A stretch of DNA of 43,740 nt from a virus. Within the stretch, counting starts at the first letter, position 1; each line of letters begins with the position of its first letter. Location: positions 1 to 43,740 of IMG/VR virus record IMGVR_UViG_3300021373_001571. The stretch is one strand, 5' to 3'. Made by a program: the position numbers and the translations under genes. This document shows positions 1 through 43,740 of this stretch, in pieces. The notes beneath the pieces were generated by a model, which saw nothing but the letters and a program-made list of their open reading frames with translations, did not search any database and was not told where the DNA came from.

Positions 1-612
1 AAACAGGCAGGACTAGATGAGTTCCAAGAATTACAGCCAATGTTATTTGCTGGAATGATATTAGAAGGTGGTATCATAGGATACGACACTAATATTGAGA
101 CAGGAGGTACAGGGGCAAGATATTTGGGTATTGGTACAACCAACCAATATCGAAGAGATAGCATAGTAGTTTCACTTCGTGCAGTAAGCACACTCACTGG
201 CGAAGTGATACTAAACGTGCAGACACAAAAGACCGTGTTAAGTTCAGGGCAGGCAGGAGACGTATTTAGATTTGTAGATATGGACACTAAACTGCTAGAA
301 CTCGAAAGTGGTATGACACAAAACGAAAGTGTAACATTTGCAGTCCGATCAGCGATTGAGGCCGCGGTGTTAGAACTTATAAAGCAAGGTGATGAAAGAG
401 GATACTGGAAGATTGTTTATCCAGAAGATTGGGACGAACAGGTAGAGGAGCAAGAGCAAGCCTACTGGATGAGTCTCAAGGAAAACGGCAATCTTACTGA
501 CGAGAAAGATTTAGAACAATTTTCAAAAGATCCAAATGAATTACCATTATGGAAGAGAATTCTTCTTAAAAATAATAAACCAATATTGGAGAAAAATAAT
601 GAAGATATTTAA
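1..612 (+). CDS. csgG: CsgG-like curli secretion pore, 3' part
   Basis: This is the C-terminal 203 residues of a CsgG-family protein; the start lies before the window because the frame is open from base 1. CsgG is the outer-membrane lipoprotein that forms a nonameric pore exporting curli subunits. The match rests on the motif EGGIIGYDTN, then GGTGARYLGIG, a strand pair with VSLRAVSTLTGEV, an FRFVD segment, and the SAIEAAVLELI helix followed by DERGYW. All of these have direct counterparts in the E. coli protein, in the same order. The C-terminal tail is acidic and ends close to the next start. It stands directly upstream of two curlin-repeat proteins, so it is their likely exporter. Family assignment is firm; a role in export for this phage is inferred. 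Confidence 0.9.
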   Translation, partial: KQAGLDEFQELQPMLFAGMILEGGIIGYDTNIETGGTGARYLGIGTTNQYRRDSIVVSLRAVSTLTGEVILNVQTQKTVLSSGQAGDVFRFVDMDTKLLELESGMTQNESVTFAVRSAIEAAVLELIKQGDERGYWKIVYPEDWDEQVEEQEQAYWMSLKENGNLTDEKDLEQFSKDPNELPLWKRILLKNNKPILEKNNEDI

Positions 613-1405
613 AAACTTAGCGGTTGGTGTCTTCGCTTTAATCGGCCTTATGGCTAATCCGGTACTTGCAGATGATAATGAAGTGTTACTAGACCAAGAC
701 GGTGACAATTTAACTTTAACAATCTTACAAGCAGGTACAGGTAACACTCTGTCAGGTGACAGTACTCAAAGTAGTGATTTATTACTAAGTGGATCTAGTA
801 TAATATTAGATCTCATACAAGATGGTGATAACAATGACTTCTTTGGTAGTTTAGTACTTGATGGTAGTGGTTCAACTGTTTTAGACTTCTATATGTTAGG
901 AGACGGAAACATTTGGGACTTAAACATAGGTGCAACAGGATCAAGTGACTATGCTGATATGCTTGTAGATATACAAGGTGACAGTAACTTATTTGATATG
1001 GATGTAGGCGGGAATGCCAGTGCAGAATACCTTAACTTTGATTTAGTAATACTAGGAGACAGTAATGACTTTGATAGTAGTTTCACAAATAGTAAAGTTT
1101 GGGCGGCGGCAGGAGATGGCGACACTTGTGGAACAAACTGTACAGGTTCAAGTGCGATGTCAGGTATCATTATAGATACAGATAATGTTGTATGGAACTT
1201 TGACATTAACGGTGGTAACAACAGTTTTGCAACATTACAAAATGGTAATAGTGGAGCAAGTATAACAGCAGACATAGACGGCAGTGACGGAGATTTCCAG
1301 TTTACGCAGAATATGACTACAACTTGTTCACCTGCTTGTACTGGTGTGATTAATGTTGAGATAGACAGCGAAAATGCTTCAGTTAGTATTAAACAAACCG
1401 ACTAG
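599..1405 (+). CDS. Curlin-repeat secreted protein A
   Basis: A 268-residue exported protein. The start at 599 is chosen over an upstream in-frame ATG (536) because it has GGAG 7 nt upstream and gives a clean signal peptide (about residues 1-24, ending PVLA before DDNEV). The mature part is low in Lys/Arg and rich in Gly, Asp, Asn and Ser. It is made of degenerate curlin-like repeats of about 22-25 residues, for example LQAGTGNT, IQDGDNND, LGDGNIW, QGDSNLF and LGDSNDF. The curlin Gln/Asn ladder is only partly kept. Two Cys pairs occur (CGTNC, and CSPAC near the C terminus). It follows csgG at once, so it is a probable fibre subunit or nucleator exported by that pore. Function is inferred from family and neighbours. 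Confidence 0.8.
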   Translation: MKIFKNLAVGVFALIGLMANPVLADDNEVLLDQDGDNLTLTILQAGTGNTLSGDSTQSSDLLLSGSSIILDLIQDGDNNDFFGSLVLDGSGSTVLDFYMLGDGNIWDLNIGATGSSDYADMLVDIQGDSNLFDMDVGGNASAEYLNFDLVILGDSNDFDSSFTNSKVWAAAGDGDTCGTNCTGSSAMSGIIIDTDNVVWNFDINGGNNSFATLQNGNSGASITADIDGSDGDFQFTQNMTTTCSPACTGVINVEIDSENASVSIKQTD

Positions 1406-2540
1406 ATTATTAGTCGCAGTTTTACTAATTGCAATAGGAAATGTATACGCCGCCGAGTCAATTGGCGGCGTATTTGAACAAAGTGGTAAGCCTGGCAGTA
1501 TTGTTAGGACCACAGGCGAAGAATTAACAGCAAACTTAGACACAGACATAGAAAGTTACGATAATGTAGAAACTGAAAATGGCAGACTTAAAATTAAGTT
1601 TGTGGACGAAACACAAATCAGTTTAACAGAACATACACTTGTAGAAATCACAGAGTATGTTTATGACCCAGACCCCAGCAAAAGCAAAATGGCAATGAAC
1701 TTTGTTCAAGGCACAGCCAGATTTGCCACAGGTGGTTTAGGGTTAGTTCCAAAAGAGAACATACAGATAGACACTCCTACTGCTGTGATAGGTATTAGGG
1801 GAACAGATTTTACTACCACAGTTGACGAACTGGGTAGAAGTTTAGTTATATTATTACCAGATGCAAATTGTGATGATAAAATTAAACTGGAAGAAGGATG
1901 TAAGCCTTCAGGAAGTATTACAGTTACTAATGATGGCGGAACAGTTGTATTAGAAGAAGCCTTCCAGGCAGTAATGGTGAGTACATTTGAACAATCACCA
2001 ACACAGCCGGTAACATTAGTAGATTTAGATTTAAATATGATAGACAATATGTTTATCGTCAGTAAGCCTGAGGAAATTGTACAGGCAGAAGAAGAACAAC
2101 AAGAAGCACTCAAAGGAGATGGCGGATTGTTGGATTTTAACGGATTAGATGTAGACCTACTAGAAATAGAAGGTTTAGACGAACAAGCAGAACGTGAATT
2201 AGAATTTACAGAATTAGATATAAATTTCCTAGATGTAGACTTTTTAAGAGATTTATTGGAAGTAATTGAAGAAGCAGATGCATTAGCAGGACAAGAAGAA
2301 GCCAGTAGTAGTGATAGGTTAGTAGACAGAGGTTTTGGATTGCAACCAGACAACCAATTTAACATAGTACCAGATGTGGACGGTAAAGTATTTTTCCTCA
2401 GAGTCAGTACAAATTATGTGGGATTAAAAATTAAAAGAGGGCAATCAGGACAAATACAAGTAACTGACAAAGACTTAGGTGAGACTGTGATGTGCCTTAA
2501 TAACTGTGACGGAATAAAAATAACTATTACACAGGAATAA
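1374..2540 (+). CDS. FecR-domain secreted protein
   Basis: A 388-residue protein with a signal peptide (about 1-26, ending VYA) followed by a FecR-type beta domain at about residues 35-165. The visible signature is a strand-rich stretch with FVDETQISLTEHT and then TPTAVIGIRGTDF. FecR domains are periplasmic or surface beta domains used in signalling and surface structures. The middle (about 215-310) is very acidic and Leu-rich, with repeats such as LDVDLLEIEGLD. The protein ends in a compact segment with CLNNC and a last beta strand. Its start overlaps the curlin-repeat gene by 32 bp, implying translational coupling, and the next curlin-repeat gene follows 11 bp later. Why a phage makes it is unknown; it may anchor or sense the curli-like product. 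Confidence 0.78.
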   Translation: MLQLVLNKPTRLLVAVLLIAIGNVYAAESIGGVFEQSGKPGSIVRTTGEELTANLDTDIESYDNVETENGRLKIKFVDETQISLTEHTLVEITEYVYDPDPSKSKMAMNFVQGTARFATGGLGLVPKENIQIDTPTAVIGIRGTDFTTTVDELGRSLVILLPDANCDDKIKLEEGCKPSGSITVTNDGGTVVLEEAFQAVMVSTFEQSPTQPVTLVDLDLNMIDNMFIVSKPEEIVQAEEEQQEALKGDGGLLDFNGLDVDLLEIEGLDEQAERELEFTELDINFLDVDFLRDLLEVIEEADALAGQEEASSSDRLVDRGFGLQPDNQFNIVPDVDGKVFFLRVSTNYVGLKIKRGQSGQIQVTDKDLGETVMCLNNCDGIKITITQE

Positions 2541-2546
2541 TAAATA
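2539..2546 (+). promoter_or_regulatory. Late promoter, leaderless type
   Basis: The box AATAAATA is followed by GTATT and then the ATG of the second curlin-repeat gene at 2552. No Shine-Dalgarno sequence is present. T4 late transcripts start about 6 nt after the box, which would be at the ATG itself. Confidence 0.7.
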
Positions 2547-2551
2547 GTATT

Positions 2552-3664
2552 ATGAACATTGATAAAAAATTAAACGAAATGGAACCCAAAGACACCCCAT
2601 TATTAGTATTGGGTTATGTGATATTGGGTATGTTTTTATTATTACCTTTGACAGCACAGGCAACAGACAACGAGGTCAACCTTGTCCAGCAAGGAGATAA
2701 TTTAACTGTAGATATATTACAGGCAGGTTACGGTAATACAATTAGGAATTTAAACTCAACAACAACTCCTGCTGTATTAAATGGTGCCACAATGAATGTT
2801 AGCCTTCAACAAAGAGGTATCTATAATGATATAGGCATTTGGACATCAGGTAGCAATCAAGTTTTAGATACCTACATAGAAGGTGATTACAACGAAGTAT
2901 TTTTAGACAATCACGGTGACTATGGCCAACTAAAAGCAGACATAATTGGCGACAACAACTATGCTTGGTTAGAGCAAGGTACTACTAACAGCAATCAATA
3001 CAATCAATTACAACTTTATCAAGCAGGTGATAATCACGATGCTTACATAGAAGCATTAAGCGGAAATAGTAATAGTATTGATGTTTGGATGGGCAATGGA
3101 CAAGACGATAATTATGTGTATGTTTTAACCGGCAGTGGCAGTGACAGTAACAACATCAGAGTGTGGCAAGGCAAACACGATGACGGCACAACTGACACAG
3201 ACGAAACAGGTGGTCACGAAGCATACTGGATTGTTAGTGGCGACAGCAACAACTTAGCCAGTTATCAAACAGATGTAAACAGAGGTGGAGGCGGTGGCGA
3301 CTATCACCACTTAGCAAATTATATTGATGGTAACTACAATGCTGTAGAGCATATACAAAAGGGCAAAGCAGGACACGACGGCTTTGTAGACATAACAGGT
3401 GATAGCAATACTGTGGATTTATATCAACGTGGTAACGGTGGGCAAAAATGGGCAGACATAGTTTTAGACGGCAATGGTCATACAGTAGATGTTGAACAAC
3501 GAGGCAGTCAAAGTGCAACAGCGGCAATTGATTTAACATATGGCACAGGTGCATACACATTTGATTTATCACAGAATGTTACATCATCAGCGGCAACATA
3601 CAGTATTACAGGAATATGTAATACTTCGGGTGGATGTTCAGTCTCAGTTAATCAAAACAACTAA
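2552..3664 (+). CDS. Curlin-repeat secreted protein B
   Basis: A 370-residue exported protein. The N terminus is longer than usual (about 17 polar residues), then a hydrophobic core and TAQA as a likely cleavage site before TDNEV. The mature protein has about eleven curlin-like repeats, for example LQAGYGNT, LQQRGIYND, IEGDYNEV, IIGDNNYAW, YQAGDNHD, SGDSNNL, IDGNYNAV, ITGDSNTV and LDGNGHTV. Its first repeat is nearly the same as that of the protein at 599-1405, so the two are paralogues. A Gly-rich run (GGGGGD) interrupts the array near residue 250. It ends with a Cys pair and VSVNQNN. Probable main fibre subunit of a curli-like surface polymer; no CsgB, CsgE or CsgF homologue is recognised nearby. 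Confidence 0.8.
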   Translation: MNIDKKLNEMEPKDTPLLVLGYVILGMFLLLPLTAQATDNEVNLVQQGDNLTVDILQAGYGNTIRNLNSTTTPAVLNGATMNVSLQQRGIYNDIGIWTSGSNQVLDTYIEGDYNEVFLDNHGDYGQLKADIIGDNNYAWLEQGTTNSNQYNQLQLYQAGDNHDAYIEALSGNSNSIDVWMGNGQDDNYVYVLTGSGSDSNNIRVWQGKHDDGTTDTDETGGHEAYWIVSGDSNNLASYQTDVNRGGGGGDYHHLANYIDGNYNAVEHIQKGKAGHDGFVDITGDSNTVDLYQRGNGGQKWADIVLDGNGHTVDVEQRGSQSATAAIDLTYGTGAYTFDLSQNVTSSAATYSITGICNTSGGCSVSVNQNN

Positions 3665-3668
3665 TCGG

Positions 3669-3697
3669 TTGACATATTACAAAAAATCTATTATAAT
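3669..3697 (+). promoter_or_regulatory. Perfect sigma70 promoter
   Basis: TTGACA (3669-3674), a 17-bp spacer and TATAAT (3692-3697): both hexamers match the bacterial consensus exactly. The predicted start near 3704 is only about 4 nt before the ATG at 3708, so this transcript would also be almost leaderless. Confidence 0.85.
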
Positions 3698-3707
3698 ATA
3701 ATAACCT

Positions 3708-3893
3708 ATGAAACATATGATCAAGTGGCTGAAAATAACAGCCGGAATAAACTTATATTTGTCAGTGGTAATGACACTGGTATTTTTGACATTGTTATTT
3801 GCAATAGTAACAGATTATAATTTAACTAACGCAGATGAGTATATCAGATTCATACTCAAACAAGAACTAGAAAATGCTGAGCAAAGTAACTAG
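3708..3893 (+). CDS. Small membrane protein 1
   Basis: A 61-residue protein with one clear membrane segment (about residues 12-35, LYLSVVMTLVFLTLLFAIV), a short basic N terminus and a charged C terminus. It is first in a run of three overlapping small membrane-protein genes behind a consensus sigma70 promoter, which suggests early expression by the host polymerase. No family is recognised. Early small membrane proteins of phages often act on the host envelope or on superinfecting phage; that role is only a guess here. Confidence 0.6.
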   Translation: MKHMIKWLKITAGINLYLSVVMTLVFLTLLFAIVTDYNLTNADEYIRFILKQELENAEQSN

Positions 3894-4182
3894 CAGTTTA
3901 AAATGGTATGCTGGTGCAATAGCATACGGACATTTATTATTACTGATAGCATTATTTCCCATGTACTTTTTTGTTTTATTTTTATTAGTTGTGCCTTCGT
4001 TGTGGCTCTTCATAGCATATTATATGGTGTATAATTATGCACAACGTGAAGGCATAGACTGGCCTAATACACCTATCTATTTGTTTGAACCTAGTGAGTA
4101 CGACCCGCACATGAGACCTTTTATAATAGTGAACGATTTTGAACCAGACTACGTTTTTGCAGATTATGACCCACGTTACTAA
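3874..4182 (+). CDS. Small membrane protein 2
   Basis: A 102-residue protein whose start overlaps the preceding gene by 20 bp. Two hydrophobic segments (about residues 12-30 and 31-52) form a hairpin, followed by a polar C-terminal half rich in Tyr, Pro and Asp that ends DYDPRY. No family is recognised. The coupled arrangement with the genes on both sides suggests the three products work together in the inner membrane. Confidence 0.6.
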   Translation: MLSKVTSSLKWYAGAIAYGHLLLLIALFPMYFFVLFLLVVPSLWLFIAYYMVYNYAQREGIDWPNTPIYLFEPSEYDPHMRPFIIVNDFEPDYVFADYDPRY

Positions 4183-4480
4183 GTACACAAACAGTTTGAG
4201 AAACTATGTTATTGCTGTTGTAAGTGCCCACCTAGTAGCATTAGGTTGGTTATTCCCACACGTTCTAATGTTTATTGTTGTTCCTCCAGCAATTTTTTAT
4301 CTGTTATTTTTATATTGTGAAATTATGTACGAAATTGAAGTTGGCACTAGATTAAGATTGATAAAACAAATCAGTGAAACAGATGATCCAATCACAAAAG
4401 AAGTGCTAACGTGGGAATTGATATTACACGAAGAGCATAGTATATTTGGAAATACTTCAAACGATAGGTTAGGATTTTAA
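4166..4480 (+). CDS. Small membrane protein 3
   Basis: A 104-residue protein. The ATG at 4166 is preferred to an upstream TTG at 4139; it overlaps the preceding gene by 17 bp. Two hydrophobic stretches lie at about residues 14-32 and 35-52, with an acidic, soluble C-terminal half containing TDDPITKEV. The layout (hydrophobic hairpin plus soluble tail) matches the preceding protein, so the two may be distant paralogues. No function is recognised. Confidence 0.6.
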   Translation: MTHVTKYTNSLRNYVIAVVSAHLVALGWLFPHVLMFIVVPPAIFYLLFLYCEIMYEIEVGTRLRLIKQISETDDPITKEVLTWELILHEEHSIFGNTSNDRLGF

Positions 4481-4486
4481 TTTTAT

Positions 4487-4494
4487 GATAAATA
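4487..4494 (+). promoter_or_regulatory. Late promoter with leader
   Basis: GATAAATA lies about 54 nt before the lipoprotein start at 4548. The predicted start near 4500 leaves a leader of about 48 nt carrying AAGGAG just before the ATG. Confidence 0.6.
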
Positions 4495-4547
4495 TATAAT
4501 GTTATAATAACAGATGGTTTTATAACACTTATATATAAGGAGAAAAT

Positions 4548-4871
4548 ATGAACAAATTTAAAAATGCGTTCTTAGGTATATTTTTTGTAATGTTCGCTCA
4601 AGGTTGTGCTACAGTTGGTACTGTAATCGATGGCGGACAAAAACTTGCCACAGACACACTTGATACTGTAACAGGTACAGCAAGTGGTATTGTTGGTTCA
4701 GTTGCAAATGACGTCGGTAGTGTAGTTCAAACTACAGCAGAAGTAGGTGTTGGATTAGTCCAAACTGCGGCTGATACTGGTGCTGGTTTAGTACAAGTTG
4801 TTGCTGATGAAGTCAACGATCAAACTGATGCTTTACAAGAAGAAGAACCTAAAGAAGAGCCAAAAAAGTAA
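4548..4871 (+). CDS. Phage lipoprotein (0-frame product)
   Basis: A 107-residue protein with a lipoprotein signal peptide: a basic N terminus, a hydrophobic core and a lipobox ending QGC at residue 20. The mature part is Val/Thr/Gly/Ala-rich with a repeating pattern (TVIDGG, TVTGTASGIVGSV, VGLVQTAADTGAGLVQ), probably a long amphipathic helix. The C terminus is acidic (EEEPKEEPKK). AAGGAG sits 6 nt before the ATG. The last two sense codons and stop read AAA AAG TAA and form a slippery heptamer, so this is probably the short form of two products (see 4548-5083). Membrane-anchored phage lipoproteins can block receptors or superinfection, but nothing here shows that directly. Confidence 0.8.
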   Translation: MNKFKNAFLGIFFVMFAQGCATVGTVIDGGQKLATDTLDTVTGTASGIVGSVANDVGSVVQTTAEVGVGLVQTAADTGAGLVQVVADEVNDQTDALQEEEPKEEPKK

Positions 4872-5083
4872 CTAGCTCATTCTTTAAACCTTTTAAGTTT
4901 TTAAAACAGAACGAAAAACAAAAAGGTATAGACTCACCCTCGCAAGAGAGTGAGCAGGTAACTGAAGAGGATATTAAAGAACTTATATTGCAAAATAAGG
5001 TTCTAAAAGAGTTATTGAAAGATAAACTTTTAGAAGATGCAATTAAAGAATATTGCTCCAAGGTACCTGAAGACTGTGAGTAG
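4548..5083 (+). CDS. Lipoprotein, -1 frameshift long form
   Basis: If ribosomes slip back one base at 4862-4868, translation passes the TAA at 4869-4871 and continues in an open frame of 71 sense codons to TAG at 5081-5083, giving a 178-residue product. The added part starts VTSSFFKPFKF, has an acidic and Gln-rich linker, then a Leu/Lys/Glu heptad-like stretch (about 36-60 of the extension) likely to be a coiled coil, and ends EYCSKVPEDCE. This frame has no ATG before its stop, so it has no obvious start of its own. A 72-codon frame free of stops in AT-rich DNA, plus the Cys motif shared with the next protein, argues that it is translated. A sequencing indel is the main alternative. Confidence 0.6.
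4862..4868 (+). promoter_or_regulatory. Slippery heptamer A AAA AAG
   Basis: The phase is exactly that of a -1 site: CCA AAA AAG TAA in the zero frame, so A AAA AAG can re-pair one base back. It is the same heptamer as in E. coli dnaX. The stop codon directly after it would increase the time spent on the slip site. Confidence 0.65.
4933..4954 (+). other. RNA hairpin with GNRA loop
   Basis: CTCAC-C-CTC-GCAA-GAG-A-GTGAG: an 8-bp stem with one C-A mismatch, closed by a GCAA tetraloop. It lies inside the frameshift extension, about 65 nt after the slip site. That is farther than normal for a frameshift stimulator, so its role is open. Confidence 0.5.
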
Positions 5084-5588
5084 ATTACTTATAATCTTAA
5101 CAATAACATTTCCTCTGTTTTTAACAGCAGAGGAAATTGTTATTAGTCCAGCATACTTACCTGAAGGTAGTGTATTAGATCTTACCTATAATCCCCCACT
5201 AGATCCTTATTACTGCGATAATAATCCTGAACTTTGTAAAAAGATAGAAACTAGTGACATTCCAATATTTGATATGACACCACGTGCCACTAATGGACAA
5301 TGGTTAGCATTTTGGACATTTCAATTATTAGATGTATACTCAACATCACGAGCATTAAAGTATGATTGTGTAAAAGAAGTGAATCCACTCTTTACAGAAA
5401 ATCCTAGTGATGCTAGACTAGTACTAACAAAAAGTTTTTTGTTGCTACCAGGCTTACTGTATAATGATTATTGGACAGAAGTAACACCTAAGGAATTAGA
5501 CGATACTAATATGTTATATGCGGCAGTTGTTGGAAATAACTTCAGATTGTTACACAAAGCCAAGCAGGAATGCAATAAAATACGATAA
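5037..5588 (+). CDS. Secreted DUF5658-like protein
   Basis: A 183-residue protein from the ATG at 5037. A GTG at 5076 would give 170 residues, overlapping the frameshift-extension stop by 8 bp, an overlap length also used elsewhere in this genome. Either start leads into a signal peptide (SRLLIILTITFPLFLTA). The mature N terminus has YYCDNNPELCK. The C-terminal half has a pattern like DUF5658 membrane proteins: FQLLDVYSTSRALKY, then EVNPLF, then a hydrophobic LTKSFLLLPGLLY. It lies between the lipoprotein and the adenylate cyclase. The DUF link is a by-eye resemblance, and the function is unknown. Confidence 0.65.
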   Translation: MQLKNIAPRYLKTVSRLLIILTITFPLFLTAEEIVISPAYLPEGSVLDLTYNPPLDPYYCDNNPELCKKIETSDIPIFDMTPRATNGQWLAFWTFQLLDVYSTSRALKYDCVKEVNPLFTENPSDARLVLTKSFLLLPGLLYNDYWTEVTPKELDDTNMLYAAVVGNNFRLLHKAKQECNKIR

Positions 5589-5591
5589 ATA
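5584..5591 (+). promoter_or_regulatory. Late promoter, leaderless type
   Basis: GATAAATA, then TCGGT and the ATG of the adenylate cyclase at 5597. The box overlaps the stop codon of the upstream gene. No Shine-Dalgarno sequence is present. Confidence 0.65.
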
Positions 5592-5596
5592 TCGGT

Positions 5597-7666
5597 ATGA
5601 AATGGTTATACAGCGGGTACGCAGTAGTAGTATCTATAGCATTGTTACTCGCACTAAGGGTAGTAGACCCTACGCCATTACAAAGTTTACGTGGTCAAGT
5701 TTTTGACAGTTACCAACAATTAGATGAAATAGTACAAAGTGATGATGTTGTACTAATTAATATTGGCGAAAAAAGTTTAGCAAAATACGGACAATATCCT
5801 TTTCCTAGACAATACTATGCTCAACTTGTAGTTGATCTTGCTATGAAAAATAGTGGTGTTGTAGGATGGACTATTATGTTTCCTGAGAAAGATAGATTTC
5901 AGGGAGATGATAGTTTTGCTAGTATCCTTAATCAAAACTTAGTAAACGTACCTGGTGCTAGAAAAAATCCTGTAAACTATAATGTATTAAGCCAAACGCC
6001 AAGTGTTAAAGGTATAAAGTCAACAGGTCCACATATAGGTACAGGTACAATAGGCCCAGTACCTGCAAAAGATTATTTACTTACCTGGCCTAACTTAGTA
6101 ACAAATGTTCCTATGCTAGAAGTAGTAAGTAATGGTAAAGGTGTTTTGGCGTCAGCACCACAACCAGATAACCAAACCAGAACATATCCATTGGCAATTA
6201 CTGTGGGCGATAAAATATATCCTAGTTTTGCTGTGGAAATGTTAAGAGTAAAAACAGGTAAACCCAGTTACATAATTAAAACATCAGAAATAGGAATACA
6301 AGAAGTTGCTGTTCCTCCATTCGACCCAATCGTAACACAACCAAACGGAACAGCATATATAAGATTTAATAATGAATTTACTGAAATAGAATATGAAGGT
6401 GCAGAAAGTATACCTGATTTAGCAGGTAAATTTGTTATAGTAGGTGTTACAGCAGAAGGTGTAGCAAACCCTGTGCCTACACCTAGAGGAAACTTATATC
6501 CTCAACAGATACAAGCTCATATGTTACAGAACTTTATAGATGGTAGTAACATAACAAGAAGCCAATTAGCCGCATTCTACGAGCTTCTGACAGCATTTCT
6601 AGTAATGACTCTAGTAGCATTAGCAGTATATAGGTTACCTTTACTATGGACAGCACCCATATCACTTGCTGTATTGGGTGGTATTGCTTATTTTAGTATA
6701 AAACAATATACAGGCAATTTAGTATTATTAGATGCAACTTTTCCTGTGTTATCAGGATTTTTAGTGTTCACACAGGCGGCCTTTAATAACTTTTACAAAC
6801 AATACAAATTACGTGAACAAATTAAAAAACAATTTGAACATTATCTTGCTCCTGCAATGGTTAAAAAATTACAAAAAGATCCAAGTCTATTACGTTTAGG
6901 TGGGGACACAAGAACAATGACATACTTGTTCTCAGACATTCGTGGATTTACTCCGATATCAGAACAATTTAAAACAGACCCACAAGGTTTAGGTAAACTA
7001 ATAAACAGATATATGACACCAATGACTGATTTAGTTATGCGTAAAGAAGGAACAATAGACAAGTATATAGGCGATGCCTTAATGGCTATATGGAATGCTC
7101 CACTTGATGTAGATAATCATGCTCAGTTGGCAATAGAAACGGCACAAGAAATGGAAGTGGAACTTAAAAATCTTAATAAGGAACTTAAAGAAGATGGTTT
7201 AATGGAATTGGGTGTTGGTATAGGTATTAACACAGGCGATGCAGTTGTAGGTAACATGGGAAGTAATCAACGATTCGATTATACAGTATTAGGTGATAGT
7301 GTAAACTTAGCGGCTCGTTTAGAAGCACAAACAAAAGAGTATGGTGTGTTCTTTATGTTTACAGAGCATACATTAAACCAAATATCAACGCCAGAAAATT
7401 TAGTAATGCTGGACAAAATTGCAGTTAAAGGTCAAACAGCACCTGTAACAATTTACACTATATTAAGAGACCACAAGTATGCAAGAGTTGTAAACAGAAT
7501 GGTTGATAGTTATCAAAACAGAGCATGGGCCGAATGTGCAAATCAAATAGAAATTATCAAAGAGCATAATTGGAATAATACATTAGCAGAACTTTATGCA
7601 AACAGGATAAAACAACCTATGCCTAAAGGTGAATGGGACGGAGTAGAACGTAAAACCTCAAAATGA
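5597..7666 (+). CDS. CHASE2-domain adenylate cyclase
   Basis: A 689-residue membrane enzyme predicted to make cAMP from ATP. Order: an N-terminal membrane segment (about 7-24); an extracytoplasmic CHASE2-type sensor (about 25-310) with VLINIGEKSLAKYGQYPFPR and FVIVGVTAEG; three membrane segments (about 325-400); a linker with the FEHYLAPAMV helix; and a class III cyclase domain (about 435-615). Catalytic motifs are intact: FSDIRGFT (first metal Asp), DKYIGDALMAIW (second metal Asp; the Lys is typical of ATP-specific enzymes), then DYTVLGDSVNLAARLE. The C-terminal 70 residues are extra. It ends in a 4-bp overlap with the next gene. Bacterial FecR genes are often found with CHASE2 cyclases, and a FecR gene lies 3 kb upstream. 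The sensed signal is unknown. Confidence 0.9.
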   Translation: MKWLYSGYAVVVSIALLLALRVVDPTPLQSLRGQVFDSYQQLDEIVQSDDVVLINIGEKSLAKYGQYPFPRQYYAQLVVDLAMKNSGVVGWTIMFPEKDRFQGDDSFASILNQNLVNVPGARKNPVNYNVLSQTPSVKGIKSTGPHIGTGTIGPVPAKDYLLTWPNLVTNVPMLEVVSNGKGVLASAPQPDNQTRTYPLAITVGDKIYPSFAVEMLRVKTGKPSYIIKTSEIGIQEVAVPPFDPIVTQPNGTAYIRFNNEFTEIEYEGAESIPDLAGKFVIVGVTAEGVANPVPTPRGNLYPQQIQAHMLQNFIDGSNITRSQLAAFYELLTAFLVMTLVALAVYRLPLLWTAPISLAVLGGIAYFSIKQYTGNLVLLDATFPVLSGFLVFTQAAFNNFYKQYKLREQIKKQFEHYLAPAMVKKLQKDPSLLRLGGDTRTMTYLFSDIRGFTPISEQFKTDPQGLGKLINRYMTPMTDLVMRKEGTIDKYIGDALMAIWNAPLDVDNHAQLAIETAQEMEVELKNLNKELKEDGLMELGVGIGINTGDAVVGNMGSNQRFDYTVLGDSVNLAARLEAQTKEYGVFFMFTEHTLNQISTPENLVMLDKIAVKGQTAPVTIYTILRDHKYARVVNRMVDSYQNRAWAECANQIEIIKEHNWNNTLAELYANRIKQPMPKGEWDGVERKTSK

Positions 7667-8223
7667 TAAACACAGACGCAATACATAAAAACAATATAAA
7701 AAATGAACCTTTCGAGCATTTACTATTAGATTTTGTAGATCCTAAATATATTAAATCAGTATATGACGAGTATATTGAACATTTAGAAACATTTAACGTA
7801 TGTGAGTATACAAATATGGTGTCAGTAGGACGCCATCCTGTCCAAGAAATATTAGAGGAATATAAAGACGAAATAATTCAAAAAGTTAATAAATTATGGA
7901 ATCTAGACGTGGTTTCTATCAGTATGGGTACCAACATGTTTAAAGGAGATTCTGAACTAGATATACATAATGATTACAATTATGACGGTAATTTTTATAT
8001 ACCTGCAAGAGGTATATTATATTTGAATAAGGACAAAGTCTTTGGAACACATCTACATAAAGATGAAGATCAGCCTGGGATCGAAGTTGGTGGAAATCCT
8101 GGGCAGTTATTATTGTTTAAAGTTTCAGAAAATAGTTGGCATAGTGCAGGCGTAAATACTAATTTAGATTACAGATTTACATCAAACTGGCTTTTAAACA
8201 GAGAAGGTTCACCACATCAGTAG
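7663..8223 (+). CDS. 2OG-Fe(II) oxygenase
   Basis: A 186-residue protein with the prolyl-hydroxylase-like 2-oxoglutarate/Fe(II) oxygenase pattern: HNDYNYDGN (about 101-109, His-x-Asp iron ligands), GILYLNKD, GGNPGQLLLF, distal iron His in NSWHSAGVN (about 158) and the 2OG-binding Arg in DYRFTSNW. Length and motif spacing fit the compact phage members of this family. It overlaps the cyclase stop by 4 bp (ATGA), so both are made from one mRNA. Likely substrates are a protein side chain, a sugar or a nucleobase; none can be named from sequence. It is one of four such enzymes in the window. Confidence 0.8.
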   Translation: MINTDAIHKNNIKNEPFEHLLLDFVDPKYIKSVYDEYIEHLETFNVCEYTNMVSVGRHPVQEILEEYKDEIIQKVNKLWNLDVVSISMGTNMFKGDSELDIHNDYNYDGNFYIPARGILYLNKDKVFGTHLHKDEDQPGIEVGGNPGQLLLFKVSENSWHSAGVNTNLDYRFTSNWLLNREGSPHQ

Positions 8224-8228
8224 AAAAC

Positions 8229-8236
8229 ACTAAATA
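8229..8236 (+). promoter_or_regulatory. Late promoter, leaderless type
   Basis: ACTAAATA, GTAAT, then the ATG at 8242. One mismatch to the ATAAATA core; the spacer is identical to those before gp4 and gp16. Confidence 0.55.
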
Positions 8237-8241
8237 GTAAT

Positions 8242-8601
8242 ATGAAAACCTTTATACATAATATAACACAGAAAAGTAAATCAGCATTAGCATGGTTATG
8301 GCAAAAGTTAAAAGTTGTAGGAAAACTTATTGTAACACTAAGTATTGCATTATGGAAAGCATTAGTAAGACTTTGGTTTAAATTTTACTATGAGGAATAT
8401 GAATTAACTGTATGGTACTTAAAAGATTCTGTTAGAGATAAAGACGGTAATATAACTACTACAAGATCACACAAAAGATATTTGTTAAAGAAAATTTCTA
8501 AGAAAACTCCAAAGCATATCAAAGGAAAAGATATGGAAGGAAGAGCATTTGAAATTAGAACAGTTGAACCATTTGATTATCAGATAAGAAAAATTTACTA
8601 A
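8242..8601 (+). CDS. Conserved marine-phage small protein
   Basis: A 119-residue protein. Residues 1-45 are basic and amphipathic to hydrophobic (AWLWQKLKVVGKLIVTLSIALW), suggesting membrane association. The second half is a small beta domain with TVWYLKDSVRDKDGN, ISKKTPKHIKG and VEPFDYQIRKIY. From memory, this second half resembles a small protein common in T4-like cyanophages. Function unknown. Its TAA directly abuts the stop codon of the convergent gene at 8602, with no terminator hairpin between them. Confidence 0.65.
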   Translation: MKTFIHNITQKSKSALAWLWQKLKVVGKLIVTLSIALWKALVRLWFKFYYEEYELTVWYLKDSVRDKDGNITTTRSHKRYLLKKISKKTPKHIKGKDMEGRAFEIRTVEPFDYQIRKIY

Positions 8602-9234
8602 TTACTCGTCAGGCTCCCAAGTTAATAGATTCCTAAAAAACATATAGTAATGCCTAAAATCCTTTAGTTGCTGTTTAGCATGAAATAATTCCAAAGGAAT
8701 TCCCTCACCGTGATTTATTAAAGGAAAATAATATCTTTTAATTATTTTTTCTAATTTTTGAACGTCTTTGGCTAAGGCATCTCTAATTATATTATTATAT
8801 TCGGTATCTGTTACTAAGTCTATAAGCCAATAATGGTAAGGATGTTCCGGATTGTATCTTCTCAAAATGTCTCTGGATTGATAAAATATTGCTCTTATAG
8901 GATTCATTCCTGGCCTATATGAATTCATAATTTCCTTAAATCTGAAACTGTCATGTTCTGTAGCCATATTTTTAACTACTCTAGCATAGTCTTTTTTCAT
9001 TGCTTTTTTTAAGGAGTCGATATTTTTGCCAATATTCTGATGATACTCTTTTAATAGTCTATCAAATATTTTTTGATACTTTGGAGATAACTTTTCGTAA
9101 TAGACGTCTCTTATTTCATCTACTTCAATTGCACCTTCTAGTAGTGTATGTGGGATTGTTTTAGTTCTTTGAAACTTGTCTAGTTCGGTAGTTATCCGCA
9201 AAATAACAAAATCGATTATTTCGCCTTTGCTCAT
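8602..9234 (-). CDS. Hypothetical phage protein, 210 aa
   Basis: A soluble, highly charged, mostly helical protein (Lys, Glu, Tyr and Arg rich) without signal peptide or membrane segment. No family is recognised. It has its own late promoter and follows the Nudix gene in the minus-strand neck block, so late expression is likely. Notable segments are HNP-free helical runs and an aromatic-rich stretch HYYMFFRNLLTWE at the C terminus. Confidence 0.6.
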   Translation of the reverse strand: MSKGEIIDFVILRITTELDKFQRTKTIPHTLLEGAIEVDEIRDVYYEKLSPKYQKIFDRLLKEYHQNIGKNIDSLKKAMKKDYARVVKNMATEHDSFRFKEIMNSYRPGMNPIRAIFYQSRDILRRYNPEHPYHYWLIDLVTDTEYNNIIRDALAKDVQKLEKIIKRYYFPLINHGEGIPLELFHAKQQLKDFRHYYMFFRNLLTWEPDE

Positions 9235-9240
9235 ATCGAG

Positions 9241-9248
9241 TATTTATC
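9241..9248 (-). promoter_or_regulatory. Late promoter, leaderless type
   Basis: On the minus strand GATAAATA, then a 6-nt spacer (CTCGAT) and the ATG at 9234. No Shine-Dalgarno sequence. Confidence 0.6.
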
Positions 9249-9675
9249 AAGAATTTATTTGTAGTATAGTGTGTAGTTTTTCTGTGCCACCATTTTTATA
9301 TAATGTAATTTTAGAGCCGTTATGAAGTGGTTTAGGCCATTGCCCTATGTCTACCCAGGCATATCCGGCACTTTCTCCGTTTAACTTTGGTGGTTGAAAT
9401 TCATTATCTACAACATATACAAAACTATAATAAAAGAAGTTTTTATCTTTACTTTGATATACATCTATTGGATTTAACTTTTGCATTTCAGGAACAAACC
9501 CAATTTCCTCTTGTAATTCTCTTTTTATGCATTCATAAGGAGATTCATTTTTTTCTATTATTCCTCCCCAAAAACCCCAGGTATGATTAAATCGCTTGTT
9601 GCCTTCTCTTAATTGCAACATACATCTTCCTGTGTCTTTGGCTAGGAATACAACTCCTGCCGCTGTAGTACTCAT
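9247..9675 (-). CDS. Nudix hydrolase
   Basis: A 142-residue protein with a complete Nudix box: G38-x5-E44-x7-R52-E53-L-x-E56-E57-x-G59-F60, which binds metal and cleaves nucleoside-diphosphate-linked substrates. The core around it (TWGFWGGIIE) is typical. T4-like phages carry Nudix enzymes that act on nucleotides, caps or (deoxy)nucleoside triphosphates; the substrate here is not shown. The gene follows gp15 directly on the minus strand with no gap after the gp15 stop, so it is translated from the same late mRNA. Confidence 0.88.
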   Translation of the reverse strand: MSTTAAGVVFLAKDTGRCMLQLREGNKRFNHTWGFWGGIIEKNESPYECIKRELQEEIGFVPEMQKLNPIDVYQSKDKNFFYYSFVYVVDNEFQPPKLNGESAGYAWVDIGQWPKPLHNGSKITLYKNGGTEKLHTILQINS

Positions 9676-11028
9676 TTATAAAATGATTCTCCAATATCCT
9701 GGTTTATATTCGCCTTCGTAACTACTTATCCATTGAGTTCCGGTCCATTGATATTGTTTGGATGTAAAAATATTTTTAGTGTAATGCGTATTTCCAGATT
9801 GGGACTCTGAATTGAATGAAACTACCCATGCACTACCATTAAATTCTATTATGTCATTTGCATTAGCATCTATATTCCAGTTTGAATAGCCTGATGCCGA
9901 TATTGTTTCAGTTATAAGATATCTTTGTCCATTAGCCGCCGCTTCAAGTGTACCGTCTCCTGGATAATTTTCTCTTGGGTCAATAATTTTATTAACATCA
10001 TTTATAGTATCTGTAGGTAGAGTATCTGAATCTAAATTAAATATAATATTAGATGGTGTTGTTGTATCTACACTAATAGTACCTATTACTTCTCCTAAAA
10101 AATTATTTGTATCGTTGCTTGTATTTAATTTAAGTAAACTTGTTGATCTTATATCGCCTTGCATATCTGTAAGATCAGTCCAAGGAACAGGAACGCCTTG
10201 TTCATTTAGTAAAACTGCTGAAGCACCACTTACACGAACACTATACATTCCAGGCGTAACAACAACTTCCGCTGTATCCTGAATATCTCCAAAAAAGTCT
10301 GCATAGTCTTCATCATAGCCTAAATCTGATATACTACTTACACTATGTATGTTTGCTATTATTCTTTGAATAATAGATTGCTTTTTAACTTTTGCTGGTG
10401 GACTAATCCATATAGGACAAGTGAATGTAAGAGTAGAGATATCTATTTGCTCGTCTACACCTGCAGGAACACTTCTGTTACTCCAAACTATGTCGGTAAG
10501 CTCTACTTCAAATACACTAGTCCAGTCTAATGGATTACTATTTGATTGTAATTGGATACTAGGGTTAAAAAGCACAAAAATTTGTTCTAATACTTGCAGT
10601 TTAGTGTCTGTATTATTAGACCATAAGTCCATAGAAATTGTTAAATTATATGGTACTGGCATATATCTTTGTGTAGTATATAAGTTTCCTTGGGTATTTT
10701 CGTATGCTTGTGTTTCTTGATTAAACTCTCTTTCTGCAACCTGAGTGGTGTCAACTAGAAAAGGTTCATGTGTTCTATCTCTTGCTGGTTGAAGACTTTG
10801 TATTGTGATACTTATAAAAGGAGCACTATTAATTATATTTTCAGATCCATTACGCAAAATACTAGCAACCATTCTACTCATATCACCATAACGTGCAGGA
10901 ACTCTATTATATTTTACACCGTTCTTTGTATATTCCCTAGTTTGAAAATTAGAAAAAATTCTGATTATTTGCATCAGATATCTTTTAATCTGTTCGTCGT
11001 ACCAGTAATCTAAATTTTTACCTGCCAT
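9676..11028 (-). CDS. 15: gp15-like tail sheath completion protein
   Basis: A 450-residue protein. The N-terminal 230 residues match marine T4-like gp15: DYWYDEQIKRYLMQI, VPARYGDMSRM, NSAPFISITIQSL, RYMPVPYNLTISMDLWSNN, FNPSIQLQSNSNPLDWTS and WISPPAKVKKQSIIQRI. In T4, gp15 caps the sheath and tube and joins the tail to the neck. T4 gp15 is about 270 residues, so about 200 residues are added here. The extra part is beta-rich and includes short modules with IIEFNGSAWVVSF and YQWTGTQWISS, similar to modules in gp14 and the sheath. It lies between a coiled-coil gene and the Nudix gene on the minus strand. Confidence 0.85.
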   Translation of the reverse strand: MAGKNLDYWYDEQIKRYLMQIIRIFSNFQTREYTKNGVKYNRVPARYGDMSRMVASILRNGSENIINSAPFISITIQSLQPARDRTHEPFLVDTTQVAEREFNQETQAYENTQGNLYTTQRYMPVPYNLTISMDLWSNNTDTKLQVLEQIFVLFNPSIQLQSNSNPLDWTSVFEVELTDIVWSNRSVPAGVDEQIDISTLTFTCPIWISPPAKVKKQSIIQRIIANIHSVSSISDLGYDEDYADFFGDIQDTAEVVVTPGMYSVRVSGASAVLLNEQGVPVPWTDLTDMQGDIRSTSLLKLNTSNDTNNFLGEVIGTISVDTTTPSNIIFNLDSDTLPTDTINDVNKIIDPRENYPGDGTLEAAANGQRYLITETISASGYSNWNIDANANDIIEFNGSAWVVSFNSESQSGNTHYTKNIFTSKQYQWTGTQWISSYEGEYKPGYWRIIL

Positions 11029-11029
11029 T

Positions 11030-11353
11030 TTAGTTTTCTTCTAACTCGTCTATTTTATTTTTTATAGCTCTAATTCTATCTTCAAATACTTCTTCTAATT
11101 GATATATTTCACTTTCAAGTTTATTCTTTGCCTCATATACTTGTCGCTCTTGATATTCATCTAGTTCTAAACCATGTTCTTCTGCAAGTCCGCTCAATTT
11201 GGTTATAATCTCAACATGCATATCAGCATATTTTATAGTTTTAGTAATTGCCCTAGCGGAGTCTAAAGCAGACTCTAGATTAAATAATTTATCTTCTAGT
11301 TTGTCTATTGCTTGTTTATTTTCTTGTAAATTTTTAATTTCTTTAAATTTCAT
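11030..11353 (-). CDS. Coiled-coil phage protein
   Basis: A 107-residue, Glu/Lys/Leu-rich protein that looks like an almost continuous coiled coil (IDKLEDKLFNLESALDSA, then YQERQVYEAKNKLESEI). No signal peptide, no Cys, no known domain. It sits between gp14 and gp15 with 1-base gaps, so it is translated together with these neck and tail-completion proteins. It could be an assembly chaperone or a minor neck part; this is inferred from position only. Confidence 0.7.
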   Translation of the reverse strand: MKFKEIKNLQENKQAIDKLEDKLFNLESALDSARAITKTIKYADMHVEIITKLSGLAEEHGLELDEYQERQVYEAKNKLESEIYQLEEVFEDRIRAIKNKIDELEEN

Positions 11354-11354
11354 T

Positions 11355-12425
11355 TTAATTATCCGTTTTAGGCTTCACAACTTTACTTAACCCAACTTTT
11401 TCATTTACTTTGTTACCACTGTCGTCTATGTATGAGGACTCGTTGTTTATAAATCCTTTTAGAATTCTATTTGCGGCACTCCATGAACCTGTCATATCCG
11501 AACCAACATTTAACCAACGTGTTCCAGATTTTTTAAAAAGTCTATTTGGACTAAAGTCAGTTCTTAAGAAGAAGTCACCGTCTGAAGTTCCAGATGTTGG
11601 GAACGTTGCTCCGCTACCAACAATATTTGAACCATTTGGTACACTACCATCAGCACCACCAAAATCTAATCCGGGAGCCGGCTTGTTTGGTACAGAATCG
11701 TCAAAATATAAATGTCCTGTTTTTCTATATTGAGGGTCAAAAGGAACATCTTTTTCTGCTTGTTCTAAAATAGCATCACTAATTTTAATTTCATTTGCGT
11801 ATGTGCTTATTAAGTTTCTTAAGTCCCCCTCTTCCTCACCACTTCCAAGTATATCTCTGTACTCTTGTGAATCTGTAATTGGGCCTAACTTAACTCTCCA
11901 TAAATGTGACCACCAACGTGGGTCATATCCTTCTGCAGGCCTTGTAGCATCAGTAACTACATAAAATCTGTTTATTGCTTCATCACTACCTAAAAGTAAA
12001 TCGTCTCTTAAATGTGGAAGTTCAAGTACATCGCCTGGCATAAGTCTTCTGCCTACAGCGTCTACCATACTTTCTGTATGAAAGTTCATGAATAATGTAT
12101 CATTTGCTAGGAACATGCCGAATTGAGTTAAGTCAAAACTGTCATTGTCACCTAGATTATATTGACCACGTAGCTCATAAATATTTTCATCATACTTTCT
12201 GTCTCTGTTTTCTAAAAATAGCAAGTCTTGTATAAAAACTTCGTTATTATTTCCAGAGCCACTGCTTGGTCTTGTTGGGTCATTGCCGTCTGGTGTGTCT
12301 TGAATACCCATATATTTGTGAATATGTACGCCTGTACCACCTGCGTAGATATGTTCACCCACAATTCTGTCTACGAAACTGTAATCGTTTGTTTTAGTTG
12401 GGTTCCATAAACTTAATCTTGGCAT
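11355..12425 (-). CDS. 14: gp14-like neck protein
   Basis: A 356-residue protein matching marine T4-like gp14: the start MPRLSLWNP, GTGVHIHKYMG, IQDLLFLENRDRKYD, LTQFGMFLANDTLFMNFH, GRRLMPGDVLELPHLRDD and LWRVKLGPITDSQEYRDIL. gp14 joins the head to the tail. The C-terminal part (about 250-356) is an addition with a module SDGDFFLRTDFSPNRLFKK followed by RWLNVG, similar to modules in the sheath. It has its own late promoter and leads the minus-strand block gp14, coiled-coil protein, gp15, Nudix. Confidence 0.85.
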   Translation of the reverse strand: MPRLSLWNPTKTNDYSFVDRIVGEHIYAGGTGVHIHKYMGIQDTPDGNDPTRPSSGSGNNNEVFIQDLLFLENRDRKYDENIYELRGQYNLGDNDSFDLTQFGMFLANDTLFMNFHTESMVDAVGRRLMPGDVLELPHLRDDLLLGSDEAINRFYVVTDATRPAEGYDPRWWSHLWRVKLGPITDSQEYRDILGSGEEEGDLRNLISTYANEIKISDAILEQAEKDVPFDPQYRKTGHLYFDDSVPNKPAPGLDFGGADGSVPNGSNIVGSGATFPTSGTSDGDFFLRTDFSPNRLFKKSGTRWLNVGSDMTGSWSAANRILKGFINNESSYIDDSGNKVNEKVGLSKVVKPKTDN

Positions 12426-12430
12426 GCTAC

Positions 12431-12438
12431 TATTTATC
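12431..12438 (-). promoter_or_regulatory. Late promoter, leaderless type
   Basis: On the minus strand GATAAATA, GTAGC, then the ATG of gp14 at 12425. It drives the neck block. Confidence 0.7.
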
Positions 12439-12451
12439 GGTTTTTAAAAAC

Positions 12452-13588
12452 TTAAAATGCCTTGCAATGTTGTACACATGTAACACAGTAGCCTATGTTG
12501 TCGTCTAAACTACCTTTCATTCCGTCTGGCATTACTTTTTTAAATAGGTCTAAGTTTAATACATCGTATATAGTATTAGATTCTGTAACTTTTAAATTTT
12601 TCTTATACGGTCTATACATGCTATTTAATTGTTCGTCTCCCATATGAAATTTTCCAGCAGTATAGCAACATGGAAATATCATACCGTTAGAGTCTAAATA
12701 TATTTCTTGGCTTTGACCTCTTAAAGATTGGCAGGCAACTATTTGTTTAGTGCCTTTTAATGATGTATAAGCATTTAAGTCGTACACACCAGGTATATAA
12801 TTTTTAACACTAGTTATATTAGGGTGAGTATCAAGTATTCTATCTTCAGGGATTCCAGCAGGTTTTATAGTATATGCAAGTTTAGATGTAAGTCCATCTC
12901 CTGTTTTTTCATATACAGGAATAGTTTTAATATCAACTAGGTTATTATTGTTTAACCTACTTACTGCATCTTCTTCTTTATCGTATTTTGGATTCCTTTC
13001 AACTCTTTTAAAACCGAAAGGTTCTCGTTGCCTAAACTCAATATCATATTGATGACAGAATTTTTTAATAATAGGGATATCCTTTTCATTATGAGCAAAA
13101 ATATTAAATTCCCATAAAGACTCTGCTCCTGTTTCTATATAGGACATCATATTATTATATAGTTTGGTCCATTTTACATTTTTTCTATATATGTGATTCG
13201 TGTCCTCCCAACCATCTACACTCCAAATAATTCTACAATTTGTATCTTTAAAAAGTTGACCTATGCGACTCCAAAACTTTTCATTTCTGGCACCACCGTT
13301 AGTCCTAACAACAATTTCTGTGTCAGGATTACATTCTAGTATATAGTCAAATATTTCAAATAAGTCTTGTGCTGATGCAGGATCTCCTTTTACCCCACAA
13401 AAGTTCCAAAATTCTATTTGTGATAAAAACTCATAACCAATCAATTTAAAATATTCTACAGATAATTCATGGTCCTTTACATAAGGAAATGTTTCACCGC
13501 CGCTCTGCGATCTTGGACAAACTGGACACTCTGCATTACATCTATCTGTGACTTCTACATGGATATTGTTTATGTGTTTTGTGTACAT
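12452..13588 (-). CDS. Radical SAM protein, SPASM-like
   Basis: A 378-residue radical S-adenosylmethionine enzyme. The [4Fe-4S] motif is C17-x3-C21-x2-C24 in TDRCNAECPVCPRS. The barrel contains a GVKGDP turn and NGGARN. The C-terminal part carries more Cys (a Cys after QIVA, FPCCYTAGKFHMGDE, GYCVTCVQHC), as in SPASM or twitch auxiliary-cluster enzymes. Such enzymes modify peptides or sugars; the substrate is not shown. It is driven by its own late promoter, divergent from the tRNA and island on the other side, and may belong functionally to that island. Confidence 0.85.
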   Translation of the reverse strand: MYTKHINNIHVEVTDRCNAECPVCPRSQSGGETFPYVKDHELSVEYFKLIGYEFLSQIEFWNFCGVKGDPASAQDLFEIFDYILECNPDTEIVVRTNGGARNEKFWSRIGQLFKDTNCRIIWSVDGWEDTNHIYRKNVKWTKLYNNMMSYIETGAESLWEFNIFAHNEKDIPIIKKFCHQYDIEFRQREPFGFKRVERNPKYDKEEDAVSRLNNNNLVDIKTIPVYEKTGDGLTSKLAYTIKPAGIPEDRILDTHPNITSVKNYIPGVYDLNAYTSLKGTKQIVACQSLRGQSQEIYLDSNGMIFPCCYTAGKFHMGDEQLNSMYRPYKKNLKVTESNTIYDVLNLDLFKKVMPDGMKGSLDDNIGYCVTCVQHCKAF

Positions 13589-13593
13589 CAGTT

Positions 13594-13601
13594 TATTTAT
13601 C
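13594..13601 (-). promoter_or_regulatory. Late promoter, leaderless type
   Basis: Minus strand GATAAATA, AACTG, then the ATG of the radical SAM gene at 13588. It is divergent from the box at 13631. Confidence 0.65.
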
Positions 13602-13630
13602 AGTAATAAATTAACATAGCATATAATATT

Positions 13631-13638
13631 AATAAATA
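13631..13638 (+). promoter_or_regulatory. Late promoter at tRNA gene
   Basis: AATAAATA ends 7 nt before the first base of tRNA-Ser, so transcription would begin within one or two bases of the mature 5' end. It also serves the island genes downstream. Confidence 0.55.
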
Positions 13639-13645
13639 CTGGTTA

Positions 13646-13735
13646 GGAAAGGTGGCTGAGTGGCTTAAAGCACCTCCCTGCTAAGGAGGAGTACGGGTAA
13701 CTGTACCGAGAGTTCGAATCTCTCCCTTTCCGCCA
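13646..13735 (+). tRNA. tRNA-Ser (GCU)
   Basis: A complete class II tRNA. Acceptor stem GGAAAGG/CCTTTCC, anticodon stem CCTCC/GGAGG around the loop CTGCTAA with anticodon GCT at 13680-13682, long variable arm with GTAC/GTAC pairing, T arm GAGAG-TTCGAAT-CTCTC, discriminator G and encoded CCA (13733-13735). It decodes AGU and AGC. Phage genes here use AGT very often for Ser, especially in the curlin, FecR and sheath genes, so the tRNA likely supports late translation. It lies at the boundary between the minus-strand neck block and the plus-strand island. Confidence 0.97.
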
Positions 13736-13743
13736 GGAAATAT

Positions 13744-15111
13744 ATGAAAAACATAAATTTAGTTTACTTACATAATGGCTTTCAATTTACTGATGAGGTC
13801 ATTGAGCACCATAATAAAATAGGATGGCTAGGAAGAGAGCCTTTGCCTTTAGAAACTCTATGCCAATTTACAGATAAAACCACATATGATTCTAAAAAAT
13901 ACAATATAAATGTAGTAAATGATTTTGTCGGTAGGGTGCCTGAAAATGCAATAAATATTTTTCCTATAGATTTTCAAAGTTTTCCTCTTTCCTATGAGGG
14001 TGCAGATCAAAACTACACATTATCAGATTTTGGTAAGTTGATAGATGAAAAAATAAAAGACATTGTGAAGTTTAATATACCTAATACAGTATTTTTGGTT
14101 TATACAAGTACAGAGCCTTATTTCTTTGATGCAAATATGTATTTTTTAGACTTATCTACAAAATATCCTCAAGCAAAATTTATACTTAGTGGATCAGGAC
14201 AAACTGAAGATTACTTTGGAAATTACGAAACATTTTTAAAGAAAAAAGAAAATGTGTATAAAATACATAAATTATGGTATTTGGATAGGGTACATTATAT
14301 AACTTCTATTTTAGGAAAGTCTACTCACGTCAATTTAAATGAAATTACACCTCCTGATCATTCTTTAGATTATGCTAATGTAAAAAATAGATTTTTACTT
14401 ACTATGCGTAATTGCAGGAGTCATAGATTGTTAATTTCTTATTTTATAGAAAATAAAGGCAACAAACTAGAAGATGTTACTTACTCAAGGAATTTTTCTA
14501 TGTCACCTCACTTCCTGGGTAATATATCAGGAAATCCAGAGACTAAAGATGAATTTGCTTATCATATGCATTTAATGACTACTGCAATGCATGATTTACT
14601 TTTAAAAGAGAAACTAACACAAAAAGAGGTCACTGGTATTACTCATACTATGTATAGTAGACCACATATAATAGATCTTAGAGATTTAAATGATAGAGGA
14701 GTACCTGGCCCTTGGTTATATGAAACAGGTTATATTTCTTTAATACCAGGAGGGGAACCTTATGGATATGGATATATAGACGAAAAACAGATGTTTCCTA
14801 TGTATTTTAAAAAGCCATTTATTACTGTTGGATGTAAGGGTCTGTATGAAGAACTAGAAAGATTAAATTTTAAAACATTTAAAAACTATTGGGATATAAG
14901 TTTTAATGAAGCAGATACATTAAAACAGAGAGTACAAGGATTTTATGATACTATAGAAAATTTGAGAAAACTTGACGATACTCAGTTTTTTGATTTAGTG
15001 CATTCGTTAAAAAATGATGTAGGGCATAATTTTAAAAACATCACAACAGGAAATTTTAGAAAAAATAGTAATAACCAGTTTTTAGAGGAGGTTATAAATG
15101 CCTGCGGTTAA
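13744..15111 (+). CDS. Glycosyltransferase-like protein 1
   Basis: A 455-residue protein starting 8 nt after the tRNA. No signal peptide. The C-terminal third has a pattern seen in exostosin- or fucosyltransferase-like phage proteins: FKKPFITVGCKGLYEELERL, then FKTFKNYWD, and a helix. A matching C-terminal pattern occurs in the protein at 40938-42083, so the two are paralogues. Elsewhere LTMRNCRSHRLLI is also typical of such proteins. The predicted role is sugar transfer, to virion, surface or small-molecule acceptors. The assignment rests on motif memory rather than a search; the family is moderately sure and the substrate unknown. Confidence 0.6.
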   Translation: MKNINLVYLHNGFQFTDEVIEHHNKIGWLGREPLPLETLCQFTDKTTYDSKKYNINVVNDFVGRVPENAINIFPIDFQSFPLSYEGADQNYTLSDFGKLIDEKIKDIVKFNIPNTVFLVYTSTEPYFFDANMYFLDLSTKYPQAKFILSGSGQTEDYFGNYETFLKKKENVYKIHKLWYLDRVHYITSILGKSTHVNLNEITPPDHSLDYANVKNRFLLTMRNCRSHRLLISYFIENKGNKLEDVTYSRNFSMSPHFLGNISGNPETKDEFAYHMHLMTTAMHDLLLKEKLTQKEVTGITHTMYSRPHIIDLRDLNDRGVPGPWLYETGYISLIPGGEPYGYGYIDEKQMFPMYFKKPFITVGCKGLYEELERLNFKTFKNYWDISFNEADTLKQRVQGFYDTIENLRKLDDTQFFDLVHSLKNDVGHNFKNITTGNFRKNSNNQFLEEVINACG

Positions 15112-15976
15112 AGGTGCAAGACCTATAAAAAATAAAGAAGTAATGGATTTTCATTTTCACTTAGAAAAAAATGAGCTTAAAATACCTACTATAGACGAGT
15201 ATCAAACTATATGGAGGGAATGGCTAAATTACAGTAATTGTAAAAGTTTAATTGGATTAGATAATTTTAAATTTGCTGATTATACACAAGGCACAAGTCA
15301 AACATTCGATCAGTTTATTTTAAGACACAGTAAAGATAGAGAAATAATAGTACTAGCAGGTGATTTTCAATATCATGCTTGTTTGGGTAAACATGTAGAA
15401 TTTACTACTATTGGATATCCACATTCATTGGAAGGCACACTTAAAGGCCCAGATTTACATGCTTTAATTATAAGTGCCCCATTTAGCGACTTTGGATGTA
15501 TACATCCTGATTTTGAAAATATTATGCGTATTTGTCATGCTTATAATATACCTGTGTGTTTAGATTTAGCATATTGGGGTATATCAAAAAATATTCATAT
15601 AAATTTAGATGATTTCCCAGCAATACAAGAAGTTACTTGTAGTTTAAGTAAACCGTTCTGTACTTTAGAAAACCATAGAGTAGGAATCAGATTTACAAAA
15701 GAATATGTTGACGATGGCGTTAGCATGTTAAATGAAGTTAAAATGCAAAATAATTTTAGTATGGCATTAGGTATAGAATATATGAAAAATTTTTCACCAG
15801 ATTATAATTGGAACAAATATAAATCTATATATGAGGATGTTTGTAATGATAATGATCTAGTTTATACAGACACAGTAATTTTTGGATTAGGAGATGAAGT
15901 GAGGCATTCTGAACATAATAGAGGTGTATCAGGAAATTATAGAGTATGTATTTCAGGATGGTTGGGTGATGATTAA
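15098..15976 (+). CDS. PLP aminotransferase-like protein
   Basis: A 292-residue protein that looks like a compact class I/II aminotransferase fold. Segments visible: HALIISAPFSDFG, IPVCLDLAYWGIS (about 150-160; Asp and Tyr of the PLP pocket), and SLSKPFCTLENHRVGIRF, where Lys at about 184 would hold PLP. It is shorter than usual (about 390), lacking much of the N-terminal region, so activity is uncertain. A strong Shine-Dalgarno sequence (GAGGAGGT) precedes the ATG, which overlaps the upstream gene by 14 bp. In this island it may supply an amino group, for example on a sugar or keto acid. Confidence 0.65.
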   Translation: MPAVKGARPIKNKEVMDFHFHLEKNELKIPTIDEYQTIWREWLNYSNCKSLIGLDNFKFADYTQGTSQTFDQFILRHSKDREIIVLAGDFQYHACLGKHVEFTTIGYPHSLEGTLKGPDLHALIISAPFSDFGCIHPDFENIMRICHAYNIPVCLDLAYWGISKNIHINLDDFPAIQEVTCSLSKPFCTLENHRVGIRFTKEYVDDGVSMLNEVKMQNNFSMALGIEYMKNFSPDYNWNKYKSIYEDVCNDNDLVYTDTVIFGLGDEVRHSEHNRGVSGNYRVCISGWLGDD

Positions 15977-16559
15977 GTTAGATACCTTAGTATTAATAGA
16001 CTTTTTTGATCATAATAATTTAGATAAAAAAATATATGATATAGAACAACAAGGAACAGAGTATAAAAAAGTTGCTAGATATTTAGAAAATTTAAGAATA
16101 GAAACAGGTATAACAGATGTAGTTTATTCTGCATATGGTTCTAATTATGAATTAAATCCAAATTGTACTGACCCTGCATTTAAGCAACACAGAACATTTC
16201 CACCTGATCAAATTAACAGACATGCTTTATATAGTGTTGAAGAAAAACCTGAGTTATTTAAAGACAAAGCAATTTTAGTTGCAGGGAATTCTTTTTGGTC
16301 CTGTGTTAGACAACAAGATTTAGGAATACTTAATTTATCTAAATCTGGCGTTAAATCAATTTGGAGCTCGCCTGGTATTACTGGATATTACTCTCCTAGA
16401 GGAAAAACTCCGGAAGATATTTTTAAACAAACTAAAAAACCTATACCATATATTAACGCCACCATAAAGGATTTTAGAGAAGATGAAAGTTTTAAATGGC
16501 GTAAAGTAGAACTTACTGATAATCATTGTATTTTTAAGTGCGATATTATAAATACTTAG
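15969..16559 (+). CDS. Hypothetical island protein, 196 aa
   Basis: The ATG at 15969 is preferred; it overlaps the previous gene by 8 bp. A soluble protein with an N-terminal beta strand (LDTLVLIDFFD), a central KDKAILVAGNSFWSCVRQQD and a C-terminal IFKCDI. The alternating strand and helix pattern suggests an alpha/beta fold, perhaps Rossmann-like, but no motif identifies a family. Its place inside a run of overlapping metabolic genes suggests a role in the same pathway. Confidence 0.65.
   Translation: MIKLDTLVLIDFFDHNNLDKKIYDIEQQGTEYKKVARYLENLRIETGITDVVYSAYGSNYELNPNCTDPAFKQHRTFPPDQINRHALYSVEEKPELFKDKAILVAGNSFWSCVRQQDLGILNLSKSGVKSIWSSPGITGYYSPRGKTPEDIFKQTKKPIPYINATIKDFREDESFKWRKVELTDNHCIFKCDIINT
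16547..16554 (+). promoter_or_regulatory. Late promoter, perfect TATAAATA
   Basis: An exact T4 late box at the very end of the upstream gene. The predicted start near 16561 leaves a leader of about 28 nt with AGGAG before the amidinotransferase ATG at 16589. Confidence 0.7.
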
Positions 16560-16588
16560 TTATATAATACATCACAGGAGACACACAA

Positions 16589-17650
16589 ATGATAGTAAAT
16601 TCTCACAACGATTGGGATCCTTTGGAGGAGATAATTGTTGGACATGCTCACCACAGCAGAATAGCAACTGACATTTCAGCAAGAAGTTTCAGTTATGCAA
16701 ACTTTCCAAAAGAAGACGTAGAAAAATTAGAAGGCACTTACCCACAATGGGTGATTGATGAGGCCAATGAAGATGCAGATGGTCTAGCAGATGCATTAAC
16801 AAAAATGGGTGTAAAAGTACACCGCCCAAAAATTATAGATTGGGACAATGTAAATTATGACATTGGACAAGGTTGGAACACTAAAGGCTGGTACAGTTGG
16901 TGCCCCAGAGACTTAATATTACCATTAGGTGATATGCTTATTGAAACTCCTACTCCTGTAAGAGCAAGATATTTTGAAACAAGATTATACGAAGACATTA
17001 TGTATGAAGCATTTGAAGACGGTGCTTTATGGATGTCAGCACCTAAGCCAAAGTTACATGATGACATGTATACGTTTGAAGACATTGAAGACAAACCAAC
17101 ATTATTAAACCATGAAATATGTTTTGATGCACCTAACATTGTTAGAGTTGGTAAAGACTTATTGTATCAAGTCAGTAATAGTGGTAACATGAAAGGTTAC
17201 AAATGGTTGAAAAGATTATTAGAACCTATGGGTTACAAAATGCATTATAGTGAACTTTATAGTTTTGCACATTTTGATAGCACTATTGTTCCACTTAGAC
17301 CAGGGCTAGTACTTATGAACAGCTCAAGGGTAACACCTGAAAATTGTCCTGAGATGTTTAAGAAGTGGGATAAAATTTGGTTCGACGATTGTGTAGTGCA
17401 AGGAAGTAAGTTAGCAGAGCAAGGTTACATGCCTCCATGCTCACCTTATATTGGTATGAATTTATTAAGTGTAGATGAAAATACAGTAGTGTTAGACTCA
17501 GCACAAGAGCCTCTGATGCGAGAACTAGACAAGTATGGTATAGATAGTGTACCTGTTCAGTTTAGGCACTCTATGACGTTGTCTGGCGGTATTCATTGTG
17601 CTACATTAGACTTAAGACGTAAAGGTACTTTAGAAAGTTATTGTGATTAA
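16589..17650 (+). CDS. Amidinotransferase (AGAT family)
   Basis: A 353-residue member of the arginine:glycine/inosamine amidinotransferase family, which moves the guanidino group of arginine to an amine acceptor through a cysteine intermediate. Visible: VNSHNDWDPLEEIIVG at the start, WCPRDLILPLGD, FDAPNIVRVGKDLLYQVSN (about 178-196, catalytic Asp), FAHFDSTIVPLRPG (about 226, catalytic His) and SGGIHCATLDLRRKG (about 332-346, nucleophile Cys at about 337). Length is normal for the family and the catalytic triad is intact. It has AGGAG and its own late promoter. The acceptor is unknown; the aminotransferase next door could produce the amine. Confidence 0.9.
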   Translation: MIVNSHNDWDPLEEIIVGHAHHSRIATDISARSFSYANFPKEDVEKLEGTYPQWVIDEANEDADGLADALTKMGVKVHRPKIIDWDNVNYDIGQGWNTKGWYSWCPRDLILPLGDMLIETPTPVRARYFETRLYEDIMYEAFEDGALWMSAPKPKLHDDMYTFEDIEDKPTLLNHEICFDAPNIVRVGKDLLYQVSNSGNMKGYKWLKRLLEPMGYKMHYSELYSFAHFDSTIVPLRPGLVLMNSSRVTPENCPEMFKKWDKIWFDDCVVQGSKLAEQGYMPPCSPYIGMNLLSVDENTVVLDSAQEPLMRELDKYGIDSVPVQFRHSMTLSGGIHCATLDLRRKGTLESYCD

Positions 17651-18137
17651 ATACGGAAAGATTGATAATTTTGGAATCACTCATGATCAAATGAGTCAGT
17701 TAAACTTTGACGATTATTTTCAATGTTATCAGCAAACACCTGCCGTAGAAAAATATTATACAAAACATAATAGTAGTATATGGCAGATGTTTGAAACCTC
17801 TCCTCAATGGGTACACGATTTAGCATTGAAAATACCACAAGACTTTGACCATCATGTTGTAAGTGTAATAAACATAGAACCTGGTCAAACAATACCGCAT
17901 CATGTAGATAAACATTTTAAACTTAAACAAGAACACGGTGAAGGCGAAAGTTATCGATACTTGATATTTTTAGAAGATTGGAAACGTGGGCATTATTATG
18001 AAGTACACGATCAACCTTTTGTTAAATGGAAGGCAGGTGAATGGGTAAAGTTTGGCGTAGACGATTGGCATATAGCAGGTAATATGGGAGAGGAACCATT
18101 TTACTCTGCACAGATAACAGTACTTAAAAATGTATAA
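17643..18137 (+). CDS. 2OG-Fe(II) oxygenase, island copy 1
   Basis: A 164-residue protein starting with GTG at 17643 and overlapping the amidinotransferase stop by 8 bp. The jelly-roll pattern is clear: VSVINIEPGQTIPHHVDKH (iron ligands His and Asp at about 84-88), YLIFLEDWKRGHYYE, WKAGEWVKFGVDDWHIAGN (distal His at about 141) and a final strand FYSAQITVL. The usual Arg after the distal His is not obvious. It shares its plan with the next gene, so the pair arose by duplication. Predicted hydroxylase of an island product or of a protein. Confidence 0.75.
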   Translation: MIKYGKIDNFGITHDQMSQLNFDDYFQCYQQTPAVEKYYTKHNSSIWQMFETSPQWVHDLALKIPQDFDHHVVSVINIEPGQTIPHHVDKHFKLKQEHGEGESYRYLIFLEDWKRGHYYEVHDQPFVKWKAGEWVKFGVDDWHIAGNMGEEPFYSAQITVLKNV

Positions 18138-18675
18138 AGGTTATGTAGATATAGAACATATAACAGATGAAATGTTATATAGGCTTAAATTCACAGAACA
18201 TACTAATACTGTTTACAGTGGAGGTTACTGGAAAAGTTTAGGAGTAGCAGTACCAGATTACCCACATGAAGCACCTTGGGTATGGCAAGTTTTTGAAGAT
18301 GATTGCCCAAGTTGGGTTCATGGTGTATATGATCATTTTAGTGATTGGTTACATTATGGTATAGTTACTGTCAATAAATTAATGCCAGGCAGATTTATTG
18401 CACCACATGTTGATACGTTATATAAAATGCGTAAAAAAGCAGAACGAGAAGATATGGATACGGAAGGAATGGTACCTGTAAGAGTAAATTTATTCTTACA
18501 AGACAGATTAATGGGCCATTATATAGAAATAGAGAATGAAAGTTGGTTAGATTATAAGAAAGGCGACTTTACTATAATACGGCCAGACTTAGTTCATTCA
18601 GTCGCTAACCTAGGTTACGAACCTAGATTTACAATGCAACTCACAGGGTATGCAAAAGAAGAGGATATAACATGA
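18130..18675 (+). CDS. 2OG-Fe(II) oxygenase, island copy 2
   Basis: A 181-residue paralogue of the preceding protein, overlapping it by 8 bp. Motifs: VNKLMPGRFIAPHVDTLYK (His and Asp ligands at about 92-94), VRVNLFLQDRLMGHYIEIE, YKKGDFTIIRPDLVHSVAN (distal His at about 155) and EPRFTMQLTGY, where Arg is placed to bind 2-oxoglutarate. This copy has the complete set of expected residues. Its stop overlaps the epimerase start by 4 bp. Confidence 0.78.
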   Translation: MYKGYVDIEHITDEMLYRLKFTEHTNTVYSGGYWKSLGVAVPDYPHEAPWVWQVFEDDCPSWVHGVYDHFSDWLHYGIVTVNKLMPGRFIAPHVDTLYKMRKKAEREDMDTEGMVPVRVNLFLQDRLMGHYIEIENESWLDYKKGDFTIIRPDLVHSVANLGYEPRFTMQLTGYAKEEDIT

Positions 18676-19628
18676 GAATTTTTATAACAGGAGCAGACGG
18701 TTTTATAGGTCAGCACATGGTGGAGAGATTAAAGGATAAACATGAACTAGGGTTTCTATCAGAAGATTTAAGAGATCATGCCAAAGTTGCTATGCAGATA
18801 TCTACATTTGATCCTGAAATAATTGTACACTTGGCGGCAAGAACCGAAGTAGAACAAAGTTTTTATGAACAAATTACATTTAGTGACATTAACTATACTG
18901 GCACAGTCAATCTGATAGAAGTTGCAAAAGAACTCCCAAATTTAAAAAACTTTGTGTTTGCAAGTACTATGGAAGTATATGGCTGGCAACCAATAAGCGA
19001 TTTGATCAGAGACGGAAAAGAGGAAGGTATTATTGCATTTAACGAAGCGACACCTCCAAATCCAAATGCCCCCTACGCCGTTGCAAAATATGGCTGTGAA
19101 AAATATTTAGAATATGCACACAGAAGTTATGGCTTACCATTTACAGCAATACGTCAAACAAATGCTTACGGTAGAAAAGACAATGACTTTTTTGTAACTG
19201 AACAAATAATCACACAAATGCTTAAAAATCCTAAAGAAATAAATTTAGGTTACGGTGAACCATACAGGAACTTTATTTACATTGATGACTTACTTGATGC
19301 TTGGGAAACTGTAATTACAAATCCAGAAAAATGTGCTGGTGAAATATTTTGTATTGGTCCAGATAACGCAATTAAAATTAAGGACTATGTAAAATTAATT
19401 GCTGATAAATTAGATTGGGAAGGCCATGTCAATTGGAATACTAAGCCAAAAAGACCTGGAGAAATTTATCTACTTAACAGCACCAATCATAAAATTACTA
19501 CTAGGCTTGGATGGTTTCCTAAAGTAGAACTAAGTGAAGGATTAGATAAAACTATTTCTGTTTGGAAAAACATTATAGAGAATAACATACCTCATAATCA
19601 GAGAAAAAATTTTAGCAGAGGAAAATAA
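18672..19628 (+). CDS. NAD-dependent sugar epimerase/dehydratase
   Basis: A 318-residue extended short-chain dehydrogenase. Residues 1-20 carry the Rossmann motif ITGADGFIGQH; FVFASTMEVYG gives the catalytic Ser/Thr strand, and PYAVAKYGCEKY the YxxxK pair (about 135 and 139). NAYGRKDNDFFVTEQII and YRNFIYIDDLLDA are typical of nucleotide-sugar epimerases and 4,6-dehydratases. The exact sugar cannot be read from this. Overlaps on both sides (ATGA before, TAATG after) place it inside one translational unit with the oxygenases and the radical SAM gene. Confidence 0.88.
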   Translation: MRIFITGADGFIGQHMVERLKDKHELGFLSEDLRDHAKVAMQISTFDPEIIVHLAARTEVEQSFYEQITFSDINYTGTVNLIEVAKELPNLKNFVFASTMEVYGWQPISDLIRDGKEEGIIAFNEATPPNPNAPYAVAKYGCEKYLEYAHRSYGLPFTAIRQTNAYGRKDNDFFVTEQIITQMLKNPKEINLGYGEPYRNFIYIDDLLDAWETVITNPEKCAGEIFCIGPDNAIKIKDYVKLIADKLDWEGHVNWNTKPKRPGEIYLLNSTNHKITTRLGWFPKVELSEGLDKTISVWKNIIENNIPHNQRKNFSRGK

Positions 19629-21496
19629 TGTTCCAACTGGGCCTTATCCAGCCTAACTTTCAGACTGGTCCTAAACATCTGAATAGTTTTTACTTGCCTT
19701 ATACTGTAGGCTTACTGTGGTCTTATGTAAAGCAATCTCCTTTAATACAACAAAACTACAAAGTATATGACATGCTTTTTAGACGTGATAATGTTTATGA
19801 AGCAGTCGAGCATTACAAAAACTGTGATATTTTATTTGTAAGTTTTTATATTTGGAGTTCTAAATACTGTTTTAGATTTTCCGAACTTGTAAAAGAGGCA
19901 AATCCAAACATAAAAATTATTGCAGGTGGCCCAGATTTAGATTGGAGAGATAAACAGTTTTTTAACAAAAATCCTTTTATAGACTTTCTAGTAGTTGGGG
20001 AAGGAGAAATTGCTTGTCAAAAAATACTGGAAGATATTGTAAATGACAATGTAGAAAAGAAAATTTATCAAGAACCCAGAATGAAAGATCTAGACATACC
20101 TAGTCCTTATCTGGACGGCATATTTGATGAACTTATGGCAAAGCATACTGATATAGAATGGATACCTACATTAGAAACAGACAGAGGTTGCCCTTATGCT
20201 TGTACGTTTTGTGATTGGGGTAGTGCTACGGCCAGCAAAATGTTTAAAGTTTATTTTGACAGAATGGAAAATGAACTAAAATGGTTTGCAGAAAAGCAGT
20301 TGCCTTTTATGGCAATGACTAACAGTAACTTTGGTATTTTTAAAGACAGAGATATGCAAATTGCAAATATTATAAAACAAAATCGTATAGATACAGGATA
20401 TCCTAGTGGCATAAGTGTAAGTTATGCAAAAAACAGTAACAAAACAATAGTAGAGATTTTAAAGATATTTGATGAAGTTAAAATACAAACAGGTTTTGTT
20501 TTAAGTTTGCAAACAGGTGATGACAATGTATTAGAAATAATTAAACGTAAAAATTTAAAAATAAATGTTCTTGAAGATATTGTGGAGTTGGCAAATGAAA
20601 ATAATATTCCATTGCTTACGGAACTTATAGTTGGGCTACCAGGGGAAACAAAAGAAAGTTGGATTGCAGGACTAGAGAAAATTTTGCAGTCAGGCATTAC
20701 GCAGTTGGAAGTTTTTAAACTGGCACTACTTGTAAATGCACCTATGATGGATAGCCAAGCAAAAGATTATGAGTACAACACATTTAGCTCATATGATTAC
20801 TTTTATGACACAAACGAACAAAATATTTTAAGCGAAATAGAACAGGGTATAGGAGAAAATATACAATTAGTTTTAAGTAATAAAACTATGAGCCTGGACG
20901 ACATGAGATATATTTTAAAATTTACATGGTTCCTGATTGGCATGTATTCAGGTGGTGTTAGTAGATTTATTGCAGACTATTTACACAAGAATAAAAATAT
21001 TGAATATATGAAGTTGCATACAGATTTGTTTGAACATTTTATGCAACATGAATTTTTATTTAAAGAAGTTTTAGATCAGATGGACGAGTGTTTAGACGAA
21101 TGGATAGAAAAAGGATACGTTACTAAAAAATTAGGTGGCTTTAGTTTTATTGGCTGGAACTTTATAAGTTGCTTTACACCTATTTTACATTCACGAAACA
21201 TAGTTAAAGAAACTATCACAGACGTTAGAAATTTTATACAATCTAATTATGATATATCAAATGAAGTTTTAGATGAGTATGAATTATTTTCTAATAATTT
21301 TATCAAACAGTACGGTGAGTATCATACTACACCAAAAATTATAGAGTCTAAAACAGACTTACTACCTCATAGCAAATATGAGTTTTCAGACAGATACGAT
21401 CAATTCCCACAAACAAAAGAAGAGCATATAGAGTTAGTTGTGTTTGGCAGACGCAAATCCTGGTACCTAAATAAAATTTTATCCTTGACAAAATAA
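19628..21496 (+). CDS. Cobalamin-type radical SAM protein
   Basis: A 622-residue protein. N-terminal domain (about 1-140) is a B12-binding-like Rossmann fold with DILFVSFYIWSSKYC, IKIIAGGPD and IDFLVVGEGE; the classic DxHxxG cobalamin ligand motif is not seen. The radical SAM domain follows with TDRGCPYACTFCDWG (C-x3-C-x2-C at about 188-195), then LQTGDDNVLEIIKRKN and ELIVGLPGETKESW. The C-terminal 200 residues are helical and unassigned. Such enzymes do methylations or rearrangements in natural-product and lipid pathways. It is last in the island unit, and its end overlaps a promoter for the next genes. Confidence 0.88.
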   Translation: MFQLGLIQPNFQTGPKHLNSFYLPYTVGLLWSYVKQSPLIQQNYKVYDMLFRRDNVYEAVEHYKNCDILFVSFYIWSSKYCFRFSELVKEANPNIKIIAGGPDLDWRDKQFFNKNPFIDFLVVGEGEIACQKILEDIVNDNVEKKIYQEPRMKDLDIPSPYLDGIFDELMAKHTDIEWIPTLETDRGCPYACTFCDWGSATASKMFKVYFDRMENELKWFAEKQLPFMAMTNSNFGIFKDRDMQIANIIKQNRIDTGYPSGISVSYAKNSNKTIVEILKIFDEVKIQTGFVLSLQTGDDNVLEIIKRKNLKINVLEDIVELANENNIPLLTELIVGLPGETKESWIAGLEKILQSGITQLEVFKLALLVNAPMMDSQAKDYEYNTFSSYDYFYDTNEQNILSEIEQGIGENIQLVLSNKTMSLDDMRYILKFTWFLIGMYSGGVSRFIADYLHKNKNIEYMKLHTDLFEHFMQHEFLFKEVLDQMDECLDEWIEKGYVTKKLGGFSFIGWNFISCFTPILHSRNIVKETITDVRNFIQSNYDISNEVLDEYELFSNNFIKQYGEYHTTPKIIESKTDLLPHSKYEFSDRYDQFPQTKEEHIELVVFGRRKSWYLNKILSLTK

Positions 21497-21513
21497 AAAT
21501 TGTTTGTTAAACT
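21485..21513 (+). promoter_or_regulatory. Sigma70 promoter, extended -10
   Basis: TTGACA (21485-21490), a 17-bp spacer and TAAACT (21508-21513) preceded by TGT. The predicted start near 21520 lies just before AGGAG and the ATG at 21537. Confidence 0.6.
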
Positions 21514-21536
21514 AGATTTTTTAACAGGAGATTTCT

Positions 21537-21761
21537 ATGGACTTTAGTATTATATTTTTGCTTTTTGTAGTAGCAAATAGTTATTTTATGTTCAAAGCAG
21601 GCGAAAAAGCAGGAAAATTTACTGGAATGATAAGTATTGTTCAGTTCTTTAAGCAAAAAAACGTACTTAAAGATAAAAATGATATAATAGGGTTTAAAAA
21701 ATGGCCTATAGCAATACAGTTGTTATATACAGACCCAAACCCAGAATTATTTAAGGATTGA
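21537..21761 (+). CDS. Small membrane protein, 74 aa
   Basis: One N-terminal membrane segment (about residues 4-19, IIFLLFVVANSYFMF), then a cytoplasmic tail with GEKAGKF and KKWPIAIQLLY. AGGAG precedes the ATG. It resembles small single-span proteins common in marine T4-like phages. Function unknown. Confidence 0.6.
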   Translation: MDFSIIFLLFVVANSYFMFKAGEKAGKFTGMISIVQFFKQKNVLKDKNDIIGFKKWPIAIQLLYTDPNPELFKD

Positions 21762-21770
21762 ACAACACAC

Positions 21771-22931
21771 ATGCCAAAAAGAAAGCAACAACGTAGCATC
21801 TATATTACAAAAGAACCTGAGTGGCAAACGTTCAGGGCTCTCACAGACATAAAAGAACAAGAAGAAGCATTTCATAAATGTGAATATTTTGTTAGAACAG
21901 AAATACCTAAAAAGAAATTAGTTGCTTCTGTTAGAAATTGGGTTAAAGATAAGTCAGGATGGTCTAAAGAAGAGCAAAAGATTGTTTTAGCAAATCCAGA
22001 TTGGGCCTTTAGTGCTACAGGAATTTCTACATTTATTGAATACAAATTGGGTTATATTCCTGAAAACATTTTAAACCATTTACATAAAAGAAAAGACGAA
22101 TGGTTAACACGTGGCAAAGGTGTAATTGCAGAAAAGAAAGAAAAAGCAGAAAAAACTAATAAAAAAGTTATTAGCATTCAGGAAAGAATGAAAATGCAGG
22201 TGGAAAGTTTATGTGCAGATTGGGAGTATAAATTAGATTGTTTAGTTGAAGGGGAATTAACATTAAAGGATTTTGAACCATATAAAGATATTATATCATA
22301 CAGACCAGAGATAAAGGCCGCCCATGCCAAACTTATAAAAGAAGATTTTGAGCCAGCATACCAAGAAGCATTGGAAGTTAAAGAATGGAGTGATCCTGAT
22401 ATTAAAGAGGGGTATAGTCACTTTTCCGCCAAGCAACGAAAAGAGTATCTAGAATTTTTTGAAAAGATTAATACAGCATGTGATACTACTATTCAAACAA
22501 AGGTTACTACAAGAAAAGCTCGTAAACCTAAAGCAAGAAGCAAAGATTCAATTATAAAAAAATTAAAGTATCAGATTAATGATAGTGAACTAGGCATAGC
22601 AAGTATACATCCTACAGATATTGTTAATGCAAATGAAATTTGGGTATACAATACAAAGACTAGAAAACTAGGTGTTTATCATGCTATTAATAAAGACCCT
22701 AAAAATTTAGCAAGACCCGGCTCAGGCTTAATGGTAAAAGGTACAACTATACAAGACTTTGATGAAGAATCAAGTGTGCAAAAAACATTGCGTAAACCTA
22801 AAGAACAAATTAATAATTGGACCGGAAAAGCAAAAACAAAATTTGCAAAAGCATTTGACGAGCTTACTACAACAGGTATAAAAATGAATGGCAGAATTAA
22901 TGATAATACTATTATTCTTAAGGCATTTTAA
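21771..22931 (+). CDS. Conserved T4-like marine phage protein
   Basis: A 386-residue, Lys/Glu-rich soluble protein, with long charged helices in the first two thirds (for example EKKEKAEKTNKKVISIQERM) and a basic linker RKARKPKARSK near residue 250. The C-terminal 120 residues form a compact domain with NANEIWVYNTKTRKLGVY and a conserved-looking end, KFAKAFDELTTTGIKMNGR. From memory, this C-terminal pattern recurs in T4-like cyanophages near the neck genes. The basic linker suggests nucleic-acid contact. Function unknown. Confidence 0.65.
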   Translation: MPKRKQQRSIYITKEPEWQTFRALTDIKEQEEAFHKCEYFVRTEIPKKKLVASVRNWVKDKSGWSKEEQKIVLANPDWAFSATGISTFIEYKLGYIPENILNHLHKRKDEWLTRGKGVIAEKKEKAEKTNKKVISIQERMKMQVESLCADWEYKLDCLVEGELTLKDFEPYKDIISYRPEIKAAHAKLIKEDFEPAYQEALEVKEWSDPDIKEGYSHFSAKQRKEYLEFFEKINTACDTTIQTKVTTRKARKPKARSKDSIIKKLKYQINDSELGIASIHPTDIVNANEIWVYNTKTRKLGVYHAINKDPKNLARPGSGLMVKGTTIQDFDEESSVQKTLRKPKEQINNWTGKAKTKFAKAFDELTTTGIKMNGRINDNTIILKAF

Positions 22932-22941
22932 TTACGAAAAC

Positions 22942-22949
22942 GATAAATA
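22942..22949 (+). promoter_or_regulatory. Late promoter, leaderless type
   Basis: GATAAATA, GTAGT, then the ATG of the gp13-like gene at 22955. No Shine-Dalgarno sequence. Confidence 0.7.
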
Positions 22950-22954
22950 GTAGT

Positions 22955-23716
22955 ATGGCAATAGATCAAATAGGACACGCAAGTAGAGAAGAACTTATTA
23001 AAGAGTTACAACTTCGTTTGGCTGACGGCATAGTTGATGTTGAACTAGACAGAGAACATTATGATATTGGTATAGATAAGGCTATCGGTATTTATAGACA
23101 ACTTAGTTCAGGGTCAGTTGAAGAAAGTATAATATTTATTGAAACAATAGATGGACAAACAGATTATACCTTACCAGATGAAGTTATGGAAGTTAGACGT
23201 ATATACCGTAGAGGTATAGGCACCAATAGTGGTGGAGGTACTAACTTTGATCCATTTGATGTAGCATTTAACAATATGTATATGCTACAAGCAGGACAAA
23301 TAGGCGGACTAGCAGTATTTGATGCATTTGCACAATACAAAGAAACTATTGGTCGTGTGTTTGGTAGTGAATATAACTTTATTTGGAATAAAAATACTAA
23401 AAACTTAAAAATTATGCGTAATATTAGACATGAAGAAGATATTGCTGTAGGTGTTTATAATTTTGTTCCAGAAAGCATTCTCCTTAAGGATGTGTATGCA
23501 TCTAATTGGTTAGGTTCATATGCATTAGCCATGTGTAAACTTATGTTAGGAGAAGCCAGAAGTAAATATAGCTCAGGTTTGCCTGGAGCCGGTGGAGCAA
23601 TTACATTAAATGGTGATACTCTTAAGGCAGAAGGACAAGCAGAAATAGACAAATTAAGAGAAAGTTTACATAATTTTGAAGAAGGCAACACGCCTCTAGG
23701 ATTTGTGATAGGATAA
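22955..23716 (+). CDS. 13: gp13-like neck protein
   Basis: A 253-residue protein placed as the T4 gp13 homologue: an N-terminal helix with ASREELIKELQLRL, a beta segment with GQTDYTLPDEVMEVRRIYR, and a C-terminal helical end with YALAMCKLMLGEARSKYS, a Gly-rich LPGAGGAITLNGDTL turn and IDKLRESL. gp13 with gp14 seals the packaged head and receives the tail. Identification rests on these features and on memory of marine homologues, so it is less certain than gp14 or gp15. Unusually it is 10 kb away from gp14 and on the other strand. Its stop overlaps the dNMP kinase start (TAATG). Confidence 0.62.
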   Translation: MAIDQIGHASREELIKELQLRLADGIVDVELDREHYDIGIDKAIGIYRQLSSGSVEESIIFIETIDGQTDYTLPDEVMEVRRIYRRGIGTNSGGGTNFDPFDVAFNNMYMLQAGQIGGLAVFDAFAQYKETIGRVFGSEYNFIWNKNTKNLKIMRNIRHEEDIAVGVYNFVPESILLKDVYASNWLGSYALAMCKLMLGEARSKYSSGLPGAGGAITLNGDTLKAEGQAEIDKLRESLHNFEEGNTPLGFVIG

Positions 23717-24378
23717 TGTTAATAGGAATAACCGGTTTTATAGGCAGTGGCAAAGATACAGTAGCCAATATGTTTGTAGAACGAGGTTGTGTCCATGACA
23801 GTTTCGCCGCCCCCTTAAAAGATTTATGTTCCAGCATTTTTGGTTGGGAAAGATCTATGCTGGAAGGTGATACTGTTGAAAGCAGAGACTTCAGAGAAAC
23901 ACCTGATGTTTTCTGGACAAGGAAATTAGGAGTTCCAAATTTTACTCCTAGATTAGCACTACAACTATTAGGTACAGAAGTACTGAGAAACCATTTTGAT
24001 CAGGATATTTGGTTAAACAGTTTAGAGTACAGAATAAGAAAGCAAACAGAAAACGCACCATGTACAGTTATTAGTGATGCTAGATTTAGAAATGAACTGG
24101 ATTTAATAAAAAATATGGGCGGTGTAATTATTTGGGTACAACGTGGTGGTCTTCCTGAATGGTTTGAAACAGCAAAGACGGCACACGAAAACGTTGTAAG
24201 CAGAAAAATCATGCAAACAAAATACAGAGATGTTCATGAGAGTGAATGGAATTGGGCAGGCTACCCAGTTGATTACATTATAGATAATAATGGAACCCTC
24301 GAAGATCTAGCCAAACAAGTTGAAAGTATCAGAGATTGGAAAACTGGTGAATTCAAACAAACTCTAAAATTAGTATAA
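23716..24378 (+). CDS. 1: Deoxynucleoside monophosphate kinase
   Basis: A 220-residue P-loop kinase like T4 gene 1 product, which phosphorylates dNMPs for viral DNA synthesis. Walker A is GFIGSGKDT at residues 6-14. Further features are SFAAPLKDLCSSIFGW, TPRLALQLLGTEVLRNHF, a DARFRNELDLIK motif and a WVQRGG strand. The length is near T4's 241. It sits between neck and sheath genes; the TAATG overlap shows translational coupling to the neck gene. Confidence 0.9.
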   Translation: MLIGITGFIGSGKDTVANMFVERGCVHDSFAAPLKDLCSSIFGWERSMLEGDTVESRDFRETPDVFWTRKLGVPNFTPRLALQLLGTEVLRNHFDQDIWLNSLEYRIRKQTENAPCTVISDARFRNELDLIKNMGGVIIWVQRGGLPEWFETAKTAHENVVSRKIMQTKYRDVHESEWNWAGYPVDYIIDNNGTLEDLAKQVESIRDWKTGEFKQTLKLV

Positions 24379-24429
24379 TACAGCATAATACAGCTCAATA
24401 CTCGTAAAAACGCAGAAATACGCAATTCT

Positions 24430-24437
24430 GATAAATA
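24430..24437 (+). promoter_or_regulatory. Late promoter of sheath gene
   Basis: GATAAATA with a predicted start near 24443, giving a leader of about 40 nt that carries AGGAG (24472-24476) before the ATG at 24483. This differs from the leaderless class. Confidence 0.7.
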
Positions 24438-24482
24438 CTATTACTATATTATTAGTACTAATATAAACTTTAGGAGAACAAC

Positions 24483-27239
24483 ATGGCAACATTAATAAGC
24501 CCTGGTGTAAGTATAAGTGTATCAGATGAATCGTTTTACGCGGCCGCTGGTGCAGGTTCAGTCCCATTAATTGTGATTGCAACTGCACAAGATAAAACCG
24601 CCCCAGAAGGAACATCTACAGCACCATATACAACATCAGCAACAGCCGGAAAGTTGTATCAAATCACTTCACAAAGAGAGTTACTGCAAAATTTTGGTAA
24701 CCCAGTCTTTAAAAAGAGTGGTTCTACACCTTTACACGGTAGTGAACAGAATGAATATGGTCTTATGGCCGCATACAGTTTCCTTGGCATAGCCAACAGA
24801 GCGTATGTATTAAGAGCAGACATAGACTTAGATGAACTTTCAGCAAGTTCAACAGCACCTACAAAAGCACCAGCAAACGGAGCCTACTGGTTAGACACAA
24901 GTTTAACTTCATGGGGGTTAAAACGTTGGGATGGTTCAGCATGGGTGTTACAAACAATTAAAAAACCTACTGCATCAGAAACTGATTCAGGAACAGGTAA
25001 ACCAAAAACAGCATTTGGTGTAGACGGTGACTTTGCAGTTACATATTACACAAACAGTGGCTCAACTAAATCAACAATTGATTTTTATGAAAAAATTTCA
25101 GGTGCTTGGTATAATGTTGGAGCAAGTGATTGGTCAAGTGCTGTATCAGGTTCTGCGGGTGACTTCCAATTTGCAAGTCATTTAGCAATACCTACACTTA
25201 AGAAAGGTGGCGGTGCTTTAACAACAGGTGATGTATTTTTACAAGAAACACCTGCCAATAATGGCTCAAATATAATTGTTAAAGAATACTCAACAACTAC
25301 AAATGCTTTTACAACAGAAAATATTGTAATGGAAGAGCATTCAAGTGTTGTATATTCAGATACTTATACTTCACCTGTAATTGGTGATTTATGGGCAGAT
25401 GGTGGTACAACAGCAAGTATTACTTTAAAAAGACATAACGGAAGTGCAACACTTTCAGTTGCAAGTTCAAGTGCATTGGCAGACGGCCAAGACTTTAGTA
25501 CACATGCTAGTAAAGTATCTATTAATTTAAGTATTAATGGTGCGGCAGATATTCCAGTAACATTTACAGGTGCAAACGTAAGTTCAGTATCAGTAGATGA
25601 AATAGTTGCAAGTATCAATGGTGCAACCGGAATAAACAGTACAACTGCAAGTGCAAGTAATGTTGATGGTAAAGTTACAATTACTACTTCAGATGGAAAA
25701 GATATTGGAATTACAGCAGGTAATGTGTCAGGATACACTCCTTCTGACATAAACATCACTGCAGGTACTTACAGTAACTTTGCAAGTTTAAGTTATGAAG
25801 CAAAAGATACAGCAATTACTGGATCAGCAGTTGAAGGTACTTTATGGTACGATAACAACGTTGCTAACACTAATATTGATATGTTATATCAAAATGCTGG
25901 AACATGGGCAACTTACTCAGGCGATGTACAGTTTGCCGCAAGTGCTCCAACAACACAAAGTGATGGCTCAACAGGTCTAGCAAGTGGTGATTTATGGATT
26001 GATAGTAGCGATTTAGAAAACTTCCCTAAAATCTACAAAAGATCAGCATTAAGTTCTTGGGTATTAGTTGATAATACTGACCAAGTTACTAGTGATGGTA
26101 TCTTATTTGGAGACTTTAGAAGTAGTTCAAGTGGTTCATTAATTAGTACTGCTAACGGACTTCCTAATGCGGCATTATACCCAAGTGGTATGTTAGCATG
26201 GAACAAAATGGCTTCAGTAGGTAACGTTAAACAGTATGACTTATCAGAAAATTTATGGAAAGACTATTCAGGTAATAAGGCTGATGGTTCACCATACATG
26301 ATGCGTAAAGCTCAACGTAAAGTTGTTGTAAGTGCATTACAATCACAACTAGTATCTAACCAAGAAATATTAAATGAAACTAATAGATTTAATATAGTTG
26401 CGGTACCTGGTTATACAGAGTGTTTAGATGAAATGTTATCTTTAAGTGTGAACAGAAAAGATACAGTATTTGCTATAGCAGACGCTCCACTAAGATTGGC
26501 TTCAGATGCAACAAGCACTCAGAATTGGGCAACAAATAGTTCAGTAGCAACTGAAAACGGTGAAGATGGTTTAATTAGCTCATCATCACAGGCGGCAGTT
26601 TACTACCCACATGGATTAGCAACAAACTTAGATGGTTCAACTATCATGGTACCTGCTTCTCATATGGCATTAAGAACTATTGCATTTAACGACTCAGTTG
26701 CTTTCCCTTGGTTTGCACCAGCAGGTTTCCAAAGAGGTGTTGTAAACAACGCAACTTCTACAGGATACCTTGATGCAACTACTGGAGAATTCCAAGCAGT
26801 TAGTTTAAGTGAAGGACAAAGAGACAGTCTTTACCTTAACAAAATTAACCCAATTGGAAACTTCCCAGGAAGAGGAATTGCAGTATTTGGACAGAAAACA
26901 CTTAACTCAGTTTCAAGTGCATTGGATAGAGTTAATGTTTCAAGATTGGTTATATACATCAGAGAACAACTTGATGATGCAGTAAAACCTTTCTTGTTTG
27001 AACCAAATGATGAGGTTACTAGAGCAAATGCTAAAGTAGTTGTAGACAGATTACTAGCTCAGTTAGTACAACAACGTGGTTTATTTGATTTTGTTACAGT
27101 TTGTGACACAACAAATAACACGGCGGCTAGAATCGATAGAAACGAACTATATATTGACATTGCTGTACAACCAGTGAAGGCAGTAGAGTTTATTTACATA
27201 CCGATCAGAATCCAAAACACTTTGGGCTCAACAGAATAA
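24483..27239 (+). CDS. 18: Tail sheath protein gp18
   Basis: A 918-residue contractile tail sheath protein. The N terminus (SPGVSISVSDESFYAAAG, then GSVPLIVIATAQDK) and the C-terminal 300 residues (FNIVAVPGYTEC, VAFPWFAPAGFQRGVVN, LNKINPIGNFPGRGIAVFGQ, LDRVNVSRLVIYIREQL, AVQPVKAVEFIYIPIRIQN) match T4-like gp18. T4 gp18 is 659 residues; the extra mass is a central insert (about 120-540) with several short beta modules of the type G-x-L/Y-W-x-D followed by a Trp-containing strand (about residues 133, 300, 452 and 501). These likely face outward on the tail. A strong terminator follows the gene. Confidence 0.93.
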   Translation: MATLISPGVSISVSDESFYAAAGAGSVPLIVIATAQDKTAPEGTSTAPYTTSATAGKLYQITSQRELLQNFGNPVFKKSGSTPLHGSEQNEYGLMAAYSFLGIANRAYVLRADIDLDELSASSTAPTKAPANGAYWLDTSLTSWGLKRWDGSAWVLQTIKKPTASETDSGTGKPKTAFGVDGDFAVTYYTNSGSTKSTIDFYEKISGAWYNVGASDWSSAVSGSAGDFQFASHLAIPTLKKGGGALTTGDVFLQETPANNGSNIIVKEYSTTTNAFTTENIVMEEHSSVVYSDTYTSPVIGDLWADGGTTASITLKRHNGSATLSVASSSALADGQDFSTHASKVSINLSINGAADIPVTFTGANVSSVSVDEIVASINGATGINSTTASASNVDGKVTITTSDGKDIGITAGNVSGYTPSDINITAGTYSNFASLSYEAKDTAITGSAVEGTLWYDNNVANTNIDMLYQNAGTWATYSGDVQFAASAPTTQSDGSTGLASGDLWIDSSDLENFPKIYKRSALSSWVLVDNTDQVTSDGILFGDFRSSSSGSLISTANGLPNAALYPSGMLAWNKMASVGNVKQYDLSENLWKDYSGNKADGSPYMMRKAQRKVVVSALQSQLVSNQEILNETNRFNIVAVPGYTECLDEMLSLSVNRKDTVFAIADAPLRLASDATSTQNWATNSSVATENGEDGLISSSSQAAVYYPHGLATNLDGSTIMVPASHMALRTIAFNDSVAFPWFAPAGFQRGVVNNATSTGYLDATTGEFQAVSLSEGQRDSLYLNKINPIGNFPGRGIAVFGQKTLNSVSSALDRVNVSRLVIYIREQLDDAVKPFLFEPNDEVTRANAKVVVDRLLAQLVQQRGLFDFVTVCDTTNNTAARIDRNELYIDIAVQPVKAVEFIYIPIRIQNTLGSTE

Positions 27240-27255
27240 GTTTAAAAAACTTACT

Positions 27256-27283
27256 AAAGGGCAGTTTTTACTGCCCTTTTTTT
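27256..27283 (+). terminator. Rho-independent terminator after sheath
   Basis: AAAGGGCAG / CTGCCCTTT, a 9-bp perfect stem with a 6-nt loop, followed by T residues. Confidence 0.9.
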
Positions 27284-27295
27284 ATGACTAAAGGC

Positions 27296-27323
27296 TTGAC
27301 AATATCAGTATATTTGCTATAAT
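27296..27323 (+). promoter_or_regulatory. Sigma70 promoter, extended -10
   Basis: TTGACA (27296-27301), a 16-bp spacer and TATAAT (27318-27323) preceded by TGC. Both hexamers are consensus. It lies directly after the sheath terminator. Confidence 0.85.
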
Positions 27324-27358
27324 AGTTGTATAAATTAAATAAAAAGGTAGGAGTTTTT

Positions 27359-27943
27359 ATGCAATACGACATTTATCAAATCAAAGTAACTGACGAGATT
27401 TCAGATTACGTTAATTCTAATGACAGAGGACACACAGGTGCCGCTGAAAAATATCCACTATATAATGCTAAAATGGAAACTATGCACGCCAGAGGCGATA
27501 GTGATAAAATAAATTTTAAATCGGAATACTTTTCTCATTACACAAAAGTATGTGAAGTAGACGGTAGATTTTGTGGACTTACACAGGGCGATAGTGTAGA
27601 TTATACTGTTACTAGTAAAAACGAAGTGTTCTCAATTCTTAACCAATGTTATTTAAACGAAGATACTGGTGAAGATATTGTTTTTGATAAACATGTATCA
27701 GGTTTTAAAATGAAAACAATTACTCGTAAAAATGGTGAGGTTGTTACATACAGAGACATGCACTCATTATCAGTAGGAGATATTATTGCTGAAGTACCAC
27801 AAATTGGTTATGAAGTAATGAGAGCCGAGGACATAGTTAAAGAAACAAGATATTATATTGTTGAAAGTTACGGATTTAGTGATATTACTGATAAAATATC
27901 TAAAGAAGATGTTGCTATAAACAGAATAAAAGAGTCAGCATAG
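27359..27943 (+). CDS. Independently transcribed insert gene
   Basis: A 194-residue soluble protein. The ATG at 27359 is chosen because TAGGAG lies 5 nt upstream; the longer frame would begin inside the promoter region. Acidic and beta-rich, with DIYQIKVTDEISDYVNSND at the N terminus, KVCEVDGRFCGLTQGD in the middle and RYYIVESYGFSDIT near the end. No family is recognised. It has its own sigma70 promoter and is bounded by terminators on both sides, between the sheath and tube genes, so it is expressed apart from them, probably early. This is the arrangement of a 'moron' gene. Confidence 0.75.
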   Translation: MQYDIYQIKVTDEISDYVNSNDRGHTGAAEKYPLYNAKMETMHARGDSDKINFKSEYFSHYTKVCEVDGRFCGLTQGDSVDYTVTSKNEVFSILNQCYLNEDTGEDIVFDKHVSGFKMKTITRKNGEVVTYRDMHSLSVGDIIAEVPQIGYEVMRAEDIVKETRYYIVESYGFSDITDKISKEDVAINRIKESA

Positions 27944-27959
27944 GGGGAAATAACTATTT

Positions 27960-27984
27960 AAAGGGCATTAAATTGCCCTTTTTT
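27960..27984 (+). terminator. Terminator after insert gene
   Basis: AAAGGGCA / TGCCCTTT, an 8-bp stem with a TTAAAT loop and a T run. Its stem core equals that of the terminator at 27256. Confidence 0.88.
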
Positions 27985-28027
27985 GTGGCAAAATTAAAAC
28001 ACTTGTTAATTAAATCTGGCTAGAAAT

Positions 28028-28035
28028 GATAAATA
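28028..28035 (+). promoter_or_regulatory. Late promoter of tube gene
   Basis: GATAAATA with a predicted start near 28041, a short leader with AGGAG (28056-28060), and the ATG at 28067. Confidence 0.7.
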
Positions 28036-28066
28036 TTTGCATATAATTTAGTTCTAGGAGAACAAT

Positions 28067-28705
28067 ATGGCAGTATCAAGTGCAACAAACGAAACTAAGA
28101 GTAAGTTTGGAGTTCCGGTAACGGGTGCAACTGGTTCCGGTATTTTAATGCCGAAACTGAAGTATAGATTTAGGGTTAGTTTTTTAAACAACTTTGGTGG
28201 TTCACCAGAGGCAAAAATATTGACTCAAAACGTACAAAACGTTACTAGACCTAAAATTACTTATGAAGAAATAATTATTGATAGTTATAACTCAAGAAGT
28301 TACCTACAAGGTAAACATGCTTGGGAACAAATTACTGTAACAGTAAGGGACGATATAACTAACCAAGTAGCCAAGTCAGTTGGATCACAAGTCCAAAGAC
28401 AGGTTAACCATTTCCAACAAACTACTCCAGCCGCAGGATCAGATTACAAATTTGATATGCAAATTGAAGTATTGGATGGTGTTAATGCTGGTGCTACAGA
28501 GGTTTGGTTCCTTGAAGGATGTTTTTTAACAAACGTCGACTACAGTGATGGCGACTATGCTACAAACGACCAAGTAACAGTAACTATGCAGGTACGTTAC
28601 GATAACGCAACTCACTACGAAGGTGATAACGATATTAACGGCAGAACAGTAGCAGGTAACCCATTCCCTGAAACAGTAGACACCGGAACAACAGTCGGAG
28701 TTTAA
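28067..28705 (+). CDS. 19: Tail tube protein gp19
   Basis: A 212-residue tail tube subunit, the expected neighbour of gp18. The pattern fits the T4-like tube family: LMPKLKYRFRVSFLNNFG, ILTQNVQNVTRPKITYEE, HAWEQITVTVRDD, MQIEVLDG, EVWFLEGCFLTNVDYSDGDY and VTVTMQVRYDNATHY. T4 gp19 is 163 residues; a Thr/Gly-rich tail is added here. A good Shine-Dalgarno sequence and a late promoter fit the need for many copies. Confidence 0.88.
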   Translation: MAVSSATNETKSKFGVPVTGATGSGILMPKLKYRFRVSFLNNFGGSPEAKILTQNVQNVTRPKITYEEIIIDSYNSRSYLQGKHAWEQITVTVRDDITNQVAKSVGSQVQRQVNHFQQTTPAAGSDYKFDMQIEVLDGVNAGATEVWFLEGCFLTNVDYSDGDYATNDQVTVTMQVRYDNATHYEGDNDINGRTVAGNPFPETVDTGTTVGV

Positions 28706-28728
28706 TTTAAACTTGAGGTATCTCTGGT

Positions 28729-29904
28729 ATGGAATTTCTGAAATTTTTAGGTAAAAACACCAAAAGCAAATTCTACGCCAGGGACTTCCGTAATAATTAC
28801 AGGTTTAGACCTGACGTCAATCCACCACGTATCAAATTTGAAGGATATGTGAACTTTGTTTTTAATAGAGATTTATCTTCCTTTCTTGGATTAGAAAATA
28901 ATACTTACAAAACTAATATTACAAGTTTAGTAAGAAGAGCTAGTTTACCACAAGTTAGTTTTAAAAACGCAATTAAAAATCAATACAATAAGAAAAAAAT
29001 AGTTACAACTGGTGTAGAATTTGCACCAGTTGACATTACTGTATATGATACAATTAATAATGAATGGTTACAGTTACTAATGAGATATTTTTCATATCTA
29101 TATATGAATCCTAGAAATAGAAACGAAGATGGTAACAGAGATATTAAATTAAACACGGTTGCAGAGTTCGAAAATTATAAAAGTGATTTTGGTGGAACTA
29201 AATTTAAAAGTGGTGAAGCAGGATTAAATTTACAAAGAAATAAAAATTTCTTTGAAAGAATAGATATTATAATGTATCATGGCGGTAAAGGTGTACAATA
29301 TAGTATGACAGCACCACTTATAAATCAATTTAGTTTTGGTGATATAGATTATACTAGTAATGAAGTTGTAGAATTTACTATGCAGTTTGATTATGAAAAC
29401 TTTACTACTTTTGATATAGCAAACTTTGATCTTACATCTGTTGATTTAGATAGATTTGAAAAAGTTAATGGTCTAGATTTCACTAGTGATGAAATACTAG
29501 TTAAACCTTTAGGTATTGTGCAACCGGGAACAGATATGGAATTCCTAGGTCAACATGATAATCAATTTGGTACAAGAGGCAGGACATCGCAGGAACAATT
29601 TGTAGGTAGTACGGGAGAAACACCAACGCCTAGTACAAGTGGCACAGAAGATCCTAAATCTCAAATAGAAGTAAAACAAGGTACAACAGCAACAGGAAGT
29701 ACATATACTGCTATTGATAATCCTTTTGATACAGACCCTAGCAAAGGAATAGGATTAGGATTTCTTAAAACTGCAATTATGTCTAAGCTCACAGGAAATG
29801 ATGTAGGAGATGCTCTAAAAAATTATGCATTAGATGTTACAGCAAATAAAATTAATGAAAACATACAAAATGCTCCTGAAAGGCCTGACCCTGAAGGTTC
29901 ATAA
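28729..29904 (+). CDS. Tail-tube-fold virion protein
   Basis: A 391-residue protein. The first 240 residues repeat the tube-type plan: IKFEGYVNFVFNRDL, LVRRASLPQVSFKNAI, FAPVDITVYDTINNEW, FFERIDIIMYHG, NQFSFGDIDYTSNEVVEFT. This suggests a tube-like or tube-initiator role, comparable to T4 gp48 or gp54 at the baseplate. The C-terminal 150 residues are low-complexity (Thr, Ser, Gly, Pro, Gln) and probably flexible. It lies 23 bp after gp19. Its structural role is fairly sure; the exact T4 counterpart is not. Confidence 0.65.
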   Translation: MEFLKFLGKNTKSKFYARDFRNNYRFRPDVNPPRIKFEGYVNFVFNRDLSSFLGLENNTYKTNITSLVRRASLPQVSFKNAIKNQYNKKKIVTTGVEFAPVDITVYDTINNEWLQLLMRYFSYLYMNPRNRNEDGNRDIKLNTVAEFENYKSDFGGTKFKSGEAGLNLQRNKNFFERIDIIMYHGGKGVQYSMTAPLINQFSFGDIDYTSNEVVEFTMQFDYENFTTFDIANFDLTSVDLDRFEKVNGLDFTSDEILVKPLGIVQPGTDMEFLGQHDNQFGTRGRTSQEQFVGSTGETPTPSTSGTEDPKSQIEVKQGTTATGSTYTAIDNPFDTDPSKGIGLGFLKTAIMSKLTGNDVGDALKNYALDVTANKINENIQNAPERPDPEGS

Positions 29905-29915
29905 TAGGAAATAAA

Positions 29916-30134
29916 ATGACAGTTGAAAAAATTATAGCAGATCATTTAGATATAGATATTAGTAAAGTAACAGATGATGCACACTTAGTAGATGACTTGG
30001 GTGCAGATTCATTGCATATAGTTGAGCTTGTGATGGCATTTGAAACAGAATACAATTTTGAAATACCAGATGAAGATGCAGAAGAATTAGTAACTGTAAA
30101 AGCAATTAAACAATATGTTGAGGATTATGCGTAA
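29916..30134 (+). CDS. acpP: Acyl carrier protein
   Basis: A 72-residue acyl carrier protein. Four-helix pattern, very acidic, with the phosphopantetheine site D31-S32-L33 in LGADSLHIVELVMAFE and the helix III region FEIPDEDAEELVTV. Close to bacterial AcpP in length (about 78) and sequence. It holds acyl groups for fatty acid, lipid A or secondary-metabolite enzymes after modification by a host holo-ACP synthase. It is sandwiched between tail genes, 11 bp after one and overlapping the next (TAATG), so it is made late with virion proteins. No phage ketosynthase or acyltransferase is visible in this window. Confidence 0.93.
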   Translation: MTVEKIIADHLDIDISKVTDDAHLVDDLGADSLHIVELVMAFETEYNFEIPDEDAEELVTVKAIKQYVEDYA

Positions 30135-30568
30135 TGTCTACATCAATATATAATACATTTGGAAACGATGTATCATACAAAATTGTACAAGATACTCTAG
30201 TAGCATATATTGATAATGCAAGTATAAAATTTCCCTTACCTGAAGCAAGTTCTCAGATATTATCTGAAATTGCCGCACCTAAAGATTCTCCAATAGACCC
30301 TGAAACACTTTCTGTAATTGAAACAAAATTATTTTCAATAGGGTTTAAAAAAGCAAATGCTACAGCAATGGCACGAGTACTTATTAAAGTAGCAGAAGTT
30401 CAAGGACTACATCCTACAGAATACTTTGAAATGAATAAAAATTCTTTAAAATTATCGGTTGATGCTTATGCGGCCATAAATGCATACAGGCCTGCTGGTA
30501 ATAAAATTGACTTAAAAACACCAACTTTAAATTCACGCAGTAAACTTTCAGACCTCATACAGCCATAA
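30134..30568 (+). CDS. Conserved phage protein, 144 aa
   Basis: A soluble protein with a Ser/Thr-rich N terminus, two central helices (GFKKANATAMARVLIKVAEV) and a conserved-looking C-terminal segment SVDAYAAINAYRPAGNKIDL followed by a flexible tail. Its start overlaps the ACP stop. It lies in the tail and head-completion block, so a minor structural or assembly role is likely. No firm T4 counterpart is recognised. Confidence 0.6.
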   Translation: MSTSIYNTFGNDVSYKIVQDTLVAYIDNASIKFPLPEASSQILSEIAAPKDSPIDPETLSVIETKLFSIGFKKANATAMARVLIKVAEVQGLHPTEYFEMNKNSLKLSVDAYAAINAYRPAGNKIDLKTPTLNSRSKLSDLIQP

Positions 30569-30571
30569 ATA
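30564..30571 (+). promoter_or_regulatory. Late promoter, leaderless type
   Basis: CATAAATA, GTAAT, then the ATG of the gp4-like gene at 30577. The box overlaps the upstream stop codon. Confidence 0.7.
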
Positions 30572-30576
30572 GTAAT

Positions 30577-31050
30577 ATGGCCAATAAATTCGCATCAGGT
30601 AAATACGATATCCAAAATACGTCTAAATTTGTGGGTGGAAAAGCACCTACCTATAGAAGTAGTTGGGAACTTGCCTTTATGCGTATGTGCGACAGTCATC
30701 CAAATATTACTAAATGGGCAAGTGAAAATGTAAAAATACCTTATAGAAGTCCTATAGACGGAAAATATCATAATTATGTCCCGGATTTTATGGTGCAGTA
30801 TACGGATAAAGACGGCGTACAACATGTAGAATTAGTAGAAATAAAGCCTAGTAATCAAACTACTTTGGAAAATGCCAGAAGCCAAGGACAAAAAATACAA
30901 ACACACCTTAATGCCGCTAAGTGGACAGCCGCACAAGAATGGTGCAAACGCAAAGGCATACGTTTTAAAGTCATCAACGAAGATCAAATTTTTAGAAATA
31001 ACAAGCCTCGTAAGGCTAAAAAACGTACCGCTAAAAAACGCAAGTTATAA
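30577..31050 (+). CDS. 4: gp4-like head completion protein
   Basis: A 157-residue homologue of T4 gp4, which completes packaged heads before tail joining. The matches are YRSSWELAFMRMCDSHPNI, IPYRSPIDGKYHNYVPDF, ELVEIKPSNQT, HLNAAKWTAAQEWCKRKGI and FKVINEDQI. The spaced Asp (about 69), Glu (about 88) and Lys (about 90) resemble a PD-(D/E)xK nuclease core. The C-terminal tail is very basic (KPRKAKKRTAKKRK), fitting DNA contact. It has a leaderless-type late promoter. Confidence 0.85.
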   Translation: MANKFASGKYDIQNTSKFVGGKAPTYRSSWELAFMRMCDSHPNITKWASENVKIPYRSPIDGKYHNYVPDFMVQYTDKDGVQHVELVEIKPSNQTTLENARSQGQKIQTHLNAAKWTAAQEWCKRKGIRFKVINEDQIFRNNKPRKAKKRTAKKRKL

Positions 31051-31053
31051 ATA
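31046..31053 (+). promoter_or_regulatory. Late promoter, perfect, leaderless type
   Basis: TATAAATA, GTAAT, then the ATG of gp16 at 31059. The box overlaps the gp4 stop codon. Confidence 0.75.
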
Positions 31054-31058
31054 GTAAT

Positions 31059-31538
31059 ATGACTAAGAAATTAGAAGAAGAATTTAATCTACCCCCTATT
31101 GAAGAGGTTACCGATGTTGTACCTACAGTAGAGGAAACAAAAGATGTCATAGAAGAAACTCAAGATGCTTTGACTGTTAGCGAAAAAATTAATGCGGCCT
31201 TTAAAGAAATCAGAGGCTTAGAAGATCACGAAGTTGAAATGAATGATATAGCCAAAAAGGCTATAAACAGTTATGAACAACTAATGAGTTTGGGTATGAA
31301 TGTCAGTGACATGGCGGCTGGTAAAGTATTTGCAGAAGCAAGTAACATGCTTAAAATAGCCTTAGACGCCAGTGACGCCAAAACAAAAGCAAAGTTACAA
31401 CAAATAGATTTAATGCTTAAGAAAGCAAGAATAGATAAGTTTAGTGATAAAGGTGCAAACGAGGAGTCAGTTCAGGCAACAGTTTTTGATAGAAATGATT
31501 TACTCAAAATCATAAAAGGCGGAGGTGGAGACAGTTAA
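31059..31538 (+). CDS. 16: Small terminase subunit gp16
   Basis: A 159-residue small terminase. Central region EVEMNDIAKKAINSYEQL, LGMNVSDMAAGKVFAEA and KLQQIDLMLKKARIDK, with a VFDRNDLLKII end, matches marine T4-like gp16. The N-terminal 45 residues are acidic and flexible. It forms a ring that recognises viral DNA and regulates the gp17 motor. Its 3' end overlaps a convergent minus-strand gene by 39 bp. The large subunit lies 2.2 kb downstream, separated by two other phage genes, rather than adjacent as in T4. Confidence 0.85.
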   Translation: MTKKLEEEFNLPPIEEVTDVVPTVEETKDVIEETQDALTVSEKINAAFKEIRGLEDHEVEMNDIAKKAINSYEQLMSLGMNVSDMAAGKVFAEASNMLKIALDASDAKTKAKLQQIDLMLKKARIDKFSDKGANEESVQATVFDRNDLLKIIKGGGGDS

Positions 31539-31679
31539 TTTTGTCATATCTACCCATTTACCTTCTTTAAAGACTACCAAATTACCAAAATTATCTAATG
31601 TATATTCACCCTCAGTAGGATGTTGTGGCTCTCTTACTAAAATTGTTCTCTCTTTATCTGTGTTTGTATATGTAGTCAT
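31500..31679 (-). CDS. Small minus-strand phage protein, 59 aa
   Basis: Starts at the ATG at 31679 (MTTYTNTDK) rather than a TTG at 31694, because a late box lies 5 nt upstream of that ATG. A short beta-rich protein with EYTLDNFGNLVVFKEGKWV, a pattern seen in small single-sheet phage proteins. It is convergent with gp16 and overlaps its last 39 bp. It is the only minus-strand gene in the packaging block. Function unknown. Confidence 0.6.
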   Translation of the reverse strand: MTTYTNTDKERTILVREPQHPTEGEYTLDNFGNLVVFKEGKWVDMTKLTVSTSAFYDFE

Positions 31680-31684
31680 AATTT

Positions 31685-31692
31685 TATTTAGC
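31685..31692 (-). promoter_or_regulatory. Late promoter, leaderless type
   Basis: Minus strand GCTAAATA, AAATT, then the ATG at 31679. One mismatch in the core; the spacing is as in the other genes. Confidence 0.5.
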
Positions 31693-31709
31693 AAAAAAAT
31701 TTAAAAAGT

Positions 31710-31717
31710 GATAAATA
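31710..31717 (+). promoter_or_regulatory. Late promoter with short leader
   Basis: GATAAATA with a predicted start near 31723; CGGAG precedes the ATG at 31742. It is divergent from the box at 31685, 18 bp away. Confidence 0.6.
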
Positions 31718-31741
31718 AGTGTTATAACGGAGTTATTAATT

Positions 31742-32440
31742 ATGGAACTTAAAAATTATATAGCAGAGTCATTAAACAAGGAACACGGCTACAGAATTAA
31801 ATTTGCCGCAGACTGTGGTTCTGAACATATGGATATGCTGGAAAAATGTCTAGCAAAATACAATTTAGTTAGTGCAACACCTTTTAAAAGAACGCCAATT
31901 GAAGAAAACCCAATTGAGTTTTACAGAGTAAAAGGCACTCAGTGTACATCAGAAGTATGTAGTACTGATGTTATACTTAAATACCCAGTCAACGAAAGAA
32001 TACTTGAAGTATGGTGTGCTGTTAATTTAGGTTTAGATCATGAAAGAGTGTTAGCATATAATGTCAAAGACCCTAGAAGAATAGAGTCAGAAATGGCAGA
32101 AGAGAAAGCGAAAGCAGATACTGACAGACAAGTTAGTGAAGAAGATGCATTACTTAATAATGAAGATCAAGCACATTACGAAAAGCAAAATGAAGAAGTA
32201 GATTTTGCTAAATCACACTTTGGTGAAGAATATAATAAAGCATTTTTAAAGGCTTTAGAAGAAATTAAAGCAGAGAAAGGTGCTTCATACTTTAGTAATT
32301 ATCCAACCAAAGATCAATTAATGGGTAAAGACTTAGAAGAACTTGGTGCTCAAATACACGGTATGCCTAATATGGGTAGAGGAACAGAGAGCCAGAAGCA
32401 AGTTGCTAACCATAGTCAATCCTTGAAGGGTATAGTATAA
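31742..32440 (+). CDS. Conserved T4-like marine phage protein
   Basis: A 232-residue protein. The N-terminal 115 residues form an alpha/beta domain with GYRIKFAADCGSEHMDML, KRTPIEENPIEFYRVKG and YPVNERILEVWCAVNLG; from memory, similar domains occur in cyanophage genomes. The C-terminal half is acidic and helical, ending GMPNMGRGTESQ. It lies between the two terminase subunits and couples to the next gene by TAATG. Function unknown. Confidence 0.65.
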   Translation: MELKNYIAESLNKEHGYRIKFAADCGSEHMDMLEKCLAKYNLVSATPFKRTPIEENPIEFYRVKGTQCTSEVCSTDVILKYPVNERILEVWCAVNLGLDHERVLAYNVKDPRRIESEMAEEKAKADTDRQVSEEDALLNNEDQAHYEKQNEEVDFAKSHFGEEYNKAFLKALEEIKAEKGASYFSNYPTKDQLMGKDLEELGAQIHGMPNMGRGTESQKQVANHSQSLKGIV

Positions 32441-33726
32441 TGAATTTAAGAGATATGTTAGAAAGTATGGATGAAGCAAGTCCAATGGCATATGATAATC
32501 CAGAAACTCAAAATAAGCCTGCTATAGTTCCAAACCAAACAAACTTGGCAAAGGCTAGTGCAAAAGCATCGGCTAAAAGGCAAAATGAGTTTAATCACTC
32601 AGAGTTCTTGCAATGGATGATTCAAACATATCCTAAATTCTCATTAGAAAAACTGGGCCAACCAGGAATTCTTTTACAAAAACAAAATGAATTCTTAAAT
32701 GCTAAAAACTCAGATAGAGTACATGCTAAGTTAAAACAAAAAAGATCACTTTCTGGCTTTATACCAGATTCAAATGAGTCTGTTGAAGAACAAGACTTAA
32801 ATGAGTACACTAATGCAGGTGAAATAGATGACAATTTAATCAGATTAATGATGGATGGTGACCCAACATTAGCTCAGAAAGCAAAAATGGCTTTAAGAAA
32901 TATTGAAAACAATAAAGGTGTAAATAAAACTTTTAGTGCGGCTATTAAGAAATTATTATCTCATTTAACAGATATTTTAGCAGATGGTGGTGTAGCAGGT
33001 TACAAGGTTATAGATAATTTACATAAGTCAATGGCTCCTGAAAAACATGCAAAAGATGAAGCAGAGGCCCTTGCACGACAACAATCGCAGGTGCCACAAG
33101 AAACAGAAGTAGAACAAGAACCTACAGATAAAGAAATTTCAGATTATGCAAAAGCAAATAATACAAATATTGTTACTGCACAGCAAAAACAAGACGTGAT
33201 TGATAGAATAAAAGCAGATAAAAAATCTAAACAAATGAAAAATTTAGATACAGGAAAAGAACCTGAAGGAGAAGAGATGAAGTTGGCCGCAAGTAAGCAA
33301 TATGAAGAACCTAGAGAAGAATTAAAAAGACTTTCTGCTATGATAGAAGCAATGAGCGATGCATACGGTGAAGACCAAGTGGTTGCTCCTGTAGAAATTA
33401 AATCAGACGATCAAGTTGAAGGTTCAGTAGAATTTAAGCAACATAAAAATACTGATAAAGGTTCAGTAAGTATTGAAGCGGCAGGCGATACAATGCAGGA
33501 CTTAGCAGATGTACTTAAACTTGCAGGATTAACTTTACCTAAAGACATGCATAGCGATGACCCTAAAGACGATGAACCTAAAGACGATGAGCCTAAGGTA
33601 GATGTTGTTGCTGTAGAACCAGAACAAGATACTCCTTGTGGATCAGATGAAGACCCTTCATACTCTACAGATAAAGAAGTATTAGTAAATTATATCAAAG
33701 ATAAACTTAAAAAAAGCATTACCTAA
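32440..33726 (+). CDS. Acidic phage protein between terminases
   Basis: A 428-residue protein with helical segments and low-complexity acidic linkers. A Lys/Ala-rich stretch is at about 30-50; a helical core (about 125-190) contains IDDNLIRLMMDGDPTLAQKA and LLSHLTDILADGG; EELKRLSAMIEAMSD follows at about 290; a repeated DDPKDDEPKDDEPK tract lies near residue 370. Residues 290-300 resemble a segment of the protein at 36026 (ELKRLSGL), hinting at a shared interaction motif. Function unknown. Confidence 0.6.
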   Translation: MNLRDMLESMDEASPMAYDNPETQNKPAIVPNQTNLAKASAKASAKRQNEFNHSEFLQWMIQTYPKFSLEKLGQPGILLQKQNEFLNAKNSDRVHAKLKQKRSLSGFIPDSNESVEEQDLNEYTNAGEIDDNLIRLMMDGDPTLAQKAKMALRNIENNKGVNKTFSAAIKKLLSHLTDILADGGVAGYKVIDNLHKSMAPEKHAKDEAEALARQQSQVPQETEVEQEPTDKEISDYAKANNTNIVTAQQKQDVIDRIKADKKSKQMKNLDTGKEPEGEEMKLAASKQYEEPREELKRLSAMIEAMSDAYGEDQVVAPVEIKSDDQVEGSVEFKQHKNTDKGSVSIEAAGDTMQDLADVLKLAGLTLPKDMHSDDPKDDEPKDDEPKVDVVAVEPEQDTPCGSDEDPSYSTDKEVLVNYIKDKLKKSIT

Positions 33727-33737
33727 TACCTATCCTA

Positions 33738-33745
33738 CATAAATA
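33738..33745 (+). promoter_or_regulatory. Late promoter, leaderless type
   Basis: CATAAATA, GTAGT, then the ATG of gp17 at 33751. No Shine-Dalgarno sequence. Confidence 0.7.
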
Positions 33746-33750
33746 GTAGT

Positions 33751-35346
33751 ATGGCAAGAGGAACAGCAGATACCAGTCTGGTTAAACAGGGCTACAGCAA
33801 AGTAGCATATACACCAGATACCATAGAAGATTTTAAGAACTGTGCAAATACAGATACAGGTCCTCTGTATTTTATGACAAATCATGTGAAAATACAACAT
33901 CCAACAAAGGGTGGAATGGATTTTGATCCATTTAGTTATCAGTTAGATCTTATTCATAATTATAATAATTACAGATACAGTATAAACATGCTGGGCAGAC
34001 AGATGGGTAAAACTACTGTAGCGGCAGGATATCTGTTATGGTATGCTATGTTTAGACCAGACAGCACAATATTAGTTGCGGCTCACAAACAAGCAGGTGC
34101 TCAGGAAATTATGCAACGTATTAGGTATGCTTACGAAAGTGTGCCAGATCATATCAGAGCAGGCGTTACAGAATACAATAAAGGTAGTATAAGTTTTGAT
34201 AACGGTAGTAGAATTGTAGCAAGTACCACAACCGAAAATACTGGTAGGGGTATGTCGCTTACGTTAGTATACTTGGACGAGTTTGCATTTGTACCTCCCA
34301 GAATAGCAAGTGAATTTTGGACTGCATTGTCACCTACACTAGCAACAGGTGGTAAATGTATTATCACAAGCACACCTAATAGTGACGAGGATACTTTTGC
34401 TATGATTTGGAATCAAGCAAATAATTTATTTGATGAACATGGAAACGAACAAGACCTAGGTGTAAACGGCTTTAAGCCAATGTTAGCAACATGGGATCAA
34501 CATCCTGATAGAGATGCCACATGGGCAACAGAAGAAAGAGGCAGAATTGGAGAAGAACGATTTAGACGAGAACATGAATGTGAATTTATTATATATGATG
34601 AAACATTAATAGATCCTTTAAAACTTGTAGAAATGACAGGTGTAGAACCTAAAAATAGAATGGGACAGGTTAGATGGTATAAACAGCCTAGCCCAGAAAA
34701 TATTTACCTTGTTACGTTAGACCCTAGTTCTGGTACTGGAGGCGATTATTCTGCAATACAGGTTATAGAAGTACCTTCAATGATACAGGTAGCAGAATGG
34801 CAACATAATAAATCTCCTGTAGAGAAACAAATAAAGGTAATGATGGAGATTATGCATTACATAAAAGAACAAACCATGTCATTATCAGAAATATATTGGA
34901 CTGTTGAAAACAATGCAATTGGTGAGGCGGCATTAGTAGTTATTAGAGATACTGGAGAAGAAAGTTTTCCAGGAGATTTTTTACATGAACCAAAACGCAT
35001 ACAAGGAAAAAAAGGCAGAAAGGGATACCATACAACACATAAAAATAAGATGGAAGCCTGTTTACAGTTAAAACGGTTAATAGAAAGTAATAAAATTACT
35101 TTAAATAGTAAAGCATTAGTTAGCGAGTTAAAGAGTTTTGTAAGCTCAGGAAATAGTTTTAAAGCAAAACCAGGTGCTACAGATGACTTAGTTATGGCAC
35201 TGGTTATAGCAATCAGAATGGTAGAATATATTAGTGGCTTTGAGGACGATGTTTACAATGCAGTTAATAGTAGTTTAAGTGTAAATCCAAATGATCCAGA
35301 CGGAATGGATGATATGGATTACCCTATGCCTATAGGACTTCTATAA
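33751..35346 (+). CDS. 17: Large terminase subunit gp17
   Basis: A 531-residue packaging motor and nuclease. The ATPase domain has Walker A in NMLGRQMGKTTVAAGYLL (about 76-93), Walker B LVYLDEFAF (about 171-179) and the coupling motif IITSTPNS. The nuclease domain has LVTLDPSSGTGGDYSAIQ (about 318-335, first metal Asp), TVENNAIGEAAL and a last acidic site in GATDDLVMALVIA. T4 gp17 is 610 residues; the N-terminal region is shorter here. All expected catalytic residues are present. Confidence 0.95.
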   Translation: MARGTADTSLVKQGYSKVAYTPDTIEDFKNCANTDTGPLYFMTNHVKIQHPTKGGMDFDPFSYQLDLIHNYNNYRYSINMLGRQMGKTTVAAGYLLWYAMFRPDSTILVAAHKQAGAQEIMQRIRYAYESVPDHIRAGVTEYNKGSISFDNGSRIVASTTTENTGRGMSLTLVYLDEFAFVPPRIASEFWTALSPTLATGGKCIITSTPNSDEDTFAMIWNQANNLFDEHGNEQDLGVNGFKPMLATWDQHPDRDATWATEERGRIGEERFRREHECEFIIYDETLIDPLKLVEMTGVEPKNRMGQVRWYKQPSPENIYLVTLDPSSGTGGDYSAIQVIEVPSMIQVAEWQHNKSPVEKQIKVMMEIMHYIKEQTMSLSEIYWTVENNAIGEAALVVIRDTGEESFPGDFLHEPKRIQGKKGRKGYHTTHKNKMEACLQLKRLIESNKITLNSKALVSELKSFVSSGNSFKAKPGATDDLVMALVIAIRMVEYISGFEDDVYNAVNSSLSVNPNDPDGMDDMDYPMPIGLL

Positions 35347-36008
35347 TGGAAAAAAGGAAAACACATAGGGATTTAATTGAAAATAATGTTGCATATCAAA
35401 ATATGGCTTTATATGGCCAACAACTTAAAACAGAGTTTTACATTGATCCTGACAATTTTTTAGACTGGGTAAACAACCAATTTGAGTGGGTGCAATATAA
35501 TCCTAGGAAGCAAATTAACAGATACGGACTAAGCATTACTAGTTTAGATGGTGGTTTAAGTGGTATTCCTGATTTAGACAGTTTACGTGAATACAATGCA
35601 CAATTTGAGACAAATTATAATGAAATGGATTTTTCTATAAGAACTCCGGTTGCAGAGTATCCAGAATTAAAAGATATTTTAGATCAATTCGATGGTGTAT
35701 TTAGAACTCATATATTAAAATTAAATGCTGGAGGGTTCTTTACTCCACATAGAGACCATAAAGAACCTTTTATTGACAGTTTTAGATTAATAGTTCCATT
35801 AGAATTTTGTAATCCTCCATTTTTTAATTTTGTAATCGACCAAAAAATTACTCATTGGGATACTGGATTTGTATATTATGTAGACACTACAAAAGAGCAT
35901 TATTTGTTTAATGCTGGGAACAGACCTAGTTATTGGATTGTTTTTAATATAGAAAATACAGTAAAAAATGTCAGAAAAGTATTAAACAATTTATCGGTAA
36001 GAGTGTAA
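35346..36008 (+). CDS. Asp/Asn-hydroxylase-like 2OG oxygenase
   Basis: A 220-residue protein with the beta-hydroxylase-like 2OG-Fe(II) pattern: RTHILKLNAGGFFTPHRDHK (iron ligands His and Asp at about 134-136), FRLIVPLEFCNPP, WDTGFVYYVDTT, and distal His in KEHYLFNAGNRPSYWIVFNI. It overlaps the terminase stop by one base (TAATG), so it is made with the packaging motor. Similar genes occur in T4-like cyanophages. The substrate is unknown. It is the fourth 2OG oxygenase of the window and not a close relative of the other three. Confidence 0.78.
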   Translation: MEKRKTHRDLIENNVAYQNMALYGQQLKTEFYIDPDNFLDWVNNQFEWVQYNPRKQINRYGLSITSLDGGLSGIPDLDSLREYNAQFETNYNEMDFSIRTPVAEYPELKDILDQFDGVFRTHILKLNAGGFFTPHRDHKEPFIDSFRLIVPLEFCNPPFFNFVIDQKITHWDTGFVYYVDTTKEHYLFNAGNRPSYWIVFNIENTVKNVRKVLNNLSVRV

Positions 36009-36012
36009 ATTA

Positions 36013-36020
36013 GATAAATA
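36013..36020 (+). promoter_or_regulatory. Late promoter, leaderless type
   Basis: GATAAATA, GACGT, then the ATG at 36026. Confidence 0.6.
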
Positions 36021-36025
36021 GACGT

Positions 36026-37948
36026 ATGAACATTAAGTTAATAGCAGAAAGAACCTTTAATTTGTTAAAAGGATTTGGTTTCGATGTAAGCAGTTACAAT
36101 AAAGAAGGCGATCTAGTTATAGATCCAATGGAGGCAACACGTTTTGCTGTAAAGACTCCTAATGTTTTAGTTAGGTTAGACCCTACAGAAAAATATTTAA
36201 GTCTTAAAACTGGCGAACCAGGCGAACTTATAGAAAAATTAAGACCTATGTTAAAAGAATTAGCTCAAGATTACTTATTAGATTTTGATTATTCTGTATT
36301 TGATAAACAAATAAAACCAAAAGGTGAAAAGATAGATGTTGCTAAAAAAAGTCAAGAGGAAAATACAATGTCAGAAGATATAAAGGAATTAAAAAGGTTA
36401 TCAGGTTTGGAAGAAAATCCAAGATTGCAAAACCCACCTGGAGCAAATCTTAAATTTGGCCAAGATACAGGTCGAAAACTAGATTTTACATCTTTAGATG
36501 CAGAAGATGAGAAGATGTTTTATCTTGAAGTAGGAAAACAATTACCAAATGACAAAGATTTGAAAAAGGAAAACCCTTTAGCACAACAAATAATGAAAAG
36601 GGCATATAAGTTTTATAAACTTAATAAAGAAAATCCTAAATCCGCAGTTGCTCAAGCAAAACTGGCACTTAAAATAACACCTGATCCGATAGGCCAACCT
36701 ACACCAGAAGGTATTACTGAAGAAGCAACAAATATTCCATGGGCTATGAAAGACTTTGGAGACTTTACATGGAACTCAATAAAAACAGGAATGGACTCTA
36801 ATGATGCTTTTAAATTGTTCATAGACGGAATAATTCAGTATAGAGGTACTCAAGGTACAGGTGGCTATACAGCACAAAATTTAGCAGATAAAAATGGAAT
36901 ACATTATCAGGAAGTGTTAAAAACATATTTAGATAAATTAGCACAAATGGGTATGTCGGTAGAAGGCGGTACCGGAAAGTTAGTATTAGACCAAGTTCAA
37001 CCCGGAAGCACTAATGATTCTTCTATAATGGACAATATTAACGAAGCAAGTTTAGGTAAAATGACTGGTAGCAGAAAGTCCAGTTATCAACCACTAGCAG
37101 ATAATGTTAAAATTATTGTTAGGCATAACAAAGAAGTAAACGAAGAAGTTCGTGGTGCTAGAAGCAGAAACATCCATAGTATTTTAATACAACGTGGAGA
37201 AGAGAAATTTAAAATGGCAGAAAATAATCTGTCAGCCGCAAGAGCAATGGCAAGACATTTGCATAATGGCGGAGAAACTTTTGACGAGATAGGTGAAGCA
37301 ATTACAGAAATGTCAAGAGAGTTTAAAAAATTAAAAGAATTTGTAAACTATGTTAGAAAAGCAAAATTAGTAAATGAAACAAATGAAGAGTTTGTTACTA
37401 TGGCAATGGAAAACATTAATACAATTAAAACAAATTTTAAAAGACTGAGTGGTGTTAAATCATATGCTAATGCTGTGGAAAGTGTTAAGGCATATAACAA
37501 TGTAGAATTACTACAAGACGACTTAGACTTAGAAAGCAAATTTACTGAAACACATTTTGACGATAAAGTTGCAAATGTAATGGATAGTTTAAAAGCAAGT
37601 GCTAGTAGAAGAAATAGTTTTGAAAGTAAAATTATTACAGCAATCGAATCAGAAAGTTTCAGCAATATATCAGAATTACTTAAAGAAGATGATCTTTTAA
37701 ACTTTGAATCTCTTAATCAACAACTTGGACATCAGGTTAGTAAACTAGGATATTCTGCCAAAGATGAAACTTTAGGTAATTATTTACATAGCATAAGTGG
37801 TAAACTTAATGCTGGTGAGCAACTTAGCCAATTCGAGTATGGTGCAATTAAAAGTTGTTTACTAAGTGCAGGTCAGCACAATGTACAAAGTGCTCCAATG
37901 AGTATGGAAGAGTCATATGAAGCATTTTTAGACCGTTTTGTAGACTAG
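36026..37948 (+). CDS. Large conserved marine phage protein
   Basis: A 640-residue soluble protein. The N-terminal 90 residues look like a small domain (FDVSSYNKEGDLVIDPMEA). A linker with SEDIKELKRLSGLEE follows, then a charged middle. The C-terminal 300 residues hold a conserved-looking block: VKIIVRHNKEVNEEVRGAR, SRNIHSILIQRGEEKF, LSAARAMARHLHNGG. From memory, this block recurs in T4-like cyanophages. It is probably a late protein, as its promoter is of the leaderless type. Virion or internal head protein is possible; not shown. Confidence 0.65.
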   Translation: MNIKLIAERTFNLLKGFGFDVSSYNKEGDLVIDPMEATRFAVKTPNVLVRLDPTEKYLSLKTGEPGELIEKLRPMLKELAQDYLLDFDYSVFDKQIKPKGEKIDVAKKSQEENTMSEDIKELKRLSGLEENPRLQNPPGANLKFGQDTGRKLDFTSLDAEDEKMFYLEVGKQLPNDKDLKKENPLAQQIMKRAYKFYKLNKENPKSAVAQAKLALKITPDPIGQPTPEGITEEATNIPWAMKDFGDFTWNSIKTGMDSNDAFKLFIDGIIQYRGTQGTGGYTAQNLADKNGIHYQEVLKTYLDKLAQMGMSVEGGTGKLVLDQVQPGSTNDSSIMDNINEASLGKMTGSRKSSYQPLADNVKIIVRHNKEVNEEVRGARSRNIHSILIQRGEEKFKMAENNLSAARAMARHLHNGGETFDEIGEAITEMSREFKKLKEFVNYVRKAKLVNETNEEFVTMAMENINTIKTNFKRLSGVKSYANAVESVKAYNNVELLQDDLDLESKFTETHFDDKVANVMDSLKASASRRNSFESKIITAIESESFSNISELLKEDDLLNFESLNQQLGHQVSKLGYSAKDETLGNYLHSISGKLNAGEQLSQFEYGAIKSCLLSAGQHNVQSAPMSMEESYEAFLDRFVD

Positions 37949-37962
37949 AATACTGGTTTATA

Positions 37963-37970
37963 GATAAATA
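37963..37970 (+). promoter_or_regulatory. Late promoter upstream of gp32
   Basis: GATAAATA about 150 nt before the gp32 ATG. With the sigma70 promoter at 38023 it would give gp32 two temporal classes of transcript. Confidence 0.5.
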
Positions 37971-38022
37971 AATTTGTTGGAAAAATAAAGTAATTTAATT
38001 TCCAATAGTTGTAAGAAAGTAC

Positions 38023-38051
38023 TTGACTTTTTTACATCAAGGCATTATAAT
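38023..38051 (+). promoter_or_regulatory. Sigma70 promoter of gp32
   Basis: TTGACT (38023-38028), a 17-bp spacer and TATAAT (38046-38051). The predicted start near 38058 leaves a leader of about 60 nt before the ATG at 38119. Confidence 0.82.
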
Positions 38052-38118
38052 AAAAAAACAGTTGTACCCTAAACACAGAAGGTACGGCGAAACATGGCAC
38101 ATAAAAGGAGAAAACATT

Positions 38119-39141
38119 ATGGCATCTTTACAAGAAATCAGAGCAAAACTACAATCAATGGAATCTAAACCAGGCAGTAGTTCCCCCGCTCAAGGCGATA
38201 AAGCAATATACCCGTTTTGGAACATCGATGAAGGCACAAGCACCGTGTTAAGGTTCTTACCTGACTCAGATCCAAATAACACGTTCTTTTGGGTAGAACG
38301 ACAAATGATCAGACTAACATTCCCAGGAATTGTTGGAGGCGAACAAAAGCCAACAACAGTACAAGTTCCTTGTATGGAAATGTTTGCTGGTGAAACATGT
38401 CCAGTATTAACTGAGGTAAGACCTTGGTTTAAAGATCCTTCATTAGAGGATATGGGACGTAAGTATTGGAAAAAAAGAAGTTACATCTTCCAGGGATTTG
38501 TTAATGAAAATCCATTAAATGAAGAAGCACCTGAAAATCCAATCAGACGTTTTGTAATTGGACCGCAAATATTTAATATAATCAAATCAGCACTCATGGA
38601 TCCTGATATGGAAAACCTTCCAACAGACTATGTAGCAGGTACTGATTTTAGATTAGCAAAAACTACAAAAGGACAGTATGCAGACTACAGTACTTCTAAA
38701 TGGGCAAGAAAGGAAACTGCTCTAACTGAAGAACAATTGGCGGCAATTGATACACATGGTTTGTATAACTTAAACGACTTCCTTCCTGCAAAACCAACAC
38801 CAGAAGGTGTACAGGCGATTGCGGAAATGTTTGAGGCAAGTGTAAATGGAGAACTGTATGATCCAGCAAAATGGGGTAACTTTTACAAACCCTACGGACT
38901 TGATGTTGGAACACAGACACAATCAACTGTGGCACCAGCTCAAACTGTACAGCCAACTGCAACAGAGAGTGTGGCTCCTGTAACAGCACCTACACCAGCA
39001 GTAGCAGAAACAACTGCACCAGCAGTAGAAACTCCTGCTCCAGCACCAGTGGCTGAAACAGTAGCAACTGCTCCAGCAGAGGACACAGGCAAGAAGTCAG
39101 CAGATGACATTCTTAATATGATTCGTAACAGACAATCATAA
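38119..39141 (+). CDS. 32: Single-stranded DNA-binding protein gp32
   Basis: A 340-residue gp32 homologue that coats single-stranded DNA in replication and recombination. The ATG at 38119 follows AAGGAG; a longer frame starting at 38023 lies inside the promoter. The N-terminal basic segment SLQEIRAKLQSM, the OB-fold with TVLRFLPDSDPNNTFFWVER and RSYIFQGFVNE, and DFRLAKTTKG are typical. The T4 zinc knuckle is degenerate: only C85 and C94 remain, and CPVL replaces T4's CPVC. The C-terminal tail (about 275-325) is a Pro/Ala/Thr/Val-rich linker, ending with KSADDILNMIRNRQ instead of T4's acidic tail. Confidence 0.9.
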   Translation: MASLQEIRAKLQSMESKPGSSSPAQGDKAIYPFWNIDEGTSTVLRFLPDSDPNNTFFWVERQMIRLTFPGIVGGEQKPTTVQVPCMEMFAGETCPVLTEVRPWFKDPSLEDMGRKYWKKRSYIFQGFVNENPLNEEAPENPIRRFVIGPQIFNIIKSALMDPDMENLPTDYVAGTDFRLAKTTKGQYADYSTSKWARKETALTEEQLAAIDTHGLYNLNDFLPAKPTPEGVQAIAEMFEASVNGELYDPAKWGNFYKPYGLDVGTQTQSTVAPAQTVQPTATESVAPVTAPTPAVAETTAPAVETPAPAPVAETVATAPAEDTGKKSADDILNMIRNRQS

Positions 39142-39150
39142 GGAGATATC

Positions 39151-40254
39151 ATGCAAAAACCTTTTGACTTAACAAAGTTCAGAACTGGATTGACAAAAAG
39201 CATATCTGGTATTAGTGCAGGATTCCATGACCCTAGGGATTGGATCAGCACTGGTAACAAAACATTAGACTACCTAATTAGTGGGGACTTCAATGGAGGT
39301 ATCCCACTAGGTAAAGTTAGTGTGTTTGCAGGTGAATCAGGTTCTGGTAAATCGTTTATATGTTCTGGAAACATTGTTAAAAATGCACAAGATAAAGGAT
39401 GTCAAGTAGTATTATTTGACTCTGAAAACGCATTGGATGAACAATGGTTACAGGCATTAGATGTAGACACTTCTCCAGAAAAATTACTGAGAGTAAGTGT
39501 TTCAATGATTGATGACGTTGCCAAAGCAATATCTGAATTTATGAAAGACTACAAAGCAAATTATGGTGATCTGGAATATGATGAAATGCCAAAACTTGTT
39601 TTTGTAGTAGACAGTTTAGGTATGCTTTTAACTCCTACAGACGTTGATCAATTTAACAAAGGTGATATGAAAGGCGATATGGGCCGTAAACCAAAGGCAT
39701 TAGCCTCCTTGGTTAGAAATACGGTAAACCAAATCGCCCCTTTCCCTATTGCCTTAGTGGCAACAAATCATACTTATGCATCACAAGATATGTTTGACCC
39801 TGATGATAAAATATCAGGCGGACAAGGTTTTATATATGCATCAAGTATTGTTGTAGCAATTAAAAAACTTAAACTAAAAGAAGATGCTGACGGAAACAAA
39901 GTATCTACAGTACAAGGTATTAGAGCCGCTTGTAAAGTTATGAAGTCAAGATACAGCAAACCTTTTGAAGGTGTGCAGATCAAGATACCATATGAAAGCG
40001 GAATGGATCCATATAGTGGTATGTTAGAGATGTTAGAATCCAAAGGCATTGTGGAAAAAGTCGGGAATAAACTTTCTTATGTATCACCAGTAACTGGTGA
40101 GGAAATAAAAGAGTTCAGAAAAGGCTGGACTAATGATAAACTTCAACTAATTATAGATGAATGGGGACAAAATCCTAAAGTACAAGATGAAGTTGAGGAT
40201 ATAGACCCTGATGTATTAGAACCAGATATGGAGGATTATACAGATGAGTCCTGA
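39151..40254 (+). CDS. uvsX: UvsX RecA-like recombinase
   Basis: A 367-residue recombinase of the RecA/UvsX family. Walker A VFAGESGSGKSFIC (about 57-70), the catalytic Glu in LFDSENALDEQW, Walker B LVFVVDSLGML (about 150-160), the ATNHTY strand and the GGQGFIYASSIVVAI DNA-binding loop region are intact. Length is close to T4 UvsX (391). AAGGAG precedes the ATG; it lies 9 bp after gp32 and is followed by a small gene and UvsY, so the strand-exchange set is expressed together. Confidence 0.95.
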   Translation: MQKPFDLTKFRTGLTKSISGISAGFHDPRDWISTGNKTLDYLISGDFNGGIPLGKVSVFAGESGSGKSFICSGNIVKNAQDKGCQVVLFDSENALDEQWLQALDVDTSPEKLLRVSVSMIDDVAKAISEFMKDYKANYGDLEYDEMPKLVFVVDSLGMLLTPTDVDQFNKGDMKGDMGRKPKALASLVRNTVNQIAPFPIALVATNHTYASQDMFDPDDKISGGQGFIYASSIVVAIKKLKLKEDADGNKVSTVQGIRAACKVMKSRYSKPFEGVQIKIPYESGMDPYSGMLEMLESKGIVEKVGNKLSYVSPVTGEEIKEFRKGWTNDKLQLIIDEWGQNPKVQDEVEDIDPDVLEPDMEDYTDES

Positions 40255-40477
40255 AACAGCACTACTATTAGATGCCTGGGATACCGTTAAGTCGTTTATT
40301 CCGGCAAAGGAAAGGCTTCACGTAGCAGAAGAACTTGTAAGAACATTTGAAGATCATGTAAGCATCTCAGATGCAGAGGATCATTTAAATGAATTCGATA
40401 CAGTTATGAAGGCGGCGTTGGTTAGTCATTTTGATATCGGCCTTGAAGATGAGGACGATGAGGAGTGGGAATATTAA
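40244..40477 (+). CDS. Small acidic protein between uvsX and uvsY
   Basis: A 77-residue, very acidic protein (end: GLEDEDDEEWEY), helical, with KSFIPAKERLHVAEELVRTF. GGAGG lies 10 nt upstream and the start overlaps uvsX by 11 bp; its stop overlaps the uvsY start. The acidic composition and position suggest a partner or regulator of the recombination proteins. Function not known. Confidence 0.7.
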   Translation: MSPETALLLDAWDTVKSFIPAKERLHVAEELVRTFEDHVSISDAEDHLNEFDTVMKAALVSHFDIGLEDEDDEEWEY

Positions 40478-40938
40478 TGGCAACCCATTATAATAAAATT
40501 GTTGACGATCTAGGTAATATTGTAGATGCTATTGCATACTATGAGAAAGAACTAGAAGATGCAAGATGGGAAGTCAGAATAAAAGGGAGTTTGGAGAAAG
40601 CCTCCTCCTCCCTTCCCGGTCTGACAGAGTTTCGCTTCAATCAACTACAAGAGATTGAAGCAATACTCGAACATTTAAATATAGAACTTCGCAAAGAACG
40701 TTCTAAAATATTTCGTAAATACCTAGAAAACTATAATAGAACTTTAAGTAGCCGAGACGCAGATAAATTTGTTGACGGTGAACAAAGTGTTATAGATTTA
40801 TCTCACTTAGTTAATCAATTCAGTCTTTTAAGAAATAAATACTTGGGTATAATGAAAGGTCTTGATACAAAACAATGGCAAATTGGACACATTACAAGAC
40901 TCAGAACTGCAGGTATGGAAGATATAGTAATTGATTAA
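40477..40938 (+). CDS. uvsY: UvsY recombination mediator
   Basis: A 153-residue protein. The ATG at 40477 (TAATG overlap with the gene before) is preferred to a GTG at 40465. The helical sequence and the C-terminal block SLLRNKYLGIMKGLDTKQW, then QIGHITRLRTAGMEDIVI, match UvsY of T4-like marine phages. In T4, UvsY loads UvsX onto gp32-covered DNA; here all three genes lie together in the order gp32, uvsX, small gene, uvsY. Confidence 0.88.
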   Translation: MATHYNKIVDDLGNIVDAIAYYEKELEDARWEVRIKGSLEKASSSLPGLTEFRFNQLQEIEAILEHLNIELRKERSKIFRKYLENYNRTLSSRDADKFVDGEQSVIDLSHLVNQFSLLRNKYLGIMKGLDTKQWQIGHITRLRTAGMEDIVID

Positions 40939-42083
40939 TGATTAAAACATTTGAATACGACCTAATACAATGTCAAGAAAGAACTTGGCATAGTTGGGAA
41001 AATTTTACAGAAACACTAACACAAAACTTCCAAAGTTTTAGGCAGTCAAATCCTGATGAGCCTGTAAAAATTGTTTTTAGTTATACTTGTGAAGGTACAA
41101 TGTGGCTTGTTGACGGCAGTCACTTTTATAAAGCAATACATGATTTCGGTAAAAAGTATAATGTAAATTTAAGCAATATAACATACAAAGGCTCAAACGA
41201 AAAATTACAAGACAGTTACGATAATTGGCATAGGCTATACTCAGACACACCAGACAAAATAAATGTAGTGAGTGAATGCTTTGGACTCTACTTGTATAGA
41301 AAAAATAGTGGGTATCATGATAAATTAATATACACTAAAGAAGCACCTACACACCTAAGAAGTAAAAAATATAATTGCCTAAATGCAAATATGTTGCCAC
41401 ATAGATTAATGTTTATGTTAGCAATGCAAAAAAATGGTTTGATAAATACGGAAAATACTTATACAAGTTTCCATGCTTATCCAGAACTATTAAATCCAAG
41501 TCCTGAAGATCCTATACTTAAACATGATAAATGGGCCAGCATACTGACACCAGAATTTAAATCTCAATTACCAATACAATTTGATTTGTCTGGGAATTGG
41601 GAACAAATATACGATAAGATATTTGAAAGTTATCCTCAGGTAAATGGATTAGATTGGAATAAGGTGGGAGATTTTAGATATCTTTATGAAGATTGTTACT
41701 TTACTGTAACTACAGAAAGTTCAGAGAGTCATGATTTATGTGATTATCATTGGGACGACAAAGTAAATGACTATTTTAGAAGTTTTCATAAAGAGATGTT
41801 TCTAACAGAAAAAATTACAAGGCCTATGCTTAACTTACATCCACAAATTATATACGGAGCATCAGGAACATTAGAACATTTACACAGTATTGGATTTAAA
41901 ACATTTAGTGACTATTGGGACGAACATTACGATCATTTAAACGGAGAACGTAAACTAGATGCAATAATGGATATACTAATAGACTTAGGTTCCAGATCAC
42001 AAGAAGACTTACACGACATGTATTGGGATATGATGCCAATACTTAAACATAATCAAGCAGTTCTGCTCGATATTACTATTTAA
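40938..42083 (+). CDS. Glycosyltransferase-like protein 2
   Basis: A 381-residue protein. Its C-terminal part (FLTEKITRPMLNLHPQIIYG, GTLEHLHSIGFKTFSDYWD, then a helix LDAIMDILIDLGS) has the same plan as the C-terminal part of the protein at 13744-15111. That pattern is seen in fucosyltransferase- or exostosin-like phage proteins. The N-terminal half, with VKIVFSYTCEGTMWL, is different. Predicted sugar transfer, substrate unknown. The gene overlaps the uvsY stop by one base, so it is expressed with the recombination genes. Confidence 0.6.
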   Translation: MIKTFEYDLIQCQERTWHSWENFTETLTQNFQSFRQSNPDEPVKIVFSYTCEGTMWLVDGSHFYKAIHDFGKKYNVNLSNITYKGSNEKLQDSYDNWHRLYSDTPDKINVVSECFGLYLYRKNSGYHDKLIYTKEAPTHLRSKKYNCLNANMLPHRLMFMLAMQKNGLINTENTYTSFHAYPELLNPSPEDPILKHDKWASILTPEFKSQLPIQFDLSGNWEQIYDKIFESYPQVNGLDWNKVGDFRYLYEDCYFTVTTESSESHDLCDYHWDDKVNDYFRSFHKEMFLTEKITRPMLNLHPQIIYGASGTLEHLHSIGFKTFSDYWDEHYDHLNGERKLDAIMDILIDLGSRSQEDLHDMYWDMMPILKHNQAVLLDITI

Positions 42084-42087
42084 ACAC

Positions 42088-42115
42088 TTGACATTTAGTT
42101 AAAATTTGCTATACT
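42088..42115 (+). promoter_or_regulatory. Sigma70 promoter, extended -10
   Basis: TTGACA (42088-42093), a 16-bp spacer and TATACT (42110-42115) preceded by TGC. The start near 42122 serves the small membrane gene at 42137. Confidence 0.7.
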
Positions 42116-42136
42116 ATATATATTAGTTAGGTATAT

Positions 42137-42280
42137 ATGGGAATAATTTTAACAATTTTAATTTTACTAGGTTTTGGGTATATCTTTAGAGATACATTTG
42201 ATAGTCCTAGTGGTTGTTTATCTACAATACTTTCGATTTTATTGTTAATTTATCTTACAAATTTATTATTTACTAGTTGA
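42137..42280 (+). CDS. Small membrane protein, 47 aa
   Basis: ATG at 42137, TGA at 42278-42280. Two hydrophobic stretches (GIILTILILLGFGYIF and STILSILLLIYLTNLL) around a short polar loop RDTFDSPSGC suggest a membrane hairpin. It has its own promoter upstream, and its stop codon is inside the next promoter's -35 box. No clear Shine-Dalgarno sequence. Coding status rests on the promoter, the size of the open frame and the membrane pattern, so it is moderately sure. Confidence 0.55.
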   Translation: MGIILTILILLGFGYIFRDTFDSPSGCLSTILSILLLIYLTNLLFTS

Positions 42281-42304
42281 CAAATATAAAAAATTTGTTA
42301 TAAT
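42277..42304 (+). promoter_or_regulatory. Sigma70 promoter of AAA+ gene
   Basis: TTGACA (42277-42282), a 16-bp spacer and TATAAT (42299-42304) with TGT before it (extended -10). The predicted start near 42311 lies about 30 nt before the ATG, with GGGAGG between them. Confidence 0.82.
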
Positions 42305-42339
42305 ATACTTATATTTAAATAAAGCCGTGGGAGGCAAAT

Positions 42340-43380
42340 ATGAAAAATAGAGACTTTGTTAAGATTAAAAATGGCATACACAGAAGTAAGCCAGTAACAA
42401 ACGCAGTATTCCCTTTACTCAAAGGGGTAACATTTGGTAAACGTGGAGCATTTGTAACAGTTGATGCAACTGCTTTAATGGGAGCCGAGTTCACAAAAAT
42501 CAGAGTATTAGTTGATTCTCCAAGTGAAGTTGTTCCAGCAACTGAGCAAGAGTATAACAGTTTTATACCTGAAAACATGAAGCCTAAAAAGAAAAAGGAA
42601 ACTACCAAACAAGCAATGGACAGAATTGCTGAAAGATTTAGAATCCTTGATGAGATGACTGATGCAGTTGCTAACGGTGTTGTTAGAGGACTAATTGTAT
42701 CAGGCCCTCCAGGAGTAGGTAAAAGTTTTGGTGTTGAAACTATACTTGAAGAGTATGATGCAATGGCAAAAATTGGTGGTAAAGTAAAAACTGAAATTGT
42801 AAAAGGTTCAATGACACCAATTGGTTTATATCAAACACTATTTAATAATAGTGCAGAAGGTGATATACTTGTATTTGATGACTGTGATAGTGTGCTATTT
42901 GACGAAGTTTGTCTTAATATGCTTAAAGCGGTTTTAGACTCAGGTAAGAAAAGAACTATTAGTTGGAAAGCAGAATCTTCAGCACTAAGAAGAGAAGGAA
43001 TACCTGATAGATTTGATTTTAAAGGTGGAGTTATCTTTATTACTAATGTGAACTTTGAAAATGTTAGAAGTAAAAAGATACAAGATCACTTAGCCGCTCT
43101 TATGTCAAGATGTCACTACATTGATTTAGGAATGGATTCAATAGACGATAAGTTTATTAGAATTAACCAAATCATTAGAGATGGTATGCTTAAAGAGTAT
43201 GGCTTTAGCAAGGAGTTCGAAAAAGAAATTGTTGACTTTATGCATGAGAACGCTCAGAGGCTCAGAGAGATATCATTAAGAATGGTACTCAAGATAGCCG
43301 ACTTGGCAAAAATGAACTTTGATAACTGGAAGGGGTTAGCAAGGTCAACATGTATGACTAGGTTCGATATCTACTCGTAA
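42340..43380 (+). CDS. AAA+ family ATPase
   Basis: A 346-residue P-loop ATPase. Residues 1-75 form a small N-terminal domain with a basic linker (KPKKKKETTKQ). Walker A is VSGPPGVGKSFGVE (about 120-133), Walker B DILVFDDCDSVLFDE (about 176-190), a sensor strand GVIFITNVNF (about 227-236) and an Arg-rich segment DHLAALMSRCHYIDL. The C-terminal helical lid includes LREISLRMVLKIADLAK. GGGAGG precedes the ATG. Similar ATPases occur in marine T4-like phages near replication genes. The target (protein remodelling or DNA) is not known; it is not a clamp loader or helicase by motif. Confidence 0.85.
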   Translation: MKNRDFVKIKNGIHRSKPVTNAVFPLLKGVTFGKRGAFVTVDATALMGAEFTKIRVLVDSPSEVVPATEQEYNSFIPENMKPKKKKETTKQAMDRIAERFRILDEMTDAVANGVVRGLIVSGPPGVGKSFGVETILEEYDAMAKIGGKVKTEIVKGSMTPIGLYQTLFNNSAEGDILVFDDCDSVLFDEVCLNMLKAVLDSGKKRTISWKAESSALRREGIPDRFDFKGGVIFITNVNFENVRSKKIQDHLAALMSRCHYIDLGMDSIDDKFIRINQIIRDGMLKEYGFSKEFEKEIVDFMHENAQRLREISLRMVLKIADLAKMNFDNWKGLARSTCMTRFDIYS

Positions 43381-43389
43381 AGTTTAGAG

Positions 43390-43412
43390 CCCTTAATAAA
43401 TATTTTTAAGGG
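43390..43412 (+). terminator. Hairpin after AAA+ gene
   Basis: CCCTTAA / TTAAGGG with a 9-nt AT loop. The loop region contains AATAAATA (43395-43402), so it could also act as a late promoter for the gene at 43565. It lacks a good T run. Confidence 0.45.
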
Positions 43413-43421
43413 TTCCCCCTA

Positions 43422-43449
43422 GTGTTCAAAACCCTCCCACTTTGAACAC
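43422..43449 (+). repeat. Perfect 9-bp inverted repeat
   Basis: GTGTTCAAA and TTTGAACAC around a 10-nt pyrimidine-rich loop. No T run follows, so it is not a normal terminator; it could be an mRNA end-protecting hairpin or a protein-binding site. Confidence 0.6.
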
Positions 43450-43455
43450 GATTAG

Positions 43456-43478
43456 CCCCCAAATTTATTTGGGGGTTT
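43456..43478 (+). terminator. Strong Rho-independent terminator
   Basis: CCCCCAAA / TTTGGGGG with a 4-nt loop, then TTTCTT. It ends the replication block before the next promoter. Confidence 0.8.
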
Positions 43479-43492
43479 CTTATATAAACCTC

Positions 43493-43520
43493 TTGACAAA
43501 TTCTAATACCAATGTATAAT
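43493..43520 (+). promoter_or_regulatory. Sigma70 promoter at right end
   Basis: TTGACA (43493-43498), a 16-bp spacer and TATAAT (43515-43520). The predicted start near 43527 leaves a leader of about 38 nt with ATGGAG before the ATG at 43565. Confidence 0.8.
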
Positions 43521-43564
43521 TAAACTTATAAATTAAATTGCGACTTTTACGTCATGGAGATATA

Positions 43565-43740
43565 ATGAATTTTGAAGATTTTTTTCATAAACACATATTA
43601 AAGATTACATTTATAATATGTTTACCGCTTCTTACTGCATGGGCATTTGCAGATGAAATAGAAGAAATTGTTGTGACAGCACAACAAGAAAAAACAATTA
43701 AAGCAGACCCAATTACTAGCAGTAGTTTAATGAGTGCTAT
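43565..43740 (+). CDS. Secreted TonB-box-like protein, 5' part
   Basis: Only the first 58 full codons are in the window. A signal peptide (about 10-28: ILKITFIICLPLLTAWAFA) is followed at once by DEIEEIVVTAQQEKTIKADP. EEIVVTA is the typical TonB box at the mature N terminus of TonB-dependent outer-membrane receptors, which contacts the TonB energy transducer. The following residues do not clearly show the start of a plug domain, so a full receptor cannot be claimed. It has its own consensus promoter and Shine-Dalgarno sequence. Confidence 0.7.
   Translation, partial: MNFEDFFHKHILKITFIICLPLLTAWAFADEIEEIVVTAQQEKTIKADPITSSSLMSA

Follow-up and report, generated by a model that had tools for sequence, protein, structure and literature searches.

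Probable programmed −1 ribosomal frameshifting in a predicted lipoprotein gene family of marine phages

The E. coli dnaX gene, the IS911/IS3-type transposons and the phage tail assembly chaperone genes are the frameshifted systems closest to the gene described here. Work on such signals has shown that few sites in E. coli are as prone to shifting as A_AAA_AAG (PMC5009743), and their standard reading is tandem slippage aided by a stem (PMC5009743, PMC4066793). Stimulators generally begin 5–8 nt downstream of the slippery site (PMC4066793), while in dnaX the shift is also helped by a Shine-Dalgarno-like element (PMC3711429). The stimulator of IS911 is cited in PMC4066793 as a three-way junction. 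Among the frameshifts annotated by SEA-PHAGES, 2397 of 2476 fall in chaperones (PMC10885494). A lipoprotein gene would stand apart from the annotated phage frameshifts, nearly all of which are in tail assembly chaperone genes, as a widespread second family in marine phages.

The window analyzed here is the whole 43,740-base stretch of an IMG/VR virus record. Its structural genes are T4-like, with a tail sheath match, and its terminase matches many T4-like phages at identities under 60%. The lipoprotein gene is one member of a curli (type VIII secretion) cluster of the phage, which runs in the order CsgG (partial), curlin repeat, FecR, curlin repeat, small membrane proteins, lipoprotein, secreted protein and CHASE2-cyclase. 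By its cyclase, the nearest annotated phages are Methylophilales phage Melnitz and Pelagibacter phage HTVC008M. The features of the locus are collected in Table 1.

Table 1. Features at and around the lipoprotein gene, in window coordinates.
Feature	Position	Strand	Remarks
Small two-TM protein, H..(5-8)..FP motif, upstream neighbour	4160..4480	+	No Pfam/PHROG match
Lipoprotein gene, 0 frame, short product of 107 aa	4548..4871	+	Cys20 is the predicted lipidation site
Slippery heptamer A_AAA_AAG	4862..4868	+	Placed for a −1 slip, in exact X_XXY_YYZ phase
−1 frame tail, 71 codons (4868–5080) plus TAG (5081–5083)	4868..5083	+	Helix, then CX6C motif YCSKVPEDCE
0-frame stop TAA, immediately 3′ of the heptamer	4869..4871	+	In relatives, immediately 3′ or one codon on
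Spacer from heptamer to stem, 6 nt	4869..4874	+	Mostly 6 nt in relatives, 5–8 nt in most
Basal stem, 5′ arm GCTCATTCTTT	4875..4885	+	Pairs with 4945–4955; p = 0.005 against shuffles
Inner hairpin within the basal stem	4888..4927	+	Helices 4888–4894/4921–4927 and 4897–4902/4914–4919; minimum free energy fold
Basal stem, 3′ arm AGAGAGTGAGC	4945..4955	+	Competed for by a local hairpin using the same bases
Downstream gene encoding a probable secreted protein (170 aa if started at GTG)	5076..5588	+	Motif YCDNNPELC, related to the tail motif
Junction peptide spanning the predicted fusion: ...EEPKKVTSSFFK...			

The lipoprotein gene ends CCA (4860–4862) AAA AAG (4866–4868) TAA (4869–4871). The original prediction had placed a slippery heptamer there, in phase for a −1 slip and with the stop right behind it, and this held base for base, its coordinates proving correct. 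Reading from the nucleotide sequence, it is very probable that this one phage gene yields two isoforms by programmed −1 ribosomal frameshifting. Ribosomes would for the most part end at the stop after codon 107 and release a short lipoprotein anchored by Cys20. Others would pause at the heptamer, held by an RNA stem starting 6 nt downstream, with the immediate stop possibly adding to the delay; two lysine tRNAs would then slip in tandem from A_AAA_AAG to AAA_AAA, and 71 further codons would be read. We infer that such slippage occurs, with an efficiency that would leave the short product in the majority. The long form would carry the same anchor followed by a helix and a CX6C element, the latter perhaps closed as a disulfide loop if the protein is exported. 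The forecast of a short anchor and a longer, tail-bearing lipoprotein from one gene is thus supported by a conserved signal, by open −1 frames and by protein-level selection on the tail. Absent from that forecast were the downstream hairpin, the G_GGA_AAG variant of the heptamer and the breadth of the family beyond the curli cluster.

Much of the evidence comes from relatives found in five IMG/VR scans (loci L002–L060 and L063–L261), from which 104 distinct lipoprotein 3′ junctions were surveyed, the window's own included. An in-phase heptamer occurs in 78 of them, as A_AAA_AAG in 74 and as G_GGA_AAG in four (L120, L137, L185 and L187); A_AAA_AAG lies directly before the stop in 47 genes and one codon before it in 27. 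The heptamer and both frames have been conserved in many assemblies that are independent of one another. In each of the 78 heptamer junctions the −1 frame stays open, and in 77 it carries the CX6C motif, with L137 as the one junction whose tail differs, whereas all 22 tail-less relatives are without either heptamer or Cys tail. This association of heptamer and tail gives a Fisher p of about 1.7e-17, a descriptive value only, as it ignores shared ancestry. Homopolymer runs are error-prone, and a base missing or extra in the assembly could have split one ordinary gene in two, but this explanation is extremely improbable: the same phase recurs in 78 distinct junctions that come from many metagenomes, have diverged in their flanks and use two different heptamers, and no indel joining the two frames was found among the 104 junctions.

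The heptamer itself seems to be held fixed at the codon level. Its two lysine codons are AAA-AAG in all 74 A_AAA_AAG genes, while the other lysine codons of the same genes (n = 267) are AAA in 235 cases and AAG in 32. A Shine-Dalgarno-like element is missing from most of the family: no GGAG, AGGA or GAGG occurs in the 18 nt upstream of the window heptamer, and such an element is present at 19 of the 78 heptamer junctions. The A6 run, which is A7 in some relatives (L057 and L130), might instead allow transcriptional slippage, whereby the polymerase would join the frames and produce mixed mRNAs. Six A, however, is short for polymerase slippage, G_GGA_AAG keeps the phase without a long homopolymer, and slippage of this kind has no need of a ribosome-spaced stem or of the exact X_XXY_YYZ phase. 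It is accordingly a very improbable source of the long form, and slippage by the ribosome is the reading preferred here.

Downstream of the heptamer, stems starting 4–9 nt past it were searched for and compared with dinucleotide shuffles, and a stem at p ≤ 0.05 was found in 40 of 60 distinct junctions. In the window, positions 4875–4956 fold at −19.5 kcal/mol (z −3.64) into a basal stem enclosing an inner hairpin, and a comparable inner hairpin is predicted for most long-stem relatives. The fold with the basal stem (−17.8 kcal/mol) competes with an optimum based on a local hairpin (−19.3 kcal/mol). The stem sequences differ by clade (GCTCATTCTTT/AGAGAGTGAGC, AGCCTTTTCT/GGAAAAGGCT, CCTTCTTA/TAAGAAGG, AGATCACTCTT/GAGGGTGATCT and GCCATTC/GAATGGC, with CTTCATC/GATGAAG in L120), and Rfam holds no match. 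Among long-stem loci (n = 21), only 2 of 231 cells fail to pair, and two positions are altered on both sides; among short-stem loci (n = 10), 98.2% of cells pair, with a covariation score of 0.293 against 0.156 in shuffles. The predicted pairing is kept while the sequence changes, with compensatory changes in two stem types. A clade found beside DNA-polymerase and SNase genes (L130, at 3252–3350, and relatives among L217–L261) has the in-phase A_AAA_AAG and a short Cys tail, yet no convincing hairpin emerged there from the stem search.

The tail is under protein-level purifying selection in its own frame only. Its dN/dS is 0.16–0.29 in all four groups tested, near the lipoprotein's own value in three of them, and the same DNA read in other frames gives 0.73–3.9. 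As had been proposed, the window's −1 frame runs for 71 codons with neither a stop nor an ATG, and the only ATG, GTG or TTG codons in it are TTGs at tail codons 41 and 50 (counted from one). The Cys motif at its end also recurs, as proposed, in the next protein (YCSKVPEDCE in the tail, YCDNNPELCK in the neighbour). The likely GTG start of that neighbour (5076–5078) overlaps the end of the −1 frame, and a short overlap of this kind is seen again in relatives. The suggestion of a coiled-coil-like tail fared less well: the structure model has a single helix over tail residues 35–67, at moderate confidence (pLDDT 69), which lends it weak support. A weak match of the tail to NAP (E 0.002, below the cut-off) was put down to composition.

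The tail could conceivably be a separate gene instead, translated unfused by re-initiation at a non-canonical codon beyond the TAA. In fact, one relative, L119 (307–450), lacks the heptamer and has a stop-start overlap, TAATG, that supplies the tail's own ATG; in this locus the gene pair may work by re-initiation. Three others, L007 (180–690), L014 (2570–3070) and L098 (85–560), carry a +1-frame tail, AAG AAG in place of the heptamer, a stem at the same place, a tail dN/dS of 0.17 and ATG codons available upstream in the +1 frame, and could be explained by a −2 slip, by +1 recoding or by an internal ATG. Given the +1 tails of these three and the overlap in L119, fusion is not indispensable everywhere. 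For the family at large, however, a separate gene is a most unlikely account, marginally more so than polymerase slippage. No conserved start codon is present, as 27 loci are free of ATG, GTG and TTG in the −1 frame ahead of the heptamer, and two of the relatives (L019 and L023) have none across the whole tail. Moreover, re-initiation needs neither heptamer, frozen lysine codons nor hairpin, and an unfused product would be without a signal peptide. Both the separate-gene and the assembly-error readings were rejected on the evidence from relatives.

The product shared by both isoforms is predicted from its N-terminus to be exported and lipidated, with a signal peptide suggested by inspection. 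Cys20, A21, V23 and G24 are invariant across 20 relatives, the Cys is also invariant in alignment A3, and the residue after it is A or S. The lipobox is degenerate and non-canonical in the window (FAQGC) and reads LPSC in relatives. The structure model of the lipoprotein is of low confidence (pLDDT 46), too low for it to be of use.

The genomic settings of the family are varied. The curli/cyclase context of the window is found again around L183, L201 and L108, while other relatives lie between DNA polymerase and SNase/RecA-like genes (L215, L244 and L249) or adjoin a major capsid gene (L194). Two more, the tail-less L136 (2983–4353) and the odd-tailed L137 (850–1974), lie no more than about 1.1 kb from endolysin genes (an M15 peptidase and a phage lysozyme). 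Among the frameshift loci that could be tested, 42 of 68 have a small two-TM protein with the H..FP motif encoded upstream; among tail-less loci the count is 0 of 20. In the window, two adjacent small two-TM proteins (3874–4182 and 4160–4480) are alike in design, and relatives of the second sit before frameshifted lipoproteins in unrelated genome contexts.

The varied contexts and the two-TM neighbour argue for a device of the cell envelope and against a part specific to curli. We infer that the tail would serve for docking, with frameshifting fixing its dose. Of the functional readings the likeliest, put forward tentatively and with less than even confidence, is that the two isoforms belong to an envelope complex in which their fixed ratio sets the number of anchors bearing a docking tail; the partners would be the two-TM protein and, in the window's clade, also the secreted YC..NP..C protein. 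A broader proposal is more doubtful still. It holds that this is an undescribed ocean-phage envelope family, in which a frameshift-fixed ratio of lipoprotein isoforms together with the two-TM protein might form a device spanning the envelope, of a lysis-like, exclusion-like or curli-related kind, and that the sub-lineage of L007, L014 and L098 switched to −2 or +1 recoding for the same tail.

Recoding of this kind is an established mechanism. What seems to be new, as far as the searched databases and open-access papers go, is the gene family and the occurrence of such a signal in a gene for a predicted lipoprotein. Neither the lipoprotein nor the fusion had a match in INPHARED phage records (DNA and protein searches), and a lipoprotein profile found no relative in bacterial genomes. 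Pfam and PHROGs returned no family for the lipoprotein or the two-TM protein. The secreted protein likewise had no Pfam or PHROG family and no match in phage records. Pfam gave no curli match (CsgA/B/E/F/G) for lipoprotein or tail, while cluster neighbours do match CsgG, curlin repeat and FecR. Literature searches on frameshifting with phage, lipoprotein, curli or spanin did not turn up the gene in open-access papers, and papers on phage curli clusters mention neither lipoprotein nor frameshift. A search for a SAR11 locus through the phage acyl carrier protein, for the host tRNA-Lys, yielded none. For studies of recoding, the family offers natural replicates of each part of the signal, with two heptamers, several unrelated stems, tail-less controls and lineages with other solutions. 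It also supplies pelagiphage-type genomes with a protein domain that had no annotation, and it opens a testable route to the question of how phage curli clusters affect the cell envelope.

Compared with known systems, the nearest gene cluster is the pelagiphage curli cluster of HTVC008M and Melnitz (PMC9599517), which shares with the window the order CsgG, curlin, FecR, curlin and cyclase. Unlike the window, it has no lipoprotein between second curlin and cyclase, because the cyclase there comes directly after the second curlin-position gene; a profile search, run without a positive control, found no match to the family in either genome.

Another comparison is with the o-spanins (Rz1-like), which are likewise small phage lipoproteins encoded beside a small inner-membrane protein, and L136 and L137 extend this likeness by their nearness to endolysin genes. 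The i-spanin partner of a two-component spanin, however, has a single N-terminal TM plus a coiled coil in the periplasm, whereas a two-TM hairpin is found here. No lysis gene was identified beside the lipoprotein in the window, and most loci lie outside lysis cassettes. A spanin-like or exclusion-like role is no more than a possibility.

As regards the signal, dnaX (tau/gamma) has the same A_AAA_AAG heptamer, a downstream stem and two proteins with a common N-terminus, but its frameshift yields the shorter product where that of the lipoprotein gene would yield the longer, and the proteins are unrelated. IS911/IS3-type transposons share A_AAA_AAG and a long basal stem enclosing an inner structure, and fuse transposase OrfA to OrfB where a membrane lipoprotein would here gain a tail. 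Finally, the G/GT chaperone of lambda and other phages is, like this one, a phage gene with a C-terminal extension in a fraction of its products, and the lambda heptamer, G_GGA_AAG, is that of L120, L185, L187 and L137. The chaperone is a cytoplasmic protein encoded between tail tube and tape measure, whereas the gene described here lies in a curli cluster and encodes a lipoprotein predicted to be exported.
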